Below the pieces are notes generated by a model, which saw only the letters and a program-made list of their open reading frames with translations, searched no databases and had not been told where the DNA came from. Below are positions 1 through 64,000 of a DNA stretch of 64,000 bases, piece after piece. Where the stretch lies: contig NC_017093.1 of assembly GCF_000284295.1 (NCBI RefSeq), positions 682,001 through 746,000 on the forward strand, in the 5' to 3' direction. The number at the start of each line of letters is the position of its first letter. Position 1 is the first letter of the stretch. This DNA is from Actinoplanes missouriensis 431 (GTDB lineage: Bacteria; Actinomycetota; Actinomycetes; Mycobacteriales; Micromonosporaceae). Position numbers and translations under genes: made by a program.

Positions 1-1989
1 CTCGCCGAGGGTTTCCATGGCCTTGCGCTCGGCTTCCGGTTTGAGGCGGATCGGGCGCTGGAGGGGTGGTTTGCTGTCGGTCTCGTCGGGGGTGGGCTCC
101 GATTTCGCGGGCTCGGCCTTCTTACGGGGGCGGCGGGCTCGCTTGGCGGGGGGCTTTGGCGCGGGGGCCGCGTCCTGTGAGGGCTCCGGCTTCTCGGCGG
201 GCGGCTTTTCGGGGGCCTTTGCGGTGGGCTGTTCCGCAGGCTTTTCTGCAGGTTTGTCGGCTGGGGTCTCTGCGGGTTTTTCCTCGGACGCCGGCGCTTC
301 GGCGGGAGGAACTGCGGGGGCCGGCGTTTCGGCTGCGGGCGCGGCGGGGGCCGGGGTCTCGGCCGCAGGTGGAGCGGGAGTCGGGGCTTCGGCCGGAGGA
401 GCGGCTGGGGGTGCGGCTACCTTTGCCACCCCGGTGGCTTTGCGGGCTGAGGGGCGGCGGTGCGAGGCGGGCCGGGGTTCGGGTTGCGGTTCCGGGGTGA
501 CGTTCGCCGGGATGATCCGGTAGCGATAGGTCACCCCGTCGTCGCGAACCACGAAATCGTCCGCGCCGTCCGGCCGGGTCCAGGTGAGGATCATCTGCCC
601 GTACTTCTCGGCGAGCTTCACCAGCGCCGGAAAACTGTCCACGATGACGACCGGTTTGCCGGGCGGGCTGGCCATCGGCTCCACCGGGACCAGCAGGTGG
701 GGGTAGCGGCGCTGGATTTGTTCCCGGTTCTTCAGCGGAACCCGGCGGAAGGCCAGCAGGGCGACCACAGCGATGCCGACCAGCGCGACGAGCAGCGACT
801 TCACCGCCCAGCTACGTGCCTGTCCGGCGGTGAACAGATCCGTGCCGAAAAGCGAGATCTGACGGGGAAAGGTCCCGCCGCCGGATGTCGCGGCCGACCG
901 CTTGACCACCAGACTCTCGGCTCCGCCGAGGAGAGCCAACTGGATGTTCGTGAGGCCGAAGCTCACCGATGGCTCGAAGCTTGATCCGTCGGCATGGCTG
1001 ACTCGCGCGGTGACCGACACCGTGACCGCTCCGATGTCGGTGCCGATGGCCTCGGATGCTCGCTGCGCCCGTTCGTCCAGCCCGTCGAGATCGAGCGACA
1101 CGGTCCCGGTGAAGCGCTGTGCGGAGAACTCCTTGGGCTGAGCCAGCTGAACCGTCGAATGCCAGCCCGTCTGAGTCGAGAGCCGGGCACTCACCTCGAC
1201 AGTTCCGGGCTTTCCGAGATACTCCATCCGCAGGACGACGAACTCCGCGAGATTCCGGTAGATCGGGTCGGGGGAGTACGCCGTGGTGCCGTCGTAGGCG
1301 GCGCTGCGCGGCACGTCCGCAGAGTAGGAGAAGGTCATCGACTCACCGGCCTCTACCGAGGAGTCGGTGGTCTGCGTGGCCGGCCTCATCCAGCCGAGCA
1401 CCCCGAACAGCAGCCCGCAGACGGCCAGCACGACGGAGAGCACGGCGACAACCCAGATCGCCGGGTGGAGCCGTCTGACCGCCTTGGCGACGGTCATCAC
1501 CACCGCCCAGGAGCCGCCTTGGCCGGACATGCTCTTCGTCCTCTTCTTCTGCCGGCCGCGCGGGATGTCCCGGCGGGATCTCACCGCGGCTGCCCGGGTG
1601 CCGACGATCATGAACCCGAACATCCCGAGCGCGGTCGGACTGAGCAGAGGCTTCAGCCACACTCCGCCCTTGGGGACGTGCAAGACCGCGCGGCCGATGA
1701 GCTCGTTCGCGGTGGGTTCGATCGCGTCGATAGCGGGGTTGTTGTCTCCTTGGAAGACATAGCCGGTGAGGGCGTCGCCGCCGATGATGCGGTGGAGTGT
1801 CTCTATGCCTCCGGTCCCATGGTATGCGGCGATCTGCCCGACTTCGTAGGAATCGAACTTGATCAGAAAAACCAGATCATCGGCGTAGTAGGTCGGGTTC
1901 ATGCTGACGCCGTGCGTGATGACGTAGGAGAGTCGCTGGGTGCTGACCGCCCACGCACCAATGGCCGCCATCACGAGGATGGCGGCCAT
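1..1989 (-). CDS. SipW-type signal peptidase I fused to a DUF5305-like membrane protein (3' end outside window)
   Basis: The reading frame stays open from an ATG at 1989 to the window edge (663 codons, no stop), so the C-terminus is missing. Residues 1-17 form a membrane anchor. HGVSMNPT carries the likely catalytic Ser29. TLHRIIG supplies His66 in place of the lysine of ordinary bacterial enzymes, as in SipW/ER-type S26B peptidases, and a GDNN box follows (81-84). A second membrane segment lies near 113-131. From about residue 165 a second module begins, with a TM segment (175-200), an extracellular beta-rich region resembling DUF5305 and another TM (about 393-415). A long Pro/Ala/Glu-rich tail ending in Lys/Arg clusters follows. 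No good ribosome site precedes 1989; a GGAG lies 6 nt before an in-frame ATC at 2013. The upstream secreted protein is its likely substrate. Fusion is seen directly; function is inferred from family. Confidence 0.78.
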   Translation of the reverse strand, partial: MAAILVMAAIGAWAVSTQRLSYVITHGVSMNPTYYADDLVFLIKFDSYEVGQIAAYHGTGGIETLHRIIGGDALTGYVFQGDNNPAIDAIEPTANELIGRAVLHVPKGGVWLKPLLSPTALGMFGFMIVGTRAAAVRSRRDIPRGRQKKRTKSMSGQGGSWAVVMTVAKAVRRLHPAIWVVAVLSVVLAVCGLLFGVLGWMRPATQTTDSSVEAGESMTFSYSADVPRSAAYDGTTAYSPDPIYRNLAEFVVLRMEYLGKPGTVEVSARLSTQTGWHSTVQLAQPKEFSAQRFTGTVSLDLDGLDERAQRASEAIGTDIGAVTVSVTARVSHADGSSFEPSVSFGLTNIQLALLGGAESLVVKRSAATSGGGTFPRQISLFGTDLFTAGQARSWAVKSLLVALVGIAVVALLAFRRVPLKNREQIQRRYPHLLVPVEPMASPPGKPVVIVDSFPALVKLAEKYGQMILTWTRPDGADDFVVRDDGVTYRYRIIPANVTPEPQPEPRPASHRRPSARKATGVAKVAAPPAAPPAEAPTPAPPAAETPAPAAPAAETPAPAVPPAEAPASEEKPAETPADKPAEKPAEQPTAKAPEKPPAEKPEPSQDAAPAPKPPAKRARRPRKKAEPAKSEPTPDETDSKPPLQRPIRLKPEAERKAMETLGE

Positions 1990-2096
1990 GGCGATACGTC
2001 GGAACCTCGGGATGGCTACTCCGCGATGTGACGACTCACAGCTGTGGTAGCAGCCATGGTGTCATCTCGGGATGACCGTTCGAGGCGGTTCTAGGA

Positions 2097-2534
2097 TCAG
2101 ATGCCCGGCTGGACCTTGACGTCGAGATCGGTCACCGCGGTCATGTAGCCGGTGGTGGCGTTGCCGACTACGCAGTTCCAGATGGTGGTCGAGCCCCAGG
2201 TGCAGGTGAGGGCCGAGGTCGAGCTCGTCGTGCCGCTGTTGTTCGTGCCCTTCAGCGTTCCGGTGATCACCGACGTGGTGGTGTTCAGCGTCGTGCCGTT
2301 GCTGCCGGCGACGTTGAGGGTGGCGCCGACGACCTTGTTGCCGTCCGTGGCGTCGTAAACCAGGGCAGCCGAGTTGAGCACCGCGCCTTCCACGGTCATC
2401 GTGGTCGTGCCACCACCGGCAATCTTGGTGAAGCCGCCGGAGTTGGTGACGCCCGAGGCGGTGAAGGCGGTGCTTCCGGCCGCGACGACACCAGCGACAG
2501 CGATTCCACCAAGAAGCTGCATCATGTTGCGCAT
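2097..2534 (-). CDS. small secreted Ser/Thr/Gly-rich surface protein, probable SipW substrate
   Basis: 145 residues. The start at 2534 is preceded by GGGGAGAA. An upstream in-frame ATG at 2576 is rejected because it lies inside the riboswitch. The N-terminus is a signal peptide (MRNMMQ, a hydrophobic stretch, then a small-residue region ending in AFTASG), resembling the leader of TasA/camelysin-type proteins processed by SipW. The mature part is low in charge, rich in Gly/Thr/Ser/Val, and has one cysteine pair (ALTCTW and IWNC) near the C-terminus that could form a disulfide. It is the first gene after the riboswitch and is followed 107 nt later by the signal peptidase fusion. I do not recognise a named family; a fibre or surface-layer role is inference. 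Confidence 0.75.
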   Translation of the reverse strand: MRNMMQLLGGIAVAGVVAAGSTAFTASGVTNSGGFTKIAGGGTTTMTVEGAVLNSAALVYDATDGNKVVGATLNVAGSNGTTLNTTTSVITGTLKGTNNSGTTSSTSALTCTWGSTTIWNCVVGNATTGYMTAVTDLDVKVQPGI

Positions 2535-2551
2535 TAAGAAGGTTCTCCCCA

Positions 2552-2630
2552 AGGTCGGTAGCCCAGCCAGCCTCATGGGCTCTGTGGCTTTGCGTCCCCG
2601 GCTTGCGCCGGGTTTGCTCTTGTCGGCCGA
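2552..2630 (-). promoter_or_regulatory. GEMM-I cyclic-dinucleotide riboswitch
   Basis: Read on the minus strand, the conserved core is present in order: GCAAACC, a hairpin capped by a GCAA tetraloop, GGGACGCAAAGCC, a second helix, and GGGCTACCGA. This matches the c-di-GMP-I (GEMM-I) aptamer. The base equivalent to G20 of the Vibrio Vc2 aptamer is A (position 2618), as in GEMM-Ib variants, some of which bind 3',3'-cGAMP. The aptamer ends about 10 nt before the GGGGAGAA ribosome site of the secreted-protein gene, so control of translation is plausible. Confidence 0.88.
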
Positions 2631-2843
2631 GCGGGTTGCTCGATCTCGCTTACGCCAGGTTGTTCGGTCGTGGGCTCCCCGGGCTAAGCGTTAGCAGCCA
2701 CTTTTCCGGCGTCCTTTTCGAGGTTTTCGCGCCTGAGTGCAGCTCGGGTGCTAGAGGGGCGCGCGGCCGTTTTTTCGGGAGGAGAAACCGTGCGCGGCGG
2801 CTGTCCGGGGGACGGTCGCCGCGCGTACCCGGGAAGGGCTTAA

Positions 2844-2857
2844 TACTGCAACGGCAC
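2844..2857 (+). repeat. left terminal inverted repeat of IS701-type element
   Basis: TACTGCAACGGCAC, a perfect inverted match to 4200-4213, preceded directly by the TTAA target duplication. Confidence 0.93.
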
Positions 2858-2858
2858 T

Positions 2859-3023
2859 TCACCTGAGTGGGTAGCCGCGGCGTTTGTAGTGGCTGAGGCG
2901 GGCTTGGTGTTGGCGTCGTCGTCGCCAGCGTGACCACCACCAGATGTGTTTGGGCTGGTGGTGGCGGACGAACAGTGCGGCGAGCAGGCGCCGGATCTCC
3001 GGTACCGTGTAGCCGATCATCAT
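2859..3023 (-). CDS. C-terminal segment of IS701-type transposase in a shifted frame
   Basis: 54 codons. The sequence (TVPEIRRLLAALF, then WWWSRWRRRRQHQARLSHYK) is the conserved basic tail usually continuous with IS701-family transposases. Here it lies in the -1 frame relative to the main ORF. Its ATG overlaps the main ORF's stop as ATGA, so it could be translated by coupling, joined by frameshifting, or be the result of a one-base mutation. The catalytic residues are all in the upstream ORF. Confidence 0.6.
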   Translation of the reverse strand: MMIGYTVPEIRRLLAALFVRHHQPKHIWWWSRWRRRRQHQARLSHYKRRGYPLR

Positions 3024-4156
3024 GTCGTCACCGGTGCTGTTTGCTGTTGCGCGGTCTGGGTCCGGGCGACGACGAGCCAGGCGTAAGCGGCCATCGACAA
3101 GGTGATGTGCGCGTACCAGGCCCGCCAGTCCCGGACCTGGTATTCGTCGAGGCCGGCCTGACCTTTGGCCTGCTGGAAGCATTCCTCAACGGCCCATCGG
3201 GTGCCGGCGATGCGGGCCAGGTCCATCAGCCGGGTCTTCCGCGGGCCGTAGCAGACGTAGTAGGCCAGCTCCCCGGTGTTCATGCTGCGCCGGGCGAGCA
3301 GCCAGTGCCCACGCCCGGGCCGCCAGCAGATGCGGATCGGGATCCGCGCCCACCAATACTCCCGCGGTCCGTGAGCCCCGGGACCGGCCGAGATCCGCGA
3401 CCAGGCCCGGCCCGGCAGCGATGCGATCAGCTCGTCGACGCGGGCGCGGCCCATGCTGGTGGTGACCACGTCGTCGTTGCAGCGGGTCGCCACCACATGC
3501 GGCTGGTCGTGCTCTTCGAGCCAGACCCGCAACGCTTTCGACTGACCGTAGGCCTCGTCCATGGTCACCCACGCCGCCGCAACCCCCGCGGTGAACGCCC
3601 GCTGCAGCATCTGCCGGGCCATCTCAATCTTCGTGGCGAAGCCGACCTCGTCCGGGATCCCTGCCGCCCGGCAGCGATCCCGGTCATCGGTCCACGCCGC
3701 CGGCAGATACAACTGCCGGTCGATCAACGCGTGCCCGCGCGTCGAGCGGTAGGCCAGGAAGACACCGACCTGGCAGTTCTCGATCCGGCCGGCGGTTCCC
3801 GAGTACTGCCGGGCGACCCCGGCGGACTTCACGCCCTTCTTCAGGAACCCGGTGTCATCGATGATCAGCACACCATTCGGATCACCGAGGTGCTCGATCA
3901 CGTAATCCCGGACCTCGTCACGCACGGCGTCGATGTCCCAGTCGGCCCACCGCAGCAGGCGTTGCATCCCGTCCGGTGACAGGTCACCGGCTTGCTCGGC
4001 GAGGGTCCAGCCGTTCTTACGATCGAGGCCGGCGACCAGCCCGGACAGATACTGCCGGGCCCGCCGCCGCGGCTCCGCGCGGGTGAACCGGTCCGCGAAC
4101 CGGGCATGCAACCGGTCCAGTTCACTCGACCACTGATCAAACTCGATCGACGTCAC
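3020..4156 (-). CDS. IS701-family DDE transposase
   Basis: 378 residues. DDE-type transposase that cuts and joins the element ends. Likely catalytic positions are the aspartates in LIIDDTGF and VTMDEAYG and the glutamate in RWAVEECFQQAKGQAGLDEY, all intact. The N-terminal part (FDQWSSELDRLHARFADRF) is typical of the family. The ORF stops shortly before the conserved basic tail, which continues in another frame at 2859-3023, so the element may be slightly damaged. It fills almost all of the IS and is read away from the ribonuclease promoter side. Confidence 0.93.
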   Translation of the reverse strand: MTSIEFDQWSSELDRLHARFADRFTRAEPRRRARQYLSGLVAGLDRKNGWTLAEQAGDLSPDGMQRLLRWADWDIDAVRDEVRDYVIEHLGDPNGVLIIDDTGFLKKGVKSAGVARQYSGTAGRIENCQVGVFLAYRSTRGHALIDRQLYLPAAWTDDRDRCRAAGIPDEVGFATKIEMARQMLQRAFTAGVAAAWVTMDEAYGQSKALRVWLEEHDQPHVVATRCNDDVVTTSMGRARVDELIASLPGRAWSRISAGPGAHGPREYWWARIPIRICWRPGRGHWLLARRSMNTGELAYYVCYGPRKTRLMDLARIAGTRWAVEECFQQAKGQAGLDEYQVRDWRAWYAHITLSMAAYAWLVVARTQTAQQQTAPVTT

Positions 4157-4199
4157 ACAACAGGCAACGAGCCGATCATCTATACGTATCGCCTGCTGA

Positions 4200-4213
4200 G
4201 TGCCGTTGCAGTA
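4200..4213 (+). repeat. right terminal inverted repeat of IS701-type element
   Basis: GTGCCGTTGCAGTA, perfect complement of 2844-2857, followed by the second TTAA target copy at 4214-4217. Confidence 0.93.
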
Positions 4214-4633
4214 TTAAAGCTTGTAGAACGTCACATAGTGGTCGGGGGTGAAGTAGGCGACGCGGGTGCTGCGGTTGACCACGATGCGGTAAGCGTCGCG
4301 GGAGGCGCCCCGGGCGCGGGAGTAGACGTCGTATTCGCCGTAGGAGGCGGACGGGAGCTGGCCCTCGCGGTTGTAGAACGTGCCGCCGGTGTAGTTGTAG
4401 TTGCCGTACGGCCAGGCATACCAGCCGGCGCTCGTCGGCCAGTTGAGGGACTTCCAGCCGTTGTACGCGGTGCGCGCGGCTGAGCAGCGGCTGATCGTGC
4501 AGCTGTTGTAGACCGCGGCCTGGGCAGCGTCGGTGTTGGTCGGGGCTACGACGGCGGGTGCCACCAGTGCCGTGCCGGAGAGGGCGAGGACCAGGGCCAG
4601 GCCGGAGAGTAAGCGGCCGATTCGGGTGATCAT
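4214..4633 (-). CDS. secreted guanyl-specific ribonuclease (barnase/RNase Sa, N1/T1 type)
   Basis: 139 residues; start at 4633 chosen because GGAG lies 7 nt upstream. Residues 1-40 are a signal peptide ending AQAA. The C-terminal half carries the microbial ribonuclease fold: FYNREGQLP, then YGEYDV with likely catalytic Glu100, SRDAYR with Arg112 and Arg116, and DHYVTF with His132, matching the Glu/Arg/Arg/His set of RNase Sa and barnase. Two cysteines (45 and 50) may bond. It should cleave RNA after guanosine outside the cell. The IS701 element is inserted at the stop codon, but the TTAA duplication regenerates TAA, so the protein is unaltered. No barstar-like inhibitor gene is visible nearby. 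Confidence 0.88.
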   Translation of the reverse strand: MITRIGRLLSGLALVLALSGTALVAPAVVAPTNTDAAQAAVYNSCTISRCSAARTAYNGWKSLNWPTSAGWYAWPYGNYNYTGGTFYNREGQLPSASYGEYDVYSRARGASRDAYRIVVNRSTRVAYFTPDHYVTFYKL

Positions 4634-4744
4634 GATCGGACTCCGATGCCGTGGGGGGATTACCCGGACATCGACCATCGTCACCGTGGGGGGAGGGTGG
4701 TGGTACCTCCCGGTCCGATCATTTCACCGGAGTTGGGTAACGCT

Positions 4745-6592
4745 TCACGCTCCGCCCAGGCCGTTCACCCAGTTGACGTACTCGTCCTGCTGGCCCTGTG
4801 CGCCGCGCTGCGGGGGAGGGCCGCTGATCGAGGTCGGCTCCACCACCGGCGGACGGGCGGTCGCCGGAGTGATGCGCGGGTGCTCGGCGGTGTCGATTCC
4901 GGTCCGGGGGCCGGGGTTGCCGGTCGCGAAACCGTCGAACGAGCCGGATGGGGAGGCCGGTGGGTTCTCCGGGGCCTGCCGGCGGCCGCGCCAGCCGCGG
5001 CGGGGTGCGGGTGCGGGCTCCTGCCGGCCGGAGAAGTGCGACGGGGCCTCCTGCTGACCGGAGAACTGCGAGGGGGCTTCCTGCTGGCCGGAGAAACGGG
5101 GCGCCGGGCCGGCGAAACGCGGTGCGGGGCTCTGCTGGCCGGGGCCCTGGTGGGCGCTGTGCTGGCCCGGGCTGTGCTGCCCGGGGTTCTGCTGGCCGGG
5201 GTTGTGCTGGCTGAGGTTCTGCTGGCCGGGGTTGTGCTGGCCGGGGCTCTGCTGCGGCGGGCCGGAGAAGCGGGCGGGGGACTGGGGCGGCTGGCCGAAC
5301 GGCGTGCCCGTACCCGAATTGAAGGGTGAGTTGGGCGCGTTGGCCGGGGCCTGGTTGGCCAGGTCGGCGAGGGGGTGCGGGCGGTCGGCGACGGTGACGA
5401 CGCCGGTGTCCGAGGGGCGGAGCTGCGGGTCCGGACGCTGCGCGGCGGCGGCCGCCGCGGCGGCGATGGCGGACTGACCGGGTACGGAAGGGGCGGCCTG
5501 ATCGCGCCGGGGCAGCGGGGCGGGGCCGAGGTCGCTGCCGGTCGGCGCGGTGGCGCCCGAAGCGATGTTGCCGGAGGCGGTGCTGCCCAAACCGGTGTTG
5601 CCGGAGGCGGCGCTACCCGAAGCGGTGTTGCCGGAGGCGATGCTGCCCGGGACGGTGTCACCCAGGGCGGCGCCGGGTGACGTGGCGCCGGACGTGGCGC
5701 GGGACGCGGCGGTGGCCGTCGACTGCTCGTCGTCGTGGGCCCGCTCCGGCGCGCCTCGGATGATCACGGCGAGCACCGAGCCGAGGACGCCGGCGCCGGC
5801 GGCGAACATCGCCGACCAGTACGGGCTGAAGGTGAAGCCGCTGCTCTCGCCCGGACCGGCGATCAGGTAGGCGACGGTGAGCAGCGCCGGACCGGCCAGT
5901 CCGGTCAGCGCCACCGCCGAGGTCGGCATCCGGCGGCCCCGCGCCATCAGGCCGAGGATCAGGCCGGAGAAGAGCGCCAGCAGCGGCATCGTGACGAACG
6001 GGGTGCGGTCGTTGACCACGGCCGGGAGGAAATCGCCCTCCAGCACGCCGAGGCGGACCGGGGCCGCGGTGTGGCCGGGGAGCAGCGACGGGGTGACCGC
6101 GACGAGGCCGATCACCCAGACGAGCACGGTGAGGGCGGCGATGTTCCACCGGACGACCGCTCGCGCGGCGGCGGCCCAGGCGGCGAAGATGCCGACCGCG
6201 ACGCCGAGGCCGGCGCACACGCCGATCACGAAGACCGGGTCGACGCCGGCGACCTGGGCGGAGCGGGCCGGCTGCATGGTCAGCGGCAGCACCACGAGAG
6301 CGCCGAGGCCGGACGCGAGGCCGACGGCGAGCGCGCCACCGGCACCGACCGGCTGGGACCGCCAGCGGGGACGGAAGCCGGTGCCGACGACGGCGCCGAT
6401 CGCGGCGGCGGTCATCGCGATCCAGGCGACCCAGGCGAGCTGGGACGTCCACTGATCACTCGCTGTGACGTCAAGGTCCCGATCGAGGCGCACCATGCTG
6501 AGCCCGTAGGCGAGGCCGAGCTGACCCGCACCGACCACGGCTGCCGCCGCCGTGGTGGTGGCCAGCAGCTTCACCCAGCTCCAAAATGCCAT
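4745..6592 (-). CDS. polytopic membrane protein with long repeat-rich cytoplasmic/extracytoplasmic tail
   Basis: 615 residues from the ATG at 6592 (a GTG at 6625 would add 11). About eight hydrophobic segments fill residues 1-290. From about 300 the sequence becomes low-complexity: a block of degenerate GN(T/I)ASG units, an alanine run, then a Gln/Pro/Gly block built of PGQ(H/Q)NPGQ-like units, then FSGQQEAPS repeats. The C-terminus (QDEYVNWVNGLG) is compact. Similar long proteins occur in actinomycetes without assigned function. It stands alone, with a 560-bp gap on its 5' side and the ribonuclease downstream. No function is assigned. Confidence 0.75.
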   Translation of the reverse strand: MAFWSWVKLLATTTAAAAVVGAGQLGLAYGLSMVRLDRDLDVTASDQWTSQLAWVAWIAMTAAAIGAVVGTGFRPRWRSQPVGAGGALAVGLASGLGALVVLPLTMQPARSAQVAGVDPVFVIGVCAGLGVAVGIFAAWAAAARAVVRWNIAALTVLVWVIGLVAVTPSLLPGHTAAPVRLGVLEGDFLPAVVNDRTPFVTMPLLALFSGLILGLMARGRRMPTSAVALTGLAGPALLTVAYLIAGPGESSGFTFSPYWSAMFAAGAGVLGSVLAVIIRGAPERAHDDEQSTATAASRATSGATSPGAALGDTVPGSIASGNTASGSAASGNTGLGSTASGNIASGATAPTGSDLGPAPLPRRDQAAPSVPGQSAIAAAAAAAAQRPDPQLRPSDTGVVTVADRPHPLADLANQAPANAPNSPFNSGTGTPFGQPPQSPARFSGPPQQSPGQHNPGQQNLSQHNPGQQNPGQHSPGQHSAHQGPGQQSPAPRFAGPAPRFSGQQEAPSQFSGQQEAPSHFSGRQEPAPAPRRGWRGRRQAPENPPASPSGSFDGFATGNPGPRTGIDTAEHPRITPATARPPVVEPTSISGPPPQRGAQGQQDEYVNWVNGLGGA

Positions 6593-6625
6593 GCCGCGCA
6601 CGTTACGGAATGGCCAGGCCGACAC

Positions 6626-7186
6626 GCCAGTCCGGAGGCCGCTTATTAAGACACCCTAAAGTCTCGATCATCAACATCGATTTGTGTAACTATGGCAGGC
6701 GTCACTGTGGGTTACTGGAGGGCGACGTACGGGTCAGTTGCCACGCCGACCGTCTGCAGTGGACACTGATCAGGCAGCCTTCAGTCCGTTCTTGGGCGGC
6801 GGTGGGGTGGTTGGAAGGGCGGACAAATAGTCCGTCGCATCGTGCCAAACCTTGCGAACGTGAGACCTTCGCAAGGTCACGGGACGGAAATCTCAGTGGC
6901 TGGAACGGTGACGGTGACTTCACGGAAGGTCGCGGGTGGAATATTCGCGCACGTCAAACCGTATGTCGCTGCTGCGCTTCGTGTTCCGGTCCGGTTTCCA
7001 CCCGGACAGCCGAGCATTTTCCGGGAGGTTCCAGGCTTCCCAAACGGTCCGGCGTTCTGATGAAATCGCCGCCGTGCCGAAATCGGCGCGGGCTTTGCTG
7101 CGGGCACCGGACGGGGCCGGACCGCGGCCCCCGGCGCGCCGGCCGATCTGTCGGAGCCGAGCGGGGACGACCACGAAGGAGATGTC
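6626..7186. other. 561-bp intergenic region before the conservon
   Basis: No convincing gene on either strand; the small frames lack coding character. It must hold the divergent promoters of the membrane protein (left) and cvnA (right). The only clear structure is the inverted repeat at 6849-6877. A strong ribosome site, AAGGAGAT, ends the region ahead of cvnA. Confidence 0.6.
6849..6877. repeat. 10-bp perfect inverted repeat (operator-like)
   Basis: ACCTTGCGAA, 9-nt spacer, TTCGCAAGGT. No T-run follows, so a regulator site or RNA hairpin in the cvnA leader is more likely than a terminator. Confidence 0.6.
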
Positions 7187-10165
7187 GTGAGCACGGGATC
7201 CTCGGCCCAGGCTGCACGACGTGGCCTTCCGCGGCTTCGCGACGCGCGCATGCGCGCCAAACTCGCCGCCCTGCTCTTCCTGCCGCTGGCCGCGGTGCTG
7301 ATCCTCGCGACCGTCCGGCTCGGCGAGGTCGGCGAGCGGGCCACTGACGCCGGCCGGGTGGCCGACCTGACCAGCCTCGGCAGTGAACTCTCCCGGCTGA
7401 CCGGTCTGCTGCACGACGAGCGGATGGCGGCGCTCGCGTACCTCGCGGTGCCGGACGCCGCGGACACCGGGTACCGGGAAGCGGTCAAGGCGGTGGACGC
7501 ACAGGCACAGGTCGTCGGTACCCGCCGTGCCGCGGTTGACGGGATCCCGGCCATGGTCGACCAGCGGCTCACCCAGGCCGACACCGCGTTGCGCGCCCTG
7601 CCGGAACTGCGCCGGACCGTCGCCGACCGGTCCGCGACGGTGCCGGAGACCGCCGGGCGGTACGGGGACGCGATCGCCGGGATGGGCGGCTTCACCGCGA
7701 CGGTGAGCCGGATCGCCGAACCGGGACCCGTCGCGGACGGCCTGCGGACACTCGCCGCCTTCAGCCGGATCGAGACGGCCGCTGCCACGCAGGCGACGGT
7801 GACGTTCGTAGCCCGTACCAGCGGGGGGTTGAACGCCGATCGGCAGCAAGCTATCGTCGCGGCGCAAGCCACCCGCCGGGAGGCCCTGGCCGACCTCCGG
7901 TCGGTCGCGACCCCGCAGCAGATCGCCCTGGTCGAGACCGTGGCCGAGGACGAGGCCGTGACCCGCGCCGACACGCTCTCCACCCCGTCGGGCGGGCTCG
8001 CCGGAACCGCGCCGAACGATGTCGTCGAGGCCTTCGGCACGGTGACCCGGCTGCTGGGCGCGGCCGAGTCGCAGATCGACGAGCAGGTGGTCGCGACCGC
8101 GCGCGACAGCAGCAGCGACACCTCCCGGCGGGCCACCGTCGAGTTCGTCCTGGTGCTGCTCGTGCTGCTGGCCGCGGTCATCGTCGCGATCTACCTGGGC
8201 CGCTCGATGCACCTCGCGGTGCGGCGCCTGCGGGAGGGCGCGCTCGCGGTGGCGAACCGGGATCTTCCCGAGGCCGTGACTCGTTTGCAGGACGTGGAGA
8301 ACCTGGGCGAGGGCGGCGTCGACCGGATCGTCGCGCAGACCCGGGACCCGATCCCGGTCACCGAGAACGACGAGTTCGGCCAGGTGGCCGAGGCCTTCAA
8401 CATGGTGCACCGGGAGGCGATCCGGGTCGCGGCCGAGCAGGCCGCGCTGCGGACCAGTGTCTCGACCATGTTCCTCAGCCTGGCCCGGCGCAGTCAGAAC
8501 CTGGTCGACCGGATGATCGGCGAGCTCGACCAGATCGAGCGGATGGAGGAGGACCCGAAGCGGCTCGCCCGCCTCTTCGAGCTGGACCACCTCGCCACCC
8601 GGATGCGCCGCAACGACGAGAACCTGCTGGTGCTGGCCGGCGCCGAGGTCGGCTCGCCACGCCGCGAGGACGCGCTGCTGATCGACGCGATCCGGGCCGC
8701 GCAGTCCGAGGTCGAGCTCTACCACCGGATCGAGTTCGGTTCGATCGACACCGACGTGCTGGTCTCGGCCGCGTCCGTCAACGACGTGGTACGCCTGATC
8801 GCCGAGCTGCTCGACAACGCGACCCGGTTCTCCCCGCCGTCGACCGTGGTGATGGCGCACGGCGGCCGGGTGGGTGACCACGCCGTGGTCCAGGTCGAGG
8901 ACCGTGGACTCGGCATCTCCGCCGACCAGATGGAGCTGATCAACCGCCGGTTGACCGAGCCGTCCGAAGTGGACGTCAGCGCGTTCCGGCTGATGGGCTT
9001 CGCGGTGATCGGACGGCTCGCGGCCCGGCACGGGATCGGCGTCGAGCTGCTGCCGGGCAGCGAGGGCGGCACGATCGCCGAGATCACGTTGCCGGCTGAT
9101 GTGGTGGTTCTGCCGGGTACGCAGGCCGCGCCTCAGCGGGCGGCCAGCTGGACCCGGCCGGGACCGCCGCCGGTCCCGTCGGGCACGGGCTTCCCGGCGG
9201 CGCGGCCGGAAGCGCGGCCACCGGTCCGGAGTGTGGCGATGCCGGCCGAGCCGGTGTTCCGCAAGCCGGTGTCGCTGAGTGGACCGGCGTCCGATTTGGA
9301 TCTCGCACCCACGCCGGATCGGCCGCCTCTGCCGACCCGGGCGCCGGGGTCGCCCGCGCCGGTTGCGGAAAGTTTCGCGGGGGCCTTCGTGCCGGCTGTG
9401 GAGACGCCTCCGGGCGCTTTCGCGGCGGCCCCGGAAACGCGGCCGGGCTCGGAAGCTCTGCTGGACGACAAGATTCAGCTGGAGATGCAGCACAACTGGT
9501 TCGATCGGAGTGCGGACGTGCACGGGCAGGTGGGGATGCCGACGGCGGGTTACGCGCCTCCGCCGGCGCCGGTTTCGGCCCCGGCCGCGTCGCCGGTCGC
9601 CGCATCTCCCGTCTCGGCTCCTCCGGCCTCCGCTCCTCCGGTCTCCGCCCCTTCGGCCGCGATGCCGAGGGTGGCCATGCCGCCGGTCTCCGCGCCGCCG
9701 GTATCAGCGTCGTCGGTTTCCGCGTCGTCGGTTTCCGCGCCGCCCGTGTCAGCACCGCCCGTGTCCGCGCCTATGTCAGCGCCGCCGGTTTCGGCGTTCC
9801 CGGTTTCCGGGTCGCCCGTCTCGGCTCCGGCGGGTGCTCCGGCGGCGGCTACAGTTCCGAGGCCTCGGCAGGCCGCTGAGGACCGGTGGCGGACCACGGC
9901 CGACGACGGCTGGCAGCGGGCGATGGCCGCGGCCGTGCCACAGGACGCCGGAACCACCCGGTCCGGGCTGCCCAAACGGATACCGCAGGCGCAGCTGGTG
10001 CCCGGCGGTGTGGAGAACACAGCGCGGACCCAACACCGTCGCAACCCGGAGGAGGTCCGGGGACTGCTGTCCTCGTACCACCGCGGGGTGCAACGAGGGC
10101 GGACGGACGGCGTTGCCGAATCCGCCGTCACAGCGACACATGCTCCTAAGGAGAAAGAACAGTGA
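7187..10165 (+). CDS. cvnA: conservon sensor-kinase-like ATPase CvnA
   Basis: 992 residues, GTG start with AAGGAGAT just upstream. Residues 1-50 contain a membrane segment. An all-helical extracytoplasmic nitrate/nitrite-sensor-like region spans about 60-310, then a second TM (near 320-345), a HAMP-like linker and a kinase-type dimerisation region (TMFLSLARRSQNLVDRMIGE). The HATPase_c domain has N-box LLDNATRFSPP and a GLGIS G-box. The last 350 residues are Pro/Ala/Ser-rich, with many PPVSAP-like units. Conservon CvnA proteins act with CvnB-D as a membrane-linked, G-protein-like signalling complex. The stop overlaps the cvnB start by 4 nt. Confidence 0.92.
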   Translation: MSTGSSAQAARRGLPRLRDARMRAKLAALLFLPLAAVLILATVRLGEVGERATDAGRVADLTSLGSELSRLTGLLHDERMAALAYLAVPDAADTGYREAVKAVDAQAQVVGTRRAAVDGIPAMVDQRLTQADTALRALPELRRTVADRSATVPETAGRYGDAIAGMGGFTATVSRIAEPGPVADGLRTLAAFSRIETAAATQATVTFVARTSGGLNADRQQAIVAAQATRREALADLRSVATPQQIALVETVAEDEAVTRADTLSTPSGGLAGTAPNDVVEAFGTVTRLLGAAESQIDEQVVATARDSSSDTSRRATVEFVLVLLVLLAAVIVAIYLGRSMHLAVRRLREGALAVANRDLPEAVTRLQDVENLGEGGVDRIVAQTRDPIPVTENDEFGQVAEAFNMVHREAIRVAAEQAALRTSVSTMFLSLARRSQNLVDRMIGELDQIERMEEDPKRLARLFELDHLATRMRRNDENLLVLAGAEVGSPRREDALLIDAIRAAQSEVELYHRIEFGSIDTDVLVSAASVNDVVRLIAELLDNATRFSPPSTVVMAHGGRVGDHAVVQVEDRGLGISADQMELINRRLTEPSEVDVSAFRLMGFAVIGRLAARHGIGVELLPGSEGGTIAEITLPADVVVLPGTQAAPQRAASWTRPGPPPVPSGTGFPAARPEARPPVRSVAMPAEPVFRKPVSLSGPASDLDLAPTPDRPPLPTRAPGSPAPVAESFAGAFVPAVETPPGAFAAAPETRPGSEALLDDKIQLEMQHNWFDRSADVHGQVGMPTAGYAPPPAPVSAPAASPVAASPVSAPPASAPPVSAPSAAMPRVAMPPVSAPPVSASSVSASSVSAPPVSAPPVSAPMSAPPVSAFPVSGSPVSAPAGAPAAATVPRPRQAAEDRWRTTADDGWQRAMAAAVPQDAGTTRSGLPKRIPQAQLVPGGVENTARTQHRRNPEEVRGLLSSYHRGVQRGRTDGVAESAVTATHAPKEKEQ

Positions 10166-10569
10166 CCAGGCCCCCCACCATGCACGACATGGGCTGGCTG
10201 CTCAGCAACTTCGCCGACAGCATCGCCGGTATCGCGCACGTGATCGCGGTCTCGGCGGACGGGCTGCTGCTGGCCTCCTCGCGTGACCTGCCAGCGGACC
10301 GGGCGGACCAGCTCGCGGCGATCACCTCCGGCGTGGTCAGCCTCACCGACGGTGCGTCCCGGATGTTCAATGCCGGACAGGTGCAACAGACCATCATCGA
10401 AATGGACAGCGGTTATCTTTTCCTGATGTCCATCAGCGACGGTTCGTCGATGGCTGTTCTGGCGGCGCGAAGCTGCGATGTCGGCCAGGTCGGCTACGAG
10501 ATGGCTCTGCTGGTGGAACGGGTCGGCGCGGCACTGTCGCCGGCGCCACGCGAGGCCGTCAGTTACTAG
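10162..10569 (+). CDS. cvnB: roadblock/LC7 protein CvnB
   Basis: 135 residues with a GTG start inside the cvnA stop (GTGA) and AAGGAGAAA upstream. It is a single roadblock/LC7 domain (MGWLLSNFADSIAGIAHVIAVSADGLLLASS to the C-terminus), the fold used by GTPase-activating and scaffold partners of small GTPases. In conservons it is thought to bridge the CvnA ATPase and the CvnD GTPase. Length and sequence are typical. Confidence 0.95.
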   Translation: MTRPPTMHDMGWLLSNFADSIAGIAHVIAVSADGLLLASSRDLPADRADQLAAITSGVVSLTDGASRMFNAGQVQQTIIEMDSGYLFLMSISDGSSMAVLAARSCDVGQVGYEMALLVERVGAALSPAPREAVSY

Positions 10570-10614
10570 ACGCCGGGGGCCGCTGGCCTCCGGTGGGGAC
10601 GAGGTGACCGCGAC

Positions 10615-10977
10615 ATGGCAGAGCCGCACGATCCCCGGGGCAACCTGGTGCGGCCGTACGCGGTCACCCGCGGCCGGACCGAGCCGATCCGGGACATCCC
10701 GATCGAGGCGGTCCTGGTCGCGAGCGGGGCGGCCGTACAGGAAGCGCGGTTCGCCGGACATGACAAGTACCGCATCGCCGTGCTGTGCGAGCCGAAGGCG
10801 CAGTCGCTCGCGGAGCTCGCGGCGCTGACCCGGTTACCACTGGGGGTGACCCGGGTGCTCGTCGCCGACATGGTCGCCGATGGGCTTTTGACGCTGCACA
10901 GTGCCGCTCCGCGAACCGGTTTCGCGGAGCGGATGGATCTTCTGGGAAGGGTGTTGGGTGGACTACGCAAGCTCTGA
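10615..10977 (+). CDS. cvnC: DUF742 protein CvnC
   Basis: 120 residues, ATG start. DUF742 family: N-terminal VRPYAVTRGRTEP motif, then a winged-helix-like part (ESLAELAALTRLPLGVTRVLVADMVADG) ending FAERMDLLGRVLGGLRKL. Always found between CvnB and CvnD; its biochemical role is not settled. The 3' end overlaps cvnD by 20 nt. Confidence 0.94.
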   Translation: MAEPHDPRGNLVRPYAVTRGRTEPIRDIPIEAVLVASGAAVQEARFAGHDKYRIAVLCEPKAQSLAELAALTRLPLGVTRVLVADMVADGLLTLHSAAPRTGFAERMDLLGRVLGGLRKL

Positions 10978-11578
10978 GGGGGCCGGAGCGCGTCCCACGG
11001 AGATCACCTCCGCGAAGATCGTCGTCGCTGGTGGCTTCGGTGTGGGCAAGACGACGCTCGTCGGTGCCGTCTCCGAGATCGACCCGCTGACCACCGAGGC
11101 CGTGATGACCTCGGCGGGTGAGGGGATCGACGATGCCTCGAAGGTGCCCGGCAAGGAGTCGACCACGGTGGCGATGGACTTCGGCCGGATCACCATGGCC
11201 GAGGACCTGATCCTCTACCTGTTCGGGACACCGGGGCAGACCCGGTTCTGGTTCATGTGGGACGAGTTGATCCGCGGCGCGGTCGGGGCGGCCGTGCTCG
11301 TCGACACCCGGCGGCTCACCGACGCGTTCGCGCCGCTGGACTACTTCGAGAACCGGCACCTGCCGTACCTCGTCGCGGTGAACTGCTTCGACGGCGCTCC
11401 CCGGTACGAGCCGGAGGAGGTGCGCGAGGCGCTCGCCATTCCGCCCCGGGTGCCGCTGCTGATGTGCGACGCGCGCCATCGGGAGTCGGCGAAAGCGGTG
11501 CTGATCGGGGTGGTCGAGCACGCGATGGCCACGCTCGTCGCCGAGCATGAGGGAAATCAACCCGCGCCGGTCGGCTGA
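10958..11578 (+). CDS. cvnD: Ras-like GTPase CvnD
   Basis: 206 residues from GTG 10958, chosen because GGGAAGG lies 7 nt upstream. Walker A is GGFGVGKTT (near residues 25-33). The switch region holds TTVAMDFGRI, and the G3-equivalent LFGTPGQTRFWFMWDEL is the typical conservon variant of DxxGQ. NCFDG is the NKxD-equivalent. It is the GTP-hydrolysing output unit of the conservon. Last gene of the operon; a GC-rich hairpin follows at 11621-11645. Confidence 0.94.
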   Translation: MDYASSEGAGARPTEITSAKIVVAGGFGVGKTTLVGAVSEIDPLTTEAVMTSAGEGIDDASKVPGKESTTVAMDFGRITMAEDLILYLFGTPGQTRFWFMWDELIRGAVGAAVLVDTRRLTDAFAPLDYFENRHLPYLVAVNCFDGAPRYEPEEVREALAIPPRVPLLMCDARHRESAKAVLIGVVEHAMATLVAEHEGNQPAPVG

Positions 11579-11620
11579 GCCGCCCACCTCAGCCATGCTC
11601 CGGTAGCGAAAGTCGCCGGA

Positions 11621-11645
11621 CGGCCCGGGCCCCGCGCCCGGGCCG
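11621..11645. terminator. hairpin between convergent cvnD and HemD-like gene
   Basis: CGGCCCGGGC, 5-nt loop, GCCCGGGCCG: a perfect 10-bp stem between two converging genes. There is no T-run, as is usual in actinomycetes. Confidence 0.65.
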
Positions 11646-11711
11646 CGCGGCTTCTCGGGGACTCCTCGGGTGCGGTTGGGGAGGGCTTCGGGCGTACCCG
11701 ATGGGTGATTT

Positions 11712-12857
11712 TCAGGCGGGAAGCCGGTAGCCGCGCTTGACGACGGTCTGGACCACACCGGGTACGGCAAGACCGGCGCGCAGGCGGGCGACGGCCATCT
11801 CGACGGCGTGTTCGTCGGCGCCGCGCGGAAGTGATTGCAGGAGCGCGGCGCGGGAGAGGACCCGTCCGGGTGAACCGGCGAGCTCGCGGAGGACCGCCAT
11901 CGGGGCCGGCGCCAGGGGGCGGAGTTCGCCGTCGACGATCGCCGCGTGGCCGCGCAGCGTCAGGGAATGGCCGGCCACCTCCAGGGTGACGGCGCGTTTC
12001 GGCAGCTCGTCGACGATCGTGCGGACGAGGGCGCTGAGCCGGGCGCGACCCGGAGTGACGACCGGGATGCCCTGACGGCGCAGCGGCGCTGCGGTGACAG
12101 GTCCGACACAGGCTGCCAGGACGTCGCCGCGCAGCGAGTCGAAGAGGGCGTCGGCACCGGTGCCGGCGGCGCGCAGCACGGCCTGGACCGCGGCGGCCGA
12201 CGTGAACGTCACGGTGTCCACCAGCTTGCCGATGATCAGATCGACCAGCCGGTGCAGCGGCGCCTGATCGACGGGCGGCGCCCAGCGGTAGACCGGCGCC
12301 TCGATCACCCGGGCGCCGGCCCGCTGCAATGCCTCGGTGTACTCCGGCTGACTGTCGCCGTGCAGCTGCAGGGCCACCGTGAGACCGGTCAGGCCGCGGG
12401 CGGTCAGGTGGTCGACGACCTCCTCGTAACCCTCGCCGTCGGGTGTCCACTGCTCGTGCAGACCGGCGGTGCGGACCGCGGCGCGTGCCTTCGGCCCACG
12501 GGCCACCAGGTACGCCCGGGACAGCACCGACCGCAGCGGCTCGGCAAGACCCCACCCCTCCGCGGCCTCCAGCCAGCCACGCATGCCGATACCCGTGTTG
12601 ACCAGCACGATGTCGGGTGGCGTGTCGAGGCAGGCCCGGGTCGCGGCGCGCAGTTCGGCGTCGTCGGCGATCGGGACGATGCGCAGGGCCGGCGCCAGCA
12701 CCACGCGGGCGCCGCGGGCTTCGAGGAGGGTGGCGAGCTCGTCCTTGCGGCCGTCGGCGGTCACGCCGATCGTGTAACCGGAGAGGGCCGCCGCCGGCTC
12801 CGCGAGGGCGGCAGCGGTCAGCGCGGCCCGGCGGGCGCCGGGGGGCCGGTCGGTCAT
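11712..12857 (-). CDS. uroporphyrinogen-III synthase domain fused to winged-helix DNA-binding domain
   Basis: 381 residues from the ATG at 12857. Residues about 20-280 are a HemD-like bilobed domain (YTIGVTADGRKDELATLLEA to GIPVVTPGRARLSALVR). The C-terminal 90 residues are an OmpR/PhoB-type winged helix (LEVAGHSLTLRGHAAIVDGE, then VEMAVARLRAGLAVPGVVQTVVKRGYRLP). This architecture is known in actinobacteria as a regulator often tied to nitrate/nitrite genes; whether the HemD lobe is enzymatic here is unknown. No Shine-Dalgarno is seen. The region just upstream is an 18-bp tandem repeat that stays open in the same frame, so a longer protein cannot be excluded. Confidence 0.85.
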   Translation of the reverse strand: MTDRPPGARRAALTAAALAEPAAALSGYTIGVTADGRKDELATLLEARGARVVLAPALRIVPIADDAELRAATRACLDTPPDIVLVNTGIGMRGWLEAAEGWGLAEPLRSVLSRAYLVARGPKARAAVRTAGLHEQWTPDGEGYEEVVDHLTARGLTGLTVALQLHGDSQPEYTEALQRAGARVIEAPVYRWAPPVDQAPLHRLVDLIIGKLVDTVTFTSAAAVQAVLRAAGTGADALFDSLRGDVLAACVGPVTAAPLRRQGIPVVTPGRARLSALVRTIVDELPKRAVTLEVAGHSLTLRGHAAIVDGELRPLAPAPMAVLRELAGSPGRVLSRAALLQSLPRGADEHAVEMAVARLRAGLAVPGVVQTVVKRGYRLPA

Positions 12858-12866
12858 CGGCAAGCC

Positions 12867-12932
12867 GGCTTGCTCGTGCCGCCTGGCTTGCTCGTGCCGC
12901 CTGGCTTGCTCGTGCCGCCTGGCTTGCTCGTG
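12867..12932. repeat. 18-bp tandem repeat, 3.7 copies
   Basis: Unit GGCTTGCTCGTGCCGCCT, identical in each copy, ending about 10 bp upstream of the HemD-like start codon at 12857. It is a multiple of three, so copy-number change would keep reading frames open. Confidence 0.95.
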
Positions 12933-13549
12933 TCGAGAAGTCGCGGCGTGGCCGAACGGTCCACCGAAGGGCACGCTCGAAGCCCGCCGTCCTCGGCGTC
13001 GACCCGCTCCCATGTCACGCCTGCGGTCCTCGCCGTACCTCCGTCCGGGGCACGCCGCGACTCCTCCTCGCCGCACCGGCGAACCGGCCCGGCGGACATC
13101 GTCAGGTCCGTCCTCAACCCTGACGATGGTTCCTCCATGGTGCGCCCGTGAAGGCGGCATCGGCGAATCCCGGGCCGCATCTTCTCCAGAACCGCACCGT
13201 TGGGCATGACGGAAGCGTGCCGGGGTCTGATTTCGGAAGAGCGTCCCATTTGTTTCAAGCCTGCTAAGTCAGGCAGGGTGGGCTGCAGCACCCGATTAGG
13301 GGGCCTCGGCAGGGCGGGGTATGCTTGCCTCGTTTGGGGTTCCGCCGGGGCTGAGTGTCTGCAACCAGGATGCTCGCCGGTTCTTTGGTGCCCTAATCAC
13401 CGCCTGTTTTGACCACTCGTCGCGTAGCCGGGTATTGTTGCCTGCTGTTGTGCGACTGTTGCGAGTGGTCCCTATGCGGGGTCGCTTGACGCATCGGCTT
13501 GATGCGACCAGCGCGCGCCCCCAGACCGACGACGAGACAAGGTAATTCT
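12933..13549. other. intergenic region upstream of rplM
   Basis: About 620 bp without a gene I can support. A minus-strand frame (start 13291, stop 12854, 145 codons, overlapping the HemD-like start as ATGA) is open but lacks a recognisable product. The right end holds the rplM promoter and a leader of about 100 nt with a small stem (CGCATC/GATGCG) that may be a ribosomal-protein leader. Confidence 0.5.
13409..13438 (+). promoter_or_regulatory. rplM-rpsI promoter
   Basis: TTGACC (13409-13414), 18-nt spacer, TATTGT (13433-13438): a good sigma-70 (HrdB-type) promoter about 110 nt before rplM. Confidence 0.75.
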
Positions 13550-13993
13550 GTGCGTACGTACAGCCCGAAGCCGGGTGAGATCGAGCGTCAGTGGCACATT
13601 ATCGACGCTTCTGACGTCGTTCTGGGTCGCCTGGCCACCCACACCGCGAACCTCCTCCGCGGCAAGCACAAGCCCACGTTCGCCCCGCACGTCGACACCG
13701 GCGACTTCGTGGTGATCATCAACGCGGGCAAGGTCGCGCTGACCGGCAACAAGCGGCAGACCAAGGTCGCCTACCGCCACTCGGGTTACCCGGGTGGTCT
13801 GAAGCAGGTCGGTTACGAGGAGCTGCTCACCAAGCGCCCCGAGAAGGCGATCGAGCTGGCCGTCAAGGGCATGCTCCCGCACAACAAGCTTGCGCGGCAG
13901 ATCATCAAGAAGCTGAAGGTCTACCCGGGCGCTGAGCACCCGCACGCCGCTCAGCAGCCGCAGCCGTTCGAAATCAAGCAGATCGCGCAGTGA
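13550..13993 (+). CDS. rplM: 50S ribosomal protein L13
   Basis: 147 residues, GTG start with AAGG upstream. Typical uL13 sequence: [29 protein letters not shown], then [18 protein letters not shown], and [22 protein letters not shown]. Assembles early on 23S rRNA. Cotranscribed with rpsI, 20 nt downstream, the universal pairing. Confidence 0.98.
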
Positions 13994-14013
13994 GCGCGGG
14001 AGAAGGCAGCAGC

Positions 14014-14523
14014 ATGACCGATATCACCGAGCCGGAGACCGTCGAGACGGTCGAGACGGTCGAGGAGCCCGCTGAGGAGACGGTCGTCGTCGTCGAGACG
14101 CCCGCGCCGGCCCCGGTCCGCGCTCCGCGCCCCGGTGACCGTCCGGTCCAGACGGTCGGCCGCCGCAAGGAGGCCATCGTCCGGGTGCGCCTCGTGCCCG
14201 GCAGCGGCAAGATCACCTGCAACAACCGCGACCTCGAGAACTACTTCCCGAGCAAGGTGAACCAGCAGCTCATCCGTGAGCCGCTCGTGACCACCGAGCG
14301 CGGCGAGCAGTTCGACGTCATCGCGAACCTGCGTGGCGGCGGCATCACCGGCCAGGCCGGCGCGCTGCGTCTCGCGATCGCCCGCGCCCTCATCGCGCTC
14401 GAGCCGGACGACCGGCCGGCGCTGAAGAAGGCCGGCTTCCTGACCCGTGACGCTCGGGTCAAGGAAAGCAAGAAGTACGGTCTCAAGAAGGCCCGTAAGG
14501 CTCCGCAGTACTCGAAGCGCTGA
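14014..14523 (+). CDS. rpsI: 30S ribosomal protein S9
   Basis: 169 residues from ATG 14014, preferred over a GTG at 13990 because GAGAAGG lies 7 nt upstream. The first 45 residues are an acidic/Pro extension ([14 protein letters not shown]), common in actinobacteria. The S9 core follows ([25 protein letters not shown]) and ends in the invariant SKR tail that reaches the P-site tRNA. Followed by a strong hairpin terminator. Confidence 0.98.
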
Positions 14524-14542
14524 TTTTTGCGCCGCTTCTGAC

Positions 14543-14589
14543 CGACGGCCGAGCGCACCCCGGATGGCTAGGGGCGTGCTCGGCCGTCG
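14543..14589 (+). terminator. terminator after rpsI
   Basis: Stem CGACGGCCGAGC pairing with GCTCGGCCGTCG, extended by a partly paired GC section, loop GGATGGCTA. Confidence 0.8.
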
Positions 14590-14688
14590 CTGTATTCGAC
14601 ACCCTCCCAACCAGCCGTTCCGGTACTCGGAGAACAAGCGTCCCTGGGGCAGTCTTGGGTCACGTGTCACCGGCGAAAGGAAGCCACC

Positions 14689-16041
14689 ATGGGGCGACTC
14701 TTCGGCACCGACGGCGTTCGCGGTCTTGCGAACGGCGATCTGCTCACCCCCGAACTCGCCCTCTCGGTCGCGGTCGCTGCCGCCCGGGTGCTGGTCGAGA
14801 CCGACAGCAGCCACCAGCCGCTCGCGATCGTCGGGCGTGACCCGCGGGCCAGCGGCGAGATGCTGGAGGCCGCGGTCGTCGCCGGCCTGACCAGCGCCGG
14901 CGCCAACGTGGTCCGGGTCGGCGTGCTGCCCACGCCGGCGGTGGCGTACCTGGTCGGGCAGACGAACGCCGACCTCGGTGTGATGCTGTCCGCCTCGCAC
15001 AACCCCATGCCGGACAACGGGATCAAGCTGTTCGCCGCCGGTGGCGCCAAGCTGCCGGACGATCTGGAGGCGAAGATCGAGCAGGCCGTCGCGGACGGGC
15101 ACGGCCTGGTCGGCCGGCCGACCGGCGCCGCCATCGGCCGGGTGCACGACCTTCTCGACGGCGCCGAGCACTACATCAAGCACCTGATCGAGGCGACCCC
15201 GCACCCGCTGGCCGGGCTCAAGGTCGTGGTGGACTGCGCGAACGGCGCGGCGAGCGACGTGGCCCCGGTGGCCTACCGCGAGGCCGGCGCCGAGGTCATC
15301 GCGATCCACGCCGAGCCGGACGGGCTCAACATCAACGAAGAGTGCGGCTCCACCCACCTGGACAAGGTGCGCGAGGCCGTGCTCGCCGAAGGCGCCGACC
15401 TCGGTCTGGCGCACGACGGCGACGCCGACCGCTGCCTCGCGGTGACCGCCGCCGGCGACGTCGTCGACGGCGACCAGATCATGGCGATCCTGGCGCTTGC
15501 CATGCGCGACGCCGGCACGCTCACCGACAACACGCTCGTCGCCACCGTGATGAGCAACCTCGGTCTGCGGATCGCGATGAAGCAGTCCGGCATCCGGCTG
15601 CTGGAGACCAAGGTCGGCGATCGGTACGTGCTGGAGGAGCTGCAGAACGGCGACTACGCGCTCGGCGGCGAGCAGAGCGGGCACATCGTGATGCCGGCCT
15701 ACGCCACCACCGGCGACGGCGTGCTGACCGGCCTGCACCTGATGGCCCAGATCGCGGCGAGCGGCAAGTCCCTCGCCGATCTGGCGGCCGTGGTGCACAA
15801 GCTGCCCCAGGTGCTGATCAACGTACGGGTCGGTGACCGCGAGGCCGGCGCCGCGGCTCCCACCGTGCAGGCCGCCGTGGCCCTCGCCGAGAACGAGCTG
15901 GGCGAGACCGGCCGGGTGCTGCTGCGCCCGTCGGGCACCGAGCCGCTGGTCCGGGTGATGGTCGAGGCCGCCACCGAGGACAAGGCGCGCAGCGTGGCCG
16001 AGCGGATCGCCGACGAGGTACGGGCCGCCAGCCCGGCGTGA
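14689..16041 (+). CDS. glmM: phosphoglucosamine mutase
   Basis: 450 residues, ATG with AAAGGAAG upstream. Converts glucosamine-6-phosphate to glucosamine-1-phosphate for UDP-GlcNAc and peptidoglycan. Features: N-terminal [12 protein letters not shown], active phosphoserine loop SASHNP (about residue 103), metal site HDGDADRC, sugar loop GGEQSGHIV and phosphate loop [16 protein letters not shown]. Full family length. GlmS, which makes its substrate, is encoded 2.1 kb downstream on the same strand. Confidence 0.98.
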
Positions 16042-16050
16042 CGTTTCACC

Positions 16051-16078
16051 GAAGGGGCTCTTCTAGAAGGGCCCCTTC
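16051..16078. terminator. bidirectional terminator between glmM and aminotransferase gene
   Basis: GAAGGGGC and GCCCCTTC arms around a 12-nt loop. The right arm is the last codons of the minus-strand aminotransferase gene. Confidence 0.7.
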
Positions 16079-17229
16079 AGTCTTTTCACGGCCTCGTCGA
16101 TCACCTCGGTTCGTTTGCAGAAAGCGAACCTGATCAGGTGCCGGCCGGCCTCCCGGTGGTCGTAGAAGACCTGGGTGGGCACGGCCACGACACCGCATCG
16201 CTCCGGCAGACCGCGGCAGAACTCGATGCCGTCCGTCCCGCCGAGCGGCCGGATGTCGGCGGTCACGAAATAGGTGCCCTCGGACGGCAGGACGGCCAGG
16301 CCGGCGTCGGCGAGTCCGTCGACCAGACGGTCGCGGCGCTCCCGCAGGCCCTCGGTGAAGCCGGTGAAGTAGGAGTCCGGCAGGCCCAGCGCGACGGCGA
16401 CAGCCGGTTGCAGCGGCCCGGCGTTCACGAACGTCAGGAATTGCTTGACCCGTAGCACCGCGGAGACCAGGGCGGCCGGCCCGGTGGCCCAGCCGACCTT
16501 CCAGCCGGTGCAGGAGAAGGTCTTGCCGGCCGACGAGATGCGTAGTGTGCGCTCGCGCATCCCCGGCAGGCCCGCCAGCGGGATGTGCACGCCGTCGAAG
16601 ACCAGGTGCTCGTAGACCTCGTCGGTGACGGCGTAGACGTCGTGCTCACGGCACAGATCGGCGATCAGGTCCAGCTCGGCGCGGGTGAAGACCTTTCCGG
16701 TCGGGTTGTGCGGGGTGTTGAGCAGCACGAGACGGGTCCGCGCGCCGAAGGCGGCCCGCAGCTGGGACTCGTCGAACTCGTACCGCCCGGAGGGGCCGGG
16801 CCGCAGCGTGACCGGCCGCCGGACCGCGCCGGCCAGGGTGATCGAGGCGGCGTAACTGTCGTAGTAGGGCTCGAAGCAGACCACCTCGTCGCCGGGCTCG
16901 CAGAGTGCCAGGATCGCGGCGGCGATCGCCTCGGTCGCGCCGGCCGTCACCGTCACCTCGGTGTCCGGGTCCCGGGTCAGGCCCCAGAACCGCTGCTCGT
17001 GTGCGGTGATCGCGTGCCGGAGGGCGGGGATGCCGGCCAGCGGAGGGTACTGGTTGAAGCCTCCCGCCAGGGCCTCGGCGGCGGCCGCCAGCATCTCCGC
17101 CGGACCGTCGGTGTCCGGGAAGCCCTGACCGAGATTGACCGCGCCGGTGCGTGCCGCGAGGGCGGACATCTCGGTGAAGATGGTCGTGCCGAACGGCCGC
17201 ATCCGCTCGATCAGCGGATCGGCGCTCAC
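16063..17229 (-). CDS. class I pyridoxal-phosphate aminotransferase
   Basis: 388 residues, ATG start. Fold-type I PLP aminotransferase close to N-succinyldiaminopimelate (DapC-like) and kynurenine/methionine aminotransferases. NLGQGFPDTDGP near the N-terminus, GATEAIAAA cofactor loop, NTPHNPTGKVF, DEVYEHLVFDG and the PLP lysine in SSAGKTFSCTGWKVGW (about residue 236) are all intact, as is RFAFCK with the substrate-binding arginine. It transfers amino groups from amino acids to 2-oxo acids in the cytoplasm; the exact substrate cannot be set from sequence. The start overlaps the stop of the upstream MmpS-like gene by 4 nt. Confidence 0.93.
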   Translation of the reverse strand: MSADPLIERMRPFGTTIFTEMSALAARTGAVNLGQGFPDTDGPAEMLAAAAEALAGGFNQYPPLAGIPALRHAITAHEQRFWGLTRDPDTEVTVTAGATEAIAAAILALCEPGDEVVCFEPYYDSYAASITLAGAVRRPVTLRPGPSGRYEFDESQLRAAFGARTRLVLLNTPHNPTGKVFTRAELDLIADLCREHDVYAVTDEVYEHLVFDGVHIPLAGLPGMRERTLRISSAGKTFSCTGWKVGWATGPAALVSAVLRVKQFLTFVNAGPLQPAVAVALGLPDSYFTGFTEGLRERRDRLVDGLADAGLAVLPSEGTYFVTADIRPLGGTDGIEFCRGLPERCGVVAVPTQVFYDHREAGRHLIRFAFCKRTEVIDEAVKRLKGPF

Positions 17230-17978
17230 TCGAACACCAGCTGGGTGCAGGTGGTCGTCGCGAACGCGCCCGATCCGGTCTGCTCGGCGACCTCCTTGCC
17301 GTCGACGGTGGCGCGGCAGGTGACGCTGCCCTCGCCGCCGGTGCGCTGCGCGGAGACCGACACCAGCGCGACACCCGTCATCGTGGTGGTCACCTTCCAG
17401 GGCAGCTCGACGCGGTTGAGCACCTTGGCGGCGCCCAGCTGCTCGGTGTAGAGGATCTCGACGGGTCCGTCGCCGGTGACCTCGTAGGTCACGGTGATCT
17501 CCCGGTTGGGGTCGATGCCGGGCACGTCGGGCAGTTCAGTGGGGAACGTCGGCAGGGCCGGCAGCGTCGGCTTGGTGATCGGCTCGATCGCTTCCTGCGC
17601 CTTGTCCGTGATGCTGCGCACGATCAGGACGCCGGAGGTGACGACGCCGCCGCAGAGCAGCAGCGAGATGGCGACGATCAGGGCGATCAGCGGGGTCTTG
17701 CTCTTCCGGGGCGGCGCGCTGTACCCGCCCGACGGCGGTGGCGGAGGCGGTGGATAGCCGCTCTGGGTGTAGTCCGGCGCGTAACCCGGCTCCGGCGAAT
17801 AACCCGGCGGCGCGTAGTTGACCGGCTCATAGGCGACCGGCGGGAACTGGGAAGTCGGGTCGGGGCCGGGGGCGGCGAACGTCGCGTCCGGTGGGAGGGG
17901 TGGCGTGGCCTGGCCCGGAGTGAACTGCGGGGGCCGGGGCGGCTGGCGCGGCTCGCTCGGATCGCGCGGATCGCTCAT
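17226..17978 (-). CDS. MmpS-like single-pass membrane protein
   Basis: 250 residues. Residues 1-85 are a Pro/Tyr/Gly-rich cytoplasmic head (GYSPEPGYAPDYTQSGYPP). One membrane helix follows (about 92-116, TPLIALIVAISLLLCGGVV). The C-terminal 95 residues match the MmpS-type beta domain (ITVTYEVTGDGPVEILYTEQLGA, then LPWKVTTTMTG) and have two cysteines (CRATVDG and TTTCTQ). MmpS proteins in mycobacteria assist RND transporters, but no MmpL-like gene is nearby, so the role is open. It is probably cotranscribed with the aminotransferase. Confidence 0.82.
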   Translation of the reverse strand: MSDPRDPSEPRQPPRPPQFTPGQATPPLPPDATFAAPGPDPTSQFPPVAYEPVNYAPPGYSPEPGYAPDYTQSGYPPPPPPPSGGYSAPPRKSKTPLIALIVAISLLLCGGVVTSGVLIVRSITDKAQEAIEPITKPTLPALPTFPTELPDVPGIDPNREITVTYEVTGDGPVEILYTEQLGAAKVLNRVELPWKVTTTMTGVALVSVSAQRTGGEGSVTCRATVDGKEVAEQTGSGAFATTTCTQLVFE

Positions 17979-18123
17979 GAGTTCCCTCCCGGTGAGGCGC
18001 TGCCGTAGCCGACGGTACGCCAGCAGTGCACTTGCTCACCCATAGACCCAGCTTGTAGAGTTCCGATCACGCCCCGTGCTCGAAAGTGGCTGTCCCGAGC
18101 ATGACGTTTGAGCGAAAGTCGGC

Positions 18124-18129
18124 TACGCT
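18124..18129 (+). promoter_or_regulatory. leaderless -10 element of glmS
   Basis: TACGCT, 7 nt before ATG 18137; no ribosome site. Confidence 0.6.
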
Positions 18130-18136
18130 GCCCGGC

Positions 18137-20020
18137 ATGTGTGGGATCGTGGGTTACGTAGGCAATCGTCCGGCGTTGAGCATCGTTCTCGATGGGCTCC
18201 GCCGCCTGGAGTACCGGGGATACGACTCCGCCGGGGTCGCCATCATCGACGGCGATGTCGTCCAGACCGAGAAGCGGGCGGGCAAGCTCGCCAACCTGGA
18301 GAAGGCGCTCGGCGAGCGCACCGGCGACGGCATCGCCTCCGGTGTCACGGGCATCGGGCACACCCGCTGGGCCACGCACGGCGGCCCGACCGACCGCAAC
18401 GCCCACCCCCACCTCTCCGCGGACGGCCGTGTCGCGGTCATCCACAACGGCATCATCGAGAACTTCGCCCGGCTGCGCGCCGAGCTCGAGGCGGACGGCA
18501 TCGAGTTCCGCAGCGACACCGACACCGAGTGCGCGGCCCACCTGCTCGCCGCCGAGGTGCGCGCGCTGCGCGCGGCCGGTGGCTTCGAGGGCCCGGCGCT
18601 GCTGGCCGAGGGCATGCGCCGCACGGTCCGCCGGCTCGAGGGCGCGTTCACGCTGCTCGCCGTCGACGTCGACGTGCCGGACGCGGTGGTCGCCGCCCGG
18701 CGCAACTCGCCGCTCGTGGTCGGCCGCGGTGACGGGGAGAACTTCCTGGCCAGCGACGTCTCCGCGTTCATCGAGCACACCCGCGAGGCGATCGAGCTGG
18801 GCCAGGACCAGGTCGTGCTGATCACCCCGGCCGGCATCGAGATCACCGACTTCGACGGCGCCCCGGCGACCGGCCAGGAATACCACGTCGACTGGGACCT
18901 GTCGGCCGCCGAGAAGGGTGGCTACGAGTACTTCATGCTCAAGGAGATCGCCGAGCAGCCGCAGGCCATCGCGGACACGCTGCTGGGCCGGCTGAGCGAG
19001 CGCGGCGAGATCATCCTGGACGAGGTGCGGCTCACCGACCAGGACCTGCGTGACGTCGACAAGGTCTTCATCGTCGCGTGCGGCACGTCGTACCACGCCG
19101 GCATGGTCGCGAAGTACGCCATCGAGCACTGGGTCCGCATCCCCTGCGAGGTGGAGCTGGCCAGCGAGTTCCGCTACCGCGACCCGATCCTCGACCGGTC
19201 CACCCTGGTCATCGTGATCAGCCAGTCCGGCGAGACGATGGACACGCTGATGGCGCTGCGGCACGCCAAGGAGCAGAAGGCCCGGGTGCTGGCCATCTGC
19301 AACACCAACGGCTCGACGATCCCGCGTGAGTCGGACGCCGTGCTCTACACCCACGGCGGCCCCGAGATCGCCGTCGCCTCGACGAAGGCGTTCCTCACCC
19401 AGCTGGTCGCCTGTTACCTGATCGGCCTGCACCTCGCCCAGATCCGCGGCGTCATGTACGCCGACGAGGTCGCCGCCGTGGTCGAGCGCCTGAGCCAGGC
19501 CCCGGACAACCTCCGCGAGCTGCTCGACGGCATGGAGGACGTGCGCGCGCTGGCCCGGGACCTCAAGACCGCCTCGACGATCCTCTTCATCGGCCGGCAC
19601 GTCGGTTTCCCGGTCGCCCTGGAGGGCGCGCTGAAGCTGAAGGAGCTGGCGTACATGCACGCCGAGGGCTTCGCGGCCGGCGAGCTGAAGCACGGCCCGA
19701 TCTCGCTGATCGACGAGGGCACCCCGGTGGTCTGCGTGGTGCCGTCGCCCGCCGGTCGCGGCGTGATGCGTGACAAGGTCGTCTCCAACATCCAGGAGGT
19801 GCGTGCCCGTGGCGCCCGCACCATCGTGATCGCGGAGAAGGGCGACGAGGGCGTCCGCGCGTTCGCCGACCACCTGATCGAGGTCCCGCACACCCCGACG
19901 CTGCTGGCCCCACTGATGACCACGGTTCCGCTGCAGATCCTCGCCTGCGAGATCGCCGCGGCGCGCGGGCACGACGTGGACCAGCCGCGCAACCTGGCGA
20001 AGTCCGTCACGGTCGAGTGA
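18137..20020 (+). CDS. glmS: glutamine-fructose-6-phosphate aminotransferase (isomerizing)
   Basis: 627 residues from ATG 18137, required so that the catalytic Cys follows Met (MCGIVGYVG). Makes glucosamine-6-phosphate from fructose-6-phosphate and glutamine. N-terminal class II glutaminase: HTRWATHGGPTDRNAHPH and HNGIIENF. Two SIS domains: ACGTSYHAGMVAKY, then ISQSGETMDTLMALRHAKEQ. C-terminal LAKSVTVE tail is typical. No glmS ribozyme is expected in actinobacteria and none is seen. The 3' end overlaps the convergent DUF1023 gene by 14 nt. Confidence 0.98.
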   Translation: MCGIVGYVGNRPALSIVLDGLRRLEYRGYDSAGVAIIDGDVVQTEKRAGKLANLEKALGERTGDGIASGVTGIGHTRWATHGGPTDRNAHPHLSADGRVAVIHNGIIENFARLRAELEADGIEFRSDTDTECAAHLLAAEVRALRAAGGFEGPALLAEGMRRTVRRLEGAFTLLAVDVDVPDAVVAARRNSPLVVGRGDGENFLASDVSAFIEHTREAIELGQDQVVLITPAGIEITDFDGAPATGQEYHVDWDLSAAEKGGYEYFMLKEIAEQPQAIADTLLGRLSERGEIILDEVRLTDQDLRDVDKVFIVACGTSYHAGMVAKYAIEHWVRIPCEVELASEFRYRDPILDRSTLVIVISQSGETMDTLMALRHAKEQKARVLAICNTNGSTIPRESDAVLYTHGGPEIAVASTKAFLTQLVACYLIGLHLAQIRGVMYADEVAAVVERLSQAPDNLRELLDGMEDVRALARDLKTASTILFIGRHVGFPVALEGALKLKELAYMHAEGFAAGELKHGPISLIDEGTPVVCVVPSPAGRGVMRDKVVSNIQEVRARGARTIVIAEKGDEGVRAFADHLIEVPHTPTLLAPLMTTVPLQILACEIAAARGHDVDQPRNLAKSVTVE

Positions 20021-21509
20021 CGGGCTCCTGAGCAGCGGTGATCCGGGCCAGCGCGTCAAGTGCGGGCCGGCCCGGATCCCAATAACCCAGGTGCCCGGCG
20101 TCGGCCTGGCTGGGGAAGACCCGGGCGCCGAACGCCGGATCGCTCGGGTTGCGCCCGAACCACAGGTCGTCCTCCGGCAGTCCGAAAGCGATCGCCGGAC
20201 CGATCAGCGGCACCCGGCCCGCGAGCACGATGTCGCGGACCAGGCTGTCCGGTGACACCGCCGCGTACTGGATCACGTCGCTGCGCGATGTCGTCGACCA
20301 GGCCGGGACGCTGAGCTGGGCCGCCGAGTCGACGCCGACGCCGGGCGAGCCGACGAAGACGACCCGGTCCGCCGCGAACGATCCGGCCGCGGCGGCGCCG
20401 ACGACCAGCGAGCCGTAACTGTGCCCCAGCACCGTCTGATCCGCCGGCGGACCGTCATGGGTCACCCGCAGCGACTCCTGGAACCGCCGCAACCCCTCGG
20501 CGCCTTCCCGGGCCTGCCGGTCCGACCAGGCCTCGTGCACGAAATCCGGGGCGTCGTAGTCCAGCCACAGCACCGCGCTCACCGCCTCGCCCGGCGCGAT
20601 CTCGTGCGCCCGGACCGCGACGCGTTCCGCCCTGGTCAGCTCGCCGCCGAACGACTCCAGGTCACTGGTCATGCCGGGGACGTGGGTGAGGACATGCCGG
20701 GCCCGGTCCGGGTCACCCAGGGCGATCACCGCACGGCCGTCCCCCGAGACGTCCAATCCCATCAGGTACGGCCGGAGCACCGTCCCGTCCTCGACCCGTG
20801 CCCGCGCCTCGTCCACCCCGGCGGCCCGCTGGTCGTCGAGGAGCAGCCGGTTCGCCACGTCACGGTCGGCGGCCGGGATGCCGGCGGTGGACCCGAGGGC
20901 GGCCGGCTCGGTCGCGAGCAGCCAGTTCCGCCGATCCGGGGAGAGGTGGTCCCACCAGCGCCGCACCTCGGCGGGTGGGGTCGTGCAGTCGGGGCGCGGC
21001 ATCGGCGCGCTGTCTCCCGAGGGCCCGGCTGTGTTTCCGGGGGAGCCGGCGGTGACAAGCGATCGCAGCCTCGTCGTGGCCTCGGTGTCGGCCGTGGCGG
21101 CGAGGCTCAGGGCCGCGGACAGTTCCGCCACGACGCCGGGTCGCTCGGGGGAGGAGCCGTGGACCGTACCCCTGTCGTCGATCACCAAGCCGCAGCGTTC
21201 CGCCCGGCCGCGCGCACGCAGAAGCAGGTCGCGGGCTCGGGCGAGCGCCGACGCGAACTCGCTCAGCACCTGGTCGGCGCGCCAGCAGAGCACCCGGAAC
21301 AGGGCGATCCGGCGACGGAAAGCGACGAGCGCGTCGGCCACGGCGGAGGCGGTCGCGCCGGACCAGGCCGCCCGCAGGCGTGCCGCGACCGGCCCGAACT
21401 CGGCGCCGAGCGCACCCGCCAGGGCCGCCCAGCGACGCCAGGCCAGCGCGGCCGTCCGCCAGCGATCCGGATCGGTCATCCGCAGCCGGGCGTAGGTGGC
21501 CGGGCTCAT
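20007..21509 (-). CDS. DUF1023 alpha/beta hydrolase with helical N-terminal domain
   Basis: 500 residues. The N-terminal 170 residues are helical, with a WXG-like WSGATASAVADAL. The C-terminal half is the DUF1023 alpha/beta hydrolase, with nucleophile elbow VLGHSYGSLVVG and acid/His region DAGHLGYWD. Such proteins are common in actinomycetes, often paired with WXG100-like proteins, and are thought to be exported or surface hydrolases; the substrate is unknown. It follows the WXG100-like gene with a 4-nt overlap. No type VII secretion ATPase is in the window. Confidence 0.86.
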   Translation of the reverse strand: MSPATYARLRMTDPDRWRTAALAWRRWAALAGALGAEFGPVAARLRAAWSGATASAVADALVAFRRRIALFRVLCWRADQVLSEFASALARARDLLLRARGRAERCGLVIDDRGTVHGSSPERPGVVAELSAALSLAATADTEATTRLRSLVTAGSPGNTAGPSGDSAPMPRPDCTTPPAEVRRWWDHLSPDRRNWLLATEPAALGSTAGIPAADRDVANRLLLDDQRAAGVDEARARVEDGTVLRPYLMGLDVSGDGRAVIALGDPDRARHVLTHVPGMTSDLESFGGELTRAERVAVRAHEIAPGEAVSAVLWLDYDAPDFVHEAWSDRQAREGAEGLRRFQESLRVTHDGPPADQTVLGHSYGSLVVGAAAAGSFAADRVVFVGSPGVGVDSAAQLSVPAWSTTSRSDVIQYAAVSPDSLVRDIVLAGRVPLIGPAIAFGLPEDDLWFGRNPSDPAFGARVFPSQADAGHLGYWDPGRPALDALARITAAQEPVTRP

Positions 21510-21835
21510 CGGGTGAGCCGGAATCTGGTCGCGGCGCGATCATCGGCCTCCTGATAGGCCGCGGCGGCGGCGGTGATCCGCCGGGCCGTCTCCGCGATGT
21601 CCGAGCCGAGGAGCTCCAGCTGGTGCCGGAGAGCGTCGGCGGCCAGAGCGGCGGGGGTGGCCGCTGCCCAGCGTGGCGCAGACCCGGGCACGAGGCCGGA
21701 CGGGCTGGACGGGCCGGTCAGGCCGGTGATCCGGGCGGCGAGGTCGTCGGTGGCCGCGGCCAGTCGGCGCAGGTCCCCGGTCTCGGCGTGGAAATCCTCG
21801 AAGTGCGGATCCTCGACGGGGAATTCGGAGCTCAT
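21506..21835 (-). CDS. small WXG100/EspC-like helical protein
   Basis: 109 residues, ATG start. Predicted all-helical with a central SAPRWAAATPAALAADALRHQ segment, resembling ESX secretion-associated (EspC/WXG100-type) proteins. Start and stop are coupled to the DUF1023 hydrolase gene, suggesting the two proteins are partners. Function not proven. Confidence 0.7.
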   Translation of the reverse strand: MSSEFPVEDPHFEDFHAETGDLRRLAAATDDLAARITGLTGPSSPSGLVPGSAPRWAAATPAALAADALRHQLELLGSDIAETARRITAAAAAYQEADDRAATRFRLTR

Positions 21836-21907
21836 CGGCGGCCTCCAGGCGCAGCGGCGGAACGGGATGCCCCGAACGCTAGGAGCCGCCGGTGTGCGCC
21901 GGCCGGT

Positions 21908-21953
21908 CCTGTGGACGACCGGCCCGGCGCCCGGCCGGCGGTTTGTCCACAGG
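21908..21953. repeat. inverted repeat with two opposed DnaA-box-like sequences
   Basis: CCTGTGGAC and GTCCACAGG arms, 28 nt apart. The right arm contains TTGTCCACA, the actinobacterial DnaA box; the left contains its near match TCGTCCACA on the other strand. The centre is itself GC-rich and self-complementary. Confidence 0.6.
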
Positions 21954-22082
21954 GGTTGTGCGGGAGAAGAGAGCGCTGCTACTGCGCGCTCGTGAGAGGG
22001 GGTGCGCGCACACGTCCACCCGTCCGGTGGGCGGCGGGCGCGCCCCGGTTCGCGTACGCGGGGAAGGTGCTCCGGGCACCGA

Positions 22083-22088
22083 TAGGGT
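22083..22088 (+). promoter_or_regulatory. leaderless -10 element of acpS
   Basis: TAGGGT, 7 nt before GTG 22096; no ribosome site. Confidence 0.6.
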
Positions 22089-22095
22089 GGCCCCT

Positions 22096-22470
22096 GTGAT
22101 CGTGTCTGTGGGCATCGACGTCGTCCTGGTGGAGCGTTTCGCCCGTGCTCTGGAGCGGACGCCGCTGCTCGGGGATCGTCTGTTCACCGAGCCGGAACGG
22201 CTCACCGGGTCCGGCAATCCGCGCTCGGCCGAGTCTCTCGCCGCCCGGTTCGCGGCCAAGGAGGCCGTCGCGAAAGCGCTCGGGGCGCCGGCCGGTCTGC
22301 GCTGGCACGACTGCGAGATCGTCACCGACCCGGACGGGCGGCCGTGGTTGACCGTTTCGGGTACGGTCGCCGCCGCAGCGACCGAGCGTGGCATCCATCG
22401 ATGGCATCTCTCGCTGTCACACGACGGCGGCATCGCGTCCGCGATGGTGGTCGCCGAGTCCGGCGAGTGA
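22096..22470 (+). CDS. acpS: holo-[acyl-carrier-protein] synthase
   Basis: 124 residues from GTG 22096. Transfers 4'-phosphopantetheine from CoA to acyl carrier protein. Both family motifs are present: [11 protein letters not shown] (metal-binding Asp) and [13 protein letters not shown] (Glu/Lys). Length is typical. It is followed 12 nt later by nnr, the common actinobacterial acpS-nnr-alr-tsaE order. Confidence 0.96.
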
Positions 22471-22482
22471 GGGGATGACAGG

Positions 22483-23934
22483 GTGCGGCAGGCATGGCGG
22501 GCGGCGGATGTCCGGGCAGCCGAGAAATCGCTGATGGCGGCGTTGCCCGAGGGCACGCTGATGCAGCGGGCGGCGGCCGGTCTGGCCCGGCGCTGCGCGC
22601 TGCTGCTGGAGGAGGCCGGCGGGGTCTACGGCGCTCGGGTGCTGCTGCTCGTCGGCAGCGGCGACAACGGTGGTGACGCGCTCTACGCCGGCGCCGCGCT
22701 GGCCCGCCGGGGCGCGCAGGTCCGGGCGCTGCTGCTCACCCCGGAGCGGGTGCATCTGGCCGGTCTGGCGGCGCTGCGGGCGGCGGGCGGCTTCACCACT
22801 GTCGAGTTGCCGGCCCGCGTCGACCTGGTGATGGACGGGATCGTCGGCATCGGGGGCACCGGCGGGCTGCGACCGCCGGCGGCTGCCGCCGTGCGCCGGC
22901 TGGGTGAGCTTCGCGGGCGTACGGGTCATCGCCCGCTCGTGGTGGCCGTGGACACGCCGAGCGGGGTGGTGGTCGACACCGGCGACGTCCCCGGTGAGTG
23001 CGTCGACGCCGACGTCACCGTCACGTTCGGATGCCTGAAGCCGGCCCACGTGATCGGCCCGGCGGCGATCCGCTGCGGACAGGTCGAGCTGGTCGACATC
23101 GGCCTCGGTCCGTCACTGGTGACCGGCCCGGCGGTCCGGGTGGCCGAGTCGTCCGACATCGCCGCGTGGTGGCCGGTGCCCGGCCCGGTCTCGGACAAGT
23201 ACACCCGCGGGGTGGTCGGCCTGGCGACCGGCTCGGCCGGCTATCCGGGCGCGGCCCTGCTGTCGACCTCCGGCGCGCTCGCCGGTCCGGCCGGGATGGT
23301 CCGGTACGCGGGGAGCGCCCACGCCGAGGTGGTGCGTGCCCACCCGTCGGTGGTGGTGGCGCCCCGGGTCGCCGACGCCGGCCGGGTGCAGGCCTGGGTG
23401 TGCGGCTCGGGTCTCGGCACCGGCGACGCGGCCCGGACCGAGCTGCGCAGCGTCCTCGCCACCTCGCTGCCGGTCCTGCTCGACGCGGACGCGATCACGC
23501 TGCTGGTCGGCGGCGAGTTCTCCGAGCACCTGCGCCGGGACGCCCCGGTGGTGCTGACCCCGCACGACGGCGAGTTCAAGCGGCTGGCCGGCGAGGCGCC
23601 CGGCGCGGACCGGGCCGCGGCCGCCGCCCGGCTGGCCGCCTGGACGAACGCGGTGGTGCTGCTCAAGGGCGACCGGACCGTGGTGGCCACTCCGGCGGGT
23701 GAGATCTGGGCCAATCCGACGGGCAGCCCGGCGCTCGCCACGGCGGGCAGCGGTGACGTGCTGGCCGGGCTGCTCGGCTCGCTGCTGGCGGCGGGTCTGC
23801 CGCCGGTCCGCGCCGCGGTGGCCGCCGCCTATGTGCACGGCCTGGCCGGCCGGCGCGCGGCGGCGGACGGTCCGGTGACCGCGCCGGACGTGGCGGCCGC
23901 CCTGCGCCCGGTCCTGCGTGATCTCCTCAAGTGA
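22483..23934 (+). CDS. nnr: bifunctional NAD(P)H-hydrate epimerase / ADP-dependent dehydratase
   Basis: 483 residues, GTG start with AGGGGATGA upstream. Repairs hydrated NAD(P)H. N-terminal YjeF epimerase domain (1-215): VLLLVGSGDNGGDALYAGA and VVAVDTPSGVVVDTG. C-terminal carbohydrate-kinase-like dehydratase (from about 220): VVLTPHDGEFKRLAGE, VVLLKGDRTVVATP and the catalytic loop TAGSGDVLAGLLG. Normal fused form. Confidence 0.96.
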   Translation: MRQAWRAADVRAAEKSLMAALPEGTLMQRAAAGLARRCALLLEEAGGVYGARVLLLVGSGDNGGDALYAGAALARRGAQVRALLLTPERVHLAGLAALRAAGGFTTVELPARVDLVMDGIVGIGGTGGLRPPAAAAVRRLGELRGRTGHRPLVVAVDTPSGVVVDTGDVPGECVDADVTVTFGCLKPAHVIGPAAIRCGQVELVDIGLGPSLVTGPAVRVAESSDIAAWWPVPGPVSDKYTRGVVGLATGSAGYPGAALLSTSGALAGPAGMVRYAGSAHAEVVRAHPSVVVAPRVADAGRVQAWVCGSGLGTGDAARTELRSVLATSLPVLLDADAITLLVGGEFSEHLRRDAPVVLTPHDGEFKRLAGEAPGADRAAAAARLAAWTNAVVLLKGDRTVVATPAGEIWANPTGSPALATAGSGDVLAGLLGSLLAAGLPPVRAAVAAAYVHGLAGRRAAADGPVTAPDVAAALRPVLRDLLK

Positions 23935-23969
23935 TCTCCGGGGGTGGCCGGGACTGTCATACCTCTCAG

Positions 23970-23975
23970 TAGGGT
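23970..23975 (+). promoter_or_regulatory. leaderless -10 element of alr
   Basis: TAGGGT, 7 nt before ATG 23983; no ribosome site. Confidence 0.6.
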
Positions 23976-23982
23976 TAGAGGC

Positions 23983-25104
23983 ATGTGGCAGGCCGAAGTC
24001 CGCGTCGATCTGGACGCGATCCGGGACAACGTCGTGGCGTTGCGGTCCCGCACCTCAGCCGAGGTGCTGGTCGCGGTCAAGGCGGATGGTTATGGGCACG
24101 GCATGGTCCCGGCCGGCCGGGCGGCGCTGGCCGGCGGGGCCACCTGGCTCGGTGTCGCCACCCTCGACGAGGCGCTCACCCTGCGCCGGGCCGGCATCGA
24201 GGCGCCGGTCCTGGCCTGGCTGCTGAGCCCGGGCCTGCCGCTGCACACCGGTGTCGAGGCGGGCATCGACCTCAGTGCTGCCACGCCGGAGCTGATCGAC
24301 GAGCTGGTCGCCGCCGCGCGGCAGGCCGGCCGGGTCGCCCGGGTGCACCTCAAGCTCGACACCGGCCTGGCCCGCGGCGGGTCTCCCCGGGCCGAGTGGC
24401 CGGCGCTGCTGGAGTCCGCGGCCAAGGCGCAGGCCGGCGGCGATGTCGAGGTGGTCGGCGTGTGGAGTCACTTCGCCTGCGCCGACGAGCCCGGCCACGA
24501 GTCGGTCGACCGGCAGCTGGCCGCGTTCCACGAGGGCCTCGAGCTGGCCGAGCGCTTCGGGATCACCCCGAGGTACAGGCACATCGCCAACTCGGCGGCC
24601 ACCCTGAGCCGCCCCGACGCCCACTTCGACATGGTCCGGGTCGGCATCGCGGCCTATGGTCTGTCCCCGATCGCCGGGGAGACCTTCGGGCTGCGCCCGG
24701 CGATGACCGCCCGGGCGCGGGTCACCCTCGCCAAGCGGGTCCCGGCCGGTCAGGGCGTGTCCTACGGCCTGACCTACACCACCTCGCGGGAGACGACGCT
24801 CGCCGTCGTGCCGCTGGGTTACGGCGACGGCGTTCCCCGGCACGCGTCAAACGCGGCGCCGATCCGGATCGGCGGCACGGTCGCGCCGATCGCCGGCCGG
24901 GTCTGCATGGACCAGGTGGTGGTCGACGTCGGCGACGAGCCGGTGACGGCCGGCGACGTGGCCACCCTGTTCGGGCCCGGCGACGGCGGCGAGCCGACGG
25001 CGGACGACTGGGCGGCCGCGACCGGGACGATCAATTACGAGATCGTCACCCGGTTCGGCAGCAGCCGGGTGCCCAAGGTCTATGACGGGGAGGTGCGGCC
25101 GTGA
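23983..25104 (+). CDS. alr: alanine racemase
   Basis: 373 residues from ATG 23983. PLP enzyme making D-alanine for peptidoglycan. N-terminal EVRVDLDAIRDNV, PLP lysine in VLVAVKADGYGHG (about residue 36), SHFACAD, HIANSAATL, and the catalytic tyrosine region VSYGLTYTT, then GRVCMDQVVVDVG. Full length. The stop overlaps the hydrolase start by 4 nt, so transcription probably continues through the tsa genes. Confidence 0.97.
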   Translation: MWQAEVRVDLDAIRDNVVALRSRTSAEVLVAVKADGYGHGMVPAGRAALAGGATWLGVATLDEALTLRRAGIEAPVLAWLLSPGLPLHTGVEAGIDLSAATPELIDELVAAARQAGRVARVHLKLDTGLARGGSPRAEWPALLESAAKAQAGGDVEVVGVWSHFACADEPGHESVDRQLAAFHEGLELAERFGITPRYRHIANSAATLSRPDAHFDMVRVGIAAYGLSPIAGETFGLRPAMTARARVTLAKRVPAGQGVSYGLTYTTSRETTLAVVPLGYGDGVPRHASNAAPIRIGGTVAPIAGRVCMDQVVVDVGDEPVTAGDVATLFGPGDGGEPTADDWAAATGTINYEIVTRFGSSRVPKVYDGEVRP

Positions 25105-26162
25105 AGAAAGCGGCGAGGACCGCGGGCATATTCGGCGCCGTGGTCGGTGTCGCGGCCGCCGGGCTGGCCACCGCGTTCGCCGTGGAGCGGGTGCTCGTGC
25201 GGCGCTCGGTCAACGCGCCCGGCGACCCCTATGTCGAGGAGCCCTTCGGTGATCAGCCGTTCGACTCCGAGCTCACGGTCACCGCCGCCGACGGCACCGA
25301 TCTGCATGTCGAGATCGTCGAGCCGGCCGAGCCGACCGACCGGCCCACCATCGTGTTCGTGCACGGGTTCGCGCTGGACATGGGCACGTTCTACTTCCAG
25401 CGCAAGGAGCTCGCCGAGCGCGGGGAGTACCGGATGGTCTTCTACGACCAGCCCGGTCACGGCCGCTCGGGCAAGCTGCAGTCGGGCACCTACGACATCG
25501 CGGCGCTGGGCCGTTCGCTCGCCGCGGTGCTGGAGGCCACCGTCCCGGACGGGCACATCATCCTGGTCGGGCACTCGATGGGCGGCATGACCATCATGGC
25601 GTTCGCCGAGCAATATCCGGAGTGGTTCGGCAACCGGGTCACCGGTGTGGTCCTGATGTCCACCTCGGCCGGCCTGATCGACAAGGCCCAGCTCGGCGTC
25701 ACGAACGTGGTGGCCCGGGTCAGCGCGCCGTTCTTCCCTCTTTGGGACAAGGCGGCCCATCTCGGCGGCGGCACCATCGACCGGGCCCGGGTCGCTTCCT
25801 CCGACCTGGCCTGGCTGCTCACCCGGAGGTACGGGTTCGGCGAGGCGAAACCCAGCCCGTCGCTCGTCACGTTCGTGGAGAGCATGAACTCCCGGACGTC
25901 GGTGGAGACGCTGACGAAATACCTGAGCACGCTCTACTCGCACAACCGGTTCCCGGCGCTGTCGGCGCTGCGCGGCGTGCCGGTGCTGGTGGTCGTCGGC
26001 ACCCGCGACTATCTGACCCCGGTCACCCACTCCGAGGAGATCCTCAAGCACCTGCCCGAGGCCGAGCTGCTGAAAATCGAGAACAGCGGTCACGTGGTGA
26101 TGCTGGAGAAAGCCGATCAGGTCAACGCCGCGCTGATCCCGTTCCTGGAGAAAATCACGTGA
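25101..26162 (+). CDS. membrane-anchored alpha/beta hydrolase
   Basis: 353 residues. Residues 7-30 are a hydrophobic signal-anchor (TAGIFGAVVGVAAAGLATAF). The rest is an alpha/beta hydrolase: HGFALDMGTF oxyanion region, nucleophile elbow VGHSMGGMT, acid GTRDYLTP and His in NSGHVVMLE. It regularly sits between alr and tsaE in actinobacteria. Substrate unknown; esterase or lipase-like activity is inference. Confidence 0.9.
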   Translation: MKKAARTAGIFGAVVGVAAAGLATAFAVERVLVRRSVNAPGDPYVEEPFGDQPFDSELTVTAADGTDLHVEIVEPAEPTDRPTIVFVHGFALDMGTFYFQRKELAERGEYRMVFYDQPGHGRSGKLQSGTYDIAALGRSLAAVLEATVPDGHIILVGHSMGGMTIMAFAEQYPEWFGNRVTGVVLMSTSAGLIDKAQLGVTNVVARVSAPFFPLWDKAAHLGGGTIDRARVASSDLAWLLTRRYGFGEAKPSPSLVTFVESMNSRTSVETLTKYLSTLYSHNRFPALSALRGVPVLVVVGTRDYLTPVTHSEEILKHLPEAELLKIENSGHVVMLEKADQVNAALIPFLEKIT

Positions 26163-26608
26163 AGCTCGCGACAGTCGAGGACACGCAGGCCTTCGGCAGG
26201 CGTCTGGCCGTGATTTTGCGGGCCGGCGACCTGCTGCTGCTCACCGGCCCGCTCGGCGCCGGCAAGACCGCGCTGGTGCAGGGCATCGGCGCCGGGCTCG
26301 GCGTCCAGGGCCCGATCACCTCGCCGACCTTCGTGATCGCCCGGGTGCATCGCGGTCCGCTGCCGCTGGTGCACGCGGACGCCTACCGGCTGGGCGAGCG
26401 CCCCGACCCGCGCGCCGAGATCGACGACCTGGACCTGGACGCCTCGGCCGACGACGCGGTGACGGTCGTCGAGTGGGGCGTGGGCCTGGTGGAGCAACTC
26501 AACGACGAATACCTGCAGGTCCGCATCGACCGGCTGGACGACGACACCCGAGTGATCGACCTGGTCCCGCACGGCGGCGACTGGGCGCAGCGACTGGAGA
26601 GCCTGTGA
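26159..26608 (+). CDS. tsaE: tRNA t6A biosynthesis ATPase TsaE
   Basis: 149 residues from GTG 26159, inside the end of the hydrolase gene. P-loop LLTGPLGAGKTALVQG (about residues 26-41), TSPTFVIARVH, HADAYRLGE and EWG motifs are typical. It is the ATPase of the TsaBDE complex that puts threonylcarbamoyl on A37 of ANN-decoding tRNAs. Overlaps ung by 4 nt. Confidence 0.97.
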   Translation: MKLATVEDTQAFGRRLAVILRAGDLLLLTGPLGAGKTALVQGIGAGLGVQGPITSPTFVIARVHRGPLPLVHADAYRLGERPDPRAEIDDLDLDASADDAVTVVEWGVGLVEQLNDEYLQVRIDRLDDDTRVIDLVPHGGDWAQRLESL

Positions 26609-27288
26609 ACCTGACCGAACTGCTGCCGGCGCAGTGGCGCGCCGAGCTGACGCCCTTCCTGGACGCCGAGGCGACCGCGAGGCTGGGCGAGTTCGTCGCC
26701 GCCGAGTATGCGAGCGAGACCGTCTACCCGCCGGTGGAGGACCTGTTCGCGGCGTACCGTCTGTGCCTGCCCGCCGACACCCGGGTGCTGATCCTGGGCC
26801 AGGACCCGTACCACGGTCCGGGCCAGGCGCACGGGCTGAGCTTCAGCGTGCGTGAGGGTGTCCGCAAGCCGCCGTCGCTGAACAACGTCTTCAAGGAGCT
26901 CGCCGAGGACGTCAACATCCCCAAGCCGGTGAGCGGCGACCTGACCGGCTGGGCTCGTCAGGGTGTGCTGCTGCTCAACGCGGTTCTGACCGTCCGGGCG
27001 GGCAAGGCGGGGTCGCACGGCAACAAGGGCTGGGAGGCGTTCACCGACGCGACGATCCGGGCGCTCAACGAGCGTGACGAGCGGATCGTCTTCCTGCTCT
27101 GGGGCAGCTACGCGAAGAAGAAGGCGGCGCTGATCACCAACCCGGCGCACGCGGTGCTGGAGGCGGGGCACCCGAGCCCGCTGAACCGGGTGGGCTTCCT
27201 CGGCAGCCGGCCGTTCAGCGCGGCCAACAAGGCCCTCGCCGACGGCGGCCGCCAGCTGATCGACTGGGACCCGCGCGCGGCCGGGTGA
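26605..27288 (+). CDS. ung: uracil-DNA glycosylase (family 1)
   Basis: 227 residues from GTG 26605. Removes uracil from DNA. Catalytic water-activating loop GQDPYHGPGQAHGLSF (Asp about residue 66), LLLNAVLTVR, LLWGSYAKKK and the Leu-intercalation loop GHPSPLN with catalytic His. Complete. Its place between tsaE and tsaB is unusual and start/stop overlap suggests cotranslation with tsaE. Confidence 0.98.
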   Translation: MNLTELLPAQWRAELTPFLDAEATARLGEFVAAEYASETVYPPVEDLFAAYRLCLPADTRVLILGQDPYHGPGQAHGLSFSVREGVRKPPSLNNVFKELAEDVNIPKPVSGDLTGWARQGVLLLNAVLTVRAGKAGSHGNKGWEAFTDATIRALNERDERIVFLLWGSYAKKKAALITNPAHAVLEAGHPSPLNRVGFLGSRPFSAANKALADGGRQLIDWDPRAAG

Positions 27289-27332
27289 GCGCGGGCCGGG
27301 TAAGCGTCGACGGGGACCGGCGCGGGGCCGGG

Positions 27333-27338
27333 TAAGGT
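27333..27338 (+). promoter_or_regulatory. possible leaderless -10 element of tsaB
   Basis: TAAGGT, 5 nt before GTG 27344, in the 55-bp gap after ung. Confidence 0.45.
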
Positions 27339-27343
27339 CAGGT

Positions 27344-28003
27344 GTGCTCGTTCTCGCTCTGGACACCGCCACACCCGCCTCCACTGCGGCGCTCGTCGAA
27401 GTGACAGCCGACGGCCTCTTCGGCGTTGCGGAAAGCCGCACGGTCGACCCCCGCGCGCACGGGGAGAAACTCGCCCCGGAGATCGCCGCGGTGCTGGCCG
27501 AGGCGGGTTACCGGCCGCGTGACCTGACGGCGATCGTGGCAGGTCTGGGGCCGGGCCCGTTCACGGGTCTGCGGGTCGGGCTGGCCACCGCGGCGAGCAT
27601 GGGCCAGGCGCTCGGCATCCCGACATACGGGGTGTGTTCGCTCGACGGGCTGGGCCGGGCTGCCGGTCCGGGCCGGGTGCTCGTGGCGACGGACGCGCGG
27701 CGGCGCGAGGTGTACTTCGCGACGTATCAGGACGGGGAGCGGCTCACCGGCCCCGAGGTCGCGAAACCCGCTGACGTGGACGTGAACGGGGCGACGCGGG
27801 CTGCCGGCGAGGGCGCTCTGAAATATGGGGACGTCTTCGGCGTACCGGTGGAGGAACATCTCCTCTATCCGCCCGGAGCCGCCCTCGTGGCGCTCGCCGC
27901 GGAAAAGATCCGCGGCGAAGCCCGAACCGAGGCGCTGACCCCCCTCTATCTGCGGCGGCCCGACGCGGTCGAGCCGAGCGCGCGCAAGCCGGTGCTGACC
28001 TGA
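27344..28003 (+). CDS. tsaB: tRNA t6A biosynthesis protein TsaB
   Basis: 219 residues, GTG start. ASKHA-fold partner of TsaD: LVLALDTATPAST at the N-terminus, GLGPGPFTGLRVGLATAASMGQAL and VATDARRREVYFA. It lacks the metal site of TsaD, as usual, and acts as scaffold. Stop and rimI start overlap by one base (TGATG). Confidence 0.97.
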   Translation: MLVLALDTATPASTAALVEVTADGLFGVAESRTVDPRAHGEKLAPEIAAVLAEAGYRPRDLTAIVAGLGPGPFTGLRVGLATAASMGQALGIPTYGVCSLDGLGRAAGPGRVLVATDARRREVYFATYQDGERLTGPEVAKPADVDVNGATRAAGEGALKYGDVFGVPVEEHLLYPPGAALVALAAEKIRGEARTEALTPLYLRRPDAVEPSARKPVLT

Positions 28004-28440
28004 TGCGCGTCGACCGGTTCCGCTGGTGGCACATCGGGCAGGTGATGCCGCTCGAGGAGGACCTTTTCGGCGCCGAGAAATGGTCCGCCGCGATGTTCTG
28101 GAACGAGCTGGCCCAGGGGCACTACTACCTGGTCGCGGAGGAGGACGGCGTGGTGTTCGGCTACGCCGGTCTCTCCGTCGTGGACAGTGCGGAGTCCTGG
28201 GTGCAGAACATCGCGGTGCGCCGGGACGCGCAGCGACGCGGTGTCGGGCGGCAGTTGCTCGAGGCGCTGCTCGCCGAGGCGGCCCGGCGCGGTGTCCGCA
28301 AGACCCTGCTCGAGGTGGCCGTCGACAACGCCCCCGCGCAGGCCCTGTACGCGAGTTACGACTTCGAGCCGGTCGGGATCCGGCGCGGCTACTACCAACC
28401 CAGCAACACGGACGCCCTGGTGATGATGCGCGATGCGTGA
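28003..28440 (+). CDS. rimI: ribosomal-protein S18 alanine N-acetyltransferase-like protein
   Basis: 145 residues. GNAT fold with acetyl-CoA loop [24 protein letters not shown] and C-terminal [18 protein letters not shown]. The gene sits between tsaB and tsaD as in most actinobacteria. RimI acetylates the N-terminus of S18 in E. coli; broader N-acetylation is likely here. Confidence 0.93.
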
Positions 28441-29485
28441 CGAACCCCTGGTCCTCGGGATCGAGACCTCCTGCGACGAGACCGGTGTCGGCATCGTGCG
28501 CGGGCACACCCTGCTCGCCGACGCGCTGGCCTCCAGTGTGGACCAGCATGCCCGGTTCGGCGGCGTGGTGCCGGAGGTGGCGAGCCGTGCGCACCTGGAA
28601 GCGCTGGTGCCGACCATGCAGCGGGCGCTCGACGAGGCCGGTGTGACGCTGGCCGACGTCGATGCGATCGCGGTGACGAGCGGGCCCGGCCTGGCCGGCG
28701 CGCTGCTGGTCGGGGTCGCCGCGGCGAAGGGCTACGCGCTCGCCGCCGAGAAACCGATCTACGGGGTGAATCACCTCGCCGCGCACGTGGCGGTCGACAC
28801 GCTGGAGCACGGTCCGCTGCCCGAGCCGGCGATCGCCATGCTGGTCTCCGGCGGGCACTCCTCGCTGCTGCTGGTCGACGACCTGACGGCCGGGGTCACC
28901 CCGCTCGGCGCGACCATCGACGACGCGGCCGGCGAGGCGTTCGACAAGGTGGCCCGGCTGCTCGGGCTCGGCTTCCCCGGTGGGCCGATCATCGACCGGA
29001 CGGCCGTCTCCGGCGATCCTCGGAAGATCGCCTTCCCGCGCGGGCTGACCGCGCCGAAGGACCAGGCCGCGCACCGGTTCGACTTCTCCTTCTCGGGGCT
29101 CAAGACGGCCGTGGCCCGCTGGGTGGAGAGCCGCGAGCGGGCCGGTGAGCCGGTGCCGATCGCCGACGTGTCGGCCAGTTTCCAGGAGGCGGTCTGTGAC
29201 GTGCTGACCGCGAAGGCGATCGACGCGTGCCTGACGAACGGCGTGAAGACGCTCGTCGTCGGCGGTGGTGTGGCGGCCAACTCGCGGCTGCGGGCGCTCG
29301 CCGAGGAGCGCGCCGCCAGGCACGGGATCGCGGTACGCGTACCCCGGCCCTCGCTCTGCACCGACAACGGCGCGATGGTCGCGGCACTCGGCTCGCACCT
29401 CGTCGCGGCCGGCGTCGCTCCCAGCCGTCTCGACCTCCCGGCGGACTCGGCGATGAGTTTGACCGAGGTCAGCGTGGCGGGGTAG
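28433..29485 (+). CDS. tsaD: tRNA t6A threonylcarbamoyltransferase TsaD
   Basis: 350 residues, overlapping rimI by 8 nt. Catalytic ASKHA subunit: [16 protein letters not shown], metal-binding HLAAHVAVD (here HLAAH in place of the common HLEGH), [22 protein letters not shown] and [11 protein letters not shown]. Completes the TsaB/D/E set within 3.3 kb. Confidence 0.97.
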
Positions 29486-29494
29486 GAAGCCTTC

Positions 29495-29749
29495 ATGATC
29501 GCGCGGATGTGGGAGGTGCGGGCCTCGCGCAGCGGCTTCGACGAGCTGCTGAGCTGGGTCTGCGACACGGCGGTGCCCGCATTGGAGGTGCTGCCACAAC
29601 ATGTGTCGAGTGACGTCTATTCGTCCACCGATCAGCGCATCGTCGTCATCACCAAATGGCGCAACACTCCGGAGAGCATGCCGACCCCGCCGGACCACCT
29701 GGTAGCACGCACTCCGCACGTTTGGGATTTCACGCCGGTCGATCGCTGA
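29495..29749 (+). CDS. conserved small protein, unknown function
   Basis: 84 residues, start 9 nt after tsaD. IARMWEVRASRSGFDELLSWV at the N-terminus, then SSDVYSSTDQRIVVITKW, suggests a dimeric alpha-beta barrel (ABM-like) fold. It is found after tsaD in related genomes as far as I recall. No active-site residues can be named. Confidence 0.7.
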   Translation: MIARMWEVRASRSGFDELLSWVCDTAVPALEVLPQHVSSDVYSSTDQRIVVITKWRNTPESMPTPPDHLVARTPHVWDFTPVDR

Positions 29750-29791
29750 GCGGTCGCAGTCCAGGCCACCCGGCTTTACCGTCGGGGCCTG

Positions 29792-31477
29792 ATGCGCATC
29801 TTGCCCGAGCCGGATCCCGGCCTGCCTGACTCCCGGTCCGCCGCCCGATATCTGTTCTGGTTGGTCCGGCGGTCCCGCCTGACGGTCGTGCTCGCGGCCG
29901 CGCTCGCGATCCTCTGGATGGGCTGCCAGTCGCTGGCGCCCGCGATGGTCGGCCAGGCGGTGGACGCCGCGGTCGACCGTGACGGCCGGGAGCTCGCCGG
30001 CTGGACGATGCTGCTGTTCGGCGTCGGCACGATGCAGGCCGTCACCGGCATCATGCGGCACCGGTTCGCGGTGACGAACTGGCTGGGCGCCGCGTTCCGG
30101 ACCGTGCAGGTGGTGGTGCGCCAGGCGAACCGGCTCGGCGCCACCCTGCCGCGGCGCCTGGACGCCGGCGAGGTGGTGGCGATCGGCACCTCGGACATCA
30201 GCCACATCGGCGGCGCCGTCGACATCCTCTCCCGGGGGATCGGCTCGCTGCTCGCGGTCGCCACGATCACCGTGCTGCTGCTGCGGATCTCGGTGCCGCT
30301 CGGCATGATCGTGCTGCTCGGCGTGCCGGTCATGATGCTGGTGGTGGGCCTGCTGATCGGGCCGCTGCACCGGCGCCAGCGCGAGTACCGCCGCTTGCAG
30401 GGCCGGTTGACCGGCCAGGCCGCCGACCTGGTCTCCGGGCTGCGGGTGCTGCGCGGCGTGGGTGGTGAGCCGATCATGGCGGCGCGCTATCGCGCCGCGT
30501 CGCAGGCGCTGCGCGCAGCCGGGGTACGCACGGCGCGCGTCGAAGCCCTGCTCGAGGCGGCACAGGTCCTGCTGCCCGGAGTCTTCCTGGTCCTGCTGAC
30601 CTGGCTGGGCGCCCGATCCGCGTGGGCCGGGAGGATCACGGTGGGGCAACTCGTCTCGTTCTATGCCTACGCGGCGTTCCTGGTCGCCCCGCTGCGCCAG
30701 CTCACCGAGGCGGTCGACAAGATCACCCGGGGGCACGTGTCGAGTCGCCGGGTGGTCGCGATGCTCGCGGTGGAACCGGCGCTGACCGATCCGGACCGCG
30801 GTGTTCCGCTGCCCGCCGGTGAACTCGTCGACATCGAGTCGGGAGTGCGTGTGCCGCCCGGCCGGATGACCGCGATCGTCGCCGCCCTCCCGTCCGACGC
30901 CGCCCGGATCGCCGACCGTCTCGGCCGGTACGCGGACGGCGCCACGCTCGGGGGTGTGGCCCTCGCCGCGGCGTCGCTGTCCCAGGTCCGCGAGAGGATC
31001 CTGGTGGCCGAGAACGACGCGCGGCTGTTCGCCGGGCCACTGGAGTCCGATCTGGACCCGTACCGCACCGGCGCTCTGCCGGAGGCCCTCGAGGTGGCGT
31101 CGGCGTCCGGGATCGTCGCGGCGCTCCCGGATGGCGCGGCCACCGTCGTCGCGGAACGCGGCAGGTCGTTCTCCGGCGGGCAGCAGCAGCGGTTGCGCCT
31201 GGCCCGGGCGCTGATCGCCGACCCGGACACCCTGATCCTGGTCGAGCCGACGAACGCCGTCGACGCGCACACCGAGGCGCGGATCGCCGACCGTCTGCGG
31301 GCCGCCCGGTCCGGGCGGACCACGGTGATCTGCACGTCCAGCCCGCTGATGCTGAGCCGCGCCGACCAGGTCTGTTACGTCGAGAGCGGACGTCTGGTGG
31401 CTGCCGGGCCGCACGACGTCCTGCTGCGCACCACACGCGCGTACGCCCGGATGGTGTTGCGCGAGGACCAGTCGTGA
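29792..31477 (+). CDS. ABC exporter half-transporter with degenerate ATPase domain
   Basis: 561 residues. Six membrane segments lie in residues 25-300, then a nucleotide-binding domain. The ABC signature FSGGQQQRLRLARAL (459-473) is canonical. Walker A is destroyed (AALPSDAARIADRLG, 364-378, no GKS/T), the Q-loop Gln is Glu (VAEND), Walker B reads LILVEPT instead of LILDE, and the H-loop His is replaced (CTSSPLM). It therefore cannot bind ATP normally on its own and must pair with the next gene product, whose start overlaps its stop by 4 nt. Substrate unknown. Confidence 0.92.
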   Translation: MRILPEPDPGLPDSRSAARYLFWLVRRSRLTVVLAAALAILWMGCQSLAPAMVGQAVDAAVDRDGRELAGWTMLLFGVGTMQAVTGIMRHRFAVTNWLGAAFRTVQVVVRQANRLGATLPRRLDAGEVVAIGTSDISHIGGAVDILSRGIGSLLAVATITVLLLRISVPLGMIVLLGVPVMMLVVGLLIGPLHRRQREYRRLQGRLTGQAADLVSGLRVLRGVGGEPIMAARYRAASQALRAAGVRTARVEALLEAAQVLLPGVFLVLLTWLGARSAWAGRITVGQLVSFYAYAAFLVAPLRQLTEAVDKITRGHVSSRRVVAMLAVEPALTDPDRGVPLPAGELVDIESGVRVPPGRMTAIVAALPSDAARIADRLGRYADGATLGGVALAAASLSQVRERILVAENDARLFAGPLESDLDPYRTGALPEALEVASASGIVAALPDGAATVVAERGRSFSGGQQQRLRLARALIADPDTLILVEPTNAVDAHTEARIADRLRAARSGRTTVICTSSPLMLSRADQVCYVESGRLVAAGPHDVLLRTTRAYARMVLREDQS

Positions 31478-33270
31478 GCCGCCCGCTGCCGGTGGCGAGC
31501 AGCTCCCAGGTCCGCAGGTACGCCCGTGAGGTGTTCCGGCACTACCCCGGGATGTTCCGCGCCGCGGTCGGCCTGAACGTGGCAGCGGCGCTGGCCGCCC
31601 TGGCCGGACCGCGGCTGCTCGGCGACCTGGTCGAGGGGATCGAGAAGCACGAGCCGATGTCCGACCTGAACCGGATGGTGCTCACGCTGGCCGGGTTCGT
31701 GCTGCTGCAGGCGATCCTGACCCGGTTCGCGCATCTGGCCTCGGCCCGGCTGGGTGAGCGGGTGCTGGCCCGGCTCCGCGAGGAGTTCATCAGCCGGGTG
31801 ATCACGCTGCCGTTGTCCACCGTGGAGTCGGCCGGCAGCGGGGACCTGCTGACCCGGGCCACCCGGGACGTCGACGCGCTCTCCAAGTGCGTCCGGTTCG
31901 CCGTGCCGGAGACGATGATCGCGCTGATCACGCTGGTCCTCGTCGTCGTGGCGCTGGTGCTGGTCAGCCCGCTCTTCGCGATGCCGCTGCTGATCGGGGC
32001 ACCGATCCTGGTGGCCGGCACCCGGTGGTATCTGCGGCGGGCGCCGGCCGGATATCTGGAGCAGAACGCCGCGTACTCGGACGTGACCGAGGGACTCACC
32101 GAGACCGTCGAGGGCGCGCGGACCGTCGAGGCGCTCCGGCGGGGACGGCAGCGGGTGGAACGTACCGACGCCGACCTCTCCCGGGCCTGGCGCGCCGAGC
32201 GGCACACGCTCTTCCTGCGGACCGTCTGGTGGCCGATCATCGAGACCAGTTACGTGCTGCCGCTCGTGGTCACGCTGCTCACCGGCGGCTGGCTCTACCT
32301 GCGTGACGTGGTGACACTGGGGCAGCTCACCGCGGCGGTGATCTACGTGCAGCAGCTGGTCGACCCGCTCGACCGGCTCTCCGCCTGGCTCGACGAGCTG
32401 GAGGTCGGCGCCGCGTCACTCGCCCGACTGCTCGGCGTGACCGCGCAGGCGGCGCCGGCGGTCACCGGGCCGGAGCCGTCCGGGAGCCGGATCGAGCTGC
32501 GCGGGGTGCGGTTCGCCTACCGGTCCGACCGTGAGGTGCTGCACGGTATCGACCTCAGCCTGGAGCCCGGTGAGCGGCTCGCGGTGGTGGGCGTCTCCGG
32601 CGCCGGCAAGTCGACCCTGGGCCGGCTGCTGGCCGGCGTGCACCACCCGACCGCCGGCAGTGTCACGGTGGGTGACGTGTCGCTGGCGGCGCTGCCGCCG
32701 GAACGGCTGCGCGCCGAGGTCGCGCTGGTGACCCAGGAACACCACATCTTCATCGGCACGCTGCGGGAGAACGTCGCGCTGGTGCGCCCCGGCGTCCCGG
32801 AGGGCGAGGTACGGGCGGCGCTCGCCGCCGTGCACGCCCTGGAGTGGGTCGACGCCCTGCCGGACGGCATGGCGACGGTGGTCGGCGCCGGCGGGTTGCC
32901 GCTGTCTCCGGCGCAGGCCCAGCAGGTCGCGCTCGCCCGGCTGATCCTGGCCGACCCGCACACGCTGGTGCTCGACGAGGCGACCGCGCTGCTCGACCCG
33001 CGGGCGGCCCGCGATCTGGAGCGGAGCCTCGCGGCCGTGGTGCGCGGGCGGACCGTGGTGGCGATCGCGCACCGGCTCTTCTCGGCGCACGACGCGGACC
33101 GGGTCGCGGTCGTGGAGGACGGGATGATCACCGAACTGGGGTCGCACGACGAGCTGCTGGCGGCGGACGGGGCGTACGCGGCGCTGTGGCGCTCCTGGCA
33201 GGGCCACCCGGAGAAGACCCCGGAAACGCAGGAAGGGCGCGCCGGTGGCGCGCCCTTCCCGGTGTACTGA
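31474..33270 (+). CDS. ABC exporter half-transporter with intact Walker motifs
   Basis: 598 residues. ABC exporter membrane domain (residues 25-310), then NBD with canonical Walker A GVSGAGKSTLG (about 374-384), Q-loop VTQEHHIF, Walker B LVLDEAT and H-loop IAHRL. Its signature is degenerate: LSPAQAQQVALARL in place of LSGGQ. It complements the upstream partner: its Walker A can face the partner's good signature, while the second ATP site is bad on both sides. The last codons contain a perfect 13-bp hairpin. Confidence 0.93.
   Translation: MSRPLPVASSSQVRRYAREVFRHYPGMFRAAVGLNVAAALAALAGPRLLGDLVEGIEKHEPMSDLNRMVLTLAGFVLLQAILTRFAHLASARLGERVLARLREEFISRVITLPLSTVESAGSGDLLTRATRDVDALSKCVRFAVPETMIALITLVLVVVALVLVSPLFAMPLLIGAPILVAGTRWYLRRAPAGYLEQNAAYSDVTEGLTETVEGARTVEALRRGRQRVERTDADLSRAWRAERHTLFLRTVWWPIIETSYVLPLVVTLLTGGWLYLRDVVTLGQLTAAVIYVQQLVDPLDRLSAWLDELEVGAASLARLLGVTAQAAPAVTGPEPSGSRIELRGVRFAYRSDREVLHGIDLSLEPGERLAVVGVSGAGKSTLGRLLAGVHHPTAGSVTVGDVSLAALPPERLRAEVALVTQEHHIFIGTLRENVALVRPGVPEGEVRAALAAVHALEWVDALPDGMATVVGAGGLPLSPAQAQQVALARLILADPHTLVLDEATALLDPRAARDLERSLAAVVRGRTVVAIAHRLFSAHDADRVAVVEDGMITELGSHDELLAADGAYAALWRSWQGHPEKTPETQEGRAGGAPFPVY
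33231..33259. terminator. terminator inside the 3' coding end of the ABC gene
   Basis: GGAAGGGCGCGCC and its perfect complement with a GGT loop. It lies 11 bp before the ABC stop and 17 bp beyond the convergent groEL stop, so it can serve both genes. Confidence 0.8.
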
Positions 33271-33275
33271 TCGGG

Positions 33276-34928
<1,653 letters not shown>

Positions 34929-35000
34929 CTATGGTCCCTTCACGCACCAGCGCCCTGCCCCGAGTCATCGGAACAGGGCGCCAGCGCAATCAGTCAGGTC

Positions 35001-35309
35001 TTACTTCTCGATGACCGCGAGGACGTCGCGGGCGGAGAGCACCAGGTACTCCTCGCCGGCGTACTTGACCTCGGTGCCGCCGTACTTCGAGTAGAGGACC
35101 ACGTCGCCGACCTTGACGTCGAGCGGGACGCGGTTGCCCTTGTCGTCGATCCGGCCGGGGCCGACAGCGAGGACGGTGCCCTCCTGCGGCTTCTCCTTGG
35201 CGGTGTCGGGGATCACGATGCCGGAAGCGGTCGTGGTCTCAGCCTCGTTCGCCTGGACCACGATGCGGTCCTCGAGCGGCTTGATCGCAACCTTGGTCGC
35301 GGTAGTCAC
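35001..35309 (-). CDS. groES: co-chaperonin GroES
   Basis: 102 residues from GTG 35309, chosen because AGGAGG sits 8 nt upstream (too close to the ATG at 35315). Typical Gro[36 protein letters not shown] mobile-loop region, [10 protein letters not shown] roof and [13 protein letters not shown]. Caps GroEL. Leader of about 155 nt from the mapped-by-sequence promoter. First gene of groES-groEL. Confidence 0.97.
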
Positions 35310-35440
35310 GGGCATACCCTCCTGGGTACAGGTTTCGCCGGCCATGTGCCAGGCCGGTCTGATGCCTCATGCCACCGGGCGGGGCCGTCGTCGCGGGTGC
35401 CGGTCCGCCTGGCGCCTAACCGCACGGACGGGCCGGGCGG

Positions 35441-35467
35441 CTGGCACCCTCATGGTGAGAGTGCTAA
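35441..35467. promoter_or_regulatory. CIRCE operator 2 (HrcA site)
   Basis: On the minus strand TTAGCACTC, 9 nt, GGGTGCCAG: left half perfect, right half 6/9 to GAGTGCTAA. Located just downstream of the groES start point. Confidence 0.75.
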
Positions 35468-35471
35468 CCGG

Positions 35472-35500
35472 AGACTATTCCGGAACTAGCACTCCGTCAA
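35472..35500 (-). promoter_or_regulatory. groES-groEL promoter
   Basis: Minus strand TTGACG (35500-35495), exactly 17 nt, TAGTCT (35477-35472). The -35 lies in the CIRCE 1 spacer. Confidence 0.85.
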
Positions 35501-35512
35501 CCAGAGTGCCAG
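35486..35512. promoter_or_regulatory. CIRCE operator 1 (HrcA site)
   Basis: Minus strand CTGGCACTC, 9 nt, GAGTGCTAG, 15 of 18 arm bases matching the TTAGCACTC-N9-GAGTGCTAA consensus and covering the -35 box. Confidence 0.85.
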
Positions 35513-35539
35513 CCTGTCACGCCGGGGAGAATGCCTGTC

Positions 35540-36718
35540 GTGACCCCTGAGTTGCTGTCTCGTCTGCTGACCCCCGCCGGAGCCGAAGCCCTGGCCGTGG
35601 CGGCCGAGCTCGGTGACGCCGAGCCACTCGCCGCCGCCTCGGCCGTGCGCGCCCGGGGCATCGGCGCGGAACTCGCCGCGGCCGCCTTGACCCAGGCTAG
35701 TTTGCGCGGCCGCGCGGCGATGAAATTCGGGCCGGACGCCACCCGGATGTTCTTCACCCGTCCGGGGCTGGAGCAGGCCACCCGGGCCGAGGTGGCCGCC
35801 CGGCGTGCCGCTCGTCTCGCCGCGGCGGGCGCTCGCTCGATGGCGGATCTCGGCTGCGGCCTCGGCACCGACGCGATCGCGGCGGCCCGGCAGGGCATCC
35901 GGGTGCACGCGGTCGACGCCGACCCGCTGACCGCAGCGGTCGCCGCCGCCAACGCCGAGGCGCTCGGCCTCGCCGGCCTGATCACGGTCGAGTGCGCGGA
36001 CGCGACGACGGTCGAGGTGGAGAGATACGACGCGGTCTTCGCCGACCCGGCGCGGCGGCAGGCCGGGCGCGGCCGGGTGTTCGACCCGAAGTCCTATTCG
36101 CCGCCGTGGGACTTCGTGGCCGCGCTGCCGGACCGGGTGCCGCTGACCGCACTGAAGCTGGCGCCCGGCATCGATCACGCGCTGCTGCCGCCGGGCGCCG
36201 AGGGGGAGTGGGTCAGCGTCGGCGGCGATCTGGTCGAGGCGGCGTTCTGGTGCGGGCCGCTGGCGCGCGAGCCCCGGCGGGCGACGCTGATCAAGCCGGG
36301 CGGCGTCAGTGAGCTGACCGGCTCGGGAGTGGCGGCCGCGCCGGTGGGGCCGGTCGGCGCGTACCTCTACGACCCGGACCCGGCGGTGGTCCGCTCGCAC
36401 CTGGTGGCCGAGTTCGCCGCGACGGTGGACGGCCGGCTGGGCGACCCGGAGATCGCCTACGTCTACACCGACGACCCGGTGGACACGCCGTTCGCCCGGC
36501 GGCTCGGTGTGACGGACGTGCTGCCGTTCTCGTTGAAGAAGCTGCGGACGCTGCTGCGCGAGCGGGGGATCGGCCGCCTGGAGATCCGCAAGCGCGGCTC
36601 GGCGCTCGTGCCCGACCAGCTGCGCAAGGACCTGCGGCTCGCCGGCCCGAACGGCGCCGGCCTGGTGCTGACCCGGATCGACGGCGCGCCGGTGGTGCTG
36701 ATCACTACCACCGCGTGA
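35540..36718 (+). CDS. class I SAM-dependent methyltransferase with THUMP-like C-terminal domain
   Basis: 392 residues from GTG 35540; an overlapping ATG at 35531 is three codons earlier, but GAGAAT lies 7 nt before the GTG, fitting leaderless expression. Helical N-terminus (1-75), then a Rossmann methyltransferase with MADLGCGLGTDAIAAARQGI (SAM loop), VHAVDADPLTAA and VFADPARRQAGRGRVFDP. The C-terminal FSLKKLRTLLRERGIGRLEIRKRGSALVPDQLRKDLRL matches THUMP-like domains. The combination points to RNA as substrate, but which RNA is unknown. Divergent from groES, its start is 28 bp from CIRCE 1. Confidence 0.85.
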   Translation: MTPELLSRLLTPAGAEALAVAAELGDAEPLAAASAVRARGIGAELAAAALTQASLRGRAAMKFGPDATRMFFTRPGLEQATRAEVAARRAARLAAAGARSMADLGCGLGTDAIAAARQGIRVHAVDADPLTAAVAAANAEALGLAGLITVECADATTVEVERYDAVFADPARRQAGRGRVFDPKSYSPPWDFVAALPDRVPLTALKLAPGIDHALLPPGAEGEWVSVGGDLVEAAFWCGPLAREPRRATLIKPGGVSELTGSGVAAAPVGPVGAYLYDPDPAVVRSHLVAEFAATVDGRLGDPEIAYVYTDDPVDTPFARRLGVTDVLPFSLKKLRTLLRERGIGRLEIRKRGSALVPDQLRKDLRLAGPNGAGLVLTRIDGAPVVLITTTA

Positions 36719-36723
36719 ACGAG

Positions 36724-36729
36724 TAGCCT
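36724..36729 (+). promoter_or_regulatory. leaderless -10 element of ybaK-like gene
   Basis: TAGCCT, 7 nt before ATG 36737; no ribosome site. Confidence 0.55.
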
Positions 36730-36736
36730 GCCCGGC

Positions 36737-37219
36737 ATGGCGAAGAAAGCGGCCGGCACGCCGGCCACCGTCTTGCTGGCCGCCGAGCGGGTCGCGCACA
36801 CCCTCCATCCGTACGAGGTGTCGCCGGACGCCCCCAACTACGGCGCCCTGGTCGCCGAGTTCCTGGGTGTCGAGCCGGCCCGGGTCTTCAAGACGCTGAT
36901 CGCCGAGGTCGACGGGAAGCTGGTGGTCGGCGTCGTGCCGGTGACCGGTGATCTTGACCTGAAAGCGCTCGGGCAGGCCGCCGGGGGCAAGCGCGCGGTC
37001 CTCGCCGACCGGGCCGCCGCCGAGCGCAGCAGCGGTTACGTCCGTGGCGGCATCAGCCCGCTCGGGCAGCGCCGCCGACTCCTCACCGTGATCGACGACA
37101 CGGCGCCGGGCCTCGAACTGATGTACGTCTCGGCGGGCCGACGCGGCCTCCAGGTCTCCCTCGCGCCGGCCGATCTCATCCGCCTGACCAGCGCCACGGT
37201 GGCCCCCATCCGGGGCTGA
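36737..37219 (+). CDS. ybaK: Cys-tRNA(Pro) deacylase, YbaK/EbsC family
   Basis: 160 residues. Hydrolyses mischarged Cys-tRNA(Pro). Family features: VAHTLHPYEVSPD, FLGVEPARVFKTLIAEVDGKLVVGVVPV with the key lysine after VF, and GYVRGGISPLGQRRRLLTVID. Full length. Stands alone, followed by a hairpin at 37239. Confidence 0.93.
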   Translation: MAKKAAGTPATVLLAAERVAHTLHPYEVSPDAPNYGALVAEFLGVEPARVFKTLIAEVDGKLVVGVVPVTGDLDLKALGQAAGGKRAVLADRAAAERSSGYVRGGISPLGQRRRLLTVIDDTAPGLELMYVSAGRRGLQVSLAPADLIRLTSATVAPIRG

Positions 37220-37555
37220 GGCGAGCGCATCCTAGCCGTACCGGGAAAACGTCGGTTTCCCCGGTATCTGTAAACGCATCAACGCAGCGTCACCGTGTGT
37301 GTATCCGGTGATGTTTTCGGCGGGCGTGAGTAGCCCCTGGTAACCGCGTCGTGTTGCCGGATTGTTATCCCTCGTTACGAGATAGATCTTCGTTGCCGCT
37401 TGTGTTCTCGGCCACCGCCGGAATACGTTGCCGGGCACAACAAACCGGTTCCTCATCCATCGGTCCTAGGGCGCCGTGCCACCCCTGCGGCTGCGCACCA
37501 GCCCTGCCAAATCCGAACCAAGGCCCCGGATTTACCCCCCGAAAGGACATAAGGA
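37220..37555. other. 336-bp gap upstream of the sugar operon
   Basis: Contains the ybaK-like terminator at its left and an AT-richer stretch (37340-37450) likely to carry the sugar-operon promoter and the ROK operator. I could not fix a convincing -10/-35 pair or palindrome. GAAAGGA lies just before the xylF start. Confidence 0.5.
37239..37266 (+). terminator. terminator after ybaK-like gene
   Basis: TACCGGGAAAAC, GTCG loop, GTTTCCCCGGTA: 12-bp stem with one mismatch. Confidence 0.7.
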
Positions 37556-38665
37556 ATGCGTAAGGGACTGTTCACCCTTGCCGCGGTCGGCCTCCTGGCC
37601 ACCGGAAGCATGGCCGCGTGCGGCAGCAACGAGGACGGCGGCGACGCCGGAAGCGGCAGCACGAGTGGCGCGTCGGCCGGCAAGGTCGGTGTGATCCTGC
37701 CGGACACCAAGAGCTCCGCGCGCTGGGCGACCGCCGACCTCAAGTACCTCACCGACGCCTTCAAGGCGGCCGGTGTGGAGGCCGACATCCAGAACGCGCA
37801 GGGTGACAAGACCCAGTTCCAGACGATCGCGGACGGCATGATCTCCAGCGGCGTCAAGGTTCTGATGATCGTCAACCTGGACTCCGGCACCGGCAAGGCC
37901 GTGCTGGACAAGGCGAAGGCCGCGGGCATCGCGACCATCGACTACGACCGCCTCACCCTCAACGGCGGCGCCGACTACTACGTCTCCTTCGACAACGTCG
38001 AGGTCGGCAAGCTGCAGGGTCAGGGTCTGATCGACTGCCTCACCGAGAAGAAGGCGACCAAGCCGGTCGTGGCGTACCTGAACGGTTCGCCGACCGACAA
38101 CAACGCCACCCTCTTCAAGGAGGGCTACGACTCGATCCTCAAGCCCAAGTTCGACGCCAACGAGTACGTCAAGGGCCCGGACCAGGACGTTCCGGACTGG
38201 GACAACGTTCAGGGCGGCACGCTCTTCGAGCAGATGCTGACCACGAACAAGGACATCAAGGGTGTCCTCGCCGCCAACGACGGTCTCGGCAACGCGGCCA
38301 TCCAGGTGCTGAAGAAGAACAAGCTGAACGGCCAGGTCCCGGTCACCGGCCAGGACGCGACCGTCCAGGGTCTGCAGAACATCCTCGCCGGCGACCAGTG
38401 CATGACGGTCTACAAGGCCATCAAGGACGAGGCGGACGCCGCCTCCGAGCTGGCGATCGCCCTGGCGAAGGGCCAGGCGCCGAGCTCGGCGACCGGCACC
38501 GTCACCGACCCGGAGTCCAAGAAGGACGTCAAGTCGGTGCTGCTGAAGCCGCAGTCGATCACCAAGGCGAACGTGAAGGACGTGGTGGCGGACGGCTTCG
38601 TCACCAAGGAGGAGCTCTGCACCGCGGACTTCGCCAAGGCCTGCACCGACGCGGGCATCAGCTGA
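37556..38665 (+). CDS. xylF: xylose-type sugar-binding lipoprotein
   Basis: 369 residues, ATG with GAAAGGA upstream. Lipoprotein signal with lipobox GSMAAC (Cys near 22). Periplasmic-binding-protein-like class I domain close to E. coli XylF: TIDYDRLTLNGGADYYVSFDNVEVGKLQ, NGSPTDNNATLFKEGYDSILKP, VLAANDGLGNAAIQ, GQDATVQGLQNI and CMTVYKAIKDEA. It captures the sugar outside the cell for the ATPase and permease encoded downstream. Xylose is the best guess; related pentoses or glucose are possible. Confidence 0.9.
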   Translation: MRKGLFTLAAVGLLATGSMAACGSNEDGGDAGSGSTSGASAGKVGVILPDTKSSARWATADLKYLTDAFKAAGVEADIQNAQGDKTQFQTIADGMISSGVKVLMIVNLDSGTGKAVLDKAKAAGIATIDYDRLTLNGGADYYVSFDNVEVGKLQGQGLIDCLTEKKATKPVVAYLNGSPTDNNATLFKEGYDSILKPKFDANEYVKGPDQDVPDWDNVQGGTLFEQMLTTNKDIKGVLAANDGLGNAAIQVLKKNKLNGQVPVTGQDATVQGLQNILAGDQCMTVYKAIKDEADAASELAIALAKGQAPSSATGTVTDPESKKDVKSVLLKPQSITKANVKDVVADGFVTKEELCTADFAKACTDAGIS

Positions 38666-38696
38666 CGCTGATCCACCCGAGTCGTAACGGCTGAGG

Positions 38697-38730
38697 CCGG
38701 CGCCGCCCACGTCAGCGTGGGCGGCGCCGG
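38697..38730 (+). other. intra-operon hairpin after xylF
   Basis: CCGGCGCCGCCCACG, TCAG loop, perfect 15-bp complement. Sits in the 161-bp gap between xylF and xylG and may stabilise or attenuate the mRNA so that binding protein exceeds transporter. Confidence 0.75.
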
Positions 38731-38826
38731 AGTCGGTTGCGACACCCCTCCCACAGTCGGCGGAGACACACGACGACGTGGTCGAGCCCCCGGCGAAACC
38801 GGTCACCGAACGAAGGAGAACCATCA

Positions 38827-39630
38827 GTGACCGCGACACCCCTTCTGGAGCTGCGCGGGATCGACAAGAGCTTCGGTCCTGTCCAGGTCCTGCACGACGT
38901 CGGGCTGAACGTCTACCCGGGCGAGGTCACCGCCCTGGTCGGCGACAACGGCGCCGGTAAGTCCACGCTGGTCAAGTGCATCAGCGGCATCTACACCATC
39001 GACGCGGGCACGGTCACCTTCGACGGCAAGGAGGTCGCGATCCACTCCCCGCGCGACGCCTCCGCGCTGGGTATCGAGGTCGTGTACCAGGACCTCGCCC
39101 TCTGCGACAACCTGGACATCGTCCAGAACATGTTCCTCGGCCGGGAGAAGAAGTCGGGCGTCATCCTCGACGAGGCGACCATGGAGGAGATGGCCGGCGA
39201 GACCCTTCGCAGCCTGTCGGTGCGGACCGTCAAGTCGCTGCGCCAGCTCGTCTCCAGCCTCTCCGGTGGTCAGCGGCAGACCGTGGCGATCGCCAAGGCC
39301 GTCCTCTGGAACAGCCGGGTCGTCATCCTCGACGAGCCGACCGCCGCGCTCGGCGTGGCGCAGACCGCCCAGGTGCTCGAGCTGGTCCGCCGGCTCGCCG
39401 ACAACGGCCTCGGCGTCGTGCTGATCTCGCACAACATGAACGACGTGTTCGCGGTCTCGGACCGGATCGCGGCGCTCTACCTCGGCCGGATGGCGGCCCA
39501 GGTGAAGGCCTCCGACGTCACCCACTCCCAGGTCGTCGAGCTGATCACCGGTGGGCGCAGCGGCAACCTCGGCCTTCCGCCCGAGAAGCCCTCGGAGTTC
39601 ATCGACATCACGCCGGGAGAAGCCCAGTGA
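38827..39630 (+). CDS. xylG: sugar ABC transporter ATPase (single domain)
   Basis: 267 residues from GTG 38827. One NBD only: Walker A VGDNGAGKSTLVK, signature SSLSGGQRQTVAIAKAV, Walker B VVILDEPTAALG, H-loop LISHNM. Most XylG/RbsA proteins are double (about 500 residues); single-domain forms occur in actinobacteria and in FrcA-type systems. It is likely to act as a homodimer. The stop overlaps the permease start by 4 nt. Confidence 0.9.
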   Translation: MTATPLLELRGIDKSFGPVQVLHDVGLNVYPGEVTALVGDNGAGKSTLVKCISGIYTIDAGTVTFDGKEVAIHSPRDASALGIEVVYQDLALCDNLDIVQNMFLGREKKSGVILDEATMEEMAGETLRSLSVRTVKSLRQLVSSLSGGQRQTVAIAKAVLWNSRVVILDEPTAALGVAQTAQVLELVRRLADNGLGVVLISHNMNDVFAVSDRIAALYLGRMAAQVKASDVTHSQVVELITGGRSGNLGLPPEKPSEFIDITPGEAQ

Positions 39631-40883
39631 CCACGACCACGACCACCACGGCCGGTGGGATCCAGGCCGTCAAGCCCACGGTCGCGAGCCACATCCGCGA
39701 CTACTGGGGCCGGGTGCGCGGCGGCGATCTCGGCAGCCTTCCGGCCGTTCTCGGCCTGCTCGTCCTGGCGCTGATCTTCGGCGTGGCCCGCAGCGACACG
39801 TTCCTCAGCGCGCTCAACTTCGCGAACCTGTTCACCCAGGGTGCCCAGGTGGTCTTCATCGCCATGGGCCTGGTCTTCGTGCTGCTGCTCGGCGAGATCG
39901 ACCTCTCCGCCGGTTTCGCCAGCGGCGTGTGCGGCGCGGTGATGGCCATCCTGCTCACGAACGAGGGCCTGCCCTGGTACGTGGCGATCCCGGCCGCGAT
40001 GCTCACCGGCATCGTGATCGGCCTGGTGCTCGGCCTGCTCGTGGCGAAGCTCGGCATCCCGTCGTTCGTCGTCACCCTGGCCGCGTTCCTCGGTTTCCAG
40101 GGTGTGCTGCTGACCATGCTCAAGGGCGGTCAGAACATCTCGATCACCGACGAGTTCGTCCGTTCGCTGAACAACGACAACCTCTCGGTGGCCTGGAGCT
40201 GGGGCCTCACCATCTTCGCGATCGCCGGGTACGCGGCGATCCAGCTGAACCGCTTCCGCAGCCGGAACGCCCGCAACCTGATCGCCGACCCGCTCGGCAT
40301 CGTGCTGCTGCGCATCGGCGGCCTCGCGGTGCTGCTCATCGCGGCGACCGCGGTGCTCACCCAGGAACGGGCGATCAACCCGGCGATCAACTCGCTCAAG
40401 GGCGTGCCGATCGTGGTGCCGATCATCGCGATCGCGATGATCGTCTGGGGCTTCGTGCTCGGCCGGACCACGTACGGCCGGCACGTCTACGCGGTCGGTG
40501 GCAACGCCGAGGCGGCCCGTCGCGCCGGCATCGCGGTGGACCGGATCCGCATCTCGGTCTTCGTGATCTGCTCGTTCATGGCCTCGATCGGCGGCATCCT
40601 CGTGGTCAGCCGGGCCAGCTCGGTCGACCCGAACACCGGTGGCAGCAACATCCTGCTCTACTCGGTCGGCGCCGCGGTCATCGGCGGGACCAGCCTCTTC
40701 GGTGGCAAGGGCAAGGTGATCAACGCGGTGATCGGTGGCGCGGTGATCGCCGTGATCGACAACGGCATGGGCCTGATGGGCTTCAGCTCCGGCCAGAAGT
40801 ACATCTTCACCGGCCTGGTGCTCCTGGCGGCGGCGAGCGTCGACGCCCTGGCCCGGCGCAGAGCCTCCGCATCGGGAAGCTGA
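39627..40883 (+). CDS. xylH: sugar ABC transporter permease
   Basis: 418 residues from GTG 39627. Branched-chain/ribose-type permease with about ten membrane segments from residue 35 onward. Conserved GLVFVLLLGEIDLSAGF, the XylH-like VTLAAFLGFQG, and the coupling region GRHVYAVGGNAEAARRAGI. XylH-like in length and in the long insertion after the sixth segment. Stop and ROK start overlap (TGATG). Confidence 0.92.
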   Translation: MTTTTTTTAGGIQAVKPTVASHIRDYWGRVRGGDLGSLPAVLGLLVLALIFGVARSDTFLSALNFANLFTQGAQVVFIAMGLVFVLLLGEIDLSAGFASGVCGAVMAILLTNEGLPWYVAIPAAMLTGIVIGLVLGLLVAKLGIPSFVVTLAAFLGFQGVLLTMLKGGQNISITDEFVRSLNNDNLSVAWSWGLTIFAIAGYAAIQLNRFRSRNARNLIADPLGIVLLRIGGLAVLLIAATAVLTQERAINPAINSLKGVPIVVPIIAIAMIVWGFVLGRTTYGRHVYAVGGNAEAARRAGIAVDRIRISVFVICSFMASIGGILVVSRASSVDPNTGGSNILLYSVGAAVIGGTSLFGGKGKVINAVIGGAVIAVIDNGMGLMGFSSGQKYIFTGLVLLAAASVDALARRRASASGS

Positions 40884-42061
40884 TGCGAGCCGGCCCCACC
40901 CAGGAAGAGGTACGCCGGCACAACCTCGGAACGCTGCTCCGGTACGTGCATGTGCACGGCGCCACGTCCCGGGCGGAACTGACGAACCGGCTCGGCCTCA
41001 ACCGCAGCACCATCGGGGCCCTCACCGCCGAGCTGATCAGCGTCGGGCTGGTCAGCGAGGCGGCGCCACGCGAAACCGGCCGGGCCGGTCGACCCTCGCT
41101 GGTCGTCCGGCCCGAGTCCGGGCGGGTGTACGCCTACGCGCTCAGCATCGAGGTGGACCGGCTGCGCGCGGCGCGGGTCGGCCTCGGCGGGCGGATCCTG
41201 GAACAGTACGAGACCGAGCGCCCGCCCGGGATGAGCGCCGACGACGCGGTGCAACCCCTGGCCCGGTTCGTCCGGCAGATGCGCGCAGGGGTTCCGGACG
41301 ACGCCCGCTGCGTGGGCAGCGGCCTGGCCGTGGCCGGCATGGTCCGGCGTGCGGACGGCGTGGTCCGGCTCGCCCCGACGATCGGCTGGGTCGAGGAACC
41401 GGTCGGCGAGGCGCTGCTCACCGAGCTCGGCGAATCCGGCCGTCTCACCCTCGGCAACCACGCCGACGTCTGCGCCCTGGCCGAGCACTCCCGGGGCGCC
41501 GCCGTGGACTGCGACAACGTCATCTACCTCTACGGGGACGTGGGAGTGGGCGCCGGGATCGTGGCCGGTGGGCACCGGGTCACCGGGCACGGCGGATACA
41601 GCGGCGAGGTCGGGCACATGGTGGTCAACCCGTACGGCCGGCCCTGTTCCTGTGGTTCGCGCGGCTGCTGGGAGACCGAGATCGGCGAGCACGCGCTGCT
41701 GCGGGTCGCCGGCCGGGCCGACCGCACCGGCAAGGACGCGGTGCTCGAGGTGGTCGACGCCGCGATGCGCGGGGACAGCCAGGCGCAGCACGCGTTGCGT
41801 CAGGTCGGCGACTGGCTCGGCTTCGGCGTCGGCAACCTGGTCAACATCTTCAACCCGGAGGTCGTGATCTTCGGGGGCACGCTCCGCGACGTCTACCTCG
41901 GGGCCGCCGCGCAGATCCGCAGCCGGCTCAACGCGGTCGGGCTGCCGGCCTGCCGCGAGCACGTCCGGCTGCGCACGCCCGAGCTCGGCGCCGACGCGGC
42001 CCTGATCGGCGCGGCCGAGCTGGCGTTCGAACACCTGCTGGACGATCCGCTGCTGTCCTGA
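40883..42061 (+). CDS. ROK-family transcriptional regulator
   Basis: 392 residues. N-terminal winged helix (EEVRRHNLGTLLRYVHVHG, then SRAELTNRLGLNRSTIGALTAEL). The C-terminal ROK sugar-kinase-like domain has GDVGVGAGIVAGG and the zinc motif in GHMVVNPYGRPCSCGSRGCWETE. It is probably a xylose-responsive repressor of this operon (XylR-type), autoregulated because it is the last gene. The ligand is inferred from context. Confidence 0.9.
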   Translation: MRAGPTQEEVRRHNLGTLLRYVHVHGATSRAELTNRLGLNRSTIGALTAELISVGLVSEAAPRETGRAGRPSLVVRPESGRVYAYALSIEVDRLRAARVGLGGRILEQYETERPPGMSADDAVQPLARFVRQMRAGVPDDARCVGSGLAVAGMVRRADGVVRLAPTIGWVEEPVGEALLTELGESGRLTLGNHADVCALAEHSRGAAVDCDNVIYLYGDVGVGAGIVAGGHRVTGHGGYSGEVGHMVVNPYGRPCSCGSRGCWETEIGEHALLRVAGRADRTGKDAVLEVVDAAMRGDSQAQHALRQVGDWLGFGVGNLVNIFNPEVVIFGGTLRDVYLGAAAQIRSRLNAVGLPACREHVRLRTPELGADAALIGAAELAFEHLLDDPLLS

Positions 42062-42102
42062 AATCCGGCCTCCCTCCCGACGGCCGGTGATTGCGGTGGA
42101 TC

Positions 42103-42108
42103 TATGCT
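42103..42108 (+). promoter_or_regulatory. leaderless -10 element before short ORF and M16-like gene
   Basis: TATGCT, 7 nt before ATG 42116. Confidence 0.55.
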
Positions 42109-42115
42109 GCCCGCC

Positions 42116-42163
42116 ATGCCCCCGCGTCGTTTCCCGCGTGCCGCCCGCCGAGGCGCGGGATGA
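42116..42163 (+). CDS. possible 15-codon leader peptide
   Basis: Arg/Pro/Ala-rich MPPRRFPRAARRGAG. The start is 7 nt after TATGCT, and the stop overlaps the ATG of the M16-like gene (ATGA). This geometry suggests a leaderless coupled leader ORF. Confidence 0.35.
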   Translation: MPPRRFPRAARRGAG

Positions 42164-43656
42164 TCAAGCAACTCGAGGTGGACGGCGTGCCCGCGGTGCT
42201 GGCGCCGGTCACCGGGGAAACGCACGCCGGCCTGGTCTTCCGGGTCGGTCTCGCGGACGAGCCACTGGTCCGGCGGGGCATCACACACCTGATCGAGCAC
42301 CTCGCGCTGCACGGCCTCGGCGAGGCCGGCGCGCACACCAACAGCACGACCGGGGTCGAGCACACCTTCTTCCATGTACGGGGTTCGGCCGACCGGATAG
42401 CCGCATTCCTGAACCGGGTCTGTGCCACGCTGCGTGACCTGCCCGCCGAGCGGATCGCCGCGGAGATCGAGGTGCTGCGGTCGGAGAGCGCCGGACGGCA
42501 GCCCGAACCGCGGTCGATGTGGCGGTACGGCGCCCGGGACTACGGCATGCCGAGCTTCCACGAACGCGGCCTGCACGGCGTGACAGGCGAGGACCTGCAC
42601 GCCTGGGTCGCACAGTTCTTCACCCGGGAGAACGCCGCGCTCTGGGTGGCCGGCGACGAGGTGCCGGCCGGCCTGCGCCTGGACCTGCCGGACGGGGTGC
42701 GCCAGCCCGCGCCGGTGCCGTCCTGCGCGCTGCCGGTGACACCGGCCTGGTTCGCCGGGCACCGCGGCGCCGGTCACGCCGAGAGCGTGGCCTGGGACAC
42801 CGTGGTCCGCCGGGAGGCCCGCGCCGCGGTCTTCGCCAACGTGCTGGAACGCCAGCTCGGCCGGGACCTGACCCGGCGCGGCGTCCGGCACGAGGTCCGC
42901 ACCGAGTACGAGCCGCGCGCCGCCCGGACCGCCCGGATCACCGCGGTCGCCGACGCGGCGCCCGCTGACCGTCCCGGTGTCCTGGCCGGTCTGACAGGTG
43001 TGCTCGCCGCGATGCGGGACGGCCGGGTGGAGGCCGCCGACGTGTCCACTGTGGTGAAACTGACCTGCGAGGGCCTGCTGGACGCCGAGGAACGCGGCGG
43101 GCGGCTGCCCGGTCAGGCGTTCAACGTCCTGGCCGGCCGGGGTGTGCAGGGCGTCGACGAGGCGGTCGCCGAGGTCCGGTCGGTAACCGTCGACGAGGTG
43201 GCCCGGGTGGCGGCCGCCGCGTACCCGGCCGGGCTGCTGATGGCGCCGGCCGGGACCACCGCCGGACCCGAGGGCTACACCGCCGCGCCCGAGGTCTCCG
43301 CCTCGATGGTGACCGGCCGGACCCATCGGGCCCGCGGCAACCGCGGCCTGCGGCTGGTGCACGGCGAGGACGGGGTGAGCGTGGTCGAGGACGACGCGAT
43401 CCGCACCGTCCGTTACGACTCCTGCGCCGCCGTGCTGGCCTGGCCGGACGGCGGCCGCCGGCTGATCGGCGACGACGCGATCGCGGTACGGGTCGAACCC
43501 ACCCTCTACACCGGCGGCGCGGCCGTGGTGGCCGACATCGACAGCCGGACGCCGCCCGCGCTCCGCATCGACATGCCACCCCGTGACCCGGACGCGATCC
43601 CGCAGCCCCGGCGCGGGTGGCGTGACGTCTGGGGGATCTCCCGGCCGAACGGGTGA
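42160..43656 (+). CDS. M16-like zinc metallopeptidase, cytosolic form
   Basis: 498 residues. The inverzincin motif HLIEH (His43, Glu46, His47) is intact, with a Glu-rich helix at 102-109 (AEIEVLRSE) offering the third zinc ligand. The second half-domain (about 190-370) is present, but the usual catalytic Tyr in the LRxxxGLxY motif is His (LTRRGVRHEV). A C-terminal extra domain (about 390-460, YDSCAAVLAWPDGGRRLIG) is shared with the paralog at 44648. No signal or membrane segment. It may work as a pair with that paralog. Substrate unknown. Confidence 0.82.
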   Translation: MIKQLEVDGVPAVLAPVTGETHAGLVFRVGLADEPLVRRGITHLIEHLALHGLGEAGAHTNSTTGVEHTFFHVRGSADRIAAFLNRVCATLRDLPAERIAAEIEVLRSESAGRQPEPRSMWRYGARDYGMPSFHERGLHGVTGEDLHAWVAQFFTRENAALWVAGDEVPAGLRLDLPDGVRQPAPVPSCALPVTPAWFAGHRGAGHAESVAWDTVVRREARAAVFANVLERQLGRDLTRRGVRHEVRTEYEPRAARTARITAVADAAPADRPGVLAGLTGVLAAMRDGRVEAADVSTVVKLTCEGLLDAEERGGRLPGQAFNVLAGRGVQGVDEAVAEVRSVTVDEVARVAAAAYPAGLLMAPAGTTAGPEGYTAAPEVSASMVTGRTHRARGNRGLRLVHGEDGVSVVEDDAIRTVRYDSCAAVLAWPDGGRRLIGDDAIAVRVEPTLYTGGAAVVADIDSRTPPALRIDMPPRDPDAIPQPRRGWRDVWGISRPNG

Positions 43657-43693
43657 GGGTGGGATCACCGTCGCGCGGGTGGTGATCGGCCTC

Positions 43694-43699
43694 TATGCT
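43694..43699 (+). promoter_or_regulatory. leaderless -10 element of the helical-protein gene
   Basis: TATGCT, 7 nt before ATG 43707. Confidence 0.55.
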
Positions 43700-43706
43700 G
43701 CGCGCC

Positions 43707-44651
43707 ATGTCAGTACCTACCGACGTGGTCCTGGACCGCGCGGCCGCGTACCCGGAGACGGCGGTCCTGCGTGAGGCGGTCGCCCGGCGTGACTGGCCGG
43801 GTTGCCGGGCCGTGCTCGACGCCGCCGCGCCGATGGAGCGCACCGCGCTGATCCGCGATGTCTGCGAGATGCCGGGCATCGAGGACTTCCTGCGCCCGGT
43901 GCTGCGGCAGGACCCCCGCGACGGCACGGCGTCCGCCCTGCTCGGCACCCACCTGATCGACGTCGGCTGGAAGATCCGCACGGGCGCCCGCGCGCAGCAC
44001 GTCAGCCAGGAGCAGTTCGCCGGTTTCCGGGACTGGCTGTGCAAGGCGGAGCAGGTTTTGATCGACGGCGCCGCGTACCACCCGAAGGACCCGGCCATCT
44101 GGAAGGCGCGGCTCACCTCGGCCCGCGGCCTGGAGCTCGGTCTCGCCGAGGCCCGCCGCCGGTACGACCGGCTGGTCGCCGCCGACCCGCACCACCTGCC
44201 CGGCCAGCTCCAGCTCCTGCAGACGCTCTGTCCCAAGTGGAGCGGCAGCTGGGAGCAGCTGCACGAGTTCACCCGGGACGCCGCGGCCGCCGCCCCGCTC
44301 GGCTCACCGCACGGGGTGCTCGTCGCCGAGGCGCACATCGAGCACGTGCTGGAGCTCGACGGCCGGCCCGCGATGCTCGGTTACCTGGCGCAGGAACACG
44401 TCCGGGCAGAGATCTACCAGGCCGCCCAGCGGTCCATCTGGGATCCCTCCTTCACCCGCGGTCACGGCTGGCTGGAAGCGCTGAGCACGTTCGCGATGGT
44501 GTTCACGTTGCTCGACGATCAGCGGGCGGCGGCCTCCGCGTTCGGGCCGCTCGGCAACCTGGCGACCGAGCACCCGTGGGACTACCTGAGCGACGATCCG
44601 GTGGGCGAGTTCCGCAGCGCCCGCGCCTGGGCGCTGGGAGGAACGCGATGA
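43707..44651 (+). CDS. helical-repeat protein of the M16 cluster, unknown function
   Basis: 314 residues, predicted almost entirely helical, with TPR-like pairs (AVLREAVARRDWPGCRAVLDAA and ARRRYDRLVAADPHHLPGQLQLLQTLCPKW). No signal peptide. I do not recognise a named family, though similar proteins occur in actinomycetes. It lies between two M16-like genes and its stop overlaps the second one's start by 4 nt, so the two are translated together. A scaffold or adaptor role is inference. Confidence 0.72.
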   Translation: MSVPTDVVLDRAAAYPETAVLREAVARRDWPGCRAVLDAAAPMERTALIRDVCEMPGIEDFLRPVLRQDPRDGTASALLGTHLIDVGWKIRTGARAQHVSQEQFAGFRDWLCKAEQVLIDGAAYHPKDPAIWKARLTSARGLELGLAEARRRYDRLVAADPHHLPGQLQLLQTLCPKWSGSWEQLHEFTRDAAAAAPLGSPHGVLVAEAHIEHVLELDGRPAMLGYLAQEHVRAEIYQAAQRSIWDPSFTRGHGWLEALSTFAMVFTLLDDQRAAASAFGPLGNLATEHPWDYLSDDPVGEFRSARAWALGGTR

Positions 44652-46336
44652 TCACGCAGATCGAGGTCGGTGGCATACCCACGGTGCTCGCCCCGACCAC
44701 CGGGCAGATGCACGCCGGCCTTGCCTTCCGGGTCGGCTTCGCGGACGAGCCGCTGGCCCGGCGCGGCATCACCCACCTCGTCGAGCATCTGGCGCTGCAC
44801 GCGTTCGGGGTCGCCGACTACCACTACAACGGCGCCACCGGCACCGAGTACACGTTCTTCCACATGCAGGGCGCCGAGGCCGACATCGTCGCGTTCCTCA
44901 ACGGCGTCTGCACCGCGCTGAACGACCTGCCGATGCACCGGCTCCCCACCGAGAAGGAGATCCTGCGCACCGAGGAGAACACCCGGGGTGAGGGACCGAC
45001 CGAGGCGCTCCCGCTGTGGCGGCACGGCGCCCGCGACTACGGGGTGGCGACCTATCCGGAGTGGGGCCTGTCCGGGATCACCCCGGACGACCTGCGGGCC
45101 TGGGTGGCCCACTACTTCACGGTGGAGAACGCCGTGCTCTGGATCGCCGGTCCGGCGGTTCCCGCCGGGTTGGACCTTCGCCTGCCGCACGGCTCGCGTC
45201 GACCGGCGCCGGCTCCGTCGTCAGCCCTTCCGGTACGGCCGGCGTACTTCCCCGGTCCGTCCAACGTGGTCGCGTGGGACGCCGTCGTCGAACGCTCCAC
45301 CAGCGCCGGTGTCTTCTCCGGGGTGCTGGAACGGGCGCTGTTCCGCTCGCTGCGCCAGGAGAGCGGCCTCTCCTACACCGTGCAGGCCGGTTACGAGCCA
45401 CGCGCCGGCGGCCGGGCCGTGATCACCGCGTTCGCCGACGCGCTGCCGGAGAAGCAGGGCGCCGTGCTCGGCGGTTTCGTCGACGTGCTCGCCTCGTTTC
45501 GGCTCGGGCTGGTCGACGAGGCGGACGTGACGGCCGTGGTGAACCAGCGGGTCGAGGAGCTGACCCGCGCCGAGGAGAACGGGACGCGGCTGCCCGGCCA
45601 GGCGTTCAACCTGCTCGCCGGCCGTCCGGTGCAGACCGTCGAGAATCTGATCGCCGAGGTGCGCGCGGTCACCGCGGCGGACGTGGCAGCGGTCGCCTCC
45701 GCCGCGTTCGCCGACGGCCTGCTGATGACGCCGGGCCGCACCGGCGCGGACTGGGCCGGGTACACGCCGGCGCCACGCGACTCGGACTCGGTGGTGGACG
45801 GTACGAGGTACCCGTCGCTGGAGGACCAGGGCGTCACGTTCGTCGCCGGTGACCGGGGTGTCAGCGTGGTCGGCGACGGTTCCGCGGCGACGGTCTTCTA
45901 CGACCAGTGCTCGGTGCTGCTGACCTGGCCGGACGGTGCCCGGCGGTTCGTCGGCCACGACGGCATCCAGGTCACCTTCGAGCCCAGCATGTACGCGAAC
46001 GGTCACGCCGTGGTGCCGGCGCTCGATGCCCGGGTGCCGCGCGAGCTCTGGGCGGCGATGCCGGCCCGTGATCCGCGCCGCATCCCGGTCCCGAACCCGG
46101 CCGCGGTGGCCCCGCCTGCCGAAGCTCCGGCCGGGAAGGCGTGGCCGGTCGTCGTGCTGGTGGCGCTCTCCCCGCTGTTCCTCTTCTTCGGCGGGTTCGG
46201 CCTGCTCATCGGCGTCGCCGCGACGGCCGACAACGACGAGGTCGCCCTGGAGGTCACCATCGCGGCGGTCTTCCTGGCCTTCGCGGCACTGGCCGGCTGG
46301 GGCATCGTCTGGGCCATCCAGAAGCTCCGCCGGTGA
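44648..46336 (+). CDS. M16-like zinc metallopeptidase with C-terminal membrane segments
   Basis: 562 residues. Close paralog of the gene at 42160: HLVEH (43-47) and TEKEILRTEE. This copy keeps the full second-half motif LRQESGLSYTVQAGYEPRAGGRAV, so it looks like the complete M16B subunit. The extra domain (YDQCSVLLTWPDGARRFVGHDGI) follows, then two membrane helices (about 500-520 and 530-552, VVLVALSPLFLFFGGFG and VTIAAVFLAFAALAGW). The peptidase would face the cytosol if residue 1 is cytosolic, since no signal peptide is seen. Substrate unknown. Confidence 0.85.
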   Translation: MITQIEVGGIPTVLAPTTGQMHAGLAFRVGFADEPLARRGITHLVEHLALHAFGVADYHYNGATGTEYTFFHMQGAEADIVAFLNGVCTALNDLPMHRLPTEKEILRTEENTRGEGPTEALPLWRHGARDYGVATYPEWGLSGITPDDLRAWVAHYFTVENAVLWIAGPAVPAGLDLRLPHGSRRPAPAPSSALPVRPAYFPGPSNVVAWDAVVERSTSAGVFSGVLERALFRSLRQESGLSYTVQAGYEPRAGGRAVITAFADALPEKQGAVLGGFVDVLASFRLGLVDEADVTAVVNQRVEELTRAEENGTRLPGQAFNLLAGRPVQTVENLIAEVRAVTAADVAAVASAAFADGLLMTPGRTGADWAGYTPAPRDSDSVVDGTRYPSLEDQGVTFVAGDRGVSVVGDGSAATVFYDQCSVLLTWPDGARRFVGHDGIQVTFEPSMYANGHAVVPALDARVPRELWAAMPARDPRRIPVPNPAAVAPPAEAPAGKAWPVVVLVALSPLFLFFGGFGLLIGVAATADNDEVALEVTIAAVFLAFAALAGWGIVWAIQKLRR

Positions 46337-46391
46337 TCTCGGCCCGCCGTCGGAGCGCGCCCGCTGCCGGAGCGCGAGAGAGGATGGCGGG

Positions 46392-47918
46392 GTGAGAAGC
46401 AGCGTGCGGGGCGGACTTGCCGGGGTCGCGGCGGCGGGGGCAGCGCTCGGGGTGGCCGAGCTGGTCGCGGTCGGCACCGGGGCGGGATCCGGGCCGCTGG
46501 TCGCGGTCGGTGGTGTGGTCGTCGACCATGTGCCGGCGGCCGTGAAGGACTTCGGCATCCGGGTCTTCGGGGTGAACGACAAGACCGCGTTGCTCGCCGG
46601 CACCGCGATCCTGCTGGGCCTTTACGCGTACGGGCTGGGCGTGCTGGCGATCCGCCGGTGGGCCCTGGCGGTCGCCGGGATCGGGTTGTTCGGGCTGGTC
46701 GGGGCGGCTGCCGCGATGAGCCGGGAGGGCGCCGGCGCCGGTGCCGCGTTGCCGTCGTTGATCGGGGCGGTGGCCGGACTGTTCGTGCTACGGCATCTGC
46801 GGCGTCGCGCGGATGAGGACGGCCGGGAACCGGAGGTGGCGGGACCGGGTGGTACCCCGTACCGGAGGCGGTTGTTTCTGCGGGATCTCGGGATCGTCGC
46901 CGGGGTGGCGGCAGGCGCCGGGGTCGGCGGCAGGTTGCTCAGCTCGCGCCGCGCGGTGGACGTGGCGCGGCAGGCGGTCGCGCTGCCGGCGGCCTCGGGG
47001 AGCGTGCCGGTGGTGCCCGGCGGCGCCCAGGCGCCCGGAGCGGTTTCCTACGTCACTGCGAACCGGGATTTCTACCGCATCGATACCGCGCTGGTCACGC
47101 CGCAGGTGGACCCGGCGACGTGGCGTCTGCGTATCCACGGGATGGTTCGGAACCCGATCGAGATCACCTGGGACGAGCTGTTGCGGCGGCCGATGGTGGA
47201 GCGGTATGTGACGCTCGCCTGCGTCTCGAACGAGGTGGGCGGCGACCTGATCGGCAACGCGCTCTGGCTCGGCACACCGATCAAGGACCTGCTGGACGAG
47301 GCGGATCCGCTGCCCGGCGCGGACCAGGTGGTGCAGCGGTCGGCGGACGGCTGGACGTGCGGCGCGCCGACCACGGTGCTGCGGGACGGGCGGGACGCGC
47401 TGCTCGCGATCGGGATGAACGGAGAACCGCTGCCGGTCGCGCACGGCTTTCCGGTACGCATGGTCGTTCCCGGACTCTACGGATATGTCTCCGCCTGCAA
47501 GTGGATCACCGAGATCGAGCTGACCCGGTTCGCCGACTTCGACGCCTACTGGGTGCCGCGGGGCTGGTCGGCGCAGGCGCCCGTCAAGACCCAGTCACGG
47601 ATCGACACCCCGCGCAAAGGCGCTTCCCCGACCGCCGGCGTGATCACCGTGGCCGGCGTGGCATGGGCGCAGCACCGCGGGATCGCCAAGGTCGAGGTAC
47701 AGGTGGACGACGGCCCGTGGACGCCCGCGTCACTCGCGCCGGCGGTCTCCGCGGACACCTGGCGGCAGTGGAGTCACCCTTGGGAGGCCACGTCCGGTGA
47801 GCACATCCTGCGAGTTCGGGCGACCGACACCGACGGTGTGACACAGATAGCGAACGAGGCGCCGCCCGCGCCGGACGGCGCCACGGGGTGGCACCAGGTC
47901 AAGGTGAGTGTCAGGTAG
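46392..47918 (+). CDS. membrane-anchored sulfite-oxidase-family molybdenum oxidoreductase
   Basis: 508 residues, GTG start. The N-terminal 150 residues hold about four membrane segments, then a basic loop (RRRLFLRDLG). From about 225 comes the sulfite-oxidase-type molybdopterin domain with ligand cysteine in YVTLACVSNEVGG, and GMNGEPLPVAHGFPVRMVVPGLYGY. A C-terminal Mo-co dimerisation-type domain (GVAWAQHRGIAKVEVQVDDG) completes it. The catalytic domain is probably outside. Substrate unknown; sulfite or S-oxide chemistry is family-based inference. Confidence 0.9.
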   Translation: MRSSVRGGLAGVAAAGAALGVAELVAVGTGAGSGPLVAVGGVVVDHVPAAVKDFGIRVFGVNDKTALLAGTAILLGLYAYGLGVLAIRRWALAVAGIGLFGLVGAAAAMSREGAGAGAALPSLIGAVAGLFVLRHLRRRADEDGREPEVAGPGGTPYRRRLFLRDLGIVAGVAAGAGVGGRLLSSRRAVDVARQAVALPAASGSVPVVPGGAQAPGAVSYVTANRDFYRIDTALVTPQVDPATWRLRIHGMVRNPIEITWDELLRRPMVERYVTLACVSNEVGGDLIGNALWLGTPIKDLLDEADPLPGADQVVQRSADGWTCGAPTTVLRDGRDALLAIGMNGEPLPVAHGFPVRMVVPGLYGYVSACKWITEIELTRFADFDAYWVPRGWSAQAPVKTQSRIDTPRKGASPTAGVITVAGVAWAQHRGIAKVEVQVDDGPWTPASLAPAVSADTWRQWSHPWEATSGEHILRVRATDTDGVTQIANEAPPAPDGATGWHQVKVSVR

Positions 47919-48014
47919 CCGGAAGCCGCACTTTCGGTCCGACTCAGGAAAGCAAGTCGCTCATACGGTGGCTTGCATGTCCACCAATGCGGTTGAAGAA
48001 CCGCTGAATCACCC

Positions 48015-48042
48015 GACACGGTCCGCAGTCTCGGACCGTGTC
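48015..48042. terminator. bidirectional terminator between oxidoreductase and whiD
   Basis: GACACGGTCC, 8-nt loop, GGACCGTGTC: perfect 10-bp stem between converging genes. Confidence 0.75.
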
Positions 48043-48077
48043 GCCAGCCGTGTGGTGATGCCGCGTGCCGGGCGGCG

Positions 48078-48464
48078 TCAGGCCGCAGGCGCCTGCCGTT
48101 GTGCGGGCACTGCCGTCTTGTGGGGCCGGCCGAGGCGCGCCTCGAGCCGGGCAAGGTCGACTCGTCCGTGACGATCCGCCAGGTCCTCCCAGCCGACCGC
48201 GAGCAGCCGCAGCCGCTCCGATTCGCTGAAACCTCCCCAGACTCCGTACGGCTCGCGAACCGCCAGAGCATGGGCGGCGCACTCGGCCCGCACCGGGCAC
48301 GCGCCGCACATCGTCTTTGCCTTGGCCTCGCGGCGATTGCGGGACGACCCGCGCTCGCCGTCGGGGTGGAAGAACTGCGCACTGTCCCGGCCACGGCAAT
48401 TGCCCAGTCGTTGCCAGTCCCAAAGGTCGGCGATGGGCCCGGGCAGTCTGCGAACGTTCGACAT
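48078..48464 (-). CDS. whiD: WhiB-family iron-sulfur regulator WhiD
   Basis: 128 residues from ATG 48464, with GGAGGAGGG upstream. Four cysteines (NCRGRD, then MCGACPVRAEC) ligate a 4Fe-4S cluster. GVWGG is the family turn, followed by a basic C-terminus. Placed next to a bldM-like gene and guaB exactly as whiD is in Streptomyces, so WhiD is the best name. In Streptomyces it is needed late in sporulation. Divergent from bldM. Confidence 0.87.
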   Translation of the reverse strand: MSNVRRLPGPIADLWDWQRLGNCRGRDSAQFFHPDGERGSSRNRREAKAKTMCGACPVRAECAAHALAVREPYGVWGGFSESERLRLLAVGWEDLADRHGRVDLARLEARLGRPHKTAVPAQRQAPAA

Positions 48465-48695
48465 CAACACCCTCCTCCCGCGCGGCACCGCGGAGTGTTC
48501 GTCGTGAGGGCCTGTGCCCAGGCCTTTGGCGGGTGTACCCCGGCGATCGCCGGCTCACACGCACCATGTCGATGTCTTCGCGAGCGGTATGGCAAAGGGG
48601 TGGCAAGTCATACCCATCTTTCCCATTTTTTCCATCTAAAGCGCGTAATGCTGCGGCCCTCGCGTGATCTCCTCTGAGAGAGAAGGAGGATCACT

Positions 48696-49544
48696 GTGCG
48701 TACCGTCCTCGTGTGCGTCCGAACCCCGCTGGCGGCCCAGACCGTCGCGTCCACCGCGGCCCGGCTCGGCATGACCGGTGTCGTCCGGACCGCGGTCAGC
48801 GAGACCGAGGCCATGATCCGACTGGCGGAACGGCCGGCCGAAGTGGTCCTGGCCGACACCGCCGTGACCCGGCCCGACAGCGTCGGGTTCACCCGGCGCG
48901 TGCTCGCACGCGCCCCACAGGCGCAAGTAGTGCTGTTCGGCGCGGAAGACCCGCGGGTGGCAGCGGCGGCCGTCGCCGCCGGCGCCCGGGGCGTCATCCG
49001 CGGCGTGGAGCACGATCTGGTCAGCGTCGTCGCCAAGGCGCTGCTCCTGCTGCTGCTCCCGGTCCGCCCGCAGGGCATGCCGATAAACGGAGCGAACGCC
49101 CAGCCGGCCACGGTGGCCGGCGGGGCACGCAACAACAACTCCCCGGGCACCCGCGGTCAGTACCACAACGGTCCCGGCGGCATGGGTGTGCAGAACGCGG
49201 CGGCCGTCCCGGCGATGCTGGGCCCGAACGCCCCGATGGTCCCGGCTCAGCGGGGCGACGCCCCGATCGATCCGGCGACCGGCCGTCCGATGGTGGCCTG
49301 GCCCGGCAACGAGGCCGGGATGGCCGAGGCGGCCCCCCAGGGCAGGCGCCTGACCCTCACCGAACGAGAGCTCCAGGTCCTGAGGGGCATGGCAGACGGC
49401 AAGTCGAACGCCGAGATCGGCCGGGAGCTCTTCGTCTCCGAGGACACGGTGAAAACCCACGCACGGCGCCTCTTCCGAAAACTAGGGGCAAGAGACCGAG
49501 CCCACGCCGTAGCCGCAGGCTTCCGAGCAGGCCTCGTAGCGTAG
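48696..49544 (+). CDS. bldM: BldM-like atypical LuxR-family response regulator
   Basis: 282 residues, GTG with AGGAGGAT upstream. The C-terminal 65 residues (LTERELQVLRGMADGKSNAEIGRELFVSEDTVKTHARRLF) are almost BldM-identical. The N-terminal receiver is degenerate: the acidic pocket reads CVRTP instead of CDDSP, the phosphorylation-site aspartate survives in VVLADTAV, and the lysine is Arg (GVIRG). A Gly/Asn/Pro-rich linker of about 85 residues (about 125-210) separates the domains, much longer than in Streptomyces. Likely phosphorylation-independent developmental regulator. Confidence 0.87.
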   Translation: MRTVLVCVRTPLAAQTVASTAARLGMTGVVRTAVSETEAMIRLAERPAEVVLADTAVTRPDSVGFTRRVLARAPQAQVVLFGAEDPRVAAAAVAAGARGVIRGVEHDLVSVVAKALLLLLLPVRPQGMPINGANAQPATVAGGARNNNSPGTRGQYHNGPGGMGVQNAAAVPAMLGPNAPMVPAQRGDAPIDPATGRPMVAWPGNEAGMAEAAPQGRRLTLTERELQVLRGMADGKSNAEIGRELFVSEDTVKTHARRLFRKLGARDRAHAVAAGFRAGLVA

Positions 49545-49548
49545 GCCA

Positions 49549-49606
49549 AAGGCGCAGGTCCTGGACGTAGGTCTAAGGCGCAGGTCCTGGACGTAGGTCA
49601 AGGCGC
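49549..49606. repeat. 26-bp tandem repeat after bldM, 2.3 copies
   Basis: Core AAGGCGCAGGTCCTGGACGT with TAGGTC following, starting 4 bp past the bldM stop. Confidence 0.85.
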
Positions 49607-49642
49607 TCTATTTTCCCGAGAGCACGTAGCCACAGAGCACGC

Positions 49643-49744
49643 GCAAAACGCCGCCGGTGACTTGGCCACTGGTTTCTCGACGCCCGCGGGGTTTGCGGGT
49701 GGCGGCAAACCAGCGGCCAAGTCACCGGGTATAAGGCGTTTTGC
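49643..49744. repeat. 102-bp interrupted palindrome
   Basis: Outer arms GCAAAACGCC/GGCGTTTTGC, inner 22-nt arms (49654-49675 with 49707-49728, one mismatch) and a small GC hairpin in the centre. Confidence 0.85.
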
Positions 49745-49806
49745 CTGCGGAGCGAAGCGACGCCATTGGGCCCAGCGTTTTGCCTGCGGAGCGAAGCGAC
49801 GCCATT
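49737..49806. repeat. 31-bp direct repeat, two copies
   Basis: Copies at 49737-49767 and 49776-49806, beginning CGTTTTGCCTGCGGAGCGAA. Period 39. The first overlaps the palindrome's right outer arm. Confidence 0.9.
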
Positions 49807-49832
49807 AAATTCAGCGTGCTTCTGGTGACCCG

Positions 49833-50243
49833 CTATCCGGGGTTTTCCTCTTCCGACCCCTCGGTCAACGTGTCGTGCACCCCGTCCGCGTATCCCCGCG
49901 CATACTCCCAGGTCACGTAGTGATCGGGGTCCGGGTCGTAGGCAGGCTCATGCACCCGCGGCCGCCCGCTGTCCAGCAGGTGCCGCAGGTTTCCCCGCAA
50001 CAGATCCCAGTCGAAGTAGTGCGGCTCGTGACAGTCCTCGCACTCGATGACCAGCCCTCGGATGCCGGTCGGACTCAGCAGCGCCTGGTAGATCTCCAGG
50101 TCGGAGAGGTCCTCCAGGACGTCCTGCCGTTCGTCCTCGGTCAGCGGTTCGGACTCGGCGTCCTCGTTGAGGTCGTCGAGTCCGGCGGCCGGGTCGGCGG
50201 GATCGCCGTTGAACGGGTCGATCGGCTCTTCTTGCACCCCCAT
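49833..50243 (-). CDS. DUF5319 family acidic protein
   Basis: 136 residues from ATG 50243 with GGAGGTGA 7 nt upstream; longer upstream frames only shadow guaB. Acidic N-terminus (DDLNEDAESEPLTEDERQDVLEDL), then a compact conserved part: GIRGLVIECEDCHEPHYFDWDLLRGNL with a Cys-x2-Cys pair and two His that may bind metal. DUF5319 genes lie between bldM and guaB in actinomycetes. Function unknown. Confidence 0.85.
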   Translation of the reverse strand: MGVQEEPIDPFNGDPADPAAGLDDLNEDAESEPLTEDERQDVLEDLSDLEIYQALLSPTGIRGLVIECEDCHEPHYFDWDLLRGNLRHLLDSGRPRVHEPAYDPDPDHYVTWEYARGYADGVHDTLTEGSEEENPG

Positions 50244-50354
50244 ACCGTACTCACCTCCGGGCGCGGTGTGCTGGCCCGCACGTTCTGTCCGCCGCCCGGG
50301 TGCCCCGACCTGGGGTGGGTAGGATGATGGACTCCGCCTCTTGTCTAGGGATGA

Positions 50355-51845
<1,491 letters not shown>

Positions 51846-51865
51846 AAACTTAAGGGCTCCCCATC

Positions 51866-52984
51866 ATGCGTGACGTAGTGGAGATCGGCCTCGGCAAGAC
51901 CGCACAGCGCGGGTACCACCTGGATGACATCGCGATCGTTCCGAGCCGCCGCACCCGCGACGTGGACGACGTGTCGACCGAGTGGAGACTCGACGCGTAC
52001 CCCTTCAAGATCCCCTGCGTCGCGCACCCGTCCGACGCCACCCAGAGCCCGGATTCGGTGATCACCCTGGGCCGCCTCGGCGGCCTGGGCGTGCTCAACG
52101 CCGAGGGTCTCTGGACCCGCTACGAGGACCCCAGCAAGATCCTCGAAGAGCTCGCCTCGCTGGACGAGGACGCGGACGCGACGAAGCGCCTGCAGGAGGT
52201 GTACGCGGAGCCGATCAAGCCGGAGCTGATCGCCGAGCGTGTCCGGCAGATCCGCGCCGCCGGTGTCACCACCGCGGTCCGGGTGTCGCCGCAGCACACC
52301 CTCGCCCTCGCCCCCGTGGTGCTGGACGCGGGCGTCGACCTTCTGGTGATCCAGGGGACGCTTGTCTCGGCCGAGCACGTGTCCACCACGGACGAGCCGC
52401 TGAACCTCAAGGAGTTCATCGCCGACCTCGACCTGCCGGTCATCGTCGGCGGCTGCACCGACTACAAGACGGCGCTGCACCTGATGCGGACCGGCGCGGC
52501 CGGCGTGATCGTCGGTGTCGGCGCCGACGAGTGGTCGACGACGGACACCGTGCTGGGCATCCGGGTGCCGATGGCGACCGCGATCGCGGACGCCGCCGCG
52601 GCCCGCCGCGACTACCTGGACGAGACCGGCGGCCGGTACGTTCACCTGATCGCCGACGGCGGCATCTCCACCTCCGGCGACATCGCGAAGGCGATCGGGT
52701 GCGGTGCTGACGCGGTCATGCTCGGCGAGCCGCTCTCGCTGGCCGAGGGCGCCCCGGCCGGTGGCGCGTGGTGGCACTCGTCGGCGAGCCACCCGGCACT
52801 GCCGCGCGGCGGGTTCTGCATCGCGGGCGAGCCGGACGGGACCCTCGAAGAGGTCCTCTACGGCCCGGCCGATCGCCCGGACGGCCAGCTCAACCTGTTC
52901 GGCGGCCTGCGCCGGGCGATGGCGAAGTGCGGCTACCGGGACGTCAAGGAGTTCCAGAAGGTCGCGCTCGTCCTGGACAAGTGA
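51866..52984 (+). CDS. guaB3: IMP-dehydrogenase-related protein GuaB3
   Basis: 372 residues. Same barrel as GuaB but lacking the CBS domains. RGYHLDDIAIVPSRRTRDVDDV, VIVGGCTDYKTALHLMRTGAAGVIVGVG in place of the canonical Cys loop, and [25 protein letters not shown]. The conserved active-site Cys context is missing (GADEWSTTD where GAICTT is expected). GuaB3 proteins are common in actinobacteria; some act as GMP reductases, others are unassigned. Confidence 0.92.
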   Translation: MRDVVEIGLGKTAQRGYHLDDIAIVPSRRTRDVDDVSTEWRLDAYPFKIPCVAHPSDATQSPDSVITLGRLGGLGVLNAEGLWTRYEDPSKILEELASLDEDADATKRLQEVYAEPIKPELIAERVRQIRAAGVTTAVRVSPQHTLALAPVVLDAGVDLLVIQGTLVSAEHVSTTDEPLNLKEFIADLDLPVIVGGCTDYKTALHLMRTGAAGVIVGVGADEWSTTDTVLGIRVPMATAIADAAAARRDYLDETGGRYVHLIADGGISTSGDIAKAIGCGADAVMLGEPLSLAEGAPAGGAWWHSSASHPALPRGGFCIAGEPDGTLEEVLYGPADRPDGQLNLFGGLRRAMAKCGYRDVKEFQKVALVLDK

Positions 52985-52994
52985 TGGAACGGCT

Positions 52995-54407
52995 TCACGG
53001 GGCCGGAGGTTTCCCGGTCCCGTAAAGCCAGTTCTGGAAGAACGTCGTCAGGTCCTTCTTGGACGCCTGCTCGGCGGCCTTGATGAACTCGTCGGTGGTC
53101 ACGTTGCCGTCCTTGTGGGTGGCGGTCCAGGACTTGACGAGCGCGAAGAACGCCTTGTCGCCGATGGTCTCGCGCAGCGCGTGGACGGTCATGCCGCCGC
53201 GCTGGTAGACGGCGGCGCCGAAGAGGCGGGCCGGTGTCGGGTCGCCGGGGATCTCGGCCCAGTTGAACGAGTTGTAGGTGCTCTCGAACAGCTCCTGGGC
53301 GGTCGCCTCGCCGGAGTGCTCGGACCAGAGCCATTCCGCGTACGTCGCGAACCCCTCGTTGAGCCAGATGTCCTGCCAGCGGCTGAGCGCGACGCTGTCG
53401 CCGAACCACTGGTGGGCGAGTTCGTGCGCGACCACGCCGAGGTTCTCGCCGCCGGTGAAGAACGTGTTGCCGTAGACCGGGCGGGACTGGGTCTCCAACG
53501 CGTACCGGATCCGGTCCTCGTCGACCACGACGCCGCCGTTCGCGTCGAACGGGTACGGCCCGAACACGGTCGCCAGATAGTCGGTGATCTCCCCGGTGCG
53601 GGCCAGCGAGCGGGCCGCCGGTCCGTCCGCGGGAAGCGACTCGGGGACCGCGGTGATCATCGGCAGGCCGTTGTGCCGGCCGGTGGTGATCCGGTACTGG
53701 CCGATCACGACGGTCGCCAGGTAACTCGCCATCGGGGAGTCCTCCGACCAGCGCCAGGTCGTCCTGCCGCCGGCGGTGGTCCGCTCACCGGGTACGCCGT
53801 TGCTGAGCACTTCGAGACCGTCCGGCACGGTCATCGCCAGTTTCAGGGTGGCCTTGTCCGACGGGTGGTCGTTGACCGGGAACCAGGTGCTCGCCGACTC
53901 GGGCTGGCCGAGCGCGACGCCGCCGTCGGTGGTGCTCATCCAGCCGCCGTTGCCGAGGGCCTTGTTCTCCAGCAGGCCGGGCCTGCCGCCGTACGCGATG
54001 ACGACGGTGAACTGCTGACCGGCCACGATGCCCGCGCCGGGTGTGATCACCAGCTCGTTGCCCTGGGCCGTGCTGGTCGCCGTGACGCCGTCCACGGTGA
54101 CCTCGCGGGCGGTCAGGTGGGCCAGGTCCAGGTTGAACCGGGAGAGGTTCTGCCCGGCGGTCGCGGTGATCGTCGCGGTGCCGTCCAGGGTGCCGGCCTT
54201 CGGGTCGTACGTCAGGGCCAGGTCGTACCCGGCCACGTCGTACCCGCCGTTGCCGTACTTCGGGAAGTACGGGTCGCCGACGCCCTCCGCGCCGGCCGAG
54301 AAGGACACTGCTGACGGGCTCGGTCCCGGGTCGTCCGGCTCCGAGCCCGTCGAGCATCCGGCGAGCAGTGTCAGGGCGGCAAGTGTGCCGATTACCCGGT
54401 CCCTCAT
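52995..54407 (-). CDS. M1-family zinc aminopeptidase lipoprotein
   Basis: 470 residues. Lipobox LLAGC (Cys18) for surface anchoring. Gluzincin motif HELAH (328-332) with Glu351 as third zinc ligand (NEGFATYAE). The usual GAMEN exopeptidase loop is replaced by YALETQS, as in secreted actinomycete M1 enzymes. Releases N-terminal residues from peptides outside the membrane; specificity unknown. Follows the LCP gene in the same direction by 17 bp. Confidence 0.93.
   Translation of the reverse strand: MRDRVIGTLAALTLLAGCSTGSEPDDPGPSPSAVSFSAGAEGVGDPYFPKYGNGGYDVAGYDLALTYDPKAGTLDGTATITATAGQNLSRFNLDLAHLTAREVTVDGVTATSTAQGNELVITPGAGIVAGQQFTVVIAYGGRPGLLENKALGNGGWMSTTDGGVALGQPESASTWFPVNDHPSDKATLKLAMTVPDGLEVLSNGVPGERTTAGGRTTWRWSEDSPMASYLATVVIGQYRITTGRHNGLPMITAVPESLPADGPAARSLARTGEITDYLATVFGPYPFDANGGVVVDEDRIRYALETQSRPVYGNTFFTGGENLGVVAHELAHQWFGDSVALSRWQDIWLNEGFATYAEWLWSEHSGEATAQELFESTYNSFNWAEIPGDPTPARLFGAAVYQRGGMTVHALRETIGDKAFFALVKSWTATHKDGNVTTDEFIKAAEQASKKDLTTFFQNWLYGTGKPPAP
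52997..53023. terminator. hairpin at the convergent guaB3 / aminopeptidase ends
   Basis: ACGGGGCCGG and CCGGTCCCGT, 7-nt loop, one mismatch; lies in the last codons of the aminopeptidase gene. Confidence 0.55.
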
Positions 54408-54424
54408 GGGGACGAGCGTACGTT

Positions 54425-55531
54425 CTACAGCCTGTTGACCAGCTTGGGATGGTCGGACAGGTACGCCTCGGCCTTGCCCTTGACGAGCGCCTTGAGGAAC
54501 CCGGTGCCCTCGGGCTTGAGCTGTTCACCGAGGTACCTGCCGCCGCTGGAGACGCCCGCGCCGGGCAGGTCGACCAGGGTGATCTTCGCCGGGGTCAGGT
54601 CGCGGAGCGCGTACGCGTACTCGAAAGGCGTACGCCCACCCACGTAGACGAGCGACTCGCCGACCGCCTCGATCACCTCGCGCAGCTTCTCCGGTTCCTG
54701 TACGTCCTGGGAGAGCGCCTTGGTGAGGATCGCGCTGACCATCTGCCGCTGGTGCCGCTGCCGGTCGTAGTCGCCGTTGGGCAGGCCGTACCGCTGGCGG
54801 GCGTAGTCGGTCGCCTGCCAGCCGACCAGGTGCCGCTTGCCGGGCTGGTAGACCATCTGCGGTCCGGTGTGGTCACCGCCGCCGGGGGCGATCGGCCGGT
54901 TGGTGCCGTCCGGCTTGTGGTGCCGCGACTTCACCTTCTGGTCGATGGTCATGTCGATGCCGCCGAGCGCGTCGACGAGCTTGGAGAGGCCGGCGAAGGT
55001 GAGCACGGCGCCGGCCTGGAACTCCTTGATCCCGGTGTAGTCACTCAGGGATCGGGTCAGCAGTTCGTACCCCTGCTGTGTGCTCTTCTTGGTCTTCTCC
55101 CCGGGAATGCGGGAGCCCCGGCTCATCGCCTCGGTGAGTTTGTAGCGGCCGCCGGAGAAGCCCGACTTCTTGTAGGCGGGCATGTCGACGCGCAGGTCGC
55201 GGGGGAGCGAGTAGAGGTATGCGGAGTCCAGCCCGGCGTCGACGTGCAGCAGCATCACGGTGTCGGCGTGCGGTTCCCAGCCGGGGATGCTCACCCGGGT
55301 GTCGACGCCGACGAGCACCAGATCGAGCGGGCCCTTGATGTCCGCGCCCGGTGACGCGGACGGCGTCGCCTCCACACTGGGCGAGGGCACGGCCAGGGAC
55401 GCAGCCGCCGAGCTGGATGGCGCCGCCGTCTCGGTCGAGCTGCGATTCATCGCGATGGCGACGCCGACGCCGGCGAGCAACGCGACGACCGCACCGGCGA
55501 TCACCGCCCAGGTGATCTTGCTGTTCCGCAT
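54425..55531 (-). CDS. LytR-CpsA-Psr (LCP) family cell-wall polymer ligase
   Basis: 368 residues from ATG 55531. One N-terminal membrane helix (8-28), a Ser/Ala/Pro linker, then the LCP domain outside the membrane: LVLVGVDTRVSIPGWEPHADTVMLLHVD, YSLPRDLRVDMP, LVDALGGIDMTID and ARQRYGLPNGDYDRQRHQRQ with catalytic Arg residues. LCP enzymes join teichoic or arabinogalactan-like polymers to peptidoglycan. A perfect palindrome spans the start codon. Probably cotranscribed with the M1 gene. Confidence 0.94.
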   Translation of the reverse strand: MRNSKITWAVIAGAVVALLAGVGVAIAMNRSSTETAAPSSSAAASLAVPSPSVEATPSASPGADIKGPLDLVLVGVDTRVSIPGWEPHADTVMLLHVDAGLDSAYLYSLPRDLRVDMPAYKKSGFSGGRYKLTEAMSRGSRIPGEKTKKSTQQGYELLTRSLSDYTGIKEFQAGAVLTFAGLSKLVDALGGIDMTIDQKVKSRHHKPDGTNRPIAPGGGDHTGPQMVYQPGKRHLVGWQATDYARQRYGLPNGDYDRQRHQRQMVSAILTKALSQDVQEPEKLREVIEAVGESLVYVGGRTPFEYAYALRDLTPAKITLVDLPGAGVSSGGRYLGEQLKPEGTGFLKALVKGKAEAYLSDHPKLVNRL

Positions 55532-55541
55532 AGCGGAACAG
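55521..55541. repeat. 21-bp perfect palindrome over the LCP start codon
   Basis: CTGTTCCGC, ATA, GCGGAACAG. The start codon (complement 55529-55531) lies at its centre; either an operator or an RNA hairpin. Confidence 0.85.
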
Positions 55542-55679
55542 TAAAGGACATCGTTGTGGCGCTCAATGCCCGTACATCTCCCGTTCGCTGAAAAAGTCCT
55601 TGCGATATCCAAGATCGCAAGTACGCTGGCTCGGCGTTCCGCCGATCCCCGGCGATCGCGACGGGGAGGTCCCTCCACT

Positions 55680-57470
55680 ATGAACTCTTCCAGCCGGCGC
55701 GCTCTTGCCGGCATCACCACCGCGGGCCTGCTGGCCGGTCTCGGCGTCGCCGGGATCACGAGTCCCGCGCAGGCCGCAGCCGCCGCGCCGGTCCGCCTGG
55801 TGGTGGGTCTCAAGGCCGGAGAAGAGGTCAGCGCCGCGCTGCCCACTCTCTCCGGCTTCGGTCTCGGCGACGCCGAGGCGAGCGGCAGCAGCGTCCTGCG
55901 CGACGCGCTCGCCGAGGTACGGGCGAAGACGCTCGACGTGCCGGCCGCGAAGGCGACCGCACTGATCGCGGCGCTGAAGCTCGACCCCAAGGTCTCCTAT
56001 GTCCAGGTGGACCCCGCGGTCGAGGCGTTCGCCGTGACGCCGAACGACCCGATCTACAAGAACCAGAAAGAGCTGGGCCAGATCAAGGTGCCGGACGCGT
56101 GGGCCACCACGCGCGGCGGTGCGATCAAGGTCGCCGTCGTGGACACCGGCGTGACGCCGGCCGGCGACCTGTCCGGCAAGGTCCTGCGCGGCTACGACTT
56201 CGTCAACCGGGACACCAGCGCGACCGACGACTACGGCCACGGCACCACCGTGGCGTCGCTGATCGCGGCGAAGACGAACAACGGCGCCGGCATGGCAGGT
56301 GTCTGCGCGCAGTGCCAGATCCTCCCGGTGAAGGTCCTGAACTGGGAGGGCAAGGGCGACACGTCCGACGTCGCTGCCGGGATCATCTACGCGGCCAAGC
56401 AGAACGCGAAGATCATCAACCTCTCGCTCGGCGGCTCGGAGCCGTCACCGGTCCTGCAGGACGCGATCGCCTACGCGAACGGCCGGGGCGCGCTGGTCGT
56501 GGCGTCCGCCGGCAACGAGAACAGCAGCAGGAAGAACTATCCGGCGGCGTACGCGGACGTGCTGTCCGTCGGCGCCACCGACACCCGGACCGGCGGCACG
56601 GCCCGCGCCAAGTTCTCCAGCTACGGCGCGAGCTGGGTGGATGTGGCGGCACCCGGTTACACCGCGGGCATGCTGACCGACGGCAGCTACTGCTGGGTCG
56701 GTCTCTCCGACTGCACCGGCAAGGACTACATCATCCGGGGTACGTCCTTCTCCGCTCCACTGGTCTCCGGCGTGGCCGCGCTCGTCGCCTCGAAGAACCC
56801 GAGGTACAGCGGGTGGGGCCTGTCGAACGCGATCACCAGCTCGACCCGCAAGATCGGCGGCTGGGTGAAGTACGGCCTGGTCGACGCGAAGGCCGCGCTG
56901 ACCCGGGGCACCGACACCGCGAAGCCGTCGGCGACCACCACGAGCCCGGGCGGGGGTGCGAAGCTGCGGGGCAGCGCCGCGATCACCCCGGTCGGACTGA
57001 AGGACACCGGCGGTTCCGGCATCCGCAACGTCGACCTCTACGTCAACGGCAAGTGGCACAGCTGGGACTACGTCGCCCCGTTCGCGCCGAAGCTCAACAC
57101 GAAGAAGTACAACGGCGCGGTCAAGGTGCAGCTGCGGCTGACCGACAAGGCCGGCAACATCACCTGGCTGGGCGCGCGCACCGTGGTGGCGGACAACACC
57201 CCGCCCAAGGTGTCGATCACCAAGGCGCCGAAGAACAAGGCCCGGGTGAAGGGCACGGTCACCGTCTCGGTCAAGGCCAATGACAAGTACGGGGTGAGCA
57301 AGGTCCAGCTGCTCGTCAACGGCAAGGTGGTGGCGACCGACGCGAAGGCCGGTTACAAGCTGTCCTTCAAGGTGGCGAAGCAGAAGCGGACGATGAAGGT
57401 CGTGGTGCGCGCGTACGACAAGGCGGGCAACGTGACGAAGCTGGCGACGCGTACCTATTACCGTCGCTGA
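55680..57470 (+). CDS. secreted subtilisin-like serine protease (S8)
   Basis: 596 residues from ATG 55680 with GGGGAGGT upstream. Signal peptide 1-36, then an inhibitor I9-like propeptide (about 37-118). Catalytic triad: Asp155 (VVDTGV), His187 (DYGHGTT), Ser356 (GTSFSAP). After about 395 come two Ig-like repeats (IRNVDLYVNGKW, then VSKVQLLVNGKVV), each about 90 residues and very Lys-rich at the end. Likely exported and wall-associated. Divergent from the LCP gene. Confidence 0.95.
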   Translation: MNSSSRRALAGITTAGLLAGLGVAGITSPAQAAAAAPVRLVVGLKAGEEVSAALPTLSGFGLGDAEASGSSVLRDALAEVRAKTLDVPAAKATALIAALKLDPKVSYVQVDPAVEAFAVTPNDPIYKNQKELGQIKVPDAWATTRGGAIKVAVVDTGVTPAGDLSGKVLRGYDFVNRDTSATDDYGHGTTVASLIAAKTNNGAGMAGVCAQCQILPVKVLNWEGKGDTSDVAAGIIYAAKQNAKIINLSLGGSEPSPVLQDAIAYANGRGALVVASAGNENSSRKNYPAAYADVLSVGATDTRTGGTARAKFSSYGASWVDVAAPGYTAGMLTDGSYCWVGLSDCTGKDYIIRGTSFSAPLVSGVAALVASKNPRYSGWGLSNAITSSTRKIGGWVKYGLVDAKAALTRGTDTAKPSATTTSPGGGAKLRGSAAITPVGLKDTGGSGIRNVDLYVNGKWHSWDYVAPFAPKLNTKKYNGAVKVQLRLTDKAGNITWLGARTVVADNTPPKVSITKAPKNKARVKGTVTVSVKANDKYGVSKVQLLVNGKVVATDAKAGYKLSFKVAKQKRTMKVVVRAYDKAGNVTKLATRTYYRR

Positions 57471-57481
57471 CAGTGGTGCTG

Positions 57482-57515
57482 GTCGCGGCGTAGGGGGAGG
57501 CCCCTCCGCCGCGAC
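57482..57515 (+). terminator. terminator after the subtilase gene
   Basis: GTCGCGGCG paired with CGCCGCGAC, with inner GGGG/CCCC pairing. Confidence 0.7.
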
Positions 57516-57525
57516 ACGCCGCCGG

Positions 57526-57531
57526 TAAACT
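57526..57531 (+). promoter_or_regulatory. leaderless -10 element of guaA
   Basis: TAAACT, 6 nt before GTG 57538; no ribosome site. Confidence 0.55.
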
Positions 57532-57537
57532 CGCCGG

Positions 57538-59085
57538 GTGAGTACCCCGCGTCCCGTCCTCGTCGTCGACTTCGGCGCCCAGTACGCCCAGCTGATCGCC
57601 CGCCGGGTCCGTGAGGCCCGCGTCTACTCCGAGATCGTCCCGCACTCGATGCCGGTGGCCGAGATGCTGGCGAAGAACCCCGCCGCGATCATCCTCTCCG
57701 GCGGCCCGTCCAGCGTCTACGAGCCGGGCGCGCCGGTTCTCGACGCCGGCCTCTTCGCGTCCGACGTCCCGGTCTTCGGCATCTGCTACGGCTTCCAGGC
57801 GATGGCCCAGGCTCTCGGTGGCACGGTGGCACACACCGGTTCCCGGGAGTACGGGCGGACCCTCCTCGCCGCACAGGGCGGCACCCTGCTCCGCGACCTG
57901 CCGGCCGACCTGCCGGTCTGGATGAGCCACGGCGACAGCGTGGCGGTCGCCCCGGAGGGCTTCGCGGTCACCGCGTCGACCCCGGGCGCGCCGGTCGCGG
58001 CGTTCGAGGATCTGACCGCCAAGCGGGCCGGTGTGCAGTTCCACCCCGAGGTGGCGCACACCGAGCAGGGCCAGGAGATGCTCAAGCGCTTCCTGTACGA
58101 CATCGCCGGCATCGAGCCGACCTGGACGCCCGGCAACATCATCGACGACCAGGTCGCCCTGATCCGTGAGCAGGTCGGCGACAAGCAGGTCATCTGCGGC
58201 CTCTCCGGCGGCGTCGACTCGGCGGTCGCCGCGGCGCTCGTCCATAAGGCGATCGGTGACCAGCTCACCTGCGTCTTCGTCGACCACGGTCTGCTGCGGG
58301 CGGGCGAGCGCGAGCAGGTGGAGAAGGACTACGTCGCCGCCACCGGCATCCGGCTCGTCGTGGTCGACGCCGAGGAGCAGTTCCTCGGCCACCTCGCCGG
58401 CGTCACCGACCCGGAGCAGAAGCGCAAGATCATCGGCCGCGAGTTCATCCGCACGTTCGAGGCGGCGGCCCGCGACCTGGACGCCGAGCGGCACATCGAG
58501 TTCCTGGTGCAGGGCACCCTCTATCCGGACGTGGTGGAGTCCGGCGGCGGCACCGGCACGGCGAACATCAAGTCGCACCACAACGTCGGCGGCCTTCCGG
58601 ACGACCTGCAGTTCGCGCTGATCGAGCCGCTGCGCACGCTCTTCAAGGACGAGGTCCGCGCGCTCGGCGCCGAGCTCGGCCTGCCCGAGGCGATGGTGCA
58701 GCGGCACCCGTTCCCGGGTCCCGGCCTGGCGATCCGGATCATCGGTGCGGTGGACCGGGACCGGCTGGACATCCTGCGTCAGGCCGACCTGATCGCCCGC
58801 GAGGAGCTGACCTCGGCGGGGCTGGACCGCGACGTCTGGCAGTTCCCGGTGGTGCTGCTCGCCGACGTGCGCAGCGTCGGGGTTCAGGGCGACGGACGCA
58901 CCTACGGTCACCCGGTGGTGCTGCGGCCGGTCTCCAGCGAGGACGCCATGACCGCCGACTGGTCCCGCTTGCCGTACGACGTGATCGCCACGATCTCGAA
59001 CCGGATCACCAACGAGGTCCGGGAGGTCAACCGAGTGGTTCTGGACGTCACGAGCAAGCCGCCGGGCACCATCGAGTGGGAGTGA
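57538..59085 (+). CDS. guaA: GMP synthase (glutamine-hydrolysing)
   Basis: 515 residues. Amidates XMP to GMP. N-terminal class I glutaminase with Cys nucleophile in [13 protein letters not shown] and [13 protein letters not shown]-pyrophosphatase P-loop [16 protein letters not shown]-terminal dimer domain [15 protein letters not shown] to the conserved PPGTIEWE end. Full length, single gene, closing the GMP pathway with guaB. Confidence 0.98.
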
Positions 59086-59106
59086 CTCCCTGTAGTGGAT
59101 CAATTG

Positions 59107-59132
59107 CTCAGGGCGGGTAAAACCGCCCTGAG
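59107..59132 (+). terminator. terminator after guaA
   Basis: CTCAGGGCGG, GTAAAA, CCGCCCTGAG: perfect 10-bp stem. Confidence 0.85.
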
Positions 59133-59215
59133 CTGCGGTTACTCACCGCTATCCCACTGTCGTGAAGTTGACAGAAGTTCTTGAGAGGTAACATATTCCG
59201 GGCAGAATGCCGCCC

Positions 59216-60163
59216 GTGACCCCCGCACTGGAACCGCTCCGCAGGATCGCCGCCTACGCCGTCGCGCATGACGACGCGGGCCGCGTTCTCCTGGTCCGGG
59301 CCTCGTCCAAATCCGGCACTCCCGGAGTCTGGTCGCTGCCCGGCGGCGCCGTCGACCACGGCGAAGATCCCAATCACACCGTCGTCCGTGAGACCGCGGC
59401 GGAGACCGGACTCTCGGTCGCCGTCACCGGGTTGCACGACGTCCTCGCCGACATGCGGTCGATGCCGCATCGCGGCGTCACCATCCACACCGACCGCCTG
59501 ATCTACGAGGTGTCGGTGCGTGGCGGCAACCTGATCGACCGGGTCGGGCACCCCACCGACCTGGCCCGGTGGCACACGCTCGAAGAGGCGGCCGGGCTGA
59601 AACTGCGGCAGTTCACCGCGGCCGCGCTCGGGCTGCCCGCCGCCTCCGCCGACCTGCGGCCCGAGGAAGCGCCGGTCTTCCCCTCGTTCTATGCCTACGA
59701 GGGGCCGGACGGACTGCACCGGGCGCAGCGCTTCGCGGCGTACGCGATCGCCACCGACCCGTACGAGAACCTCCTGCTCACCCGCATCTCGCCGGGATAT
59801 CCGGGCGCCGGCTGCTGGCACCTGCCCGGCGGCGGCACCGATTACGGCGAGCAGCCGGGACCGGCCCTGATCCGGGAGCTGGTCGAGGAGACCGGACAGG
59901 CGGGCCGGATCGTCGAGCTGCTCGGGGTGGCGAGCCACCGGGACGCCGCCTCGCTCGGCCCGGAGGGATACCCGATCGACTGGCACGGTGTCCGGGCGTT
60001 CTACCGGGTCGTCGTCGACCACCCCACCGAGGTGACCATCCACGACGTGGGCGGCTCGACCGACGAGGCACGGTGGATGCCGCTCAAGGAGGTCGCCGAA
60101 CTCGCCGCCGACCAGCTGACCGAGGTGACAGCGGACGCGCTGCGGACGGCGCGGCTAATCTAG
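59216..60163 (+). CDS. double Nudix hydrolase 1
   Basis: 315 residues from GTG 59216 (CAGAAT lies 7 nt upstream; an in-frame ATG at 59207 is less likely). Two Nudix domains. Domain 1 box GGAVDHGEDPNHTVVRETAAETGLS has Ala where the first Glu of REUXEE should be; domain 2 box GGGTDYGEQPGPALIRELVEETGQAG is intact. About half the residues recur between the two halves. Hydrolyses nucleotide-diphosphate-type substrates; exact substrate unknown. Immediately followed by a paralog. Confidence 0.9.
   Translation: MTPALEPLRRIAAYAVAHDDAGRVLLVRASSKSGTPGVWSLPGGAVDHGEDPNHTVVRETAAETGLSVAVTGLHDVLADMRSMPHRGVTIHTDRLIYEVSVRGGNLIDRVGHPTDLARWHTLEEAAGLKLRQFTAAALGLPAASADLRPEEAPVFPSFYAYEGPDGLHRAQRFAAYAIATDPYENLLLTRISPGYPGAGCWHLPGGGTDYGEQPGPALIRELVEETGQAGRIVELLGVASHRDAASLGPEGYPIDWHGVRAFYRVVVDHPTEVTIHDVGGSTDEARWMPLKEVAELAADQLTEVTADALRTARLI
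60156..60161 (+). promoter_or_regulatory. leaderless -10 element of second double-Nudix gene
   Basis: TAATCT, 7 nt before GTG 60169. It overlaps the last codons and stop of the previous gene. Confidence 0.55.
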
Positions 60164-60168
60164 GCTCG

Positions 60169-61062
60169 GTGAAGATCAATAGACGGGCGGCGGCGTACGG
60201 CGTCTGCCGCGACACCGGCGGCCGGGTGCTGCTGACCCGGGGCTCGGACTCGGCGGCGTTCCCCGGTGTCTGGTCGCTCCCCGGGGGCGGCATCGATCAC
60301 GGCGAGCACCCGGACGACACGATCGTCCGGGAGTTCGCCGAGGAGACCGGCCTTTCGGTACGCGTGACCGGGGTGCGCGCCGCCACCGCCGACCTGATCG
60401 TGCTGCCCGACGACACGGTCGAGCACACCGACCGCATCCTCTACGACGTCGAGATGATCGGCGGCGACCTGCGCGACGAGGCGGACGGCACCAGCGACCT
60501 GGCCGAGTGGGTGTCGCCGGCCGACGTCGCGACGCGGCCGCTGCTGCCGTTCACGGCGAGTGTCCTGGGAGTCCCCTTCGAGACCCCGGCGGTGCCGGTG
60601 CCCGAGGTTCCGGCGGAGCGGCCGCCCGGACCGGTGCAGCGCTTCGGGGCGTACGCCCTGGCGAGCGACCCGGCCGGCCGGATCCTGCTGACCCGGATCG
60701 CCGACGGCTACCCGGGCGGGGGACGCTGGCACCTGCCCGGCGGCGGCACCGACTTCGGCGAGACACCGGACCAGGCGCTCGCCCGCGAGCTCGTCGAGGA
60801 GACCTCCCAGCACGGTCGCGTCGTCAGCCTCCTGGGCGTTTCCCACAGGTACGACCCCGCGGCGCTCGGCCCCGAGGGCGTGCCCCTCGACTGGCACGTG
60901 ATCCGGGTGTTCTACGAGGTCACGGTCGATGATCCGACCCCGGCGGCGGTCACCGAGGAGGCCGGCGGATCCACTTCCGAGGCCGGCTGGTTCACCCGCG
61001 CGGAGCTCGCGAGGCTGCCCCTTACCGAGCTGTCCCGGGAGGCGTTGGCCCGGAAGGGCTAA
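60169..61062 (+). CDS. double Nudix hydrolase 2
   Basis: 297 residues. Paralog of the preceding gene. Domain 1 box GGGIDHGEHPDDTIVREFAEETGLSV is intact; domain 2 box GGGTDFGETPDQALARELVEETSQHG has Ser for the final Gly. So the weaker domain is the second here and the first in the neighbour. No signal or membrane segment. Substrate unknown. Confidence 0.9.
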   Translation: MKINRRAAAYGVCRDTGGRVLLTRGSDSAAFPGVWSLPGGGIDHGEHPDDTIVREFAEETGLSVRVTGVRAATADLIVLPDDTVEHTDRILYDVEMIGGDLRDEADGTSDLAEWVSPADVATRPLLPFTASVLGVPFETPAVPVPEVPAERPPGPVQRFGAYALASDPAGRILLTRIADGYPGGGRWHLPGGGTDFGETPDQALARELVEETSQHGRVVSLLGVSHRYDPAALGPEGVPLDWHVIRVFYEVTVDDPTPAAVTEEAGGSTSEAGWFTRAELARLPLTELSREALARKG

Positions 61063-61220
61063 AATCGGGATCGTAAGGCCGAGGATGAATGAAATTCGCG
61101 GACGCCGGCGTTGTACATGAGGATCATGCGCCTCTCGCCAAGGCAGTCCGGGTTGTGCGAAGGTGTAACCCGCATTTCGCCGGACACCGGCGGAACAACC
61201 GAACTCCATGGAGGAAGCAC

Positions 61221-62165
61221 GTGCCGAGTTCCCCTTGGCGCCGGCGTCGAACGACGGATAGTCCCCGTCCCGCTGGGCGTCGTTGGGCTGGCCGGCTGCG
61301 CCGCGGCGGGAGTCTAGCGCGGCAGGCCCTGATGGTTCGGGTGGGCCGCCGCTCCGGTGACACCGGCCGGGCCGCGACCGCGACCCGCGCCGAGGTGCTC
61401 TACACCCCGTCCGAGCCGGTGCGCACCCTGGTGGTTCCGGTGCCCGTCCCGGTCGCCGAGCCGGAGACGGACTCGATCTCGCTGCTTCCCGGCGAGCACA
61501 CCATCTCCCGCAAGGCCAGCTTCGCGCTGGTCAACGCGTGCACCCTGGCCAGCCTGGGCCTCGGTCTGCTGGCGATCTTCCTGGCCATGGACGGCGACGT
61601 CCGGATCGCGGCCGCCTGCCTGGTGGCCTGCGTCGGTTTCGACGGCCTGGACGGCGCGCTCGCCCGCAAGCTGGGCGTCTCCAGCCCGTTCGGCGCGCAG
61701 ATGGACTCGCTGGCCGACATGTGCAGTTTCGGTCTCGCCGCGCCGGTCGTGGTCTACGCCTCACTCGCCGACTCGGTCCCACCGGCCGCCGCCGCGATCG
61801 CCTGCGCGTTCGTCGCGGGCTGTGCCGCGATCCGTCTGGCACGTTTCAACGTCTCGCCGAAGGACGGCCGGTTCTTCAGCGGCGTCCCCACCACGATGGC
61901 CGCCGCGGTGCTGGCGCTCACCGTGCTGATCGGGCTCGACGACCTGCCCGGCATCGCCCTGCTCGGTGGGGTGACGATGCTCGCCTTCGCGATGGTGTCC
62001 AGCTTCCCCTACGCCAAACTGGCCCGGATCCTGAAGCTTCCGCCGTGGCTCCTGCTGCTGCCGGTGGTGGGCGCGCTGATCGACCCGCGGATGGCGTTCG
62101 TGCTGATCGTGGCGACCTACCTGGCCAGCGGCCCGGTCCTCTGGATGCGCGCCAAGCGCGTCTGA
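61221..62165 (+). CDS. pssA: CDP-diacylglycerol-serine O-phosphatidyltransferase
   Basis: 314 residues from GTG 61221 with GGAGG upstream. An Arg-rich N-terminal extension of about 100 residues precedes the CDP-alcohol phosphotransferase domain (motif DGLDGALARKLGVSSPFGAQMDSLAD, about residues 150-175) and seven or so membrane helices. Makes phosphatidylserine, which the psd product across the terminator decarboxylates. A long upstream frame starting at 61089 is not preferred. Confidence 0.93.
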   Translation: MPSSPWRRRRTTDSPRPAGRRWAGRLRRGGSLARQALMVRVGRRSGDTGRAATATRAEVLYTPSEPVRTLVVPVPVPVAEPETDSISLLPGEHTISRKASFALVNACTLASLGLGLLAIFLAMDGDVRIAAACLVACVGFDGLDGALARKLGVSSPFGAQMDSLADMCSFGLAAPVVVYASLADSVPPAAAAIACAFVAGCAAIRLARFNVSPKDGRFFSGVPTTMAAAVLALTVLIGLDDLPGIALLGGVTMLAFAMVSSFPYAKLARILKLPPWLLLLPVVGALIDPRMAFVLIVATYLASGPVLWMRAKRV

Positions 62166-62209
62166 CCAGCCCACCCGGTCGCCGCTTCGGGCGGCCGATG
62201 TTCTACGGC

Positions 62210-62243
62210 GAAGGCCGCCTCCCCGACCCGGGAGGCGGCCTTC
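62210..62243. terminator. bidirectional terminator between pssA and psd
   Basis: GAAGGCCGCCTCCC, CGACCC loop, GGGAGGCGGCCTTC: perfect 14-bp stem. Confidence 0.88.
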
Positions 62244-62255
62244 GTCATGAGTGGA

Positions 62256-63500
62256 TCACTTCCAGCGGGCGATCACCGTGGCGCCACCGACCACGCGCTC
62301 ACCGACGTTGACCAGCGCCTCGGCCTTGTCGGCCGGCAGGTAGACGTCGGTGCGCGAGCCGAACCGGATCAGTCCGTACCGCTCGCCGCGGGCCAGCAGC
62401 GTGCCGACCGGCGCGCGCTGCACGATGCGGCGGGCGATCAGACCGGTCCGCTGGACCACCGCGACCGTGCCGTGGTCGGTGTCGAGCACCGTGTACGCGG
62501 CCACGTTGTGCTCGGCCGCGGCGGTCATGGCGTTCGCGTAACCGCCCTCCTCGACGAAGTAGTCGGCGACCCGGCCGGCCACCGGCGAGCGGTTCACGTG
62601 CACATCAAAAACGGACAGGAAGACCGCGATGCGGAGGAACTCGCCGGGTCCGAACCGCTCGTCGTGCATCCGCTCGACGGAGAGCACCTTGCCGTCCGCC
62701 GAGGCGACAACGGCGGACGGGTCGGTCGGCCCGTCGCGCTCCGGGTCACGGAAGAACGCGGCGACCGGCGCGGCGGCGAGCGCCGGGATCAGCCACAGCT
62801 TCGACTTCGGGCGGGCGCGGCGGGCGAGCGCGGCCAGGCCGAGCGCGATGCCGGCGGCGGCGACGCCGTTGGAGTCGATGTGCATCGTCCGGGTGACCGG
62901 GACGCTCGACGTGCGGTAGGCAGGCGCGAGAGCCGCGGCGGTCGACACGTCGGCCGGCGAGAACCGGAACTTGTGGACCCGCAGCGGCGGCTGGTTGCGG
63001 ACCACCAGGTCGGAGCCGACACCGAAGAGCGCGCCCTGACGGAAGAGCTCGGCGGCGGCGCCACCGGTGCGGCCCGGCGTGGCAGGTGTGGCGACCGACA
63101 GCACGCCACCGTCGGCGAGGTGCTTGCCGAGCCGGTCGAGCAGGACGCGGGTCTCCTCGGCCGTGCCGGTGACCGGCTCGGCGACGATCACGACGTCGGC
63201 GGGCTGCGCCTCGTCCAGAGATTCGACGATCTTCACCCGTTCGGCGACCCAGCTGCCCAGGCCGGTGATGTGTCCGCGCAGCAGATCGGCGCTGCTGTGC
63301 TCACCGGGGACGAGGGTCAGGGTGTCGCCGGGGAGCAGAGCCTCGACGGCCGCGGCGACCACCGCGGAGGCATGGTCGGCACCCACCAGCAGCGCGGACG
63401 TCGCCGCGTTCTGGCGGGCGAACTCGGCGGTCAGGGTACGGGCGGCCCGGGCACCCACACCGGTTACGGGCGTGGTGGACACGGCGGGATACGGGGTCAT
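62256..63500 (-). CDS. psd: methyltransferase-like domain fused to phosphatidylserine decarboxylase
   Basis: 414 residues from ATG 63500, with TATGCT 6 nt upstream. Residues about 20-190 look like a SAM-methyltransferase-type Rossmann domain (ATSALLVGADHASAVVAAAVEALLPGD, then ADVVIVAEPV) but without a clear SAM-binding GxGxG. The C-terminal 200 residues are a phosphatidylserine decarboxylase: FFRDPERD, FDVHVNRSPVAG, and the autocleavage GS in LIRFGSRTDVYLP, which gives the pyruvoyl group. Makes phosphatidylethanolamine. The fusion is the odd feature. Confidence 0.88.
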   Translation of the reverse strand: MTPYPAVSTTPVTGVGARAARTLTAEFARQNAATSALLVGADHASAVVAAAVEALLPGDTLTLVPGEHSSADLLRGHITGLGSWVAERVKIVESLDEAQPADVVIVAEPVTGTAEETRVLLDRLGKHLADGGVLSVATPATPGRTGGAAAELFRQGALFGVGSDLVVRNQPPLRVHKFRFSPADVSTAAALAPAYRTSSVPVTRTMHIDSNGVAAAGIALGLAALARRARPKSKLWLIPALAAAPVAAFFRDPERDGPTDPSAVVASADGKVLSVERMHDERFGPGEFLRIAVFLSVFDVHVNRSPVAGRVADYFVEEGGYANAMTAAAEHNVAAYTVLDTDHGTVAVVQRTGLIARRIVQRAPVGTLLARGERYGLIRFGSRTDVYLPADKAEALVNVGERVVGGATVIARWK

Positions 63501-63506
63501 CCAGCG

Positions 63507-63512
63507 AGCATA
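63507..63512 (-). promoter_or_regulatory. leaderless -10 element of psd
   Basis: TATGCT on the minus strand, 6 nt before ATG 63500. Confidence 0.5.
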
Positions 63513-63561
63513 TTGCCCCGCCCAACCGATGTTTCCCGGTGGGCGGGGCTCTGGCACTTCC

Positions 63562-63594
63562 GGTCAGTCCCGGTGGTTGGTCAGTCCCGGTGGT
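63562..63594. repeat. 17-bp tandem duplication at a gene end
   Basis: GGTCAGTCCCGGTGGT occurs at 63562-63577 and 63579-63594. It spans the stop of the small membrane protein gene, so the same His-Arg-Asp-stop end is present twice. Confidence 0.85.
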
Positions 63595-63913
63595 GCTGTT
63601 CCTTGGTGAACCGGGTGGCCGGGTCGTCGAGCAGCTCCTGCACGATCGAGGCGTGCATCTCCGGGGGCAGGTCGCCGGGGGTCTCGATCCGGGCCTCGGC
63701 GGCCACCGGCGCCGGGGCCGGCTCGTCACGCCGGCCGGAGCGGATGGCGCCGAGCAGGCCGATCACCCCGAAGAAGATCAGACCGGCCGCGACGATCCAG
63801 CCGACGGCGGGCAGATGAACCGTGATCACCCGGGAGATCGCCCACCAGACCGCGATGCCCAAGAAGATCAGGCCGAACGTCAGGGAGACGCCGTCCATGC
63901 GGTGCGCCTTCAT
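63581..63913 (-). CDS. small membrane protein
   Basis: 110 residues, AGG upstream of ATG 63913. Two membrane helices (about 9-28 and 36-56), then a cytoplasmic tail rich in Pro/Ala/Glu and ending HHRD. Start overlaps the upstream stop (ATGA), so the two genes are coupled. Function unknown. Confidence 0.75.
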   Translation of the reverse strand: MKAHRMDGVSLTFGLIFLGIAVWWAISRVITVHLPAVGWIVAAGLIFFGVIGLLGAIRSGRRDEPAPAPVAAEARIETPGDLPPEMHASIVQELLDDPATRFTKEQHHRD

Positions 63914-64000
63914 CGGGAAACCTCCACGTTGCCGGTGTCCAGCCGCAGGTCGAGCTGGAGTGTTCCACCACCGGCGCCGTCGGCGCCGAGGTCGGTGACG
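63910..64000 (-). CDS. C-terminal end of LiaF/PspC-like protein (5' part outside window)
   Basis: Only the last 29 codons are present, ending LQLDLRLDTGNVEVSR. The wording matches the beta-helical C-terminus of LiaF-like/DUF2154 stress proteins, but so short a piece is weak evidence. Confidence 0.45.
   Translation of the reverse strand, partial: VTDLGADGAGGGTLQLDLRLDTGNVEVSR

What the first reader, a model, noticed from the sequence alone, without database searches (positions are those of the whole stretch)
2552..2630. GEMM-I riboswitch with A at the ligand-deciding position controls a secreted protein
The aptamer core is intact, but the base aligned with Vc2 G20 is A (position 2618). Published work shows G20A-type (GEMM-Ib) members can bind 3',3'-cGAMP instead of, or as well as, c-di-GMP. 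An actinobacterial one in front of a surface-type protein would suggest a cyclic-dinucleotide route to cell-surface change.
Basis: partly seen in the sequence, partly recalled or inferred. Interest (0 to 1): 0.82.

Follow-up and report, generated by a model that had tools for sequence, protein, structure and literature searches.

The report
Riboswitch with changed ligand-choosing base
In the soil bacterium Actinoplanes an RNA switch of the cyclic-di-GMP type sits in front of a secreted surface-type protein, and the one base that helps choose its signal has drifted between G, A and C among related species while the rest of the pocket stayed almost unchanged; no recognisable maker of the rarer signal cGAMP was found in this genome, so cGAMP sensing is less likely than c-di-GMP sensing with a retuned pocket.

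Summary
A GEMM-I (c-di-GMP-I type) aptamer lies on the minus strand at 2627-2553 (RF03167 63.1 bits, RF01051 60.3 bits); the Vc2-G20 position is A (2618), with A47 and C92 intact. The genome is an Actinoplanes. In its genus, 84 aptamers in 62 of 67 genomes fall into two groups. Group A (61) has G20 throughout. Group B (23, the window's kind) precedes a 130-150-residue secreted protein and an archaeal/SipW-like signal peptidase. Only in group B does base 20 vary: 12 G, 6 A, 5 C, the rest of the pocket being nearly invariant. The A is thus one state of a natural G/A/C series. The cGAMP reading is weakened: 0 of 55 GGDEF domains here carry the Ser of cGAMP-making (Hypr) cyclases, no SMODS nucleotidyltransferase was found, and P2 opens with a c-di-GMP-like G21-C46 pair. 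In one related switch, A or C at this base had no large effect on c-di-GMP binding; in Vc2, pocket mutants are reported to bind it more weakly. Best reading: a c-di-GMP-class switch with a relaxed or retuned pocket beside the ribosome-binding site. Ligand, sign and specificity remain untested.

The parts
2553..2627 (-). GEMM-I / c-di-GMP-I type riboswitch aptamer (group B)
   Evidence: Rfam RF03167 63.1 bits, RF01051 60.3 bits; covariation
2618..2618 (-). A at the position of Vc2 G20
   Evidence: covariance alignment; alignment of 23 orthologues, column 10: 12 G, 6 A, 5 C
2591..2591 (-). A47 equivalent, A
   Evidence: A in 22 of 23, G in L162
2558..2558 (-). C92 equivalent, C
   Evidence: C in 23 of 23
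2545..2550 (-). Shine-Dalgarno-like GGGGAG, two bases after the aptamer's 3' end, 10 bases before the ATG
   Evidence: sequence; GGGGA at this place in 19 of 23 orthologues by my count
2097..2534 (-). gene 1: 145-residue secreted-type protein, conserved signal peptide, hypervariable, predicted all-beta mature part
   Evidence: translation; orthologues; structure model mean pLDDT 71
1..1989 (-). gene 2 (706 aa, runs 132 bases beyond the window): archaeal-type signal peptidase I-like domain + DUF5305 + Pro/Ala-rich tail
   Evidence: TIGR02228 E 1.8e-8 (34.4 bits, below its cut-off 51.85), PF17231 E 3.8e-9; present behind 23 of 23 group B aptamers (22, L068)
2628..2642 (-). small hairpin CGAGC-N5-GCTCG abutting the aptamer's 5' end
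   Evidence: by eye: GAGC...GCTC in 11 of 11 A20/C20 copies, not seen in the 12 G20 copies
2732..2753 (-). conserved upstream motif TAGCACC-N9-CTCAGG, possible promoter or operator
   Evidence: regex found in 17 of 23 loci 110-130 bases upstream
2745..2762 (-). putative TcrA box, 12 of 14 letters
   Evidence: published box 5'-nnGCA(A/C)CCG-n4-GCA(A/C)CCGn-3' (PMC12691653, passage) scored; 9 of 300 simulated sequences reach it
2792..2824 (-). terminator-like hairpin between the upstream gene and the motif (by eye; no terminator scan run)
   Evidence: sequence and orthologue alignment

Best explanation
It is a genuine, maintained class-I cyclic-dinucleotide (GEMM-I) riboswitch of an Actinoplanes lineage (group B) whose ligand-deciding base 20 has changed from a probably ancestral G to A and, in one sub-lineage, to C. 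The most likely working ligand is still c-di-GMP, bound by a relaxed or retuned pocket with altered affinity or selectivity; G21-C46, A47 and C92 are kept. Binding would set P1, whose 3' strand stops two bases before the Shine-Dalgarno sequence, and so control translation of gene 1 (a secreted-type, hypervariable, predicted all-beta protein) and probably gene 2 (a SipW-like signal peptidase that may process it). Transcription may come from a conserved upstream promoter, perhaps under the sporangium regulator TcrA. Shown here: aptamer, base 20 variation, gene context, covariation, cyclase inventory. Inferred: ligand, translational mode, operon, processing, TcrA link. Not determined: ON or OFF.
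For: Aptamer and A20. Base 20 in orthologues 12 G / 6 A / 5 C of 23, rest of the core almost invariant. Group A copies: G20 in 61 of 61. Outside Actinoplanes/Paractinoplanes, an exact core pattern has G20 in 54 of 57 matches, A in 2, C in 1 (of 68 matches in all), and the same pairing with a related secreted protein in Nakamurella and in Frankiales- and Mycobacterium-labelled MAGs has G20. GGDEF-rich genomes (56, 68, 118 matches); selectivity residue read in 55 of 55 domains here, 30 of 68 matches in another A20 genome, 30 of 118 in a C20 genome: no Ser/Thr. SMODS 0 here, 1 of 11 A20/C20 genomes. In Cd1 the base equivalent to G20 changed to A or C: no large effect, called a selectivity factor rather than a hard filter (PMC9262584 passages). 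Gene 1 and gene 2 behind 23 of 23 group B aptamers.
Against: In Geobacter a single A20G change converts a cGAMP switch to c-di-GMP (PMC6456294 passages), so base 20 can decide. A G20A GEMM-I aptamer binds cGAMP and is used as a cGAMP sensor (PMC6274999 and PMC11352751 passages). Vc2 mutants at G20/C92 are reported to bind c-di-GMP more weakly (PMC9049102 passages; the figure given, 4900 against 0.011 nM, is for the double mutant). Absence of a known cGAMP synthase is not proof: only the Asp/Ser signature and one SMODS family were tested. Constrained folding showed no consistent change of Shine-Dalgarno exposure with P1 (21 of 23 leaders testable), so the expression platform is unproven. P1 pairs poorly in the alignment (68.3% of cells).
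Confidence: 0.55

Rival explanations
1. It is a cGAMP (GEMM-Ib-like) riboswitch: A20 pairs with the adenine of 3',3'-cGAMP, and an unrecognised cyclase supplies it. C20, with the same donor/acceptor pattern as A, would read the same base (inference).
For: A20; published A20/G20 swap changes specificity (PMC6456294); G20A GEMM-I used as a cGAMP sensor (PMC11352751 table). A20 or C20 kept in 11 of 23 orthologues despite large protein divergence.
Against: No Hypr-type Ser in any of the 55 domains read here nor in the 60 read in two other genomes, and no SMODS here; P2 opens with G21-C46, not the C15-G40 described for the cGAMP switch.
Confidence: 0.2
2. The A20/C20 switches have become specific for some other dinucleotide or a linear product (a new specificity).
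For: I found no natural C20 class in the passages I could read; the change recurs (four changes on the gene-2 tree; C20 also in a Pseudonocardiales MAG before a related secreted protein).
Against: No candidate synthase or ligand; the C mutant of Cd1 kept c-di-GMP binding.
Confidence: 0.13
3. The A20/C20 copies are ligand-blind or decaying riboswitches, kept only as a 5' leader.
For: The changed base contacts the ligand (recalled); P1 is weak in many copies; Vc2 pocket mutants bind more weakly.
Against: Core otherwise near-invariant over much protein divergence; compensatory P3 changes.
Confidence: 0.12

Closest known systems
c-di-GMP-I (GEMM-I) riboswitch, RF01051
   Same: fold, P2/P3 core, A47, C92, G21-C46, position before a surface/extracellular-type gene
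   Different: A (or C in orthologues) in place of G20
c-di-GMP-I-GGC variant, RF03167
   Same: highest-scoring Rfam family (63.1 bits), overall sequence
   Different: model consensus has G at positions 20 and 47; window has A at both
GEMM-Ib cGAMP riboswitches of Geobacter
   Same: A at position 20, C92
   Different: first P2 pair G-C instead of C-G (as described in PMC6274999); no Hypr cyclase found; different genes
TasA/CalY-SipW secreted fibre systems of Bacillus (recalled; papers seen only as a listing)
   Same: small secreted beta-rich protein next to a signal peptidase of the archaeal/SipW kind
   Different: no match to TasA in the rows listed; peptidase fused to DUF5305; riboswitch in front

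Membership tests
c-di-GMP-I / GEMM-I (RF01051) | covariance-model score above gathering | tested here: met
   60.3 bits against 35
c-di-GMP-I / GEMM-I (RF01051) | G at position 20 (typical c-di-GMP members) | tested here: not met
   A at 2618
c-di-GMP-I / GEMM-I (RF01051) | A47 and C92 | tested here: met
   A 2591, C 2558
c-di-GMP-I / GEMM-I (RF01051) | binds c-di-GMP | not testable with these tools
   needs a binding assay
c-di-GMP-I-GGC (RF03167) | score above gathering | tested here: met
   63.1 against 59
c-di-GMP-I-GGC (RF03167) | G20, G47, C92 (read from the model consensus; meaning of the name recalled) | tested here: not met
   window has A, A, C
GEMM-Ib cGAMP riboswitch | A at position 20 | tested here: met
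GEMM-Ib cGAMP riboswitch | P2 opening with a C-G pair (C15-G40 of the crystallised cGAMP switch; equivalence to 21-46 inferred; not known to define the whole class) | tested here: not met
   G21-C46 in 23 of 23; PMC6274999 section 3
GEMM-Ib cGAMP riboswitch | Hypr GGDEF (Ser at selectivity position) in the same genome | tested here: not met
   0 of 55 domains
GEMM-Ib cGAMP riboswitch | prefers cGAMP | not testable with these tools
   needs a binding assay
SipW/archaeal-type signal peptidase | signal peptidase I domain with GxSMxP and LHR motifs | tested here: inconclusive
   TIGR02228 E 1.8e-8 but 34.4 bits against a cut-off of 51.85; motifs seen in 23 of 23, their catalytic meaning recalled
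TasA/CalY secreted fibre protein | TasA-like fold | tested here: inconclusive
   best Foldseek E 0.046, best Z 7.1, both to H. pylori CrdA; no Pfam match for gene 1

The most novel reading that the evidence does not exclude
Within one bacterial genus the same riboswitch, before the same gene, has moved its ligand-deciding base from G to A to C, giving a natural series of riboswitches that read a cyclic dinucleotide other than c-di-GMP, supplied by an actinobacterial synthase not yet recognised, while a second riboswitch in the same cell stays on c-di-GMP.
Probability: 0.2. Interest if true: 0.85.

Novelty: new variant of a known kind. Interest (0 to 1): 0.52.

Why it matters
Riboswitch specificity changes are usually reconstructed between distant classes. 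Here 23 orthologous switches in front of one gene family carry G, A or C at the base that discriminates cyclic dinucleotides, with the rest of the pocket held nearly constant, and 22 of those 23 genomes also hold a fixed G20 switch as internal control. That makes the question 'does base 20 set ligand identity or only affinity?' directly testable on natural RNAs. It also ties cyclic-dinucleotide signalling to a hypervariable secreted-type protein next to a signal peptidase in a sporangium-forming genus with 56 to 118 GGDEF matches in the three genomes examined.

Tried and rejected
cGAMP as the default ligand was demoted after the GGDEF and SMODS inventories. Shine-Dalgarno sequestration by P1 was tested by constrained folding (23 leaders, P1 could be imposed in 21) and gave no consistent direction; the sign is left open. 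MFE folds of 170 bases were not consistent. Gene 1 as a named family: no Pfam hit for it, and among the 15 aligned members nine families each hit by one member (best E 0.00063); a weak repeat-family hit below cut-off in NCBIfam; one chance-level PDB sequence hit (E 0.074); no Foldseek match at E 0.001 and no Z of 8 or more. TasA does not appear in the listed rows, which excludes nothing. Published data on this operon: the tags AMIS_61 to AMIS_65 were looked for in the main text of four A. missouriensis papers; the only hit was the unrelated AMIS_63160. The link to A. missouriensis 431 rests on the genome length 8,773,466 and my recall of that genome's size; not verified. Primary papers on A20/GEMM-Ib, riboswitch variants and adenine protonation are not held, so those points are recalled or from citing papers.

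The tree of gene 2 has 5 of 20 inner branches strongly supported, so the number and order of changes at base 20 (4 by parsimony) is soft. The TcrA-box test was chosen after seeing the sequence, scored one strand only, and uses first-order Markov simulation as control; 15 of 23 loci score 12 or more of 14, 8 do not, and the best sites are not all in the same register. A first GGDEF motif script found nothing because of a wrong pattern and was replaced. A first aptamer regex missed 11 loci, which were read.

Full report
Observation. The window holds a single Rfam match at gathering level: minus strand 2627-2553, RF03167 c-di-GMP-I-GGC, 63.1 bits, E 1.6e-12; RF01051 gives 60.3 bits there. In the covariance alignment the base equivalent to Vc2 G20 is A, at 2618, while the A47 (2591) and C92 (2558) equivalents are kept (numbering of Vc2 recalled). 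RF03167 is the better-scoring family, but its consensus has G at positions 20 and 47 and the window has A at both, so the GGC label reflects overall similarity (inference).

Genome and distribution. The window is G000:C1:682001-746000 of an 8,773,466-base one-contig genome; named records with the same kind of element and gene are Actinoplanes, and the length is the one I recall for A. missouriensis 431. Among 200 genomes of 44 genera of the family only this genus has matches, with the stricter filters used for large searches. In the genus, 62 of 67 genomes have matches, 84 places in all. By sequence they fall into group A (61 places) and group B (23 places, the window's kind); 22 of the 23 group B genomes also have a group A copy. 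I read base 20 in all 84.

Base 20. Group A is G in 61 of 61. Group B is G in 12, A in 6 (window, L156, L063, L166, L064, L167), C in 5 (L068, L159, L161, L067, L066) of 23. In the same 23, the columns for G21, C22, the AAACCCG of P2, C46, C92 and C93 do not vary, and A47 varies once (L162, G). Base 20 is not the only changing base near the ligand: in the 5' P1/junction strand columns 1-7 and 9 vary to differing degrees (column 8 does not), column 4, which would be G14 (listed as a key residue in PMC9049102, passage), is C in 2 of 23, and the P1 3' strand comes in two forms (ACCGA with 11 of 11 A20/C20 copies and 3 of 12 G20 copies, ACCACCG with 9 of 12 G20 copies). Covariation: 18 cells and 5 pairs with changes on both sides; score 0.161 against a shuffled mean of 0.101, 0 of 500 as high; pairs changed on both sides 5 against 2.5 (5 of 500 as high); further pair types 9 against 9.6 (443 of 500 as high); sliding partners by 1-3 columns drops the score to 0.034 or less. 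P1 is weak: 68.3% of cells paired.

History. A tree of the gene-2 proteins of the 23 loci needs 4 changes of base 20; the five C copies form one side of a branch (support 85/79); 5 of 20 inner branches are well supported. An exact core pattern in genome contigs gave 68 stretches: base 20 was G in 59, A in 5, C in 4. Of these, 11 are Actinoplanes/Paractinoplanes (5 G, 3 A, 3 C); the other 57 are 54 G, 2 A (Cryobacterium, Rudaea) and 1 C (a Pseudonocardiales MAG). The MAG's C20 switch precedes a protein of the gene 1 kind, as do G20 switches in Nakamurella and in Frankiales- and Mycobacterium-labelled MAGs (23-34% identity to gene 1, kinship judged by the shared signal peptide and alignment); the Cryobacterium and Rudaea A20 copies do not show such a gene. 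G ancestral, A and C derived, is the simplest reading (inference).

Genes. Two bases after the aptamer comes GGGGAG (2545-2550), then ATG at 2534. Gene 1 (2534-2097) is a 145-residue protein with a signal-peptide-like start (by eye, no signal predictor run). Across the 23 orthologues (130-150 residues) the first 28 residues have median identity 79%, the mature part 26%, and the first 150 residues of gene 2 66% (253 pairs): the mature protein is hypervariable. Its model is all-beta (mean pLDDT 71, residues 11-47 under 50) without a confident match. The profile finds one copy in this genome. Gene 2 (1989 to 132 bases beyond the window) resembles archaeal signal peptidase I (TIGR02228 E 1.8e-8, below cut-off) and has DUF5305; it follows gene 1 in 23 of 23 (22 by regex, L068 by reading). 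The GxSMxP and LHR motifs suggest a SipW/ER-type enzyme (recalled), hence a TasA/SipW-like pair by analogy only. The genome's group A switch precedes a 983-residue Calx-beta protein with a signal-like start.

Ligand. The genome has 56 GGDEF matches, two of them halves of one domain, so 55 domains. Hypr cyclases carry Ser where canonical ones carry Asp (PMC6456294 passages). I read that residue in all 55: 44 by motif, 6 by eye and 5 more by eye; 54 are Asp, 1 is degenerate (Glu), 0 Ser/Thr. In G140 (A20), 30 of 68 matches, and in G221 (C20), 30 of 118, were read, the best-scoring ones: all Asp. SMODS was found in 7 of 67 genomes, not in the window's, and in 1 of 11 A20/C20 genomes. PMC9262584 (passages) reports that mutating the equivalent base of Cd1 to A and C has no large effect, calls the base a selectivity factor rather than a hard filter, and cites cGAMP switches binding c-di-GMP through a protonated adenine. 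Against this, A20G converts a Geobacter switch from cGAMP to c-di-GMP (PMC6456294 passages), G20A GEMM-I serves as a cGAMP sensor (PMC11352751 table), and Vc2 pocket mutants bind c-di-GMP more weakly (PMC9049102 passages). The cGAMP switch is described with P2 C15-G40 (PMC6274999 section 3), where all 23 here have G21-C46. My reading: c-di-GMP is the likeliest working ligand, with altered affinity or selectivity. Chemically A and C share an amino donor next to a ring-nitrogen acceptor, so they could read the same ligand edge, an adenine or, after protonation, a guanine (inference); this keeps the novel reading open.

Control. The aptamer runs almost directly into the Shine-Dalgarno sequence, leaving no room for a terminator between aptamer and gene, so translational control is likely, but constrained folding did not give a consistent sign. 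Upstream lies a conserved motif TA(G/A)CAC-N9-13-CT(A/C)A in 17 of 23 loci. Scoring the published TcrA box (PMC12691653 passage) gave 12 or more of 14 in 15 of 23 loci, 14 of 14 in two; the window scores 12, reached by 9 of 300 simulated sequences. TcrA governs sporangium formation and dehiscence (same passage), so the operon may belong to sporangium biology; this is a lead only.

Novelty. A search for Actinoplanes, riboswitch and c-di-GMP together gave 3 papers: in PMC11626248 the only occurrence is a reference title; the other two were seen only in the listing. A search for GEMM-Ib gave 4 papers, none with Actinobacteria in its title or in the part of the abstract shown. None of the passages I read describes a natural C at this base; many key papers are not held. 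I rate it a new variant of a known kind.

Noticed in passing
window 2840-4217: Insertion-sequence-like element: identical 19-base inverted ends (2840-2858 and 4199-4217) around a 378-aa transposase-like ORF (3020-4156, minus; family not scanned). Its right end overlaps the stop codon of the upstream secreted-type gene (4214-4684, minus) and it separates that gene from the terminator-like hairpin; the conserved motif before the riboswitch is left intact.
   Followed up: partly
window 2732-2762: Conserved upstream motif (17 of 23 loci) overlapping a putative TcrA box; a further CTTA-N~15-CCGAA element is conserved nearer the aptamer and could be a FliA-type promoter (recalled consensus, untested).
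   Followed up: partly
L071, L073, L177, L192 (group A) and L162 (group B): Aptamers with G20, G47 and C92, i.e. of the GGC type, occur in the same genus, so the A47 position also drifts.
   Followed up: no
L001 / G000:C1:7146166-7146087: Second riboswitch of this genome, G20, before a 983-aa secreted-type Calx-beta protein; its 3' end runs into the AAGGAG ribosome-binding site.
   Followed up: partly
window 2097-2534 and 22 orthologues: Gene 1 has a well-kept signal peptide (median 79% identity) and a mature part at 26% in one genus, which suggests diversifying selection or swapping of the exposed domain.
   Followed up: partly
G000, G140, G221: Very large GGDEF sets: 56, 68 and 118 matches per genome.
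   Followed up: no
L121, L143 (record WNZI01, named Vibrio cholerae 35D): These carry Arthrobacter-like aptamers, so the record is probably contaminated or mislabelled.
   Followed up: no
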